From Fidelibacterota bacterium (GTDB lineage: Bacteria; Fidelibacterota; UBA8477; JABMPR01), in NCBI GenBank assembly GCA_021736185.1, contig JAIPGJ010000011.1:1-42595 (forward strand): a stretch of 42,595 bases of DNA, written 5' to 3'. Made by a program: the position numbers and the translations under genes. This document shows, in pieces, positions 1 to 42,595 of this stretch. Each line of letters begins with the position of its first letter. The stretch's first letter is position 1. The notes beneath the pieces are model-generated. The model was not told the DNA's origin, made no database searches, and was given only the letters and a program-made list of their open reading frames with translations.

Positions 1-1
1 G

Positions 2-604
2 AGTATCGTAGTGATTGCAGATGCATTCAGTCAAACTAAACAAAGTTCGGCAGAGGCTTATGTTTCAGCCTACAACTTTTCAGTTAGTACGACTTATTTA
101 TCATTCCTCAATTTTGGAGAGGAAAAAACTAACACGCACCACTACGAGATTCACTTGGGATACAGACTTACCCCTAAAGACAAAATTGGTATCAAAGTAG
201 CGACGTGGAAAATGTTTGCCCCTATGGGAATGCCTATGCAGGAGCAGCTTAAATTTGACGAAAACAATTTCTACCCTGGTAAGCTAAGAGAAACTGGAAT
301 AGGTGCTACTTATCAGCGAATGTTATGGAAAGGTGTGTTTGCTACAGTAGAAATCTTACCACAATCAAAGACCTACCTGGATGAAAACAATAATGACATC
401 GGCAATGGCTTTAAATTATATACTTCCTATCATCTCGGGTATTATAAATCCTTTTTCAAAGACCGAGTTTATATAGAGTCCCAAATTCATTGTCAATATT
501 GGCCTGTCAATACAGGTGTACCACAGACCTTCAAGGATCTAGATGACAATTGGAACAACTACTTTCTATTTGAACCCAATATTTACATAGGTGTAAATTT
601 TTAA
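2..604 (+). CDS. Outer-membrane beta-barrel-like protein, 5' partial (open frame continues off the left edge; GTG at 11 is probably not the true start)
   Basis: Frame open upstream of 11 (SIVVIADAFSQ looks like a signal peptide end); alternating aromatic strands and terminal ...NIYIGVNF typical of barrels. Confidence 0.6.
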   Translation, partial: SIVVIADAFSQTKQSSAEAYVSAYNFSVSTTYLSFLNFGEEKTNTHHYEIHLGYRLTPKDKIGIKVATWKMFAPMGMPMQEQLKFDENNFYPGKLRETGIGATYQRMLWKGVFATVEILPQSKTYLDENNNDIGNGFKLYTSYHLGYYKSFFKDRVYIESQIHCQYWPVNTGVPQTFKDLDDNWNNYFLFEPNIYIGVNF

Positions 605-644
605 AGGCTTGTTGTTAAATCTGCCTGAAGAATTAAGAAAAAAT

Positions 645-1313
645 ATGAATGCACTAATGATACAATCACTATTCGAAAATCAATCCAGATACTCACGATT
701 TATCATGCTTTGCATGAGTCTATTTAGTTTGGATATTTCCGCCCAACCCAGCGAATGGAAGATGAAAACATATGATAATGGAAATATCGTTGTAAACTAT
801 TCTGTCGAAGAGTTAACCGATGAGAATGGCAAAAAAGTGCCCCTCATGCAATATAGCGCGGTTACTATCGATTCATTGAGTATGCAAAAGTGTATCTCTG
901 TGTTATCAGATGTGCCTAAACATAAAATATTTTTAGCTGAGGGATCAAGTGAAATACTAAAAACAGTATCTGATACCGATTGGATTGTCTATTATTATTA
1001 CAATCCAATATGGCCGTTTCCAAAATCCGATTGTGTGGCAAGAATGACAATGTCAAAAAACGATTTGAATACTACGGCAATTTTCAGCTTAACAGCTGCA
1101 CCGACTCTATATAAAGAGAGAAATATAGAAAGATTTACGCTTTATGATTTAACCTATGAATTCAATGATTTAGGCAATGGTTTGGTTGAAGTAAAGACCA
1201 CTACCAAAATGATACCGGCAATCCCTGTTCCTCTTTGGTTGGTAAAAGTAGCATGTCCTTCAGGAGCAAAAGGCATACTGAAAAGACTTGTCAACCTCAT
1301 AAAAAAGAGCTGA
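645..1313 (+). CDS. Secreted START-domain-like protein (ORF caller start at TTG 609; ATG 645 preferred)
   Basis: Signal peptide then START-like pattern: DTDWIVYYYYNPIWPFPKSDCVARM...LYDLTYEFNDLGNGLVEVKTTTKMIPAIPVPLWLVKVACPSGAKGILKRLVNLI. Confidence 0.6.
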   Translation: MNALMIQSLFENQSRYSRFIMLCMSLFSLDISAQPSEWKMKTYDNGNIVVNYSVEELTDENGKKVPLMQYSAVTIDSLSMQKCISVLSDVPKHKIFLAEGSSEILKTVSDTDWIVYYYYNPIWPFPKSDCVARMTMSKNDLNTTAIFSLTAAPTLYKERNIERFTLYDLTYEFNDLGNGLVEVKTTTKMIPAIPVPLWLVKVACPSGAKGILKRLVNLIKKS

Positions 1314-1373
1314 TTGAACTCACAGTAAATTCCATAGAGTTTCGATACTTTCATATAAGGATGAACTTTTAAC

Positions 1374-2039
1374 ATGGTAAAAAGAACACCACTTACAAAA
1401 GAGCAAATAATTTCGAAGGCAATTGCCCTTGCTGACAAAGGTGGCCTTAGCGCAATGTCTATGAGGAAACTTGCTGGAAAACTCAATGTTCAGGCAATGT
1501 CTCTTTATCATCACTTCAAAACCAAAGATGATCTTATTTCCCACATGGCAGATACACTGGTTGTCCAAATTGATGCTGGTGTCAATGAGAATAGAAATTC
1601 TTCTGATTGGCGTACCATTATTCTTAATAGGGCAGTATCAGCAAAAACCATTTTCCAGAAACACGAGTGGCTTCCCATTGTGTTAGACTCACATCTTCAA
1701 AGTGGAATTAAACGCTTAGAATATACGAATAATTACATTGGGACGCTTCGTAATGCTGGACTTCCAATTGAGCTATCGCTAAAAGTCTTTTCCCTGATTG
1801 ATAGTTACATTTATGGGTTTTGTCGTCAACTCTCCCACAATGCGGATAGTGAAAAATCTTCAGAGGAACTAGCTGAGGATTTTTCAACCGCTTTTAACCC
1901 TTCTGATTATCCGTTTTTAAATGAAGCGACAGCACTAGTGATGGAAAATGGCTATGATGAGAATGCTGATTTTTTGTTCGGCCTAAGTATAATTTTAAAC
2001 GGTATAGAATTGGAGCTGAAATCGCTAGATAGTCAGTAG
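1374..2039 (+). CDS. TetR/AcrR-family transcriptional regulator
   Basis: N-terminal HTH: PLTKEQIISKAIALADKGGLSAMSMRKLAGKLNVQAMSLYHHFKTKDDLI. Confidence 0.92.
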   Translation: MVKRTPLTKEQIISKAIALADKGGLSAMSMRKLAGKLNVQAMSLYHHFKTKDDLISHMADTLVVQIDAGVNENRNSSDWRTIILNRAVSAKTIFQKHEWLPIVLDSHLQSGIKRLEYTNNYIGTLRNAGLPIELSLKVFSLIDSYIYGFCRQLSHNADSEKSSEELAEDFSTAFNPSDYPFLNEATALVMENGYDENADFLFGLSIILNGIELELKSLDSQ

Positions 2040-2107
2040 CTGAGATTATTGACATTTCTTGTGAAGATAATTTAAGATCTAACAATGAAACAAATCAGGA
2101 AGACTAT

Positions 2108-2752
2108 ATGAAAGAGACATTTAAACCAATGTTTGTTGTATTCGGGATGATGTTATTGAGTGGAAACTTATCGGCACAAACCCCAGAGTGGAAAACAGCT
2201 GTTCGCAATCATGGCAAAATAACCGTTAATTATTGTGTTTCAGAACGTCAGGATGAGAGCGGTCTGAAAGTACCGGTAATTATGTATTCAGCAGTAACCA
2301 TCGATACAATCAGCATGAAAAACTGTATCGCAATAATGAAAGATGCTTCAAAATACCAAGAACTGATGGACCTGGAAATCAGCAAACGAATTACAACCAT
2401 ATCTGAAAATGATTGGGTCAATTACTACTATGCCTCACCTGGATGGCCCCTGTCTGATTTTGATTGGGTAGCCAAAATGACATTCTCCGCGGATACGATT
2501 ACAAATACTGCGGTTTTTACATCAACAGCCGAACCGTCCTTATATAAAAAAACGAATGTAAATCGGATTGCTTTTGATAATGAAACATATGCATTCAAAG
2601 ACTTGGGGAATGGCGAAACCGAAGTTACAGTTACAATTGAGGAATCGCCGGCGATTAAGGTGCCCCGCTGGCTAATGAAAATTGCCATCCCCGGTGGGGC
2701 GGCAGATTTTATTCGAAATATTGTCAATCTTGCTAAAGAGGATGGATCTTGA
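2108..2752 (+). CDS. Secreted START-domain-like protein, paralog of 645-1313
   Basis: Shares YSAVTIDxxSMxxCI, DWVxYYYxxPxWP, Y.F.DLGNG.xEV, PAI.VP.WL.K.A.P.GA with the upstream gene; signal peptide. Confidence 0.62.
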   Translation: MKETFKPMFVVFGMMLLSGNLSAQTPEWKTAVRNHGKITVNYCVSERQDESGLKVPVIMYSAVTIDTISMKNCIAIMKDASKYQELMDLEISKRITTISENDWVNYYYASPGWPLSDFDWVAKMTFSADTITNTAVFTSTAEPSLYKKTNVNRIAFDNETYAFKDLGNGETEVTVTIEESPAIKVPRWLMKIAIPGGAADFIRNIVNLAKEDGS

Positions 2753-2756
2753 AGTA

Positions 2757-2924
2757 TCACAACCCACCAGCGGCTTGAAGCTGATTGATGGAGACCTTAC
2801 CATTTATCCAGGCATGGGACCGCATGACCCCTCAGAGAAATGTATTATCGAAAATGTGCGTGTATTACTTGATATAGAGGTAATTAACCGGCCAGATGAC
2901 ATGCTCAGGGGGATCAATCGGTAA
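2757..2924 (+). pseudogene. Possible C-terminal remnant of a metallo-beta-lactamase-fold hydrolase
   Basis: Frame encodes LKLIDGDLTIYPGMGPHDPSEKCIIENVRVL, resembling MBL C-terminal GDxTVYPGHGP...E but with His replaced by Met and no N-terminal domain. Confidence 0.3.
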
Positions 2925-3032
2925 CTCGAGCGAAGTCTCAGGAAATAATGAAGTAACTTGAGACCAACAGTACTGAGAAGGCCAACTCGCTTTAACAAAG
3001 ACTGTTGGTAAAATTTTAGGGGGCGTTATAGA

Positions 3033-4817
3033 ATGCGAAGATTCACTTTACTCTTTCTGGTGGGAATTATTTGTGCCAGCTGCACCCAAACAAAACATAA
3101 CTTTCTTGAAACAAAAGATGCCTATTTCGGGCAAAACCCTCCAGGAGATTCAGCTGTTATCTTTGCCCCCGGAATTTTTTCTTTGCCCAATCGGTTGGAA
3201 TCCAATATCGCTTTCACTCCCGATGGCAAAGAGTGTTACTTTGGAGTACTTGAAATAAAGGACAGGAATGTTTCCTACAAAATTTTTCAAAGTACATTTG
3301 CAAACAACAAATGGTCACAACAGACAGAATCTACATTTTCTTTAAACAATAATATTGGTGATCCTGTTCTGTCGGCAAATGGGAAAAAACTCTACTTCAA
3401 TAGAGAAGGTGATATTTGGATGGTTGAACGCACTTCCGGTAAATGGGGTGTTCCCAAAAAGCTTCCAGACCCAATCAATTCAGATGCTAGCGAGGGCTCT
3501 ATTACGGAATCTGCCGATGGAGATATTGTTATTTCATCAAGGCGACCCGGTGGATTTGGCGGTATCGATATTTGGCGAATAAACCGCTTAGTCGATCGAT
3601 CATTACAAGCTGAGAACCTTGGTCCAATAATGAATTCAAAATATTTTGATTATAGTCCCTTCATTGCTCCGGATGGATCCTATCTCATATTTGGTTCATA
3701 TCGTGCCAGTCGCGATGGACTACTCTATATAAGTTTTAACAGAGGGAATGATGAATGGACTACTCCAATCAACATGAATAGCTGTGGCGCTAAAGTCAAC
3801 AATACAAGGGCTCACCATAGTAATCCCTCTCTTTCTCCTGATGGAAAATATTTATTTTTTAGGCGTCATGAAGCAGATACCATTATGGATGTTTATTGGG
3901 TTAGCACGAATATTCTCAAAAAACTTAAAGAGAAGGCTATGCAAGAATCCTCTCCTCAAAAACTTACCAATCTAAAAGGAGACTACTTAGGGCAAACTCC
4001 ACCCGGCGATGTTCCAATCATTTTTGCTCCGGGAATCATTTCCGTCGATAGCACTGTCGAACATGGTTACCCAACATTCTCTCCTGATGGTAATACCGTC
4101 TTTTGGCAGTCAAACCTACGCCATAAAGAAAAGGAAACAGAAATATTCCTTAAAGTGATGCGTCGTGTGGACGGTCAATGGACAGAACCCGAAAGCTCTC
4201 CATACGGAGGTATGCCTGCTTTTTCTCCGGATGGCAAACAGCTTTATTTCCTTCCTAAAGATCAAGAAGAAAAAGATCTCTGCTTTATAACAAAAGAGGA
4301 TAAAAAATGGAGTGATCCAAAAAGTACAAATCTTATTAAACGTTTCCCTGAACTGAAGTATATGTATGGCCATTCAATAACGAATGATGCTACACTCTAT
4401 TTCTTTAGTCATGCAGAAGGTTTGGGATCAAGGAACGATTTTGGCATATACAGATCAGAACTTATTAATGGAATTTATGCAAAACCGGAACTACTTCCTC
4501 CATCCATTAATGCTACAGATGGTGTAATCAACTGGATGCCATTTATCGCACCAGATGAGAGCTACCTGCTATTTTCTTCCGATCGCAACGAGGGTGGGCA
4601 AAGTCTATTTATCAGCTTTAGGCAATCAGATGGTTCCTGGACTGAAGCACATGGCTTGGGTGACGCAATTAACACCAAAAAAGGAGAGCGGTTTCCATAT
4701 GTTTCGCCCGATGGCAAATACCTTTTCTTTACACGTTGGCATGGCAGAGATAACGAGGATATAATGTGGGTAAGTGCAAAAATTATTGATCGAATAAGAA
4801 AGAAAATAATGAAGTAA
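3033..4817 (+). CDS. PD40/WD40-like beta-propeller lipoprotein with two homologous halves
   Basis: Multiple FSPDGKxLYF/ISPDGSYLIFxS repeats; likely lipoprotein N-terminus. Confidence 0.85.
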   Translation: MRRFTLLFLVGIICASCTQTKHNFLETKDAYFGQNPPGDSAVIFAPGIFSLPNRLESNIAFTPDGKECYFGVLEIKDRNVSYKIFQSTFANNKWSQQTESTFSLNNNIGDPVLSANGKKLYFNREGDIWMVERTSGKWGVPKKLPDPINSDASEGSITESADGDIVISSRRPGGFGGIDIWRINRLVDRSLQAENLGPIMNSKYFDYSPFIAPDGSYLIFGSYRASRDGLLYISFNRGNDEWTTPINMNSCGAKVNNTRAHHSNPSLSPDGKYLFFRRHEADTIMDVYWVSTNILKKLKEKAMQESSPQKLTNLKGDYLGQTPPGDVPIIFAPGIISVDSTVEHGYPTFSPDGNTVFWQSNLRHKEKETEIFLKVMRRVDGQWTEPESSPYGGMPAFSPDGKQLYFLPKDQEEKDLCFITKEDKKWSDPKSTNLIKRFPELKYMYGHSITNDATLYFFSHAEGLGSRNDFGIYRSELINGIYAKPELLPPSINATDGVINWMPFIAPDESYLLFSSDRNEGGQSLFISFRQSDGSWTEAHGLGDAINTKKGERFPYVSPDGKYLFFTRWHGRDNEDIMWVSAKIIDRIRKKIMK

Positions 4818-4819
4818 AT

Positions 4820-5953
4820 ATGAATAAAAAATATCCCAAAGTTATAACTATCTGCCTTGTGATACTTGCATTGCAAGTTAATGCTGTCAAGGCTCAGGTA
4901 TCATTTATCACAAATGGGCAAAGCATACAGACTACGAATTCTTGGGATATCAAACTGGTAGATATTAACGGGGATGGTCATTTGGATGCATATTTGGGTG
5001 GCAAAACATGGCTAAACAAGGGTAATGGAAATCTTTCTGAAACAGAGCTCAGCTTTGGCTCTGGTATTTTTGCAAGTTTTGGTGATCTCAACGGGAATGG
5101 ATTTGCAGATGTCGTCTGCCAGGATAGTATTTATCTTAATGATGGGAACAACCACTACGAATTCAAAATCAAGCTTTCCTCTGATATCTTGATGTACTCG
5201 TCTGTATTAGAAGATGTGGACAATGATGGTGATATTGACATTATAAGTTGCTCTACAACAACAGATAGAATTTTATTTAACGATGGGGAAGCTGATTTCA
5301 CAGACTCAGGTATATGTTTGGGAGGTTGGGGGCAGGCAAGTTATGCTTTCGGCGACATGAATAGTGACGGATTTACCGATATCTATGTGGCTATTCCACA
5401 CACACCACCTCCTACAATGAAGCATTCTGCAAACAAAATTTGGTTTGGTAGTGCCGAAAAGAAGTTTATTGAAAGAAGCCATGATATTTCTGCTGCAGTA
5501 AGTCGAAACGCAATTCTTTGTGATTTTGATAATGATGGCGACTTGGATCTATTTCTTGCCAGTAATGGTGAATCCGGAAATATGATATGTTTTAATGACG
5601 GGAGGGGAAACTTTATAGATAGCGGTCAAGTACTTGGAAATAATTCAAACGCTGCAAAAACCACCAATTTTGATGGTGATGGCGATTTTGATTTATTTAT
5701 CTGCCACGGTAAAGTTCCATTTGGCGATGGAGCCCCAAACAGGGTTTGGCTTAATGATGGCAAAGGACACTTCACAGATAGTAAACTTAGCTTGGGAAAT
5801 TCAAATAGCGCAGCAGTAGCGCTAGGTGATATGAATAAAGATGGCGCAATAGATGCCGTAGTCGTAAATGTGAGATTAGACGCTAAGAATAACTATTCAT
5901 CTGTTCCTTGTCCTATCGAAATATGGATTAATAAACCTTTTGAAAGTAATTAA
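4820..5953 (+). CDS. FG-GAP/VCBS repeat secreted protein
   Basis: Repeated DxNGDGxxD / DxDNDGDLDLFLA / DMNKDGAIDAVV motifs after a signal peptide. Confidence 0.85.
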   Translation: MNKKYPKVITICLVILALQVNAVKAQVSFITNGQSIQTTNSWDIKLVDINGDGHLDAYLGGKTWLNKGNGNLSETELSFGSGIFASFGDLNGNGFADVVCQDSIYLNDGNNHYEFKIKLSSDILMYSSVLEDVDNDGDIDIISCSTTTDRILFNDGEADFTDSGICLGGWGQASYAFGDMNSDGFTDIYVAIPHTPPPTMKHSANKIWFGSAEKKFIERSHDISAAVSRNAILCDFDNDGDLDLFLASNGESGNMICFNDGRGNFIDSGQVLGNNSNAAKTTNFDGDGDFDLFICHGKVPFGDGAPNRVWLNDGKGHFTDSKLSLGNSNSAAVALGDMNKDGAIDAVVVNVRLDAKNNYSSVPCPIEIWINKPFESN

Positions 5954-5957
5954 ATAA

Positions 5958-6392
5958 ATGAAAATGCTACGAACACTTCTAAATATAACTATGATACTTT
6001 TGATACTAACATCCTGTTCAAGTAATGGCAAAAAAGACCGGGCCATTATTTCAGGACATATACCTGAGATTGCATCAAAAACAATTTGGATTGAAGCTAA
6101 CGATTCGACATTTGACTGTGCTGTGGATAGTTTCGGAATATTTCGATTCGATATACCTTCTGCCAGGCCTGGATATCTATTTATAAAGGAGTTGGAAAAA
6201 AAAGTGTTTTATCTCCCGGGCGAGAGTCTTTTAGTAGAAAAAGTGGATAAGACGTATAAGTATTCAGGTGGTCAAAGCGCATTAATAAACAATTATTATA
6301 TCGCTTGGAATAAACATTTATATGCGGTGGCGGATACATCAGATTCTGAGAAGTATTACAATCAAAAACCATACAGAATTGATATTTGGTGA
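5958..6392 (+). CDS. Lipoprotein resembling the N-terminal DUF4369-like domain of TlpA-family thioredoxins; appears truncated
   Basis: LILTSCSS lipobox; ISGHIPEIASKTIWIEANDSTFDCAVDSFGIFRFDIP...SGGQSALINNYYIAW; no thioredoxin CxxC domain follows. Confidence 0.45.
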   Translation: MKMLRTLLNITMILLILTSCSSNGKKDRAIISGHIPEIASKTIWIEANDSTFDCAVDSFGIFRFDIPSARPGYLFIKELEKKVFYLPGESLLVEKVDKTYKYSGGQSALINNYYIAWNKHLYAVADTSDSEKYYNQKPYRIDIW

Positions 6393-6480
6393 TAAACAGA
6401 ATATTCATAGAAACAGATTACCAAATGCCGCTCACGCCTAAAGCATCTAGTGAAGGTGAGAGGGTTGCACATTGAACAGA

Positions 6481-7623
6481 ATGAGTATGACTTGCGAGGC
6501 ATCCATTAAAAGATATATGGCATTCATTCTCTTGATTGGAGTTATCAGCTGCACTGATAAGCCCTTAGACGTGTTTCCTGACAAGGAATGGGAGTACGAC
6601 ACCAGCAAACTACCACCTAGAACCGTCAACGAGGCAGAAGCTTTTTTACGAACGCTAGAGACGACCGGCCTTATGGTAGTGCAGGGGGGAAAGGTAATAT
6701 ATGAGTATGGTGACGTGGCTGAGGTGAGCTATGTTGCTTCCGTCCGAAAAAGTATACTCTCAATGCTATACGGAGCACATGTTGCCTCTGGAGAAATCCG
6801 CCTTGATGCAACACTGAAAGAATTAGAAATGTCGGATGTCGGAGGCTTGTTTCCTACTGAGCAAAACGCGACGGTATTTGACTTGATAACTGCACGTTCA
6901 GGAATCTACCACTCCGCCTCGAATTCTGGTGATCTACTTGAATATGCTCCAACGCGTGGAAGCAAAACACCAGGGACCTATTGGCTCTATAACAACTGGG
7001 ATTTTAATGCTGCTGGATCTGTATTCGAGTCAATGACAGGCAAGAACATTTACGATGCTATCTATGACGAATTAGCAATTCCAATCTTAATGCAAGACTT
7101 TGATCGTCAGCGTCAGAAAAAAGATGAATTGCCTGCGGTGTCTCAGCATCCAGCCTATACAACCTGGCTATCAACACGTGATATGGCACGTCTAGGTCTT
7201 CTAATGCTGCGAAATGGCAGGTGGGGCGATCGTCAGATTATTCCAGTTGATTGGATTGACAAAAGTACGAGTGTCATCACTCCATTTTCGAATATGAATC
7301 CTGACTTTATGCGCACAGGACCATTTGGTTATGGGTATATGTGGTGGATCTGGGATGGAGAATTTGCATCTGGTCCCTACAAGGGAGGATATACTGCCTC
7401 AGGAGCCCATGGACAGTGGATTACAATCCTGCCGGCCATGGATATGGTGGTGGTACACAAGACTTTCTGGTCCTCGTCTAGTGGAATCAAATTCAATGTT
7501 AAGCGTCAAGACTACTATCGTTTGCTAGATCTGCTGACAGGAAATAAACCTGCAACACAGGAAGAATTAATCATTTGGGGTGGCTTAGATGTAACAGGTG
7601 AGAAATTCAATCGTCGTAAATAA
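6481..7623 (+). CDS. Serine hydrolase, class C beta-lactamase/penicillin-binding family, lipoprotein
   Basis: SVRK (SxxK) motif and YNN (YxN) motif; signal peptide/lipobox GVISC; ORF-caller start TTG 6472, ATG 6481 preferred. Confidence 0.85.
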   Translation: MSMTCEASIKRYMAFILLIGVISCTDKPLDVFPDKEWEYDTSKLPPRTVNEAEAFLRTLETTGLMVVQGGKVIYEYGDVAEVSYVASVRKSILSMLYGAHVASGEIRLDATLKELEMSDVGGLFPTEQNATVFDLITARSGIYHSASNSGDLLEYAPTRGSKTPGTYWLYNNWDFNAAGSVFESMTGKNIYDAIYDELAIPILMQDFDRQRQKKDELPAVSQHPAYTTWLSTRDMARLGLLMLRNGRWGDRQIIPVDWIDKSTSVITPFSNMNPDFMRTGPFGYGYMWWIWDGEFASGPYKGGYTASGAHGQWITILPAMDMVVVHKTFWSSSSGIKFNVKRQDYYRLLDLLTGNKPATQEELIIWGGLDVTGEKFNRRK

Positions 7624-7637
7624 AAAATGGATTTAGA

Positions 7638-8987
7638 ATGAAAAAACAATATTGTCTTATTCTTTTAGCTGTAATTGTCTCAACAGTTGGAATTAGAGCG
7701 CGACAGAATGGCAGAAATTTACTTGAACATCAATCGGAAATTTTAAACTGGCTAAATGAATATAATGTTCCAGCGGTAGGGATCGGTTTGATTCAGAACG
7801 GGGAACTGACAGATTATAAGGTATATGGAGAGCAACGGGAGGGTGTTCCAGCAAGTGACAATACAATTTTTACCATTGCATCGGTAACAAAGACAATCAC
7901 CACAATTATCACTTTAAAACTAGTACAATCACAATTGTGGGATCTAGATGAACCATTATGTAACTATTGGATTGATCCAGATATTGCAGACGATAAGAGG
8001 CATCAGAAAATAACCACACGACACGTTTTAAGCCACCGATCGGGTCTGCCCAATTGGCGTTCTGAGTTAGAATCAAAAGAACTCGAGTTTCTCTTTGAAC
8101 CTGGCACAAAATACAATTATTCCGGGGAAGGATTTGAATATTTAAGAAAAGCACTTGAACAAAAGTTTTGCAAATCCTTTGATGAATTATCGGACTCAAT
8201 ACTATTTACACCAATGGGAATGTATGATACAAAGTTCAGCTGGGAAAATAATATTGATAACAAACGATTTGCCTTTCGGCACAATGGTGATGGAATCGAA
8301 TACAATTATCAGGGTGGAATGAACACTCCAGGTGCAAGTGGACTGCTTACTACAATTGAAGACTTTTCGAAGTTTGTCGTATATGTCATGAATCAGGCTG
8401 GATTAAGTAAAGAGCTTTATGATGAAATGACCAGTACTCAGGTCAATATAAAAAAGGATTGTGATCAAGGATTAGGGTGGCAAGTAATCAGAAATCTATC
8501 CAACAATGAATATGCTCTACTACATGAAGGTGGCGAGTGGGGTGTATCGACAATTGCCTTGTGTCTACCTGAGTCAAAAAGAGGAATTGTAGTTTTTACT
8601 AATAGTGATAACGGCGGTGAAGTTTACATGCAGGCACTTACCACGTTTTTGGATGTTGGAACAGAAATTATCGATGTTTTGGCTGGAATGTCTTATGATC
8701 CTGAGCGAACAAAAACTGTTGATGTCTCACCTACGACTCTATCAAAATATTCAGGAACGTATTTCATTGAATCTTTTCAAATGTCTGTAGAAATTACACT
8801 TAAATCCAATTATTTAGAATTTGTTTCACCCTATTCAAGCATGATGATGTATGCAGAATCTGAAACTAAATTCTTCCTCAAAGATGATGATCTAATGCTT
8901 GAATTCATGGAAGATAATAATCAAAAAGTTACTGGATTCGTGATGATCTTTAGAGGTAGTAAACCTGAAATGGTTATAAAGACATAA
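7638..8987 (+). CDS. Serine hydrolase, class C beta-lactamase family, with C-terminal extension
   Basis: SVTK (SxxK), YSG motif, HEGGEWG near C-terminal half; signal peptide. Confidence 0.87.
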   Translation: MKKQYCLILLAVIVSTVGIRARQNGRNLLEHQSEILNWLNEYNVPAVGIGLIQNGELTDYKVYGEQREGVPASDNTIFTIASVTKTITTIITLKLVQSQLWDLDEPLCNYWIDPDIADDKRHQKITTRHVLSHRSGLPNWRSELESKELEFLFEPGTKYNYSGEGFEYLRKALEQKFCKSFDELSDSILFTPMGMYDTKFSWENNIDNKRFAFRHNGDGIEYNYQGGMNTPGASGLLTTIEDFSKFVVYVMNQAGLSKELYDEMTSTQVNIKKDCDQGLGWQVIRNLSNNEYALLHEGGEWGVSTIALCLPESKRGIVVFTNSDNGGEVYMQALTTFLDVGTEIIDVLAGMSYDPERTKTVDVSPTTLSKYSGTYFIESFQMSVEITLKSNYLEFVSPYSSMMMYAESETKFFLKDDDLMLEFMEDNNQKVTGFVMIFRGSKPEMVIKT

Positions 8988-9170
8988 CAATCCGGAGATA
9001 TTGTTAGCCTCCTCTTCAACAGGGTCTTCTTGGCAGTAAATTACCCGCTATCCCTTACTGAATAGTGTCTGTAGGCTACTAAAAATTCCCGTGTGGTTGA
9101 AGAAATTGCGATACTTCACAGAAATATACCGGTCGAAATCACCCTATTTACTGCATTGACACGCACCTTG

Positions 9171-9203
9171 AAAACAAATAAGTCCCTGACAATCAGAGAC
9201 TTA
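9171..9203 (-). terminator. Likely intrinsic terminator of tRNA-Lys
   Basis: Minus strand: aagtctctga-ttg-tcagggactt followed by atttgtttt. Confidence 0.65.
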
Positions 9204-9209
9204 TCTATG

Positions 9210-9282
<73 letters not shown>

Positions 9283-9380
9283 ATATTTCAGCTTTAGCTG
9301 AAAATGTCGCGCCGTAGTCTTGTTACGAAGGCGGACAAGGTCAGCAAGGTAAACTTTTGCGTCGAATTTCTTGTTTGTGT

Positions 9381-9407
9381 CGCCCTTCGGCGGGCTCAGG
9401 GTGACAC
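9381..9407. repeat. Dispersed palindromic element (CCCTTCGGCGGGCTCAGGGTGACAC type)
   Basis: gtgtcgcccttcggcgggctcagggtgacac; relatives at 13624 and 20239-20363. Confidence 0.55.
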
Positions 9408-9490
9408 AACCTGAAAGACCTCTTAATAACGCAAAAGCGCGGTGAATATAGTCGGCAAGGTAGGGCTTGTCAATGTAGCGTATGCATGGC

Positions 9491-9527
9491 AAAACAGGTT
9501 TCAGCCCGAAGGGTCAACCTGTTTTTT
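9491..9527. terminator. Strong hairpin downstream of MmgE/PrpD gene
   Basis: aaaacaggtt - tcagcccgaagggtc - aacctgtttt plus T-run. Confidence 0.55.
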
Positions 9528-9556
9528 GAATTGTGAATTAATATTTGGGTGGGAGA

Positions 9557-9593
9557 GGAAGCAGGTTGGTCCAAAGGACTGAAACCTGCTTCC
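9557..9593. terminator. Second strong hairpin immediately downstream of MmgE/PrpD gene
   Basis: ggaagcaggtt - ...gtccaaaggac... - aacctgcttcc, 11 bp perfect stem. Confidence 0.5.
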
Positions 9594-9607
9594 CAATTTT
9601 GTGGTTG

Positions 9608-11041
9608 CTATACTACCAGCTTCGACATGAATTGTCTGGCGCTCACCTGATCACAGTCAAAGATCAGATCCTTGACCTCTACCAAGCGCTCCGCACTCAA
9701 GACACCCGAGGCCAGACTGTTGAACTTGTTCTCCAAATCCTGCAAGGTCATGGGCTCCCGGGGATCACCCTTGGGATACTCCAGATACTCCTCGAAGCGA
9801 CGACCGTCATTGGTAGTCACCACCACCCTGGATGGCTGTTTGGCAGGAAACATGGCCTCAAACTCCAGTGAAGGTTCGCCCACAATCTTGTCAATCACTT
9901 CAAAAATCTTGGGATCCTTTAATTTCTTCTCCGAGAAAGATTGAGTCGTGATCTTCTTGTCTACAATGGCCGCTGCCATACAGTAGGGCAATGAATGATC
10001 CGCGGTTTCCCTTGACTCCGGACGATATTTGGTTGGATCAAACAGAATGTCATAGGCCTGGGCAAAAGCCGTGACTTTGACTTCTTTAATATCCGTGTAA
10101 TCCAGATCATTCTTGATCATGGCATTCAAAGCGCAAGAAATATGTGTATGAGTCAGAGCTTCCGTCGGGAAGGCCTTCATACCACACTCCAGAATCTTAT
10201 AACTCTCCCCCAGCTTCCCAACCAAGGCATCCACATCCCAAGCCCAGGAAGACACCCCGTCACGTCCTTCCATATCCGTGGGCTTCAAGGTTTCATCCTT
10301 GGCATTCCAGCCCACAAAAGCATCCATAAAGCCTTCTTTACCTTCAAAGACTTTCTCCGTCCCTGAATACCCCTTTTGGGCTAACAAGGCTGCAAAAACA
10401 CCCGCCTGTGTGGCCATGGGGTCCACGGTATTTTTCATCATGGTCAGTTTTCCTGCCGTGGGGCAGCCAATGGTGTGGTTGTGACACCCATTGATACCAA
10501 TGGCATTCACCATTTGATCGACAGTGAGACCCAGCATTTTACCCGCTACGATGGGTGATACAAACTGGGTCAGCGTGGCGTGATGCCATTTACGCTCACG
10601 GACACCCGGTTTGGCAAAAAGACACATCCGCATCTCAAATTCATAAGCCAGAACAATGGCCACAATCACATCCTTCATGGACGCGTCTACCTTCTCAGCA
10701 ACCGAGAACGCTGCCGGCATGATGTCGCTGGGATGACTTGGATCGTCCTTCCAGTAAATATCATTGAAATCCAGAGCGCGGATCATTAATGAATTCACCA
10801 GCGCCGTACTCACTGCAGGCAGTTTATCACCAAAGCCCAAAACAGTGGATTCACCAGCGCCACCCATTTCCTGGTAGATCTCCAACATGGATTTTACATC
10901 ATGGGTACCCATGCTGCCAAAAGCACAACCAATGGAATCATAAAGGTAACGTTTCACCTCATAAATGACCTCATCAGGAAGGTCTTCGTATTTCAACCCA
11001 ACGGCAAATTCTGCCATCTGTCTTGCTATTGATTTTTCCAA
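9608..11041 (-). CDS. MmgE/PrpD family protein (2-methylcitrate/citrate dehydratase or cis-aconitate decarboxylase superfamily)
   Basis: YDSIGCAFGSMG, ALDFND.Y, MKNTVDPMATQAGVFAALLAQKGYSG, KYRPESRETADHSLPYCMAAAIVD. Confidence 0.93.
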   Translation of the reverse strand: MEKSIARQMAEFAVGLKYEDLPDEVIYEVKRYLYDSIGCAFGSMGTHDVKSMLEIYQEMGGAGESTVLGFGDKLPAVSTALVNSLMIRALDFNDIYWKDDPSHPSDIMPAAFSVAEKVDASMKDVIVAIVLAYEFEMRMCLFAKPGVRERKWHHATLTQFVSPIVAGKMLGLTVDQMVNAIGINGCHNHTIGCPTAGKLTMMKNTVDPMATQAGVFAALLAQKGYSGTEKVFEGKEGFMDAFVGWNAKDETLKPTDMEGRDGVSSWAWDVDALVGKLGESYKILECGMKAFPTEALTHTHISCALNAMIKNDLDYTDIKEVKVTAFAQAYDILFDPTKYRPESRETADHSLPYCMAAAIVDKKITTQSFSEKKLKDPKIFEVIDKIVGEPSLEFEAMFPAKQPSRVVVTTNDGRRFEEYLEYPKGDPREPMTLQDLENKFNSLASGVLSAERLVEVKDLIFDCDQVSARQFMSKLVV

Positions 11042-11057
11042 TCTCTTCTCCTGCTGT

Positions 11058-11080
11058 AACCGCGAATTACGCGAATTAAT
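11058..11080 (+). repeat. Outer repeat (copy 1) of inverted pair flanking GxxExxY gene
   Basis: aaccgcgaattacgcgaattaat. Confidence 0.7.
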
Positions 11081-11461
11081 CTAATTTTTGTTTTGAGTCG
11101 TGCTTACCAATCGTTCCGAAACTAAAGACTTCTCTCCAAAATTCATCAAAATTCCGAGTTGGAGACCAGTTACTTTCAGATAATTGATCACCTGTGCACG
11201 TTCTATATCTCCAAGTTGCTTGAGGGCTTTCAATTCAAGAATAATTTTATTCTCAACAACCAGATCACAAGAGAACTGCTTAATTTCCTGTCCTCGGTAT
11301 GTGATTGGAAATTGCTTCTGTGATTCAAAGTTAATCCCCTGAAAACCTAGCTCGACTTTTAAGGCCTCCTCATACACTGACTCCAGGAATCCCGGACCCA
11401 AAGCTTTGTGGACCTCCATGGCACAACCCACAATTTTATAAGCCAGTTCCTTATAAATCAA
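11081..11461 (-). CDS. GxxExxY protein (PD-(D/E)XK_3 nuclease-like family)
   Basis: GPGFLESVYEEAL (GxxExxY), DLVVENKIILELKALKQL (PD-(D/E)XK-like E-x-K). Confidence 0.92.
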   Translation of the reverse strand: MIYKELAYKIVGCAMEVHKALGPGFLESVYEEALKVELGFQGINFESQKQFPITYRGQEIKQFSCDLVVENKIILELKALKQLGDIERAQVINYLKVTGLQLGILMNFGEKSLVSERLVSTTQNKN

Positions 11462-11524
11462 CTCTACCAGAAATCTACTCCTTCAAATCACCATACATGA
11501 CTCATGTACCAAATCACAAACTAT

Positions 11525-11555
11525 AAAATTCGCGAAATTGGCGTAATTTGTGGTT
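11525..11555 (-). repeat. Outer repeat (copy 2), inverted relative to 11058-11080
   Basis: Reverse complement aaccacaaattacgccaatttcgcgaatttt. Confidence 0.65.
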
Positions 11556-11587
11556 TCTATGCTGTGCGCTCTCAGCGGTTGATGCCT

Positions 11588-12784
11588 TTATAATTTGGCT
11601 ATGATGGCATCGGCCATTTGAGTCGTTGAGGCAGCGCCTTTTTCAACCACATCAGCCCGACCAGCCATTTTGGCCATATCATAGGTCCGAACCTTGCCCT
11701 CAGCCACAACCTCAGCCACCGCTTTCCGTATCCTGGTAGCAATGGATTGCTCATCGATGAAATCCAGCATCATACAGGCTGACTCAATCATGGCAATGGG
11801 ATTCACAATAGATACGGGGTAATCAGCATATTTGGGCGCACTACCATGGGTCGGCTCGAAAACGCCAATACCCGTCTCAGGATTATACTGAGCACTACAG
11901 GCGAAACCCAGGCCACCAATCAAACCGGCAAAGCCATCAGAGACAATATCGCCAAACATATTACCTGCGACAATAACGCCATAATTCTCTGGATTTTTAG
12001 TCAGCCACATCATCTGAGCGTCAATGTTGGTATTCCATAATTCGATTTCCGGGAAATCAGCCCTTTGCATCTGCTGAGCCATCTTGTACATCATGCCTGA
12101 GGTTTCACGAATCACATTTGGTTTTTCACATACAGTTACTGATTTATATCCATATTTCCGGGCGTGTTCGAAGGCAGCCCTCAGGATTCTCTCTGTGGCC
12201 TTTTTGGTGAAAATCCGTGTAGAAATAGAAATTTCTTCAACCGGTGTTCCACCAAAATTCTTAACGAATCGAGGATGGGTCATCAAGGCATCATGAACCT
12301 GTTTGGGTGGGTTACTCCATTCCACTCCGCCATAAAGACCTTCTGTATTCTGGCGGAAAATAGCCACATCCACTTCTGGCTCATCCACCCCACCGTCAGC
12401 AGCTCTTCGAATAAAATTCAAGGGGTTGCCTTTATAGGTACGACAGGGACGTAAACAAATGTCGAGATTAAAATGCTGTCGCAGACCAACAATAGGACTT
12501 GAATAAACCAGACCTTTGGCCTGTAATTCAGGAGCTAATTCATTAAAGGCATCATCTTTGGGTTTAGATGTAATGGCCCCAAACAAACCTATTTTATGCT
12601 CTGCCAGGAGGTCCAAAGTACGCTGAGGCAATGGATTACCCTCCTTGCGCCAGAATTCCCAACCAATATCACCTTCCACATAATTGGCCTCAAAACCTGC
12701 GGCTGCCAGTACACGAATGGCTTCGTCTAAAACCGGTTTTCCAATACCATCTCCCGGCATGCTTACGATTGTTCTTTTTGACAC
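11588..12784 (-). CDS. Isocitrate/isopropylmalate dehydrogenase family, likely isocitrate dehydrogenase
   Basis: MPGDGIGKPV, LRQHFNLDICLRPCRTYKG, FRQNTEGLYGGVEW, GNMFGDIVSDGFAGLIGGLG, FEPTHGSAPKYA. Confidence 0.9.
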   Translation of the reverse strand: MSKRTIVSMPGDGIGKPVLDEAIRVLAAAGFEANYVEGDIGWEFWRKEGNPLPQRTLDLLAEHKIGLFGAITSKPKDDAFNELAPELQAKGLVYSSPIVGLRQHFNLDICLRPCRTYKGNPLNFIRRAADGGVDEPEVDVAIFRQNTEGLYGGVEWSNPPKQVHDALMTHPRFVKNFGGTPVEEISISTRIFTKKATERILRAAFEHARKYGYKSVTVCEKPNVIRETSGMMYKMAQQMQRADFPEIELWNTNIDAQMMWLTKNPENYGVIVAGNMFGDIVSDGFAGLIGGLGFACSAQYNPETGIGVFEPTHGSAPKYADYPVSIVNPIAMIESACMMLDFIDEQSIATRIRKAVAEVVAEGKVRTYDMAKMAGRADVVEKGAASTTQMADAIIAKL

Positions 12785-12831
12785 TTTTATTCTCCTTTTA
12801 TACTTAAAATATTTACTGTCTTTTAAAATAT

Positions 12832-12868
12832 GTCCGGGCGTATCGCGATGCGCCCCACCAATTGATCG
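12832..12868. repeat. GGGCGYATCGCGATGCGCC palindromic repeat, copy 1
   Basis: gtccgggcgtatcgcgatgcgccccaccaattgatcg; second copy at 16978. Confidence 0.75.
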
Positions 12869-12937
12869 CCTTTAATATCTCCGCTGTTTAAATAGCAAAT
12901 CTTGATGCTAAAATCGCATTCCCTAATACTCGAAATA

Positions 12938-13612
12938 TCAAATAATCTTTGCTCTCTCACCGGTCTTTGCGCTTATTAATAAAATATCCTCTATTCGATC
13001 AATAATCGTAGACCCCGTTCGTTCGAGAACTGCTCGGGTCTGGTGGCCACCGGGAATGAGGATACAGTCCACTCCAATGGCTTCTGCCACCTCATAATCA
13101 TGCTCCGTGTCTCCAACAAACAAGACTTCAGAAGCTTCCCGCCCCAGTTCCTTCATCCAGCGGATGCCATTGTCCACCTTGCTTTCAGCGAAATGATTAT
13201 CCAGACCGATTATTTTGTCAAACATTTTTTCTATGCCAAAATAAGCCACCAACTCATCCAGTGTGTTTTGTTTATAGGCTGATAGTATGGAGTGACCAAC
13301 TCTTAAGGACCTCAATTTCAAGAGGACTTCTTTAACACCAGGATGGAGATCAACTTCATACTTATGCTTTTCATAACCGTTAATAAATTCTGTGCCAATC
13401 ATTTCAAATGATTCCTCGACAAAATCAAAGCCAAGGCGACGGTAATAGTCACTTACAGGAAAGCCAAAAATACTGACATAACGATCGTGGTCCAATGTCT
13501 CCATGTGGCGCTTCTCAAGGACCGTATTAATAATTTTTACACTCAACCAGGAATCATTGAGAAGGGTTCCATTCCAATCCCACATAATGTGTTTGTACGG
13601 GAAGTTTACCAT
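12938..13612 (-). CDS. HAD-superfamily phosphatase (phosphoglycolate phosphatase-like)
   Basis: MWDWNGTLLND motif I, LSAYKQNT, VLFVGDTEHDYEVAEAIGVDCILIPGGHQ. Confidence 0.88.
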   Translation of the reverse strand: MVNFPYKHIMWDWNGTLLNDSWLSVKIINTVLEKRHMETLDHDRYVSIFGFPVSDYYRRLGFDFVEESFEMIGTEFINGYEKHKYEVDLHPGVKEVLLKLRSLRVGHSILSAYKQNTLDELVAYFGIEKMFDKIIGLDNHFAESKVDNGIRWMKELGREASEVLFVGDTEHDYEVAEAIGVDCILIPGGHQTRAVLERTGSTIIDRIEDILLISAKTGERAKII

Positions 13613-13623
13613 TTAAAAGTTAC

Positions 13624-13671
13624 ACCCTTCGACAGGCCTGTGCTGAGCTTGTCGAAGTGCTCTGGGTGACG
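13624..13671. repeat. Dispersed palindromic element (CTTCGACA...TGTCGAAG type)
   Basis: acccttcgacaggcctgtgctgagcttgtcgaagtgctctgggtgac. Confidence 0.55.
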
Positions 13672-13728
13672 CAAGCACTCCCTGGGGACAATTTGACTTT
13701 CCACTTTAGACATTTAGACCTTTGACCG

Positions 13729-14910
13729 CTACTCCGTCATCTGCGCTTTAAATTCAATGATCACCGCCGCTCGTTCGTGGGTTTTCTTCAGAGCAGTTCG
13801 AATCGCGACTTCCACTTCATCCTTCTGAAAACAATCGGCTGGAACCGGCAATTCAAACAGAATCGATTCCACGGGGTTTTCTCCCACTATTCTTAAATCC
13901 TGAACACTGAAGTCCTCGCCAAACGGAATCATGGCATTTTCTATGGTTGAGCGAATATCTCCTACAACCTTTCCCTTTACAGCTATCGGATCAATGTGGG
14001 TGACGACCTCAGCATTCAACCCATGAGCCAGTTTGTGCTCAACATTATCAGCGATGTTGTGGGCGATGGTTGGTGAAGTGGCTTCATCAATTTCCACGTG
14101 GAGGGAAATGAAACTCTGGTCACCATAATTATGGACAACCACATCATGAACCTGTCTGGCCCCCGGTACTGCCGTGGCCATTTCAGCAATCTGTTGAATA
14201 AATTCCTGAGTGGCTGGCTTCCCCAACAGATCATCGATGGCATCACGGGCAATATCATAGGCGGAATAAAGAATCATCAGCGCCACACCAAGCCCCATAA
14301 CACCATCCACATAGGGGATGCCATAGCGCGCTCCAATCAACGCTGCAATGACCAGTACCGTGGTATACACATCACTTTTATGGTGCACCGCATCTCCTTT
14401 CAGGGCATCTGAATTGATGAGATCACCCAGCTGGAAGGCAAAATGGGCCATCCAGGCCTTGGCCAGGGCAGTCAGCGTCACAACCGTAATGAACAACCAG
14501 TCAATTTTTGAAACATCAATATCAGAATCTGAGAAGAACAGGCGATCAATAGCGCCTTTGAAAAATTCCAGAGCCACCACGGCCATGAGAATGGCTATGG
14601 TGAGCGTTGCAATCGTTTCTGCCCGTCCATGACCAAAGGGGTGTTCCTTGTCGGCCGGTTTTTGAGCCACCTTGAAACCAAGAATGACCACAACGGAAGT
14701 CGCCACATCCGAGAGGGTATGAAAAGCATCGGCAATCAAAGCGATACTATTCACCATCCAGCCAAAAATGAATTTGATCACGAATAGCAGGAAGTTGCCA
14801 ATAATGGAAACCCACCCCTCCAGTTGTCCTACGTGACCTCTAAATGCAGATGAGTTAGGATCCACCCCCGATGGGGCGGTCTTCTTGACCAGATACTGCG
14901 TGAAATTCAT
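13729..14910 (-). CDS. Cation diffusion facilitator (CDF) family metal transporter
   Basis: SIALIADAFHTLSDVATSVVVILGFKVAQKPADKEHPFGHGRAETIATL. Confidence 0.95.
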   Translation of the reverse strand: MNFTQYLVKKTAPSGVDPNSSAFRGHVGQLEGWVSIIGNFLLFVIKFIFGWMVNSIALIADAFHTLSDVATSVVVILGFKVAQKPADKEHPFGHGRAETIATLTIAILMAVVALEFFKGAIDRLFFSDSDIDVSKIDWLFITVVTLTALAKAWMAHFAFQLGDLINSDALKGDAVHHKSDVYTTVLVIAALIGARYGIPYVDGVMGLGVALMILYSAYDIARDAIDDLLGKPATQEFIQQIAEMATAVPGARQVHDVVVHNYGDQSFISLHVEIDEATSPTIAHNIADNVEHKLAHGLNAEVVTHIDPIAVKGKVVGDIRSTIENAMIPFGEDFSVQDLRIVGENPVESILFELPVPADCFQKDEVEVAIRTALKKTHERAAVIIEFKAQMTE

Positions 14911-14911
14911 A

Positions 14912-16882
14912 TTACAACCTTGCTTTTACCCAATTCTCCAGTCCATCAGTCAGGACCAGTTCTTGTGCTGCTGCACCCACGGGACTCAAAGCATAAGTTT
15001 TGCTATTATAGCTTAGAGTTGCGGATTTGAAGTCGATGGTTGCTTTGATGCCGGTGGCCACAGTAAGTTTTTCGCGACCATGGGTATCCAACAGATCTTT
15101 TACCAGTTCGGGAGCTTCCAAAACCAGAAAGCCGTTGTTGATAGCATTGCGTTTATAGGTTTCACTAAATGATCCTGCCAGCACCAGAGAGATGCCGCGA
15201 TACTTCAACGCTGTGGCAGCTTGTTCCCTGGAACTGCCGGTCCCAAAATTGAAGCCACCTACCAGGAAATCACCTTTTTCTACCAAATCCACAAATGCGG
15301 CATCATAGTTTTCCATGACCACGCCAGCCTGTTGCTGAGGAGTGAAATCATCGATATAGGTATATTTTCCGGGGAAAATGCCATCCGTGTTAAGATTATC
15401 CTGATGACAGAATAGAATATTCCCTGTCAATTCTCTGGGAAATCCTTCAAGGATACCCACCTCAATCGCTTCGGCTGCTGCCTTTTTATTGATTTTGATA
15501 TCACCCTGGGGTCGGGCATCATCATAAGCATAGGGTGAAACCACCTTTCCAGCTACTGCTGAGGCGGCTACTACAGCGGGAGAAGCCAGATAAGCCTTGG
15601 CGCTTTTGGCTCCCATGCGACCTTTAAAATTGCGGTTTGTGGCAGAAATCCCTACTTCGTTTTCTTCCAGTAGGCCCACACCCAATCCAATACAGGGTCC
15701 ACAACCTGGCGGCAAAGGTCTGGCACCAGCATCCACCAGCGCTTGCCAGTCTCCCCGGGTTTCACTCTCAGCCTGAACTTCGCTGGAGGCCGCAGCGATG
15801 TAAAACTCTACATGGGGGGCCACTTTTTGACCCTTAATCGTCCTGGCGGCTTCGGCTAAATCTTCTACGCGACTATTGACACAGGAGACCAGGTAGGCTT
15901 TGTGAATCTTCACCCCGGCTTTTTCCATGGTCTTGGCGGATGTCATGGTTTTTACGTTATCCGGACCAGAAACATTGGGCTCCACTGTGGCCAGATCCAA
16001 CACCAGTTCTTTGGCATAATAAGCATCCGGGTCCGCATATGGGGCGGTTTGCTTGAGTTGGGAAATTCGACCAAAATTCATGCGTGGGGAATCACCACCT
16101 TTGGCGTCAGCATCGGATTCTACGCCAGAGAGGCCTCGCTTTTCAACAGTCAGGGCTCGGGCTTCCAGCCAGTCAAAGGTCACGATATCAATAGGAAATA
16201 CACCGGCCAGGGCACCCCACTCGGTGGTCATGTTAGCAATAGTCAAACGCTGATCAATGGTCAGTGAGGCCAGGCCGTCTCCCACAAATTCAATGGCATG
16301 ATTCAAGACTTCATCATGATTAAAGAGTCCTGCAAGAGTGATAATGACGTCTTTACCGGTAACACCCGGTCTTAGTTGATTTTTCAGTTCTACTTTGGCT
16401 ACAGGGGGTACCTGCCACCAGGTCCTGCCCGTTGCCCATATGGCTGCTGCATCCGTGCGAACGATGGGGGTTCCCAGCACGCCGAGTCCGCCATACATGT
16501 TGGAGTGACTGTCTGATGCCACAACCATGCTGCCAGGCCAGGCATAGCCCTCCTCACACATGATCTGATGACCGATACCGCGACCGGCAGGATAGAAATC
16601 CACGCCCATTGCTTTGGCGAAGGCTTCAATGCCGGCATACTTCTTAAGGTTGGCTTCACTGGTATCCTGAACATTATGATCCAGAGCGTAAACCGGTTGT
16701 CTGGGATTGGCCACTTTGGTGGCACCAATCGCCTTGAACTTATTCATCACGGCACCCGTATTGTCATGGGTCATGACATGAGCTGGCGATATGGATAAAA
16801 AGTCACCACTCCTCACTCTATGTCCCTGTTCCAGATCAACGGCATATTTCTGGGCAATCTTTTCAATCAAATTTTGTGACAT
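14912..16882 (-). CDS. Aconitase-superfamily hydratase (fused large+small domains), strongly resembling fungal homoaconitase Lys4
   Basis: FYPAGRGIGHQIMCEEGYAWPGSMVVASDSHSN, GTPIVRTDAAAIWATGRTWWQVPPVAKVELK, VSCVNSR, PPGCGPCIGLG, GISATNRNFKGRMG, GGFNFGTGSSREQAA; ORF caller extends to TTG 16903 inside a repeat, ATG 16882 preferred. Confidence 0.9.
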   Translation of the reverse strand: MSQNLIEKIAQKYAVDLEQGHRVRSGDFLSISPAHVMTHDNTGAVMNKFKAIGATKVANPRQPVYALDHNVQDTSEANLKKYAGIEAFAKAMGVDFYPAGRGIGHQIMCEEGYAWPGSMVVASDSHSNMYGGLGVLGTPIVRTDAAAIWATGRTWWQVPPVAKVELKNQLRPGVTGKDVIITLAGLFNHDEVLNHAIEFVGDGLASLTIDQRLTIANMTTEWGALAGVFPIDIVTFDWLEARALTVEKRGLSGVESDADAKGGDSPRMNFGRISQLKQTAPYADPDAYYAKELVLDLATVEPNVSGPDNVKTMTSAKTMEKAGVKIHKAYLVSCVNSRVEDLAEAARTIKGQKVAPHVEFYIAAASSEVQAESETRGDWQALVDAGARPLPPGCGPCIGLGVGLLEENEVGISATNRNFKGRMGAKSAKAYLASPAVVAASAVAGKVVSPYAYDDARPQGDIKINKKAAAEAIEVGILEGFPRELTGNILFCHQDNLNTDGIFPGKYTYIDDFTPQQQAGVVMENYDAAFVDLVEKGDFLVGGFNFGTGSSREQAATALKYRGISLVLAGSFSETYKRNAINNGFLVLEAPELVKDLLDTHGREKLTVATGIKATIDFKSATLSYNSKTYALSPVGAAAQELVLTDGLENWVKARL

Positions 16883-16901
16883 ATTAGACCCTTTAAACTG
16901 C

Positions 16902-17128
16902 AACCGCGAATTTCGCGAATTTAATTATTTCCATCCAATTTTACAGAATAGGCGAGTATCATTGTTGATAAGACTCTGTACGGGCGCATCGCGATGCGCC
17001 ACAACAAATGATCGTTGCCAGCTTTTCTGTATTGTTTTTAATATATTCAATCATTGCTTTCTTTTTTAATTGAGACTAGCCCACAAATCAAAAAAACAAA
17101 TTCGTGAAATTCGCGCAATTCGCGGTTC
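16902..17128. mobile_element. Putative non-autonomous (MITE-like) copy of the inverted-repeat unit, no ORF
   Basis: aaccgcgaatttcgcgaatttaa at left; aaattcgtgaaattcgcgcaattcgcggtt at right, inverted; same repeat family as 11058/11525. Confidence 0.5.
16978..17015. repeat. GGGCGCATCGCGATGCGCC palindromic repeat, copy 2
   Basis: gtacgggcgcatcgcgatgcgccacaacaaatgatcg; near-identical extended match to 12832-12868. Confidence 0.75.
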
Positions 17129-17136
17129 ATTTTGCC

Positions 17137-19581
17137 CTACTTTATTTCCACCTTGACTGGCATGACCATCTGGATTTTCCCACCCTCTATGATGGGAATG
17201 AGATCATTGACTTTCAGTGATTCAAGAACATTACTCGAGAGCAAATCAATCTGAGCCCTCTGGTTAAACATGTTCTTGAAATCAGTCTTTTTCTCCCGGC
17301 GGGGCAATTCCACGATTTCTACATCACCCTCGATGCCTGCAGCTTTTTTAGCCAGCTCAATGGCATCATAGTAGCCACCCACCTCATCAATGAGGCCATA
17401 CTTTTTAGCATCCAATCCAGTCCAGACTCTACCCAGGGCCAGGCTATCCAGTGCATCTACATCATTGAGACCTTCACGACCCTTGACGACCCGTTCTTTG
17501 AACTTTAAATAGGTGTCGTTGATGGATTCCAGAATCAGGGCGTTTTCTTCTTCTGTAGCCAGACGACTGCCACTGGCGAAATCAGCATTTTTACCCATTT
17601 TGATGCCTTCTGAATGGACACCAAAGCGCTCCATGAGCTGGGAAAAATTGAGACGCATCCCAATGACACCAATGGATCCGGTGATGGTAGATGGATAAGC
17701 GATAATACTATCAGCCTGACAGGCGATATAATAGCCCCCTGAAGCCGCCACATCGGACATGGAGGCGATAAAGGGTTTAATGTTGGCCGAATCGGTTTCA
17801 GTTGTTTTGAGAATTTCCCGCCACATGATGTCCGATGCCAGGGCCGACCCGCCGCCGCTGTCTATACGCAGGACAATGGCCTTGATGCTCTTGTCTTCAC
17901 GGGCTTCCTTGATAGCATTGGCAATGGTTTCATCACCCATGCTGGTCGATCCAGCAGGTCCCCGCTTGCTTTTTCCTGAAACGATACCACCCACCGCATA
18001 GATCACGGCAATTTGATCGCTCACCTTGTCATCACGCCAGGCGTACTGATACTCCGGGATTTCTGTTTTGACCTTCACTTTGACGATTTTCACTTTACCA
18101 TCATTGAGATCATCTACATAGTCATCGAATTCATCTGGATACATGGTTCCTGTGATAAGGCCTGCAACCCGGGCTTTGGTTGTGAGCATATAGGGACCAT
18201 TATCTACGATCTCCCGGGTTTTTTCAATATCCCAATCTTTGCCTTCAGCAATTCCGGCAATAAACTCGTCGTAGATACCTTCCAGCAGCTGGGAATAATT
18301 CACCCGCATGGCCTCAGACATTGTATCATTGAGATAGGTATCAGCAGCCGTCTTGAAGGGGCTTACCCGCCAGACTTCAGGGACAATAGAAAGCGTGTCC
18401 AGAAGTCCTCGGAAAAAGGTGACCTCCATGGCCAGGCCACGAAGATCCACGCCGGCCATCTCATGAACATAGATTTCATCGGCCATGGACAGCAAATAAG
18501 TCGTCGCATTGCCAAGACCAAATTTACTATAGACGATAATTTCTTTCCCTGCATCATGGAAACGCTGAAAGGCATCTCTCATTTCGGTCATCTTACTGAA
18601 TCCTGCGCGGACATTGCCCAGATCGATGATCATCCCATCAACATCAGGATCTTCAGTGTATTCCTGCATCTCATCAACAAAGTTTTTTAGCTGTTTGCCA
18701 TAAACAGCGGGACTGCCAATGAAAGGGATGTCCATATCAAACTTGATGGGAAACTTTGGCTTTTTGATTTCTGGTTCTTCTATAAAGAGACCATCCAGTT
18801 TCATGCGCAGGTAGGTTTTGGTATCTTTCTTAAGGGCTTTCTCGCCAAAAACAGAACGATAGGGATTCTCTGTTGATCGGAGAACCAGGGTCTGAGATGA
18901 AAAACTACTGGAATTGCCATGACTCTCAACACCCATATCAGGCATGAAGATGCTCAGTGAAATCCCGTAATTGCTGTTACCCAGTTCTGAAAAAGCGTTT
19001 AATCTTACCCCTTTGATCGGCTCTATAAATCCCGTGAGGAAACCGTCTGTGTCAGAATTACCCTCAGTGATACCCAGGTCAAACCCGGCACCTATTCGAC
19101 CGGTTCTGTTTTGGACCGCGAACCCCGTATTCAGTTTGAGGGGATCAGAGTCTCCGGACCAGACATTCTGAATCTGGGCACCCAAAGCCAGCATGGGAAA
19201 GGGACGATGCATCCAACCCAGGTCAAAACGGCCCTCTTTCCAGCGGGAATTATCAAAACTATAGGTGAAACCAATGCTTTGCGATTTTGTAAGCTTTATT
19301 CCCTGACTAAACCTCCAGATATTGGTGGCCGAAACCACATCCCACTGATAGGCAAATCCGGTGTTTTTTGATTGACTAAAATAGGCGAAGTCCCTGGTAA
19401 AAGCGGATCCGTCAAAGTGGGCCATCAGCATGGTTTCGGTATGGTTGTTAAAACCCAAGCCGGCAGGATTATAACGGATGGCCATGGGATCGTCTATGGC
19501 TGCCACTGCAGGCTGTACCACCTGGATTTGAGCCATGAGTAGACTCGTACTAATTATAAATAATGCTATGGTTCTGACCAT
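17137..19581 (-). CDS. sppA: Signal peptide peptidase SppA (67K-type duplicated protease) fused to N-terminal outer-membrane-barrel-like domain
   Basis: Signal peptide MVRTIALFIISTSLLMAQ; PAVAAIDDPMAIRYNPAGLGF barrel N-terminus; RVSPFKTAADTYLNDTMSE (Lys) and SMSDVAASGGYYIACQAD (Ser). ORF caller start 19704; ATG 19581 with AGGA upstream preferred. Confidence 0.88.
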   Translation of the reverse strand: MVRTIALFIISTSLLMAQIQVVQPAVAAIDDPMAIRYNPAGLGFNNHTETMLMAHFDGSAFTRDFAYFSQSKNTGFAYQWDVVSATNIWRFSQGIKLTKSQSIGFTYSFDNSRWKEGRFDLGWMHRPFPMLALGAQIQNVWSGDSDPLKLNTGFAVQNRTGRIGAGFDLGITEGNSDTDGFLTGFIEPIKGVRLNAFSELGNSNYGISLSIFMPDMGVESHGNSSSFSSQTLVLRSTENPYRSVFGEKALKKDTKTYLRMKLDGLFIEEPEIKKPKFPIKFDMDIPFIGSPAVYGKQLKNFVDEMQEYTEDPDVDGMIIDLGNVRAGFSKMTEMRDAFQRFHDAGKEIIVYSKFGLGNATTYLLSMADEIYVHEMAGVDLRGLAMEVTFFRGLLDTLSIVPEVWRVSPFKTAADTYLNDTMSEAMRVNYSQLLEGIYDEFIAGIAEGKDWDIEKTREIVDNGPYMLTTKARVAGLITGTMYPDEFDDYVDDLNDGKVKIVKVKVKTEIPEYQYAWRDDKVSDQIAVIYAVGGIVSGKSKRGPAGSTSMGDETIANAIKEAREDKSIKAIVLRIDSGGGSALASDIMWREILKTTETDSANIKPFIASMSDVAASGGYYIACQADSIIAYPSTITGSIGVIGMRLNFSQLMERFGVHSEGIKMGKNADFASGSRLATEEENALILESINDTYLKFKERVVKGREGLNDVDALDSLALGRVWTGLDAKKYGLIDEVGGYYDAIELAKKAAGIEGDVEIVELPRREKKTDFKNMFNQRAQIDLLSSNVLESLKVNDLIPIIEGGKIQMVMPVKVEIK

Positions 19582-19666
19582 AAAAGCCATCCTTTCGCTA
19601 ATCGCTTGAAACCAATCTTTAAAGCTTAATAACAAGGCTTCTTGAACCTGGTGCCATAATGTCAAA

Positions 19667-20218
19667 TTATGCTTTGAAGGGTTCAAAGGAAACAAAGTCG
19701 GCATGGTGGACGATTATTGATTCAACAGTTCTTATTCCCAAATCTCCCTCTTTGGAGTGGGTAGCGATAATATGCTGAACCTCGGCCGGCAATTCAAACT
19801 GAAAAGCAATGGCTGCACCGCTGAAGGGATGACGCACAATTTTTCCCATGGAGCTGGTACCCAGTTTGCCGTCTTGCATCTCATATTCAAGGAGCTTGCC
19901 AATATCAATCAGAATGGCTCCTGAAATCAAAATGTCCATATCGATTTTCATGGCATCACCAAAATTTTCCTGCATGCGTTTGGCAATATCCACGGCCAAC
20001 TGGACACAGGTTCTTTTGTGATTCATGAATGAAACATTGACATCTTTAATTAACAGACTAAAGGGTATCACCTCAAGATCTTCGGGAGAGAGGACACTAT
20101 TTTCAATGGCCCAAACCCAGGCATTCAAGGTTTTCTCACGCAATTCCTTATCTTTGATCCATTTGATCTCAGGCCAGATTTTTAGTACTTTATCTTTCAC
20201 TATTAGAATCTCCTTCAT
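19667..20218 (-). CDS. HD-domain phosphohydrolase-like protein
   Basis: MNHKRTCVQLA...ILIDIGKLLEYE...HPFSGAAIAF...ATHSKEGD...HHADFVSF. Confidence 0.85.
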   Translation of the reverse strand: MKEILIVKDKVLKIWPEIKWIKDKELREKTLNAWVWAIENSVLSPEDLEVIPFSLLIKDVNVSFMNHKRTCVQLAVDIAKRMQENFGDAMKIDMDILISGAILIDIGKLLEYEMQDGKLGTSSMGKIVRHPFSGAAIAFQFELPAEVQHIIATHSKEGDLGIRTVESIIVHHADFVSFEPFKA

Positions 20219-20238
20219 TCTTTCTATAATCTTTTTCG

Positions 20239-20363
20239 TGTCACCCTGAGCGGAGTCGAAGGGTCTTAATACACTTTGTCATGCCCTGCTTTGTTGCTCC
20301 GTTACAAGTCAATAAATCACCCATTATACTGATCTCATACCCCTCGACTCCGCTCGGGGTGAC
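20239..20363. repeat. Composite of two inverted TCACCCTGAGCGGAGTCGAAGGG elements
   Basis: tgtcaccctgagcggagtcgaaggg at 20239-20263 and ccctcgactccgctcggggtgac at 20341-20363. Confidence 0.7.
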
Positions 20364-20389
20364 GGACCAGTTACTGCATATTTACTTTT

Positions 20390-21961
20390 CTATTTTAAAT
20401 TTTCTATTTTAAAAATCGTATCCATCACCGTCCCATCCACCCACTTTACCACACCAATGGGCTGGTCAGTGAGTTTTGGCTTCTGGGGTGAGCCACCGAT
20501 CAGATCATCAATCTCGGCCTTGAGCTCCTGAATGGTTCGAATAGGTAAGCCACTATCCCTGGTTGCCTCAATTAAATCACTTCTCAAAGGGTTAATGGCG
20601 ATTCCACGTTCAGTGATAATCACATCAATCAACTCACCAGGACCTACCAGAGTGGTCACTTCATCGACGATGACGGGTATGCGATCACGGAATGCCGGGA
20701 TGGGGAGAATCGTACATTTACTAAACAAACAATTTTGCCACCCACCAATCCCGTGAAGCATCTGTCCGTCTGAATGGGTCACGACATTGGCATTAAAATT
20801 CACATCCACTTCAGTCGCGCCGAGAACCACGACATCCAGCAGAGAGGCAAAATTACCCTTGCCATGCCAGTTATAGCTGGTAAAAGGTGAGGTGTTGACA
20901 TGTCCTTCATTTTCTCGCATGGACCTTACACCATCCAGGTCAAAGGTCTGACCATCAAGAATATAGTCGGTGAGTCCTTCCTCCAGCATTTCCACCAGAT
21001 ATTTGGTTGATCCGCCACGCACAAAGCGAGCTTTTACTCCAGTCTCTATCATCATCTCTTTCAGATAGATGGCAAAAGCCAAAGCCGTTCCACCGGCGCC
21101 AGCCTGAAAACTGAAGCCCTCCTTCATGATTCCGGCGGCTTTCACGAATTTTGCAGTAAGTTCGGCAATATACAGACGATCCGGTGATTTGGTGAGCTCT
21201 GTAGTACCTGAAACAATTTTTTCTGGCTCACCAACCTTGTCCAGAACCACGACATAATCCACATTTTGCCCCTGAATCTGCCAGGGATAACAGGGAAAGG
21301 GAACCAGATTGTCAGTCACAACAATCACTTTATCAGCATACATCGAATCCGCCAGCCCAAAGCCCAATAATCCACAGGCTGAGGGACCCCGATCACCCGT
21401 GGCATTTCCAATGGAATCCGCGGTGGGAGCTGCTAACACGGCGATATCGATATGGACCTCACCGTCCTGGATGGATTGCCAACGACCACCATGGGACCGC
21501 AGAACTGCCAAGCCGTCCATTTTGCCTTCTGAAGCATACTTGCCCAGCGGTCCGTTCAGGGAACCTTCAATGTGATGTATGAGACCGCTTTCCAGATGTC
21601 TGATCATGGGCTCATGGCAGGGAAAAGCGGCACTTGGAAACCACATCAAACCTTTAGCGCCTATTTCTTCAGCGGCATCAAAGACCTGATTCATCACCAG
21701 ATCTCCATTGCGAAAATGGTGGTGGGAAGAAATGGTCATGCCATCTTTGAGTCCCGCCAACTGCAGGGCTTCCTTGATTGAGCCCACAACCTTATTCCCA
21801 TCCATGGGATAATCGCTGCAGGAAGCAATGGGTGGTGCAGCCTTGTGGCCCACCGGCCTGTAGCCATTCACACCCTGATAGGGGACCTGAGCTTTGCCAT
21901 TAACTTCTGTTGGCACCATCCGACCCGCTGCATTTTTTACCATCTCATACTTCTTATTCAT
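20390..21961 (-). CDS. citF: Citrate lyase alpha subunit (citrate CoA-transferase)
   Basis: TISSHHHFRNGD, FQAGAGGTALAFAIYLKE, GGWQNCLFSKCTILPIPAFRDRIPV, C-terminal VKWVDGTVMDTIFKI. Confidence 0.95.
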   Translation of the reverse strand: MNKKYEMVKNAAGRMVPTEVNGKAQVPYQGVNGYRPVGHKAAPPIASCSDYPMDGNKVVGSIKEALQLAGLKDGMTISSHHHFRNGDLVMNQVFDAAEEIGAKGLMWFPSAAFPCHEPMIRHLESGLIHHIEGSLNGPLGKYASEGKMDGLAVLRSHGGRWQSIQDGEVHIDIAVLAAPTADSIGNATGDRGPSACGLLGFGLADSMYADKVIVVTDNLVPFPCYPWQIQGQNVDYVVVLDKVGEPEKIVSGTTELTKSPDRLYIAELTAKFVKAAGIMKEGFSFQAGAGGTALAFAIYLKEMMIETGVKARFVRGGSTKYLVEMLEEGLTDYILDGQTFDLDGVRSMRENEGHVNTSPFTSYNWHGKGNFASLLDVVVLGATEVDVNFNANVVTHSDGQMLHGIGGWQNCLFSKCTILPIPAFRDRIPVIVDEVTTLVGPGELIDVIITERGIAINPLRSDLIEATRDSGLPIRTIQELKAEIDDLIGGSPQKPKLTDQPIGVVKWVDGTVMDTIFKIENLK

Positions 21962-21995
21962 GTTTTTCCCTTAAACCAAAATTTTTCTGCTTCCC

Positions 21996-22028
21996 GAAAC
22001 CAATTTCCGCGCCAGCTAAATTGGTTTC
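21996..22028. promoter_or_regulatory. 11-bp perfect hairpin in citDE-citF intergenic region
   Basis: gaaaccaattt-ccgcgccagct-aaattggtttc. Confidence 0.55.
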
Positions 22029-22060
22029 GAGAAATAATTACAAGTTTCAAGGAGCAATTA

Positions 22061-22089
22061 AAACCTGTTTGGCTTCGCGAAAACAGGTT
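22061..22089 (-). terminator. Hairpin immediately after citDE stop, with T-run on minus strand
   Basis: aacctgttt-ggcttcgcga-aaacaggtt; minus strand continues ttttaattg. Confidence 0.55.
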
Positions 22090-22093
22090 GTTA

Positions 22094-23311
22094 CTACTCC
22101 GCAGTCGCTTCTTTCCAATTCTCTGCGACCAAACCTGTTTCTATCGCCATTCGAATGGTGCGTTGGGCGCGCTTGACCACTGGAGGATCTATCATCTTAG
22201 AGCCAACAGCAACGACGCCCAGTCCCCTGGATTCAGCCTCATCCGCAGCCATAATGATTGTTTGTGCTCTTGATATCTCAGCCGCTGATGGAGCAAACTC
22301 CTCATGAATGGGTCTAATTTGTCTGGGGTGAATACAACCCATTCCATCAAAACCCATGGATTTAGTCACACGAACGGATTCCCTCAGGGCTTCCTCGTTA
22401 CTCACATCGCTAAACACCGTATCGATGGGTTGAATTCCGGCAGCTCTGGCGGCGTTCACCAGCATGGATCGAGCAAAGAAGGACTCCTTGCCCTCCAGGG
22501 TTCGTTGGGTTCCAATATCAGCCGTGTAATCTTCCAGGCCCATGGCCAGGCCGACATTGTTTTTGCTCGCCATGGCTATGGCGTGGGCATTTAACACACC
22601 CAGAGCACTCTCCAGGATCGGCATATAGTAAACTTTTTTATCCAGACCCTTTTCATGAAGGATAGATTGAACCTTGGCCTCCATGGCAATGACCTGGCCA
22701 GCAGTCTCTGCTTTGGGTAAAAGAATGGTATGAACGTTATGGGGAATAATGGCTTCCAGATCCTCCATACCCAATTCGCCCTGATTAATCCTGACCATAC
22801 GCTCAGCGCCGAAGAAATCCAGTGTACGCAGAGCATTTCTTACGATATAGCGCGCAGCATCTTTTTCTCCAGGGGGTACTGAATCCTCAAGATCCAGAAT
22901 GATACAGTCTGGTTTGTGTATTCCGGCATTTAAAAAAAGTTTGGGTTGATTGCCCGGCAAATACAGCCGACTGCGTCGAAATCGTCCAAATGAAGTTCCA
23001 TATTGAGCATGGGTTTTGAACTCGGGCAGCACTTCAATAGCAATTTCTGGATGAGCTCGCTTGACCACCGTTTCTATTTGAGCCATCATGACAAAAGGGA
23101 GGGCACCAAAATCCTTGATTTCAAAGGAGCCTGATTCGATCCCTAAACTGGCCAGCGTTTTTTCCACCAAATCCCGGATGGCATTTGAAAACAGCGCATC
23201 GACTTTGCTTTCAATCTCAATTTTAAGTGGTTCTGAACCGGGTTTATAAAATACCTGGCAATCAGATTTAATGATTGTCCCCAGGGGGCCTGATTGAAAC
23301 ATCTTACTCAT
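22094..23311 (-). CDS. Citrate lyase gamma (acyl-carrier, CitD) - beta (CitE) fusion protein
   Basis: N-term LGTIIKSDCQVFYKPGSEPLKIEIESKVDALFSNAIRDLVEKTLASLGI...DFGALPFVMMAQIE (CitD-like); then RSRLYLPGNQPKLFLNAGIHKPDCIILDLEDSVPPGEKDAARYIVRNAL (CitE). Confidence 0.9.
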   Translation of the reverse strand: MSKMFQSGPLGTIIKSDCQVFYKPGSEPLKIEIESKVDALFSNAIRDLVEKTLASLGIESGSFEIKDFGALPFVMMAQIETVVKRAHPEIAIEVLPEFKTHAQYGTSFGRFRRSRLYLPGNQPKLFLNAGIHKPDCIILDLEDSVPPGEKDAARYIVRNALRTLDFFGAERMVRINQGELGMEDLEAIIPHNVHTILLPKAETAGQVIAMEAKVQSILHEKGLDKKVYYMPILESALGVLNAHAIAMASKNNVGLAMGLEDYTADIGTQRTLEGKESFFARSMLVNAARAAGIQPIDTVFSDVSNEEALRESVRVTKSMGFDGMGCIHPRQIRPIHEEFAPSAAEISRAQTIIMAADEAESRGLGVVAVGSKMIDPPVVKRAQRTIRMAIETGLVAENWKEATAE

Positions 23312-23371
23312 TGTCGCTGCACCTTAAAAAAGGGGGGTTAAAATCCATTTTTTCATCTCTGTCATAGGTCG

Positions 23372-23396
23372 ATTCGATATAGAAAAATTATCGAAT
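23372..23396. promoter_or_regulatory. Putative operator: inverted repeat ATTCGATA-N9-TATCGAAT upstream of citDE
   Basis: attcgatatagaaaaattatcgaat, about 60 bp upstream of the minus-strand citDE start. Confidence 0.45.
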
Positions 23397-23509
23397 GTGG
23401 ACGGCAAATATACTCGCCAAATTCAACCCCTTCAACCATTACCGGACAAGGGATAATAAATAATTTGATACAAACAAACTAAAATGGAAAACCCTTGTCC
23501 CGTGCCGAT

Positions 23510-24601
23510 TTATCCTGAAGCAATAGTTCTATTTTGTTGAATCAGTTCCAGAATTTTCAGATTGGCTTTAGGAAAGGCAAACTGCTTGAGTTCAGCCATG
23601 GATACCCAACGATTTTCTGAAGCAGCGTGTGTCTGAGCTTCACCTTCGATCCAATCACAGAACCAGGCAGTGAGGGTGATTTTAAAATGGGTGTAAGCAT
23701 GTTGAATGGTGCCAATCTTCTCGCCTAACCCCACCTCCAGCCCCGTCTCTTCCATGACTTCGCGGAGGAGAGCCGTTTCGCCGGTCTCGCCGGTCTCAAT
23801 TTTTCCACCGGGGAATTCCCAGAGGCCACCCAGCAATCCACTTTCAGGACGTCTCTGGATGAGAACCTGTTGGTCTTTACAAATTAATCCAACCACAATA
23901 TGATAATGTGGAATTCGCTTTCGTGATGGTTTTACGGGGTAGTCCTCCATATCGCCAGCCTGTCTGGCTTGACAAATCTGGTTTACAGGACAATGGGGAC
24001 AATCGGGATTGCGGGGCGTGCAAAGGACTCGCCCCAGATCCATGAGACCTTGGTTAAAGGCCGCAGCCTGTTTGCCAGGAATGAGGGTTACGAGTTTCGC
24101 CCTGATATCAGACCTGGTTCTTGACAGAGTAATGTTGGCTTTTAGTTGTGTGAGACGGGCAAATACCCGGAGTACATTGCCATCAATTAACGGCACTTTC
24201 ATACCGAATGCCAGGCTGGCGATGGCTGCTGCAGTATAGGGACCAATGCCCGGAATTTTCAGCAACGCATCCATTTCCTGAGGGAGCTTTCCATCAAACA
24301 CATCCATGACAAATTTTGCCCCACGATGGAGATTCCTGGCCCTGGAATAATAACCCAGACCTTCCCAGCTTTTTAACACCTCATCCTGCTTGGCGACAGC
24401 CAGCCGGCTGATGGTAGGGTATTCATGTAACCATCGTTGGTAGTAAGGCCAAACTGTGGTGACCTGGGTTTGCTGCAGCATCACTTCAGCCACCCAGATA
24501 GCATATGGATTTAAATTACCCCGGCCAGGAACGGCTACTTGTGCCCGCTCAGATTGGAACCATTTTATGAGTTTTTTTGAAAAGTTATGTTGATTTAACA
24601 A
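23510..24601 (-). CDS. mutY: A/G-specific adenine glycosylase MutY with C-terminal NUDIX-like domain
   Basis: WVAEVMLQQTQV, IPGIGPYTAAAIASLAFG, CTPRNPDCPHCPVNQIC, GGLWEFPGGKIETGETGETALLREVMEETGLE. Confidence 0.96.
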   Translation of the reverse strand: MLNQHNFSKKLIKWFQSERAQVAVPGRGNLNPYAIWVAEVMLQQTQVTTVWPYYQRWLHEYPTISRLAVAKQDEVLKSWEGLGYYSRARNLHRGAKFVMDVFDGKLPQEMDALLKIPGIGPYTAAAIASLAFGMKVPLIDGNVLRVFARLTQLKANITLSRTRSDIRAKLVTLIPGKQAAAFNQGLMDLGRVLCTPRNPDCPHCPVNQICQARQAGDMEDYPVKPSRKRIPHYHIVVGLICKDQQVLIQRRPESGLLGGLWEFPGGKIETGETGETALLREVMEETGLEVGLGEKIGTIQHAYTHFKITLTAWFCDWIEGEAQTHAASENRWVSMAELKQFAFPKANLKILELIQQNRTIASG

Positions 24602-24609
24602 CTGAAAGA

Positions 24610-25479
24610 TCAGGAATTGTTTTGATCAGCCAGTGCTTTGATGTGGGTATAATTTGAGCCACAGCAGGCTCCGATAAATTCAACACCCAACTCCTTAACC
24701 TCTGCAGCCCAGATGGCAAAAGCTGCTGGCGATACCTTATTATTCTTTTTCTTCTTTTTCCCCTCAGCTTGTTCCAACTGAAGATTGGGATAAGCTAACA
24801 AAGGCACGGATATCGCCTGACGTAATTCACCGAGGGCCATTTTTGAGACTTCCAGATTGGAGCAGTTTACGCCAATAGCCGAGACACCTTTTTTTTCGAG
24901 ATATCTTGCTGTAGCGACAAGATCATCTCCATTGTAGATATTGCCCTCTCCATTCAGGGTGAAGGAAACCCAGACCGGTTTTTCATATCGTAAGGCTAAA
25001 TCGGTTAACCCCTTGGCTTCTCTTGCAGAATTCATGGTTTCTAATAACAACATATCTGTTGAATGGTGTGCCAGATTATCCAATTGGGCATCATGCCAGG
25101 GACGTGAAATAATGTTCCCTGGAAATTCCTTTGGGCTCCAGCAGTCAGCCAGCGGCGCAATAGAAGCAGCAATCTTCACATCTTTCCCCGACTCTTGAAC
25201 CGTCTTCCAGGCAAGCCTGATAGCCAGCAAGGTTAAAGCCCGGGCTCGGGTATGGGCATCAACGCCGGAAAGGCCTGCCTGATGCAGGGCATAGGGTGTG
25301 GTTCTAAATGTATTGGTTGTGATAACCTGGGCACCAGCTTCAATATTTTCCTTATGAATCTTAGAAATGTCTTCCGGATTGGATTGCAGAACCGTAGCTG
25401 ACCAGAGGGGCGCAGTTAGTTTGTGACCCATCTCCTCGAGGCGGGATCCCATGGCAGAATCAAGAATAACAGCTCGCAT
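24610..25479 (-). CDS. Homocysteine S-methyltransferase family protein
   Basis: LDSAMGSRLEE, ITTNTFRTT, GVNCSN, GACCGSNYTHI. Confidence 0.9.
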   Translation of the reverse strand: MRAVILDSAMGSRLEEMGHKLTAPLWSATVLQSNPEDISKIHKENIEAGAQVITTNTFRTTPYALHQAGLSGVDAHTRARALTLLAIRLAWKTVQESGKDVKIAASIAPLADCWSPKEFPGNIISRPWHDAQLDNLAHHSTDMLLLETMNSAREAKGLTDLALRYEKPVWVSFTLNGEGNIYNGDDLVATARYLEKKGVSAIGVNCSNLEVSKMALGELRQAISVPLLAYPNLQLEQAEGKKKKKNNKVSPAAFAIWAAEVKELGVEFIGACCGSNYTHIKALADQNNS

Positions 25480-25489
25480 GAAGGCCGGC

Positions 25490-25852
25490 TTACTCCACCA
25501 GGGACTGGCTTAGTTGGATGACATTGCCATCTGGATCAGTAAAAGAGGCCAGGCGGGTTAGGCCGGGAATTTCTTCTTTGTCAAATATTTTAATACCTTT
25601 TCCCCTCAGAAAGAGTTCAGCTTTTTCAAGACTTTCTACATCGAGAACCAGAGCACCGATAGGATTCGCATTGGTTGCCTTCACGCCATGAATGGCAATT
25701 TTTGCACCTGGACTAATTTGAAATTCAGCCCAACTGGTATCTTGATCTTCCAACACCAATTCAAACTCTAAATCATCTCTATAAAAAGTTTTTGCTCGCT
25801 CAAAATCAACGACGGGAAACCACACCAGATCAAACTGTTTATACCAACTCAT
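25490..25852 (-). CDS. VOC (glyoxalase/bleomycin resistance-like) family protein
   Basis: LVWFPVVDFERAKTFYRDDLEFELVLEDQD...LASFTDPDGNVIQLSQ. Confidence 0.9.
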   Translation of the reverse strand: MSWYKQFDLVWFPVVDFERAKTFYRDDLEFELVLEDQDTSWAEFQISPGAKIAIHGVKATNANPIGALVLDVESLEKAELFLRGKGIKIFDKEEIPGLTRLASFTDPDGNVIQLSQSLVE

Positions 25853-25861
25853 TCATCTCCC

Positions 25862-26581
25862 TCACACAATGGTTAAAAGTTCTTCAAGTTCACCGAAGCT
25901 GTCAACAACAAAATTCGCTTCTTTTAAGGAATCCTGCCCACAACTTGTGGTTATCCCTACCGTTTGACACCCTGCTGCAGTAGCCGATCTCAGCCCTGTC
26001 GGGGAATCTTCAATAACCAGAGCCTGGGCAGGCTCCACCCCACATATTTCACAGGCTTTCAAGTAGGAATCTGGAGCCGGTTTGGTCTCTTTAACATCAC
26101 TCGATGTAACAATAAAATCAAAATCAACCTCAATGTTGGAGTTTTTAAAAATCTCATCAATAAGGGGTCTTGGGGTAGCGGTAACCATGGCTACGTGACT
26201 CACCTGCTTACGGATTTTTCTATAAAATTGCTGGAATCCCGGGGTGTAATGGACGGAAGAGGAAAACTCAGACCAAAGCAGTTTTCTTCCATTTTCCTGA
26301 AGCGTTGGCATATCTACATCCAGTTCAAACGTTGCCTTAAATCGTTCATAGAAAAGTGTCTCGGCTATGCCACGGTTGGATTCATAATAGGGCTGTGGTA
26401 TGTGGATTCCATACATATCACCAAGTTTTTTGGTGGCTCGATCATACACGTCTTCACTTTGCACAACGACACCATCAAAATCGAAGAGTATCGCCTTTAG
26501 GCGGCCAAGATCAGGACGTTTTGTCAAGGGTACTGGGTGCTCTCTAAATAATGAATTAAAGGATAAATCAACCACCGTCAA
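25862..26581 (-). CDS. HAD-superfamily hydrolase (beta-phosphoglucomutase-like)
   Basis: LFDFDGVVVQSEDVYDRA, MVTATPRPL, KPAPDSYLKACEICGVEPAQALVIEDSPTGLRSATAAG. Confidence 0.93.
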   Translation of the reverse strand: MTVVDLSFNSLFREHPVPLTKRPDLGRLKAILFDFDGVVVQSEDVYDRATKKLGDMYGIHIPQPYYESNRGIAETLFYERFKATFELDVDMPTLQENGRKLLWSEFSSSVHYTPGFQQFYRKIRKQVSHVAMVTATPRPLIDEIFKNSNIEVDFDFIVTSSDVKETKPAPDSYLKACEICGVEPAQALVIEDSPTGLRSATAAGCQTVGITTSCGQDSLKEANFVVDSFGELEELLTIV

Positions 26582-27155
26582 CAGTTGCCCAACCCGGATT
26601 TTTTGGTGTTGGTGGCAGGTTGGCGATTTCGCTGAAATAATAATTACCGATATGTTTCACAATATCCTTGATGGAAAGACAGAACACCGGTCTATTGGCC
26701 TCGTCTACGATAGGCACGTGCCGATAACCACCCAAAACCATGTAATTCAAGGCAAAGGCCAAGGGTGCATCACTGGTCAAAGTATCCGGATCGGTGGTCA
26801 TATAATCCTGAACATCAATATCCTTGTGGGCTAAATTTTTCCCTACAATTCTTCGAATGATATCTCGTTCAGTAAATATGCCTGCCAGCTTTTCATCTTC
26901 TGTTATAAGCAGGCAACCAATTCGCTCATCTTGCATCAACTGCAGACAATCTGAAATACTCGTATCTCCAGGAATGCAAATTGATTTTCTGAGCTTCAAA
27001 CTGTTGACTGGATCGTTGAGATGGATGATTTCTCTGGACTTCGTTTTTACGGAAGATTCCCCTTCATTCATCTCTTTTATTTCATCATCGATATGTTCAT
27101 TGTCATCACTCATGTGGTCCTCCATAATCAATCTGGAATATAGAACATATTTCAT
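26568..27155 (-). CDS. CBS-domain pair protein
   Basis: GDTSISDCLQLMQDERIGCLLITEDEKLAGIFTERDIIRR...DYMTTDPDTLTSDAPLAFALNYMVLGGYRHVPIVD. Confidence 0.92.
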   Translation of the reverse strand: MKYVLYSRLIMEDHMSDDNEHIDDEIKEMNEGESSVKTKSREIIHLNDPVNSLKLRKSICIPGDTSISDCLQLMQDERIGCLLITEDEKLAGIFTERDIIRRIVGKNLAHKDIDVQDYMTTDPDTLTSDAPLAFALNYMVLGGYRHVPIVDEANRPVFCLSIKDIVKHIGNYYFSEIANLPPTPKNPGWATVDGG

Positions 27156-27333
27156 GAAAAACAGCTAGTTCTGATAAATACAGGCAAATTACAATTCAGC
27201 TGACAGGCGAATAGTCAACAGCTACCTTCAAAGTTGATGGAGACTTTCACCATTGTTTGCCATTGCGGACTTAGATGATTGAATGTGGGAATAATTAACC
27301 GCCCCGGAACCTCTCGTGGTGATCTGACAGAAC

Positions 27334-27363
27334 AAAAAAGGCCACCCGACGGGATGGCCTTTT
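27334..27363. terminator. Intrinsic terminator downstream of 27385-28491 gene
   Basis: aaaaaaggccacccgacgggatggcctttt. Confidence 0.85.
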
Positions 27364-27384
27364 GAATAAGCTTTTGTGAAGCAA

Positions 27385-28491
27385 TTATCTTAGTGAAATA
27401 CCAAATCCAGCTGTGAGAACACTATTGGTTGGTGTTTGACTCACATGAACGTTGAAGTAAGTCAAGGGGATCAGTTTCAAATGAAGACCTGCACCCAATC
27501 TCAGACCGGGATCGGTTTCCATATCAAACTGGATACGATCGTTTTCAATGCCATAGGATGGATCCACATCATAACCAATACTCAGGGAACTCATCTCATA
27601 GGCAGCATCCACATAGACACCCACTCCAAAAATCAGAAGATTCATTGATTTACCGACCTGGAGACCGATTGAAGTATTGCTGGATTCAATCAGATCACCA
27701 ATACTCATCTGGGAGTAGAAGGCACCGGCTGTAATGTCAACGGGGAAAAGAGGAATTGGAATAAATTGATCAATATTCACACGCACGCCACCACCATACA
27801 TGCTAAAAGTACCAATATCTTCGAGCTCTGCTTCAGGGAAACCACGGACAGTCAGCTCGACACCCATGGGGAGTCCCAGGGAAATCTGAGGCATAACCAG
27901 AGGAAGTGCTGGCAATCCAATTCCAGGAGGAAGTGGAAAATCCAAGTCCAGGTTTGCAACTTCGCCAGAAATATTGGCGTTGGCAATTGCAACATCAATG
28001 GCTGCAGCCGGTACACCTGCAGCGGCAAGCTCCTGGCGTAAATGGTCTTCAAATAATCCGGCGAGATGGCCTTGGTTAGTTACCAATAAACCGGCACTAT
28101 CGGCTGGCCCAAAAAAGGTTGGCGTTCGCGTATCGGACTCATAGTATATGTCTGCAAAGGTGAGTGAAAGGGGATTAATGTCCCGACCCACAAGATCATC
28201 AAGGTCAAACTCCATTTCATTTTCATTCAGAGCAAAATTGAAAAATTCACTTTCCTCTGGAACAGCAGCAATCATTGCTTTGACACTAATATCAAAACCC
28301 AGCATTTTGTGAACGCGAGAGCGATGATACCAACCTGAATTCATGGATGACCCAAAAGCATCCCCCAGTGGTTGGAGATACATCTGCGCATTATCGCTAA
28401 GCATGGTGCCCAGATTCTCTTCCAATGTTTGCCCAAAGGCGCCGACAGCGAGAGTGAGCATCAAAACTAAAACCAGTACCTTTTTAATCAT
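27385..28491 (-). CDS. Secreted/outer-membrane protein, DUF6588-like
   Basis: Signal peptide; ENLGTMLSDNAQMYLQPLGDAFGSSMNSGWYHRSRVHKMLGFDISVKAM; barrel-like C-terminus ending ITLR-like GFGISLR. Confidence 0.7.
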   Translation of the reverse strand: MIKKVLVLVLMLTLAVGAFGQTLEENLGTMLSDNAQMYLQPLGDAFGSSMNSGWYHRSRVHKMLGFDISVKAMIAAVPEESEFFNFALNENEMEFDLDDLVGRDINPLSLTFADIYYESDTRTPTFFGPADSAGLLVTNQGHLAGLFEDHLRQELAAAGVPAAAIDVAIANANISGEVANLDLDFPLPPGIGLPALPLVMPQISLGLPMGVELTVRGFPEAELEDIGTFSMYGGGVRVNIDQFIPIPLFPVDITAGAFYSQMSIGDLIESSNTSIGLQVGKSMNLLIFGVGVYVDAAYEMSSLSIGYDVDPSYGIENDRIQFDMETDPGLRLGAGLHLKLIPLTYFNVHVSQTPTNSVLTAGFGISLR

Positions 28492-28683
28492 ATTTCCTCC
28501 TTAAGAAATTTTTTAAATAATTATCATTCAATATATGGATTACTTTAACCCAGTTCAAAGCTCGAATAAGCCCTTGTGCGCCAGGTCAAATCACTGAAAA
28601 GTAAACAATCTTTAAAAATTTGCCAGTACTAATTATTAATGAATTAGCTACATACTGAGTATCAACCGACATGATATTTTGAA

Positions 28684-29268
28684 TCAAAACGATCGTTTCA
28701 AATCCCATTGACGCCTTAATTCGTACAACATAATCCCGAAGGCTACTGCCACATTCATGGAACTCTTCATACCATTTTGGGGGAGTTCAACGGCAAAATC
28801 ACATTCCTTAACAATAGCATCCTGCACGCCTACGCCTTCATTCCCCACCACAAAAACCAGGGGGAAGTCATATTCAACGCTAGAGTAGGATCGACTCCGG
28901 GTGGTATGTTCCAACGCGATGGCTACATACCCCCGTTGTTTTAAGGCACGAATGGCCTCAACGGGATCAGGGATGCTTCGCCAGGGAACAGAATACTCAG
29001 CTCCCAGAGCCGTTTTCGTAATTTCTTTCCGTGGTGGTGAGGCCGTATAACCACTGATAATGATTTCCTCCAACCAGGCACCATCGGCAGTTCGAAACAT
29101 GGAACCCACGTTGAACATACTGCGAATATTATCCAGTAGGGCTACCACTGGCATGCGGGGACGTCGCTCCAACTCATCATAATCCGGGTTGTTATCCCTG
29201 AAAACATTATGGGGAATCGTTCGCAGGGGCTCCTGATATATATTTACTGTTTCCTTAGGCTTGGTCAT
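28684..29268 (-). CDS. TrmH/SpoU-family RNA methyltransferase
   Basis: LDNIRSMFNVGSMFRTADG, FVVGNEGVGVQDAIV, LPQNGMKSSMNVAVAFGIMLYEL. Confidence 0.95.
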   Translation of the reverse strand: MTKPKETVNIYQEPLRTIPHNVFRDNNPDYDELERRPRMPVVALLDNIRSMFNVGSMFRTADGAWLEEIIISGYTASPPRKEITKTALGAEYSVPWRSIPDPVEAIRALKQRGYVAIALEHTTRSRSYSSVEYDFPLVFVVGNEGVGVQDAIVKECDFAVELPQNGMKSSMNVAVAFGIMLYELRRQWDLKRSF

Positions 29269-29328
29269 ACTCTCTCAGCGACATAATGCGTGTCTTGAAA
29301 CCCTTCGGCATAGCTCCAGGCTTATTCG

Positions 29329-29685
29329 TTAGGATATCTGGTATTCCTTAATCAAAACTTTTCTCAGCGAAAATCCGGCATAACCAGCCACCAGAGCGAC
29401 CAAAAAACCGATGAGTCCCGTGGCTAAAGCCAAAACCAGACCCGATCCAACACCCATGACCTCAGAGACACGGGCAACGATGATTTCACCCCCATTTTTC
29501 CACTGATACACCGCCATCCCGAACCAGAGCAGAAAGACGCCCAGTCCCGTACCAGCGGAAGCCTTGAGCGCTGAATCTTTTTCCAGAAAGCCCAGCACCA
29601 GAGGAACCAGGACGATCCACCACCAGGAATAAAACAGAAGTTGCAGAATAAATATGATTACCAGGGGTAATAAAATGTTGATCAT
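29329..29685 (-). CDS. Small multi-pass membrane protein of unknown function
   Basis: Four predicted hydrophobic segments; overlaps the end of the penicillin acylase gene by 4 nt. Confidence 0.65.
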   Translation of the reverse strand: MINILLPLVIIFILQLLFYSWWWIVLVPLVLGFLEKDSALKASAGTGLGVFLLWFGMAVYQWKNGGEIIVARVSEVMGVGSGLVLALATGLIGFLVALVAGYAGFSLRKVLIKEYQIS

Positions 29686-32108
29686 TGATAATTCCTTAAG
29701 TGAGTCAATGAGAGGTTTGAATTATTTCCTGTTTCAGCTGAACTCAGAAAATGAATATCATAATATTTGCCTGCGACCCAGTCATTTACAGCATTGTCAT
29801 AATATTTTGAACCAGGATTCCCCGACTGCCCCCCCGGGAAAATACCTCTGGCTATGGGCTGCTTACCCAGCTCTACCAACATACGCCACGAAGGCCCATG
29901 GGTTTTCTTGGTCGCGTTGATGATCCCACTCCCGCCTCCTGTATAGAGGTTGGTGCGCCCCAAACCTTTCACAGAAAGCAAATGGTTAATATCCGTTCCC
30001 CGGGCGCGACCCAATTCCCAGGCGTCTCCATAAGGACCCAGCTCCGCTCCCAAGTCTTTTATGGTTTGTTGGAAAGCGAGATTGATGATTTCGCTTCGTC
30101 CTTCCTGTTCTGGAGTATGAATATCATCATAATAAGGCAGTTTTAGTTCTTTAAGGAGCAACCTGGCTGTCACTGATCGGGCGGGAATTTTTCTGACTTC
30201 ACCAAAAATAGTCAATTCATCATCCCATATGGCCTTTTCAATATGTAGCCACCACTGCTTATAGACCCAGGCTGCCTTTTCATCGGGGTCCGACACATAA
30301 CTCCAGGCCTGGAGATCATTAATAATGGCTTCCATCTCGCTGGAGGGGGCTTCAACTTTCAACTGGTTGAGGAGAAAGGGCAGCATGAGTTGTGCCTGCT
30401 TATTAAAATTATCCATATGCATGTCCTGCATATCTTCAAACTTAATTTTATTCAATTGTCCGAGACGATCATTGATCCGTGAGCCCCGCTCATAATCATC
30501 ATAATCCCAGCCCAGGTAATATGGATAATTCTTGCCCGTGGGATTTTGGTTGGCTGAGCTGACATAACCACTCCATGGGTTCGAAATGGTGGGAAGCTGA
30601 TCATAGGGAATCCAATCCTGCCATTCCCCAAGGGTATCGCGACCGGCCCGGACAAATTTCCCCTGATCTTGACCTCGTAAAGGATATTTCCCATTATGAC
30701 GAATACCAATATCACCGTCCCTGGCAGCCATGGCAAAATTTTGTCCAGGAGAATCAAAATCTTCAAGAGCTGTAAAAAACGACTCCTTATCTGTAGCAAG
30801 ATTCATCTTTCTGATGGCAATCATTTCATTAGAGGGATCGTGGGGGACCCAACGCATGGCCAGGCCTGTGGGATGGCCGTTCTCCAATCGGTTTTCACCA
30901 AAATAGACCAGGGGTCCAAAGCGGGTGACGGCAAAAGTATCCAGCTCCGTTTCACCATCGCGGATAAAAATTTCCTCAATTCTTAAATCAGCTTTAACCC
31001 ACTCATCCCGGTAGAGATATTCAGTGTAACTATCATCCTTAAATTCGATTTCAAACCAATCCATGGCATCGCTGGCGGCGTTGGTCATTCCCCAGGCAAT
31101 ATCCTGATTGAATCCAATGATCACGGCTGGAGCTCCTGGCAGGGAGACGCCATAAACATTCATATCAGGGGTGCTCAGTTGGATCTCATACCAGATGGAA
31201 GGCAGCTTTAATCCAAGATGAGGATCATTGGCCAACATGGGATATCCCGAGGCTGTTTTACTCCCTGAAACCGCCCAGTTATTGCTTCCATTATCAGGAT
31301 CCGGTTCGCCATTTTTAAGATCGCGGACAAATTGGGGTTCGAAAAATGGGGGTATGGAATCCGGCGTCATGGCCTCAAAACGCCAGGGTTTCCCGGCCGG
31401 GACAACTGGATCCGTGAGGGGTGTATCTTCTGGATAAAAAGTTTGCACAAATTCCTCACCCAGGGTAGCCTGAATGATGCTCATGTCCATTTCCGAATTA
31501 CGTCCGGTTAAATCCCAGGCCATAAACTTCAACAGCAGAGCTGTTTTCAAAGTTGACCAAACCTCAGGTTTATAGTTCAGCAGCTTATATTCCAGCGGTA
31601 GTGTGGCTGGAGTCAGGGTCTCGATCCAGGTGTTCACGCCATTGGCATAGGCTTGAAGTATGAGATGGGTCTCCGAATCCTTATCCATGTGCTGAATGGC
31701 AGTTTCGGCAGCCATTAACAAGCCCCGGCGACGCTGCATTTTGTCGAATTCCAAGGCCTTGGCGCCAATGATTTCTGAAACACGTCCAGCTGCCACGTGA
31801 GTTTGAAACTCCATCTGCCAGAGGCGATGACGGGCAGTTAAAAAGCCCTGGGCAAAATAAATGTCATAGGTATTCTCTGCAAAGACATGGGGGACCTGTC
31901 GCTCATCCCAGACCACCTTAACCTCATCTCGAAGTCCATTTACATCAAGCACTTCATTAAGTTGATCCAGTTTTTCGCCGTTTTGCCAGAATCCAGCGAA
32001 TGGATTTAAAAATTTTCCCAACGGCGGTATGCTGCCCTGACTGTTGTTCAGCAGGTTAAACAGCAGCAGCAGGAGCAAAAACGCCAGGATCGTTTTTATT
32101 AGTCTCAT
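29682..32108 (-). CDS. Penicillin acylase (Ntn-hydrolase) family protein
   Basis: DERQVPHVFAENTYDIYFAQGFLTARHRLWQMEF; GSNNWAVSGSKTASGYPMLANDPHLGL nucleophile Ser; GQSGNPGSKYYDNAVNDW. Confidence 0.95.
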   Translation of the reverse strand: MRLIKTILAFLLLLLLFNLLNNSQGSIPPLGKFLNPFAGFWQNGEKLDQLNEVLDVNGLRDEVKVVWDERQVPHVFAENTYDIYFAQGFLTARHRLWQMEFQTHVAAGRVSEIIGAKALEFDKMQRRRGLLMAAETAIQHMDKDSETHLILQAYANGVNTWIETLTPATLPLEYKLLNYKPEVWSTLKTALLLKFMAWDLTGRNSEMDMSIIQATLGEEFVQTFYPEDTPLTDPVVPAGKPWRFEAMTPDSIPPFFEPQFVRDLKNGEPDPDNGSNNWAVSGSKTASGYPMLANDPHLGLKLPSIWYEIQLSTPDMNVYGVSLPGAPAVIIGFNQDIAWGMTNAASDAMDWFEIEFKDDSYTEYLYRDEWVKADLRIEEIFIRDGETELDTFAVTRFGPLVYFGENRLENGHPTGLAMRWVPHDPSNEMIAIRKMNLATDKESFFTALEDFDSPGQNFAMAARDGDIGIRHNGKYPLRGQDQGKFVRAGRDTLGEWQDWIPYDQLPTISNPWSGYVSSANQNPTGKNYPYYLGWDYDDYERGSRINDRLGQLNKIKFEDMQDMHMDNFNKQAQLMLPFLLNQLKVEAPSSEMEAIINDLQAWSYVSDPDEKAAWVYKQWWLHIEKAIWDDELTIFGEVRKIPARSVTARLLLKELKLPYYDDIHTPEQEGRSEIINLAFQQTIKDLGAELGPYGDAWELGRARGTDINHLLSVKGLGRTNLYTGGGSGIINATKKTHGPSWRMLVELGKQPIARGIFPGGQSGNPGSKYYDNAVNDWVAGKYYDIHFLSSAETGNNSNLSLTHLRNYQ

Positions 32109-32737
32109 AATAAATATCCTAATTCTGGAAAGCGTTGAGCCAGTTCCCTGGCAAAGCTGGGAAAATCAACATAATGGATGACATGGATACCCAGGTGGTT
32201 AGCTGCTTGAATGTTCACTTCTAAATCATCAATAAATAAAATTTCCTCTGGGCGGAAACCACTCTGCTTAATGGCTGTTTCGTAGATCAGCGGTTCCGGT
32301 TTCATACTGCCTACCATAAAACTGTAGGTTCCACCGGTAACCCATTTCATAAAGGGGAAATCCTGTATAAGCAGGTCATAATGAAAATCATTGGTGTTAC
32401 TCAATAACCAAACAGGAAAATCCTGGCAAGCACGCTGTAAAAATGCCACGCTCTCTGCGCAAGGGAACAGAACATCCTGCCAATAAGACTTGAAAGTATC
32501 CATATCCATGGTCTGCTGGCTATCGTAATTGATCAGGAGTTGTTCATAAAACTGGTTCGAGGTCAAATGTCCTTTTTCGTAGGCATTGAGCAACTCCCTG
32601 GTCATCCCCTGCTTGATTTTTTCAGAGCTCAAGCCCAGTTCCTCTGACAGCTTATGGATCGAGCCACTGGAATCAACTTTGACCAGAACACCGCCGATAT
32701 CAAAGAAAATTGCCTTTATTTTTTGCTGGGGATTCAT
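32105..32737 (-). CDS. HAD-superfamily hydrolase (subfamily IA)
   Basis: IFFDIGGVLVKVD, LLSNTNDFHYD, FIDDLEVNIQAANHLGIHVIHY. Confidence 0.92.
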   Translation of the reverse strand: MNPQQKIKAIFFDIGGVLVKVDSSGSIHKLSEELGLSSEKIKQGMTRELLNAYEKGHLTSNQFYEQLLINYDSQQTMDMDTFKSYWQDVLFPCAESVAFLQRACQDFPVWLLSNTNDFHYDLLIQDFPFMKWVTGGTYSFMVGSMKPEPLIYETAIKQSGFRPEEILFIDDLEVNIQAANHLGIHVIHYVDFPSFARELAQRFPELGYLL

Positions 32738-32752
32738 GCCGGACCTGAAGTT

Positions 32753-33697
32753 CTAGAGGGTTTCTCGGGAGGCTGTGCGCTGCCCCTTAAAAAGGAGCAG
32801 GATTAGCAGCCTGGGAATCAGAGAAAGATAGAGTAATACACCTACGATAAAGTTGAGTGGTTGCTGATGCAGCCGGGTAAAGTGTTTTTCAAAATATCTG
32901 AAGAATGAAACATGGGAACTGATGGTCATCTTCAATTTCACCTGTTTGACACTGGTCCCGCCCAGGTGTTGAATGGCATATTCAGGAAGATACCAGATGG
33001 CATACCCGGCTTCTTTAATGCGTTTGCATAAATCCACATCATTAAAAAACATGGGGAAGTTTGGATCAAACCCATTTAAAGCCCTGAAAACATCACCGCG
33101 TATGAGCAGGGCGGCACCGGCAGGTTGATCCACCACGCGTCGCGATTGATGATCAAAATCGCCCATCTTCCAGCCATTGAATCTGGGGCTTTCAGGATAG
33201 AGAGCTGCCAGACCGAAAACATTGTAGATAACATCCATATGGGTGGGAAAACGTCGGCAGGTTTTCTGTATGCGACCATCGGGGAACTGTAATTGAGGTG
33301 CCACCACAGCAATTTTTGCATCCTTCTCGAGCTCCTTCAACAGCTTTTTCAGGACACCTGGCTGAAGGATGGTATCCGGGTTCAGAATGAGGATATGCTC
33401 ACCCACAGCCAAATTCAGAGCCTGGTTATTCCCCACGGCAAAACCGCGGTTGGTCCGATTTTGCTCAACCTTAAGTGTGGGCCTTTGCTTTCTAAACGCA
33501 TTGAGAATTGAAATGGTATTATCGCTGGAATGATTATCAACGATGATGATTTCAGCTGCGAGGTCTTTAAGCTCCTGAAAAACACTTTCGACACAGGCCT
33601 CAATGGTCGTCCCCGAATTATAGGTGACGATAAGAATTGATAATTGATACGGGAATGACGTATCCACGAGGGAATTCCCGGATTGAGATTCAGACAT
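32753..33697 (-). CDS. Family 2 glycosyltransferase (rhamnosyltransferase-like)
   Basis: LSILIVTYNSGTTIEACVESV, VDNHSSDNT, NRGFAVGNNQAL, FNDVDLCKRIKEAGY, HLGGTS. Confidence 0.94.
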   Translation of the reverse strand: MSESQSGNSLVDTSFPYQLSILIVTYNSGTTIEACVESVFQELKDLAAEIIIVDNHSSDNTISILNAFRKQRPTLKVEQNRTNRGFAVGNNQALNLAVGEHILILNPDTILQPGVLKKLLKELEKDAKIAVVAPQLQFPDGRIQKTCRRFPTHMDVIYNVFGLAALYPESPRFNGWKMGDFDHQSRRVVDQPAGAALLIRGDVFRALNGFDPNFPMFFNDVDLCKRIKEAGYAIWYLPEYAIQHLGGTSVKQVKLKMTISSHVSFFRYFEKHFTRLHQQPLNFIVGVLLYLSLIPRLLILLLFKGQRTASRETL

Positions 33698-33714
33698 TAT
33701 TAAATACGATTGAT

Positions 33715-34770
33715 TTATTTGCTGCCGTTTCCAGCGAGGAGTGCTCGAATTTCTTTTTCCTCTCGATCGATACGTTCTATGTCACTGGATTTTTCGCGGA
33801 GGAAGGTTAACACTTCCAGAGCATTTTCATACATCCCCTGATCCTTGAAAATCTCCATGAGAGTAAAGGTTGCCATAGAGCGGTTTATATTGTGCTTAAT
33901 GGCCGGTTTTTTAGGTGCCGGGGGGCTATCCTGCGGTGGAGCTTGGCGGGGCGGGTGCGACACCGGGTTTTCGTCAAAATCGGTCATGTTTTCAGTCTGC
34001 TTCAAGACCTCTTTCAGAGGAGGTGTGGTGTCGGGAATTTCATATTCAGGAACCGGTGGTTCAGCTTTTATTTCTGGCTCAGCCTCATAAGCAAAGTCCT
34101 GCACAGGTGGGACCTCCGGGGCTGGCTCTGGAGGAGCTTGTGGCGCAGCCTGTGGAGGCGGCTGAGGGACCGTTTTTTGGACAGGTTCAGGGGCGGTGTA
34201 TTCCATTTCAGGTGGTACCGAATCTGGCAGGGCTAATGGATTCTCTTCATCTTCGTCGAGGGGCATCACCTCGACCAGGGCTGAGCGTTCCAGTCCCACG
34301 GCCAGGTCTTCCAGAAACTGGTATTCTCCTGGTTGAACCACATAATTACGTGAGTTAGGGAATTTTTTGTAAAATTGGACTGCATCCGGGTGTCCTGGCA
34401 AGGCCTTGTTGAGCAAATAAATCAGGAAGGCAACTTGCTGGGGTTCCATGGTATCGCCCAGGTTTTTGATCACTTCAATAATCACACCGGGGAAGGGTTC
34501 TTTGGTCAAAACGCATTCAATCATCTGCTTCATGGCATTGGTGACCTCACCCTTGGCCAGATAAATCTCCCCCATAAGTTTATGTAAAACACCGCGGCTT
34601 TCTACATTCTGGATGCCAAGCAGACAAATACTCAAGGCCCGATTGAGCTCACCGGCCTCCATGTTTTGTCGCGCATACCAGGCAAAAAGCTTCGACTGGG
34701 GATTCTTGAGCAAATAAGCTTCCAGGGTTGCCTGTTTTTTCAATAACTCATCATGATTTCTGATATCCAC
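33715..34770 (-). CDS. TPR-like protein with proline-rich linker
   Basis: Helical repeats ARQNMEAGELNRALSICLLGIQ, C-terminal ATFTLMEIFKDQGMYENALEVL; linker VPQPPPQAAPQAPPEPAPEVPP. Confidence 0.7.
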   Translation of the reverse strand: MDIRNHDELLKKQATLEAYLLKNPQSKLFAWYARQNMEAGELNRALSICLLGIQNVESRGVLHKLMGEIYLAKGEVTNAMKQMIECVLTKEPFPGVIIEVIKNLGDTMEPQQVAFLIYLLNKALPGHPDAVQFYKKFPNSRNYVVQPGEYQFLEDLAVGLERSALVEVMPLDEDEENPLALPDSVPPEMEYTAPEPVQKTVPQPPPQAAPQAPPEPAPEVPPVQDFAYEAEPEIKAEPPVPEYEIPDTTPPLKEVLKQTENMTDFDENPVSHPPRQAPPQDSPPAPKKPAIKHNINRSMATFTLMEIFKDQGMYENALEVLTFLREKSSDIERIDREEKEIRALLAGNGSK

Positions 34771-34790
34771 TTGAAACCTCTCTCCCTGAA

Positions 34791-36341
34791 CTATAGCGGG
34801 ATATTTCCGTGTTTTTTTTGTGGGTTTGAATCAACTTTATTTTCCAGCATTGCAAAAGCTCTGATGACTTTCATGCGGGTTTGTTTGGGTTCGATGACCT
34901 CGTCCACATAACCCCTTTCAGCCGCAGAATATGGATTTGCAAATCTTACAGCAAATTCATTGGTAAGACGTTCCAGGGCTTCCTCGGGGTCATCAGCCCG
35001 GGCAATTTCTTTTCTGAAAATAATTTCAGTCGCTCCTTTAGCGCCCATAACTGCGATTTCGGCACAGGGCCAGGCAAAATTGATATCCCCGCGAATATGC
35101 TTGGAGTTCATCACATCATACGCTCCGCCATAGGCTTTGCGAGTAATCACTGTGACTCTGGGTACGGTTGCTTCGGCAAAGGCGTATAATAATTTCGCGC
35201 CATGACGAATAATACCTCCCCATTCCTGGACCGTTCCAGGCAAAAACCCCGGGACATCCTCAAAAGTGAGCAGGGGAATATTAAAGGCGTCACAAAATCT
35301 AACAAAGCGAGCCCCTTTGACTGCTGAATCAATATCCAGAACGCCTGCAAGCACGGCCGGTTGATTGGCCACAACCCCGACAGATTTCCCATTCAAACGC
35401 ACAAAGCCGACGACCATATTCATGGCAAAATCTTGATGAACTTCATAGAACTCACCATGATCAACCACGCTTTGAATAACGTCCTTCATGTCATAGGGTT
35501 TGTTGGGGTTTTCGGGAACGATGGTATCCAAAATGATATCAACTCGATCAATGGGATCGGTGCACTCAATGTGAGGTGGATCTTCAAGATTATTTTGAGG
35601 AATAAAGCTTAATAGGCGTTTAATACCCTCAATGACTTCAATTTCATTTTCGCAGGTGAAGTGGCTGACTCCAGACTTGGATCCATGTGCTGTGGCCCCT
35701 CCCAGGTCTTCTTTACTGACTTCTTCATGAGTGACCGTTTTGACCACCTCCGGGCCAGTTACGAACATGTAGCTCGTGCCCTTGGTCATAAAGATGAAAT
35801 CTGTGATGGCTGGTGAATAGACGGCACCCCCGGCACAGGGACCCAGGATCGCTGATATCTGGGGAACCACGCCGCTCATCAGGGTGTTTCTCAGGAATAT
35901 ATCAGCATATCCTGCCAGACTGACCACACCTTCCTGGATGCGAGCTCCGCCGCTGTCATTCAAACCAATCACCGGCGCACCAACCTTGGCGGCTAAATCC
36001 ATGACTTTGACTATTTTTTCGGCGTAAGCCTCAGAGAGGGAGCCACCCATGACGGTGAAATCCTGGCTAAAGACGAAGACGGTGCGACCATTGATCGTTC
36101 CGTGGCCAGTGACCACTCCATCCCCTAAAAATTTTTGTTTTTCAAGACCAAAATTGGTGGAACGATGGGTTACCAGCATGCCCATTTCTTCAAATGAGCC
36201 TGGATCCAGGAGCAGATCAAGTCTTTCCCGGGCAGATAATTTTTGTTTGGCGTGCTGGGCATCCAGACGGTCCTGCCCGCCACCCAACAGGGCTTCTGCT
36301 TTCAGCTTGTTGAGTTGCGCCAGACGATCTCGGCGGTTCAT
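34791..36341 (-). CDS. Biotin-dependent acyl-CoA carboxyltransferase beta subunit (propionyl-/methylmalonyl-CoA type)
   Basis: [77 protein letters not shown]. Confidence 0.96.
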
Positions 36342-36743
36342 TTAACGATTTTCCTGAACCCAGTTGGTGATGTAGCTATTGATTTCCGTGAGACTGGCGC
36401 CGGGACCAAACAGGCGCCCCACCCCCAGTTTATTCAGTTCGATCATGTCTGCTTCGGGAATGATTCCGCCACCGGTAAGGAGTACATCATTCAGACCTTC
36501 TTCCTTCATAAGCTCCAGAACTCTGGGAAAAATGGTCATGTGGGCACCGGACAGAATGCTTAGAGCGACAATATCAGCGTCCTCCTGGAGGGCCGCCGCG
36601 ACAATCATTTCAGGGGTCTGTCTTAAACCCAGATAAATGACTTCCATTCCGGCGTCTCTAAATGAATTCGCCAGGACTTTTGCCCCGCGATCGTGGCCAT
36701 CCAAACCAGGTTTTGCCAGAATGACTCTAATTTTCCGTTCCAT
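36342..36743 (-). CDS. Cobalamin-binding small subunit of methylmalonyl-CoA mutase type
   Basis: [54 protein letters not shown]. Confidence 0.96.
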
Positions 36744-36856
36744 AGGGTGTTTCCTTCACACAGTCCAACTTAGATTATTTGTGTAGCGTTTAATCTAATC
36801 TGAAAGCTTGAGGACAAAACACGGTTTTTACCGATTAGTCCCAGGCGAATTCTTCT

Positions 36857-37843
36857 TTATCCTAAAATATGTTCAATCTGATCCAGTTCAGCGGGATCAA
36901 AATCAAGATGGTCAAGGGTTTTCACCGCCTCCTCAATCTGGGACACTTTTGAAGCACCGATCAAGGCCGAGGTCACCTCCTCTTTTCTAAGAACCCAGGC
37001 AATGGCCAGCTGGGCAACATTTTGACCACGTTGATAAGCGATTTTCTTCAATGCGTGGACTTTTTTCAGCTGCTCCTCTTTTATGAAATCTGGCCTAAGA
37101 TAGCGGCCATCTCTAACGGCTCTTGAGTCTTCCGGAAAACCATGAAGATAGCGATCGGTTAATACACCTTGAGCTAATGGGGAGAAGACAATGGAGCCCA
37201 TTCCGATTTTCTTGAGTTCTTCAAAAAGACCCTTCTCCGGTAAACGGTGAAACATATTGTATTTGGGCTGATGGATCAGACATGGCGTTCCCAGCTCTCT
37301 GAGAATTTTTGCGGCCTGTCTGGTCTGTTCCGGATTGTAGGAAGAGATTCCGACATACAGGGCTTTCCCGCTCCGCACAATCTGGTCCAGGGCTCCCATG
37401 GTTTCTTCCAAGGGTGTTTCCGTATCTGGACGATGATGATAGAAAATATCTACATAATCCAGACCCATACGCTTGAGACTTTGATCGAGACTTGCAATTA
37501 AATATTTCCGGCTTCCATGATCCCCATAAGGTCCGGGCCACATGTCCCAACCAGCCTTCGTCGAAATGATCAGCTCATCGCGATAAGCCTTGAAATTTTC
37601 CTCAAAGAGCTTGCCAAAAGTAGTTTCAGCAGCGCCATAGGGGGGCCCATAATTATTGGCCAGATCAAAATGGGTAATTCCCAGGTCAAAGGCTCGTCGG
37701 AGCATGGCCTGGGCTGTGGCATAATCATCTGGTTCCCCGAAATTATGCCAGAGACCCAGGGATATTTTGGGTAGTAGAATACCACTTACACCACATCTTT
37801 TATAGCTCATTGAATCGTATCGGTTTGTTGCTGCCTTAAACAT
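36857..37843 (-). CDS. Aldo/keto reductase, YghZ-like
   Basis: MSYKRCGVSGILLPKISLGLWHNFG, GITHFDLANNYGPPYGAAE, YYHHRPDTETPLEETM, FSPLAQGVLT. Confidence 0.95.
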   Translation of the reverse strand: MFKAATNRYDSMSYKRCGVSGILLPKISLGLWHNFGEPDDYATAQAMLRRAFDLGITHFDLANNYGPPYGAAETTFGKLFEENFKAYRDELIISTKAGWDMWPGPYGDHGSRKYLIASLDQSLKRMGLDYVDIFYHHRPDTETPLEETMGALDQIVRSGKALYVGISSYNPEQTRQAAKILRELGTPCLIHQPKYNMFHRLPEKGLFEELKKIGMGSIVFSPLAQGVLTDRYLHGFPEDSRAVRDGRYLRPDFIKEEQLKKVHALKKIAYQRGQNVAQLAIAWVLRKEEVTSALIGASKVSQIEEAVKTLDHLDFDPAELDQIEHILG

Positions 37844-37864
37844 CGATGCTATCTCCTGTCCGTT

Positions 37865-38494
37865 TTAATCTGCATATAGTCCACCCGTGGATTCCAACCA
37901 GTCTGCCACATCCTGCGCCAGAAGGTCCAGGGGGCGCTCACTCACATTCAATTCAAGCAGGGGAAGTCGGGACTGCCTGACCAAGGTGATAAATTGTTCC
38001 TGTTCTCTACGAAAAACATCAAGATTATCGTATTGCGCGGGATTCCCTGAAATTTCCAGGCGTGCTGCTCTGGCAGCTTCAAAAGACTCATCTGATCTAA
38101 AACACAGAACCAGATGAAAGCCCAATTCCTGCAGACCTTCTTCCAACCAGGCAAAATCATAATTTCTATTATAAACCTCACGCTGGTAAAGCAGGGTGGA
38201 AATATGAAAGCGATCCACTATCCATGAATAATATTTCTGAAGCTGAAAAAGTTTCAGCCAGGTGCGATAGGTTTCCAGGGCCTGGGTCTCTTCTTGAGCT
38301 TCAAAATTGATAAGCCCCCTACCCCAGGGGAAATTCGTAAAAGCGCACCATTCAGCAGAAATCAGTGGTGAATGATAACGATATTTTCGCGGTCCAACAA
38401 TCCTGGGGTGCTCATTTAAGGCGAAGGCCAGGTCCGTTTTCCCGGTAAGACGTGTCCCTTCTAAAATGATTTTGGGGCAGAGCTTGCCTCCCAT
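37865..38494 (-). CDS. P-loop kinase-like protein (thymidylate/deoxynucleoside kinase-like)
   Basis: ILEGTRLTGKTDLA (P-loop), WIVDRFHISTLLYQ. Confidence 0.7.
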   Translation of the reverse strand: MGGKLCPKIILEGTRLTGKTDLAFALNEHPRIVGPRKYRYHSPLISAEWCAFTNFPWGRGLINFEAQEETQALETYRTWLKLFQLQKYYSWIVDRFHISTLLYQREVYNRNYDFAWLEEGLQELGFHLVLCFRSDESFEAARAARLEISGNPAQYDNLDVFRREQEQFITLVRQSRLPLLELNVSERPLDLLAQDVADWLESTGGLYAD

Positions 38495-38574
38495 GGAAAC
38501 CTTCCCTCAGTATGACGATTGAACTACTTATTAATACCTACAACAAGATTATGGATTCAATTTGAAAAACAATC

Positions 38575-38604
38575 AAAAAAACCCCATGGCAATGCATGGG
38601 GTTT
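38575..38604. terminator. Intrinsic terminator downstream of SDR gene
   Basis: aaaaaaccccatggcaatgcatggggttt. Confidence 0.8.
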
Positions 38605-38627
38605 GGTAAACTGTAAAACGGACAAAA

Positions 38628-39344
38628 TTACCAGTCCAGCGGTTTTCCATCCTTGAAAAATCCACCAGTTGGTCCATCTGGTGGCAATTTAGCCGCCCAA
38701 AGAATACCTTCGATGCCTTCTTCGATGGAACGTTCGGCATTGGGACCGCCCATATCGGTTCTCACCCAGCCAGGATCAACTGAGTTGACCTTGATCCGTG
38801 TATCTTCCAACTCTTTGGAGAGTATGACGGTCAAGGCATTCAGGGCAGCTTTAGACATGCGATAGGCCGGCCAGCCAGCTTCCATCTGATTCAAAGAACC
38901 CATACCACTTGATACATTTACGATACGTGGTTGGCGTGCTTTTTTAAGCAGATCATAAAAGGCCTGGACCAAACGCAAGGCACCAACAGTATTGATTGAA
39001 TAGGCTTCTTCAACCAGTTCCGGGTTAATGGTGAAGCAGGTTACCTGACTATCCAAACCGCCTGGTTCAATAATCACCCCGGCATTATTGATGAGGAGAT
39101 CCAGATGGTCGAACTGTGACTGTACATATGACGAAAGTGCCGTCACGTGCCGTGCCTTGCTCACATCTGCCTCAAAACCTTCAATATTCAGACCGGCTTC
39201 CTGCAATTTGGCTGAGGCATTATCAATTTCGATTTTGTTACGCCCCACCATAAAAACTTTATAATCATCTTCGGCCAGAGCTTTGGTCAGAGCATGACCC
39301 AGACCCCGGTTTGCTCCAGTTACGATGGCTACTTTTCTATACAT
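38628..39344 (-). CDS. Short-chain dehydrogenase/reductase
   Basis: VTGANRGLGHAL, LINNAG, NVSSGMGSLN, YRMSKAALN, PGWVRTDMGG. Confidence 0.96.
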   Translation of the reverse strand: MYRKVAIVTGANRGLGHALTKALAEDDYKVFMVGRNKIEIDNASAKLQEAGLNIEGFEADVSKARHVTALSSYVQSQFDHLDLLINNAGVIIEPGGLDSQVTCFTINPELVEEAYSINTVGALRLVQAFYDLLKKARQPRIVNVSSGMGSLNQMEAGWPAYRMSKAALNALTVILSKELEDTRIKVNSVDPGWVRTDMGGPNAERSIEEGIEGILWAAKLPPDGPTGGFFKDGKPLDW

Positions 39345-39446
39345 ATTTCGAGACTTCTCCTCGTTTATTCTTCAAAAGTCAGCAAAAATATTTTCTATGC
39401 TGTTTCTGTCTTTCTATAACAGAAAGAATGGACTTACACAAGTATT

Positions 39447-39923
39447 TTACGTCTTTTTTGTATTTGTTATAAATTTTGTCAAATTGACTCTGGCTTGTTT
39501 CTGGATATTTACTTTTACGACTGAATTCCAGCCCATGAGAAAGCCCAGCGGACCTAAAGCCATGCGACTCCATTTCCAGAAGTCAAAATGATCGATATGT
39601 TGTATTATTTGGCCATTTTTAAATTTGAACTCTGCGTGGATTCTGTTGTGAACCTTCCGGTGACTCTTGCCAAAAGCATAGCTGGCTGTCCAATCCGCCT
39701 GCCCCGATTCCTCATCTGCTTGAAAATTTTCAGCACGTATCTCTAGTGATGTGGATTGGAGACATAACATTTTCCACATCATCCCGATCTCAACACCCTT
39801 TAGATTTTGAAAGACTGGATCATTAAAAACGGCGTCAGGATGATAAAAGCCTGCCATGGCTTCAGCATGCTTCTCGTTAAATGCAGAATAGAATTGCTTT
39901 AGTTTTTCCTGATTCGGATGCAT
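39447..39923 (-). CDS. SnoaL/NTF2-like family protein
   Basis: LKQFYSAFNEKHAEAMAGFYHPDAVFNDPVFQNLKG...DWTASYAFGKSHRKVHNRIHAEFKFKNGQIIQHIDHFDFWKW. Confidence 0.88.
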   Translation of the reverse strand: MHPNQEKLKQFYSAFNEKHAEAMAGFYHPDAVFNDPVFQNLKGVEIGMMWKMLCLQSTSLEIRAENFQADEESGQADWTASYAFGKSHRKVHNRIHAEFKFKNGQIIQHIDHFDFWKWSRMALGPLGFLMGWNSVVKVNIQKQARVNLTKFITNTKKT

Positions 39924-40062
39924 GTCATTCCTAATAGCTGTTTATAGTTCTACCTTATCAGTCAAATAACATCACTTCGTGACCAATTGCCATTAAAAAA
40001 TAACGACACGGGGAGTGGGTATTCATAGTGAATCAAACAGTGTGGGTGTTGAATTTTTGCGG

Positions 40063-41136
40063 TTAGGAGTGGTCTCTCTTGAACCGCTTCCGGACAGCAC
40101 TTAAGAGGGGGCGTTCGATGTAGTCATATGCCAAAAGCGCGAACAGGATACACGCGAATAACATGGCGATGACAAAAATAAAATTCGGAAGAAAACTATT
40201 CAATCCACTTGCCTGCCAGACTTTTCCAAAGGCGGAAATAACCAATACATGGGAAAGATACAGCGTATACGATGCGTCACCTAACTTGATAAAAAAACCT
40301 GGGTAGGCAATATCATATTTCACGTCCAGGCTTACCATACCAAAAACCAAAAGAACAGACGGGATACCAAAATTCACGAGACGCTCAAAATGATTTCCCA
40401 CTGGAATAAGTTGCGTGAGTTCGTTCCCCTGCTGAAAGAGAATAAAGATTAAAAGCGCAAGCGGGATAGCCAGCCAAGCACCAGCTATTTGCCTTGACAT
40501 CAGCAGCCACCCAAGAAATACACCTGAAGCAAATTCCAGCAGGAGTGGGTGTGTCAGGCGTTCAAGCAGCAGCGTTTCAGGTTGATATAATGTACCTAAT
40601 AGGACCAGGGTAGTGAAAAAAACGATCACCACAAAGGCTAAATGCTTTCTGGAAACCCACAAAAAAAACGTAAAAACCAGATAAAAGTAAACTTCAAATT
40701 CCAGGGTCCAGGCTACTGATACAACCGGGGGTCCTGATGATGGAAAAAGGAACAGGGATGACAGAAAGTCAGGCGTACCCGTCATGGAGCTATTCACCCA
40801 ACCAGGTTGAATGAGCCACACGAATCCAACCAGCAAAAAATATATCCAGTAATTGGGATATATGCGGGTGAGTCTGTTTTTTAGAAACAGGTTTGGACTG
40901 ATTGGTCTGGTAATAACAACCATCATCATTACGAATCCACTGATCACAAAAAAGATGTCGACTCCAGCCGTCCCGACTCTCATTCCATCCAGAATCCGGG
41001 CACCCAAAAGGGATCCATATCTCCCCTCAGCAACCCCAAGATGGACAAAGACAATCATGAGCGCCGCCAGACCACGGAGCAATTGCAGACCTCGACTGTA
41101 AACAAAGCCACCACTTCCTAATGGTTTGACTTTCAA
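40063..41136 (-). CDS. Acyltransferase family 3 (OafA-like) membrane protein
   Basis: LQLLRGLAALMIVFVHLG, DIFFVISGFVMMM, SVAWTLEFEVYFY, YLSHVLVISAFG, DYIERPLL. Confidence 0.95.
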   Translation of the reverse strand: MKVKPLGSGGFVYSRGLQLLRGLAALMIVFVHLGVAEGRYGSLLGARILDGMRVGTAGVDIFFVISGFVMMMVVITRPISPNLFLKNRLTRIYPNYWIYFLLVGFVWLIQPGWVNSSMTGTPDFLSSLFLFPSSGPPVVSVAWTLEFEVYFYLVFTFFLWVSRKHLAFVVIVFFTTLVLLGTLYQPETLLLERLTHPLLLEFASGVFLGWLLMSRQIAGAWLAIPLALLIFILFQQGNELTQLIPVGNHFERLVNFGIPSVLLVFGMVSLDVKYDIAYPGFFIKLGDASYTLYLSHVLVISAFGKVWQASGLNSFLPNFIFVIAMLFACILFALLAYDYIERPLLSAVRKRFKRDHS

Positions 41137-41176
41137 GCTGAAGTCCCTTTCGTTGAAAAATGGATATTAATTAAAT

Positions 41177-41211
41177 AAAAAACGCCGGCACTCACGAGGA
41201 GGCCGGCGTTT
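41177..41211. terminator. Intrinsic terminator downstream of cold-shock gene
   Basis: aaaaaacgccgg...ccggcgttt. Confidence 0.8.
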
Positions 41212-41232
41212 CATTGATTGCTTAAATAAGAA

Positions 41233-41445
41233 TCAAGCAGGAGTAACGTTATCTGCCTGTGGACCTTTTTCGCCCTGGGTAACGTTAAAAGTGACAGCCT
41301 GTCCTTCTTTTAAAGACCGACGTCCCTCTGAGTTAATTGCACGGTAATGAACGAACACATCTGGACCATCTTCCTGCTGAATAAATCCGTAGCCCTTTTC
41401 GTCGTTGAACCACTTTACCACACCGTTGACTAATTCATCCGCCAT
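41233..41445 (-). CDS. Cold-shock protein (CspA family)
   Basis: [34 protein letters not shown] 41445 with GAGG upstream preferred over ORF-caller 41499. Confidence 0.97.
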
Positions 41446-41889
41446 TTGTACATATACCTCTTTCTTAAAACATACCGCCTGAGGCGGCTTCCTACTCATC
41501 AGGCTCTTACGCAGTTTCCTGCGATTCGCATTTTTGCCCCAACTGGACTTTCCTGACTATGGCGTGGAATATTGGGCAACCAAATCTAAAAGCAAAGCAT
41601 CATTTACTTGTGAATATCAACTTTTTTTAATCCCCCTTTTTAGGCTGTACACCTGGAATTGTTTGTAAAAATCGGAGCCCTTACAGGGTATAGCGAGCCT
41701 GGTAACATTATTCAAAACGAAATCCTTTCTCTTTTATCCCTGCTCCGGCCATCATCTTATCTGAGATTAATAATACTGACCTTTGCGCTGGAATTTCATC
41801 AGCCAGAAGGACTCAGCGCAGGAGGCATAGCAGTATTCTTCTGTTTTTGGCCTATGGCTTTCCATTGCATTCACTTACTTTAAACGCTG

Positions 41890-42595
41890 ATGAAAAAAGC
41901 AAGCTATATACTCCTTCTATTAATTGTATCCCTTGGTTGCTCTTATGGGCAAACGGAAGATCTTGATAAAAGCATTAACTCTCAATCCAATAAACTCAAG
42001 GAAATCCGAAAAGAAATTGACCGCTTGAATTCACGCATCAGCAAAACACAAAAGGATGAGCAAGCTACGCTGAAGCAGATTCAAAATCTGGACCGGCAAA
42101 TCGCCATGGTGACTCAGCTAAAGAAGGAGTTGCAAAAAGAGCGTAGCCTCAAAGAAAGTCAGATACATCTGCTTAATCAGACCATTCAAACCACGGATGA
42201 AAAAATTCGGGTGATGAAAGAACGGGCGGCCAGACGTGCAGTCCGGGCCTATAAGCTGGGTCGAAATCGAGATATCGACCTGTTGTTAACTTCCGGGGAT
42301 ATTCATCAAGCACTGCGACGATCGACTTACCTGTCAGCGATTAACAAGGCCGAGAAAATCACCATGGATGAGCTTCAGACAATGATTTTGCACAACCGGA
42401 GCGATCAAAACAGCCTGGAGAGACGGCTGGGTGAGGTTAAACGAAACCTCCATGAGGAAGAGCAGGCCAGTCGGCAAATTTCTTCCCAGCAGAAGAGGAA
42501 AGCGTCACAGCTCAGCTCCCTGAAGCGGGATCGTAAGAACCTGCAGCAAGAGGTGAAGACCAAGCAAGCTGCAGCCCAGAAAATTCAGGGCATGA
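41890..42595 (+). CDS. Murein hydrolase activator EnvC-like protein, 3' partial (coiled-coil N-terminal part)
   Basis: Not in ORF track because no stop; MKKASYILLLLIVSLGCSYGQTEDLDKSINSQSNKLKEIRKEIDRLNSRISKTQKDE...RAARRAVRAYKLGRNRDIDLLLTSGDIHQALRRSTYLSAINKAEK. Confidence 0.82.
   Translation, partial: MKKASYILLLLIVSLGCSYGQTEDLDKSINSQSNKLKEIRKEIDRLNSRISKTQKDEQATLKQIQNLDRQIAMVTQLKKELQKERSLKESQIHLLNQTIQTTDEKIRVMKERAARRAVRAYKLGRNRDIDLLLTSGDIHQALRRSTYLSAINKAEKITMDELQTMILHNRSDQNSLERRLGEVKRNLHEEEQASRQISSQQKRKASQLSSLKRDRKNLQQEVKTKQAAAQKIQGM

Follow-up and report, generated by a model that had tools for sequence, protein, structure and literature searches.

Proteins of the GxxExxY family are encoded by many bacterial and some archaeal genomes and have little assigned function. 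Within the window, the stretch of 42,595 nt analysed here, sequence analysis showed a 126-codon ORF of this family lying inside inverted arms in the intergenic gap between the IDH and MmgE/PrpD genes. This locus raises the question of whether such a gene and its flanking repeats form a minimal mobile unit, as an initial annotation had proposed, and what part the encoded protein plays in it.

The GxxExxY gene of the window and its arms

The two arms of the element (Table 1) are 31 nt long and 77% complementary, with a 17-nt core that is 88% complementary. Each arm consists of three units of approximately 9 bp (AACC-CGCGAATTN...), the left arm of the ORF being composed of the units CCACAAATT-A-CGCCAATT-T-CGCGAATT, and the stop codon of the ORF falls within the last unit of the downstream arm. 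The description of a single GxxExxY ORF within imperfect inverted repeats was borne out by these arms and by the match of the protein to PF13366. No gene besides the PDDEXK_3 ORF was found in this element of approximately 500 bp, and therefore no transposase of a known class, and a domain search of the ORF did not identify a Y1 (HUH) transposase domain.

The protein belongs to the families PF13366 (PDDEXK_3; E = 6e-42, 143.1 bits with a cut-off of 22) and TIGR04256 (E = 2e-44, 150.7 bits with a cut-off of 35), both scores exceeding the curated cut-offs. Conserved active-site residues were identified as E27, D66, E76 and K78; among 44 sequences G24, E27, Y30, D66 and E76 were invariant, with K78 present in at least 90%. 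An AlphaFold2 model of the window protein (pLDDT 93.7, pTM 0.85) was compared to solved structures using Foldseek, with Cas4 (4ic1, E = 8.5e-5) and lambda exonuclease (1avq, E = 2.9e-3) as the best PDB neighbours at modest TM-scores of 0.46-0.57. Other close fold neighbours were LHK-Exo, AdnA and MGME1, while the R2 retrotransposon structure and the I-Bth0305I homing endonuclease domain ranked lower with weak scores; no significant homologue of solved structure was identified by sequence. On the basis of this model the GxxExxY protein is a predicted nuclease with a PD-(D/E)XK fold of the Cas4/RecB/lambda-exonuclease type. The ORF is under purifying selection, dN/dS being 0.03-0.17 in 14 of the 15 computable pairs (three of 18 pairs had saturated dS), with L235/L245 as the exception at 0.50. 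A role in anti-phage defence or a phage origin was considered and rejected, as GxxExxY had no PADLOC or PHROG match.

Table 1. Coordinates of the elements, their arms and the adjoining genes in the window
Feature	Position	Strand	Remarks
MmgE/PrpD gene	9608-11041		Co-directional with the GxxExxY ORF
Complete GxxExxY element (arm, ORF, arm)	11058-11555	-	In the IDH–MmgE/PrpD gap, co-directional with both genes
Downstream arm (3' of the ORF)	11058-11088	+	AACC-CGCGAATTA-CGCGAATTA-ATCTAATTT
GxxExxY / PDDEXK_3 nuclease-fold gene	11081-11461	-	126 aa, TTG start; PF13366 and TIGR04256 matches
Upstream arm (5' of the ORF)	11525-11555	-	AACCACAAATTA-CGCCAATTT-CGCGAATTTT, minus-strand reading
Remnant arm of another element type	11557-11581	-	CAACCGCTGAGAGCGCACAGCATAG, CGCAGAG-like; between the CGCGAATT element and the IDH gene; sequence read directly
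IDH gene	11588-12784		Co-directional with the GxxExxY ORF
Aconitase gene	14912-16903		Adjoins the ORF-less element
Second element, same arm type, without GxxExxY ORF	16902-17127	.	Between the aconitase and SppA-like genes
Arm of the ORF-less element	16902-16925	+	AACCGCGAATTTCGCGAATTTAATT
Opposite arm of the ORF-less element	17098-17127	-	AACCGCGAATTGCGCGAATTTCACGAATTT, minus-strand reading
SppA-like gene	17137-19704		Adjoins the ORF-less element

The 17-mer CGCGAATTACGCGAATT occurred seven times in the window when up to three mismatches were allowed (0.06 expected), and all seven matches fell in two places, namely the arms of the GxxExxY element and the inverted pair between the aconitase and SppA-like genes. 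Elsewhere in the 2.7-Mb genome it was found with up to two mismatches in only two more places, one of which (C58, L006) lies within coding sequence, and the genome of the window carries one further GxxExxY gene. A profile search gave no PF13366 match in the second inverted pair, which thus consists of inverted ends without an ORF, the ends being common to the ORF-bearing element, as in a MITE. From its sequence it may be a relic or a MITE-like derivative, and ORF-less arm pairs in general could be either relics or derivatives that might be mobilised in trans. The remnant arm next to the IDH gene, in turn, is a trace of an older insertion at that junction.

Arms of the CGCGAATT type were also observed on a single side of a gene, with neither an ORF nor a clear partner (L010-L016; G001, G011, G014, G016), including at sites between divergent and convergent genes. 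Separately, a palindrome, GGCGCATCGCGATGCGCC, has two copies in the window (12837-12854 and 16983-17000, one with a mismatch; 0 expected), one of them sitting within the ORF-less element; it is probably a separate REP-like family.

Arm words within the genus and across phyla

GxxExxY genes were borne by 16 of the 19 genomes of this Neomarinimicrobiota genus, all 16 showing the arm-ORF-arm anatomy, and the best named match in a scan of GTDB contigs was JABMQQ010000112, at 82% protein identity. Arms of repeated units were visible at nearly all of the 50 genus loci when the flanks were read; despite the degeneracy of the units, a strict alignment test placed the own-arm inverted-repeat score above all coding controls at 32 of the 50. 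The arm unit was found to vary by protein clade, with CGCGAATT, CACGGATT, CGCAGAGG, CACAGAG, CACAGATGA, CACGAAT, CAACGAA and CACAAAG all represented, and the nearest arm belonged to the same protein clade in 35 of 50 cases as against 6.6 expected (1000 permutations, maximum 18), the comparison being confined to opposite arms from different junctions. Genus neighbours were co-directional with the GxxExxY gene in all scored cases, both upstream (49/49) and downstream (49/49), these cases covering 17 junctions and not representing 98 independent events.

The GTDB contig scan identified 80 GxxExxY loci from many bacterial phyla and from archaea, among them Planctomycetota, Pseudomonadota, Cloacimonadota, Bacteroidota, Chloroflexota, Verrucomicrobiota and Acidobacteriota, with further taxa including Cyanobacteria, Spirochaetota, Nitrospinota, Omnitrophota and Methanosarcinales (two archaea among 79 loci). 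The own-arm score was above the maximum of the coding controls at 61 of 79 loci and above the 95th percentile of the flanks of neighbouring genes at 63 of 73 (p 1e-18), with arms undetectable at about 18 of the 79. Arms were usually made up of three words of approximately 7 bp with spacers of 1-4 bp, giving a period of 8-10 bp (11 bp in one arm) that was significant in 55 of 120 arms under a strict shuffle test. Words such as CGCCAAG, ACAGGAT, CACGGAA, CGGAATTA, CACAAAAG and CATAGAAA, and others besides, differ between lineages, whereas within an element its units have the word in common on either side of the gene. Inverted arms flank GxxExxY genes throughout the genus and across phyla, confirming the association of the repeats with these genes. 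The initial annotation was correct in that the arms are real, but the exact 20-mer on which it built them is one type among many arm sequences, occurring in five of 60 relatives, all within the genus, and it was rejected as a general marker.

Arm similarity tracked protein similarity across phyla (Mantel rho 0.30, reached in 0 of 2000 permutations), and the arm-nearest neighbour was among the top five by protein at 36 of 60 loci. Since gene and arms are physically linked, common descent accounts for part of this co-variation. All the units, however, change jointly across the two arms, and it is this change in step with the protein that suggests that the protein recognises its own arms. Co-direction was less complete than in the genus, at 57 of 74 loci upstream and 71 of 77 downstream, with a few copies antisense to both neighbours. 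Nearly perfect inverted ends of approximately 65-85 bp were observed around the GxxExxY genes L184 and L152, from MAGs of Verrucomicrobia and Chloroflexi; these are possibly recent insertions.

An excess of G-U pairs would be expected in arm mismatches if the arms were maintained for pairing as RNA. No such bias was found among 103 loci (109 versus 132, p 0.16), therefore favouring recognition as double-stranded DNA, and the RNA stem-loop reading of the arms was rejected on this absence of asymmetry. Judged by their sequence, the arms look like protein-binding DNA and not an RNA stem, although a step through RNA at another point of the cycle may still be compatible with the lack of G-U bias. 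A ribosomal RNA context was also rejected, with zero rRNA model matches in 19 loci or in the window.

Target duplications and turnover of junctions

Evidence for movement was obtained from a relative (G244) with 25 GxxExxY matches, in which near-identical copies occupy unrelated sites: L231 matches L232 at 96.5% identity over 512 bp, and L247 matches L249 at 98% over 299 bp. Empty sites for G244 copies were found in two sister genomes, with target duplications of 7 bp for L232 (TAATTAG), 8 bp for L235 (ATAAAAAC), 13 bp for L245 (CCAATTTTGATAA) and about 7 bp for L250 (~GTTTTTT). Where an element end has letters in common with the target, these limits are uncertain by 1-2 bp, and all four comparisons set one draft genome against its two sisters. 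The L250 copy, which lies on contig C102 and has GGGAAAA-type arms, is inserted in a gene for a rimI-like acetyltransferase, and both sisters have this gene in intact form. The four target sites are unrelated in sequence and only AT-rich. GxxExxY elements move within genomes, leaving variable target duplications of about 7-13 bp, and the proposal of a minimal mobile unit is upheld by these copies and empty sites. Variable duplication length is unusual for DDE transposases. Two G244 elements, L247 (~330-420 and 905-975) and L237 (~1485-1510 and 1830-1860), were observed to be split by further small inserts of palindromic sequence (TTCACCCCGTTAGAT...ATCTAACGGGGTGAA; TCCCGAAGGGATCTCTTCGA).

Within the genus, the same two junctions were occupied differently from genome to genome. 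The SppA–aconitase junction is empty in G001, with a gap of 17 bp; it carries the CGCGAATT type in G013, G010 and G014, the CACGGATT type in G011, G006 and G016, and the CGCAGAG type in G005 and G015, each of the latter adjoining a remnant arm of another type. ORF-less versions are present in the genome of the window (G000), G003 and G002. In G009, G012, G004, G008 and G018 the gap measures 58-102 bp and in some cases contains degenerate remnants of arms. At the IDH–PrpD junction three element types alternate among the genus genomes, and in G016, G011 and G003 a CGCAGAG element has a CGCGAATT remnant outside it. Type changes on the aconitase (host) tree numbered at least seven at SppA–aconitase and at least four at IDH–PrpD, and the several element types together with these changes therefore indicate repeated re-occupation of both spots. 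The polymorphism between empty and occupied sites that the initial annotation had proposed as a check was accordingly present at SppA–aconitase and among the G244 copies, but no fully empty IDH–PrpD site was found among the genus genomes: in the ORF-less sister G009 the gap is 171 bp long and still holds a degenerate arm.

Proposed mechanism, alternatives and related systems

We consider it probable that the unit is a minimal mobile element with one gene, and that its arms are recognised by the nuclease it encodes; any particular chemistry of movement is put forward with less confidence than this recognition. The earlier suggestion that the protein acts on, or travels with, its repeats is consistent with the co-variation and the conserved active site, from which we infer that it would act on them. 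In the proposed sequence of events the nuclease, probably as a multimer, would bind double-stranded DNA at the repeated words of the two arms, pair the element ends and nick or cut the target with a variable stagger, after which host repair would insert a copy of the element; the nuclease would in this way presumably catalyse movement. The element is apparently without a promoter of its own and would be transcribed from the host operon. GxxExxY elements are located co-directionally within transcription units, and reading from the host operon would explain this orientation.

Other explanations share parts of this evidence. Were the element a non-autonomous passenger, with an unrelated transposase or recombinase recognising the arms in trans and GxxExxY as cargo or accessory, the ORF-less arm pairs at the same junctions (window, G003, G002) would be understandable, as arms may then move without the gene, and the GxxExxY protein is not a classical transposase. 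Across phyla, however, arm word and GxxExxY subfamily vary together, the duplications vary over 7-13 bp, unlike those of DDE transposases, and the PD-(D/E)XK residues are invariant in an ORF under purifying selection; we regard this alternative as unlikely. A homing-type selfish nuclease, which would cut arm-bearing or empty alleles and be copied in by recombination, mostly at the same junctions, appears improbable as well, given that the new sites in G244 share only AT-richness and carry target duplications, so that at least those insertions were not into a fixed site. In its favour are the re-occupation of junctions by different types next to older arm remnants and the presence of the I-Bth0305I catalytic domain weakly among the fold neighbours.

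The near-absolute sense orientation in genus operons, shared by the S23/IVP genes described below (29/29 upstream and 29/29 downstream), could alternatively reflect a tiny RNA-mediated retroelement, the operon transcript being copied into a nuclease-nicked site by a host reverse transcriptase or one supplied in trans. Target duplications of variable length and the R2 retrotransposon structure weakly among the fold neighbours would agree with this, but the bias weakens in the cross-phylum set, a need for host transcription accounts for it as well, the arms are not kept as an RNA stem and the element has no reverse transcriptase, making such a route distinctly unlikely. Finally, the gene could be useful to the host or regulate the operon, in which case the arms would serve as signals for the processing or stability of mRNA, and mobility would be incidental. 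Persistence at orthologous operon junctions with dN/dS of about 0.03-0.17 is in line with this, long residence at values near 0.1 being fitting, as is placement just upstream of Shine-Dalgarno sequences. Against it are the different types, or absence, at the same junction between species, the lack of conserved RNA pairing, the copy inserted inside the rimI-like gene and the many different functional contexts, and we judge it very unlikely.

Returning to the one-gene element with its own nuclease, a comparison was made with PF05635 (S23/IVP) genes, which are present in all 19 genus genomes in elements separate from those of GxxExxY. The 29 PF05635 loci (L075-L103) lie in operons, co-directional with both neighbours throughout, and have inverted arms of other words (GGAAGTTT, GAATTCAG, TTTTTGAG, AAAGTC, GTGAATT; e.g. 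L076, L094, L078), the strict arm test being passed at 13 of the 29. The S23p/IVP protein is the four-helix protein of 23S rRNA intervening sequences in Coxiella and Leptospira; the S23p ORF of Coxiella, which is in sense with the rRNA, follows three tandem GACAGAT heptamers, and a mobile origin of the element has been proposed only (PMC4990558). Of the known systems, the 23S rRNA intervening sequence comes closest in kind to the GxxExxY element: both are of approximately 0.4-0.5 kb with one small sense ORF and inverted ends, and mobility of the intervening sequences has long been suspected (PMC4990558). The proteins, however, are unrelated (PD-(D/E)XK versus a four-helix bundle), and GxxExxY elements lie between protein genes instead of in rRNA, do not maintain their arms as an RNA stem, and have mobility and target duplications evident from empty sites. 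A wider reading, held more tentatively and falling somewhat short of an even chance, is that GxxExxY elements form a new autonomous class of mobile element in bacteria and archaea, for whose movement a lone Cas4-like nuclease and arms of lineage-specific repeated words may be enough, with the unrelated S23/IVP genes sharing the same end architecture and the 23S rRNA intervening sequences being one corner of it.

Insertion sequences likewise have one gene inside terminal inverted repeats, target duplications and multiple copies, but the GxxExxY element has no DDE, HUH or recombinase gene, its ends are iterated lineage-specific words and its duplication length is not fixed (7, 8, 13 and ~7 bp). 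REP/RAYT systems (REPINs) also involve short intergenic sequences that co-evolve with a cognate single-gene protein; the RAYT protein, however, is a transposase of the Y1 (HUH) class with palindromic hairpins as its substrates, whereas GxxExxY is of PD-(D/E)XK type with iterated arms and the gene inside them. Free-standing PD-(D/E)XK homing endonucleases are similarly small selfish nuclease genes of the same fold superfamily. In contrast to these, GxxExxY carries its own inverted arms, is not in an intron or intein, and has no single conserved insertion sequence, the four G244 sites being unrelated, yet junctions recur within the genus. TAACTGA heptamer direct repeats have been described in Beggiatoaceae, Cyanobacteria and Bacteroidetes as 2-6 tandem heptamers just 5' of start codons, patchily distributed across phyla and with no known mechanism, and their author suggested that the mobile element might be a repeat-binding protein (PMC4679880). 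A link between these heptamers and GxxExxY elements is offered as a suggestion, with the difference that the account of the heptamers described neither an encoded protein nor an inverted partner (PMC4679880).

No published description of GxxExxY elements was found in a literature search that excluded most subscription journals. Single genes enclosed by inverted ends are a known kind of element; what appears to be new is the class of protein, the iterated ends that differ by lineage, and the connection with S23/IVP elements. GxxExxY proteins as the sole gene of mobile elements would give this family a role and a direct test of it, and would offer an origin for short iterated words previously seen in bacterial intergenic regions and left unexplained, with ties to the unexplained 23S rRNA intervening sequences. 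The many naturally diversified pairs of nuclease and word may also allow a recognition code to be derived.
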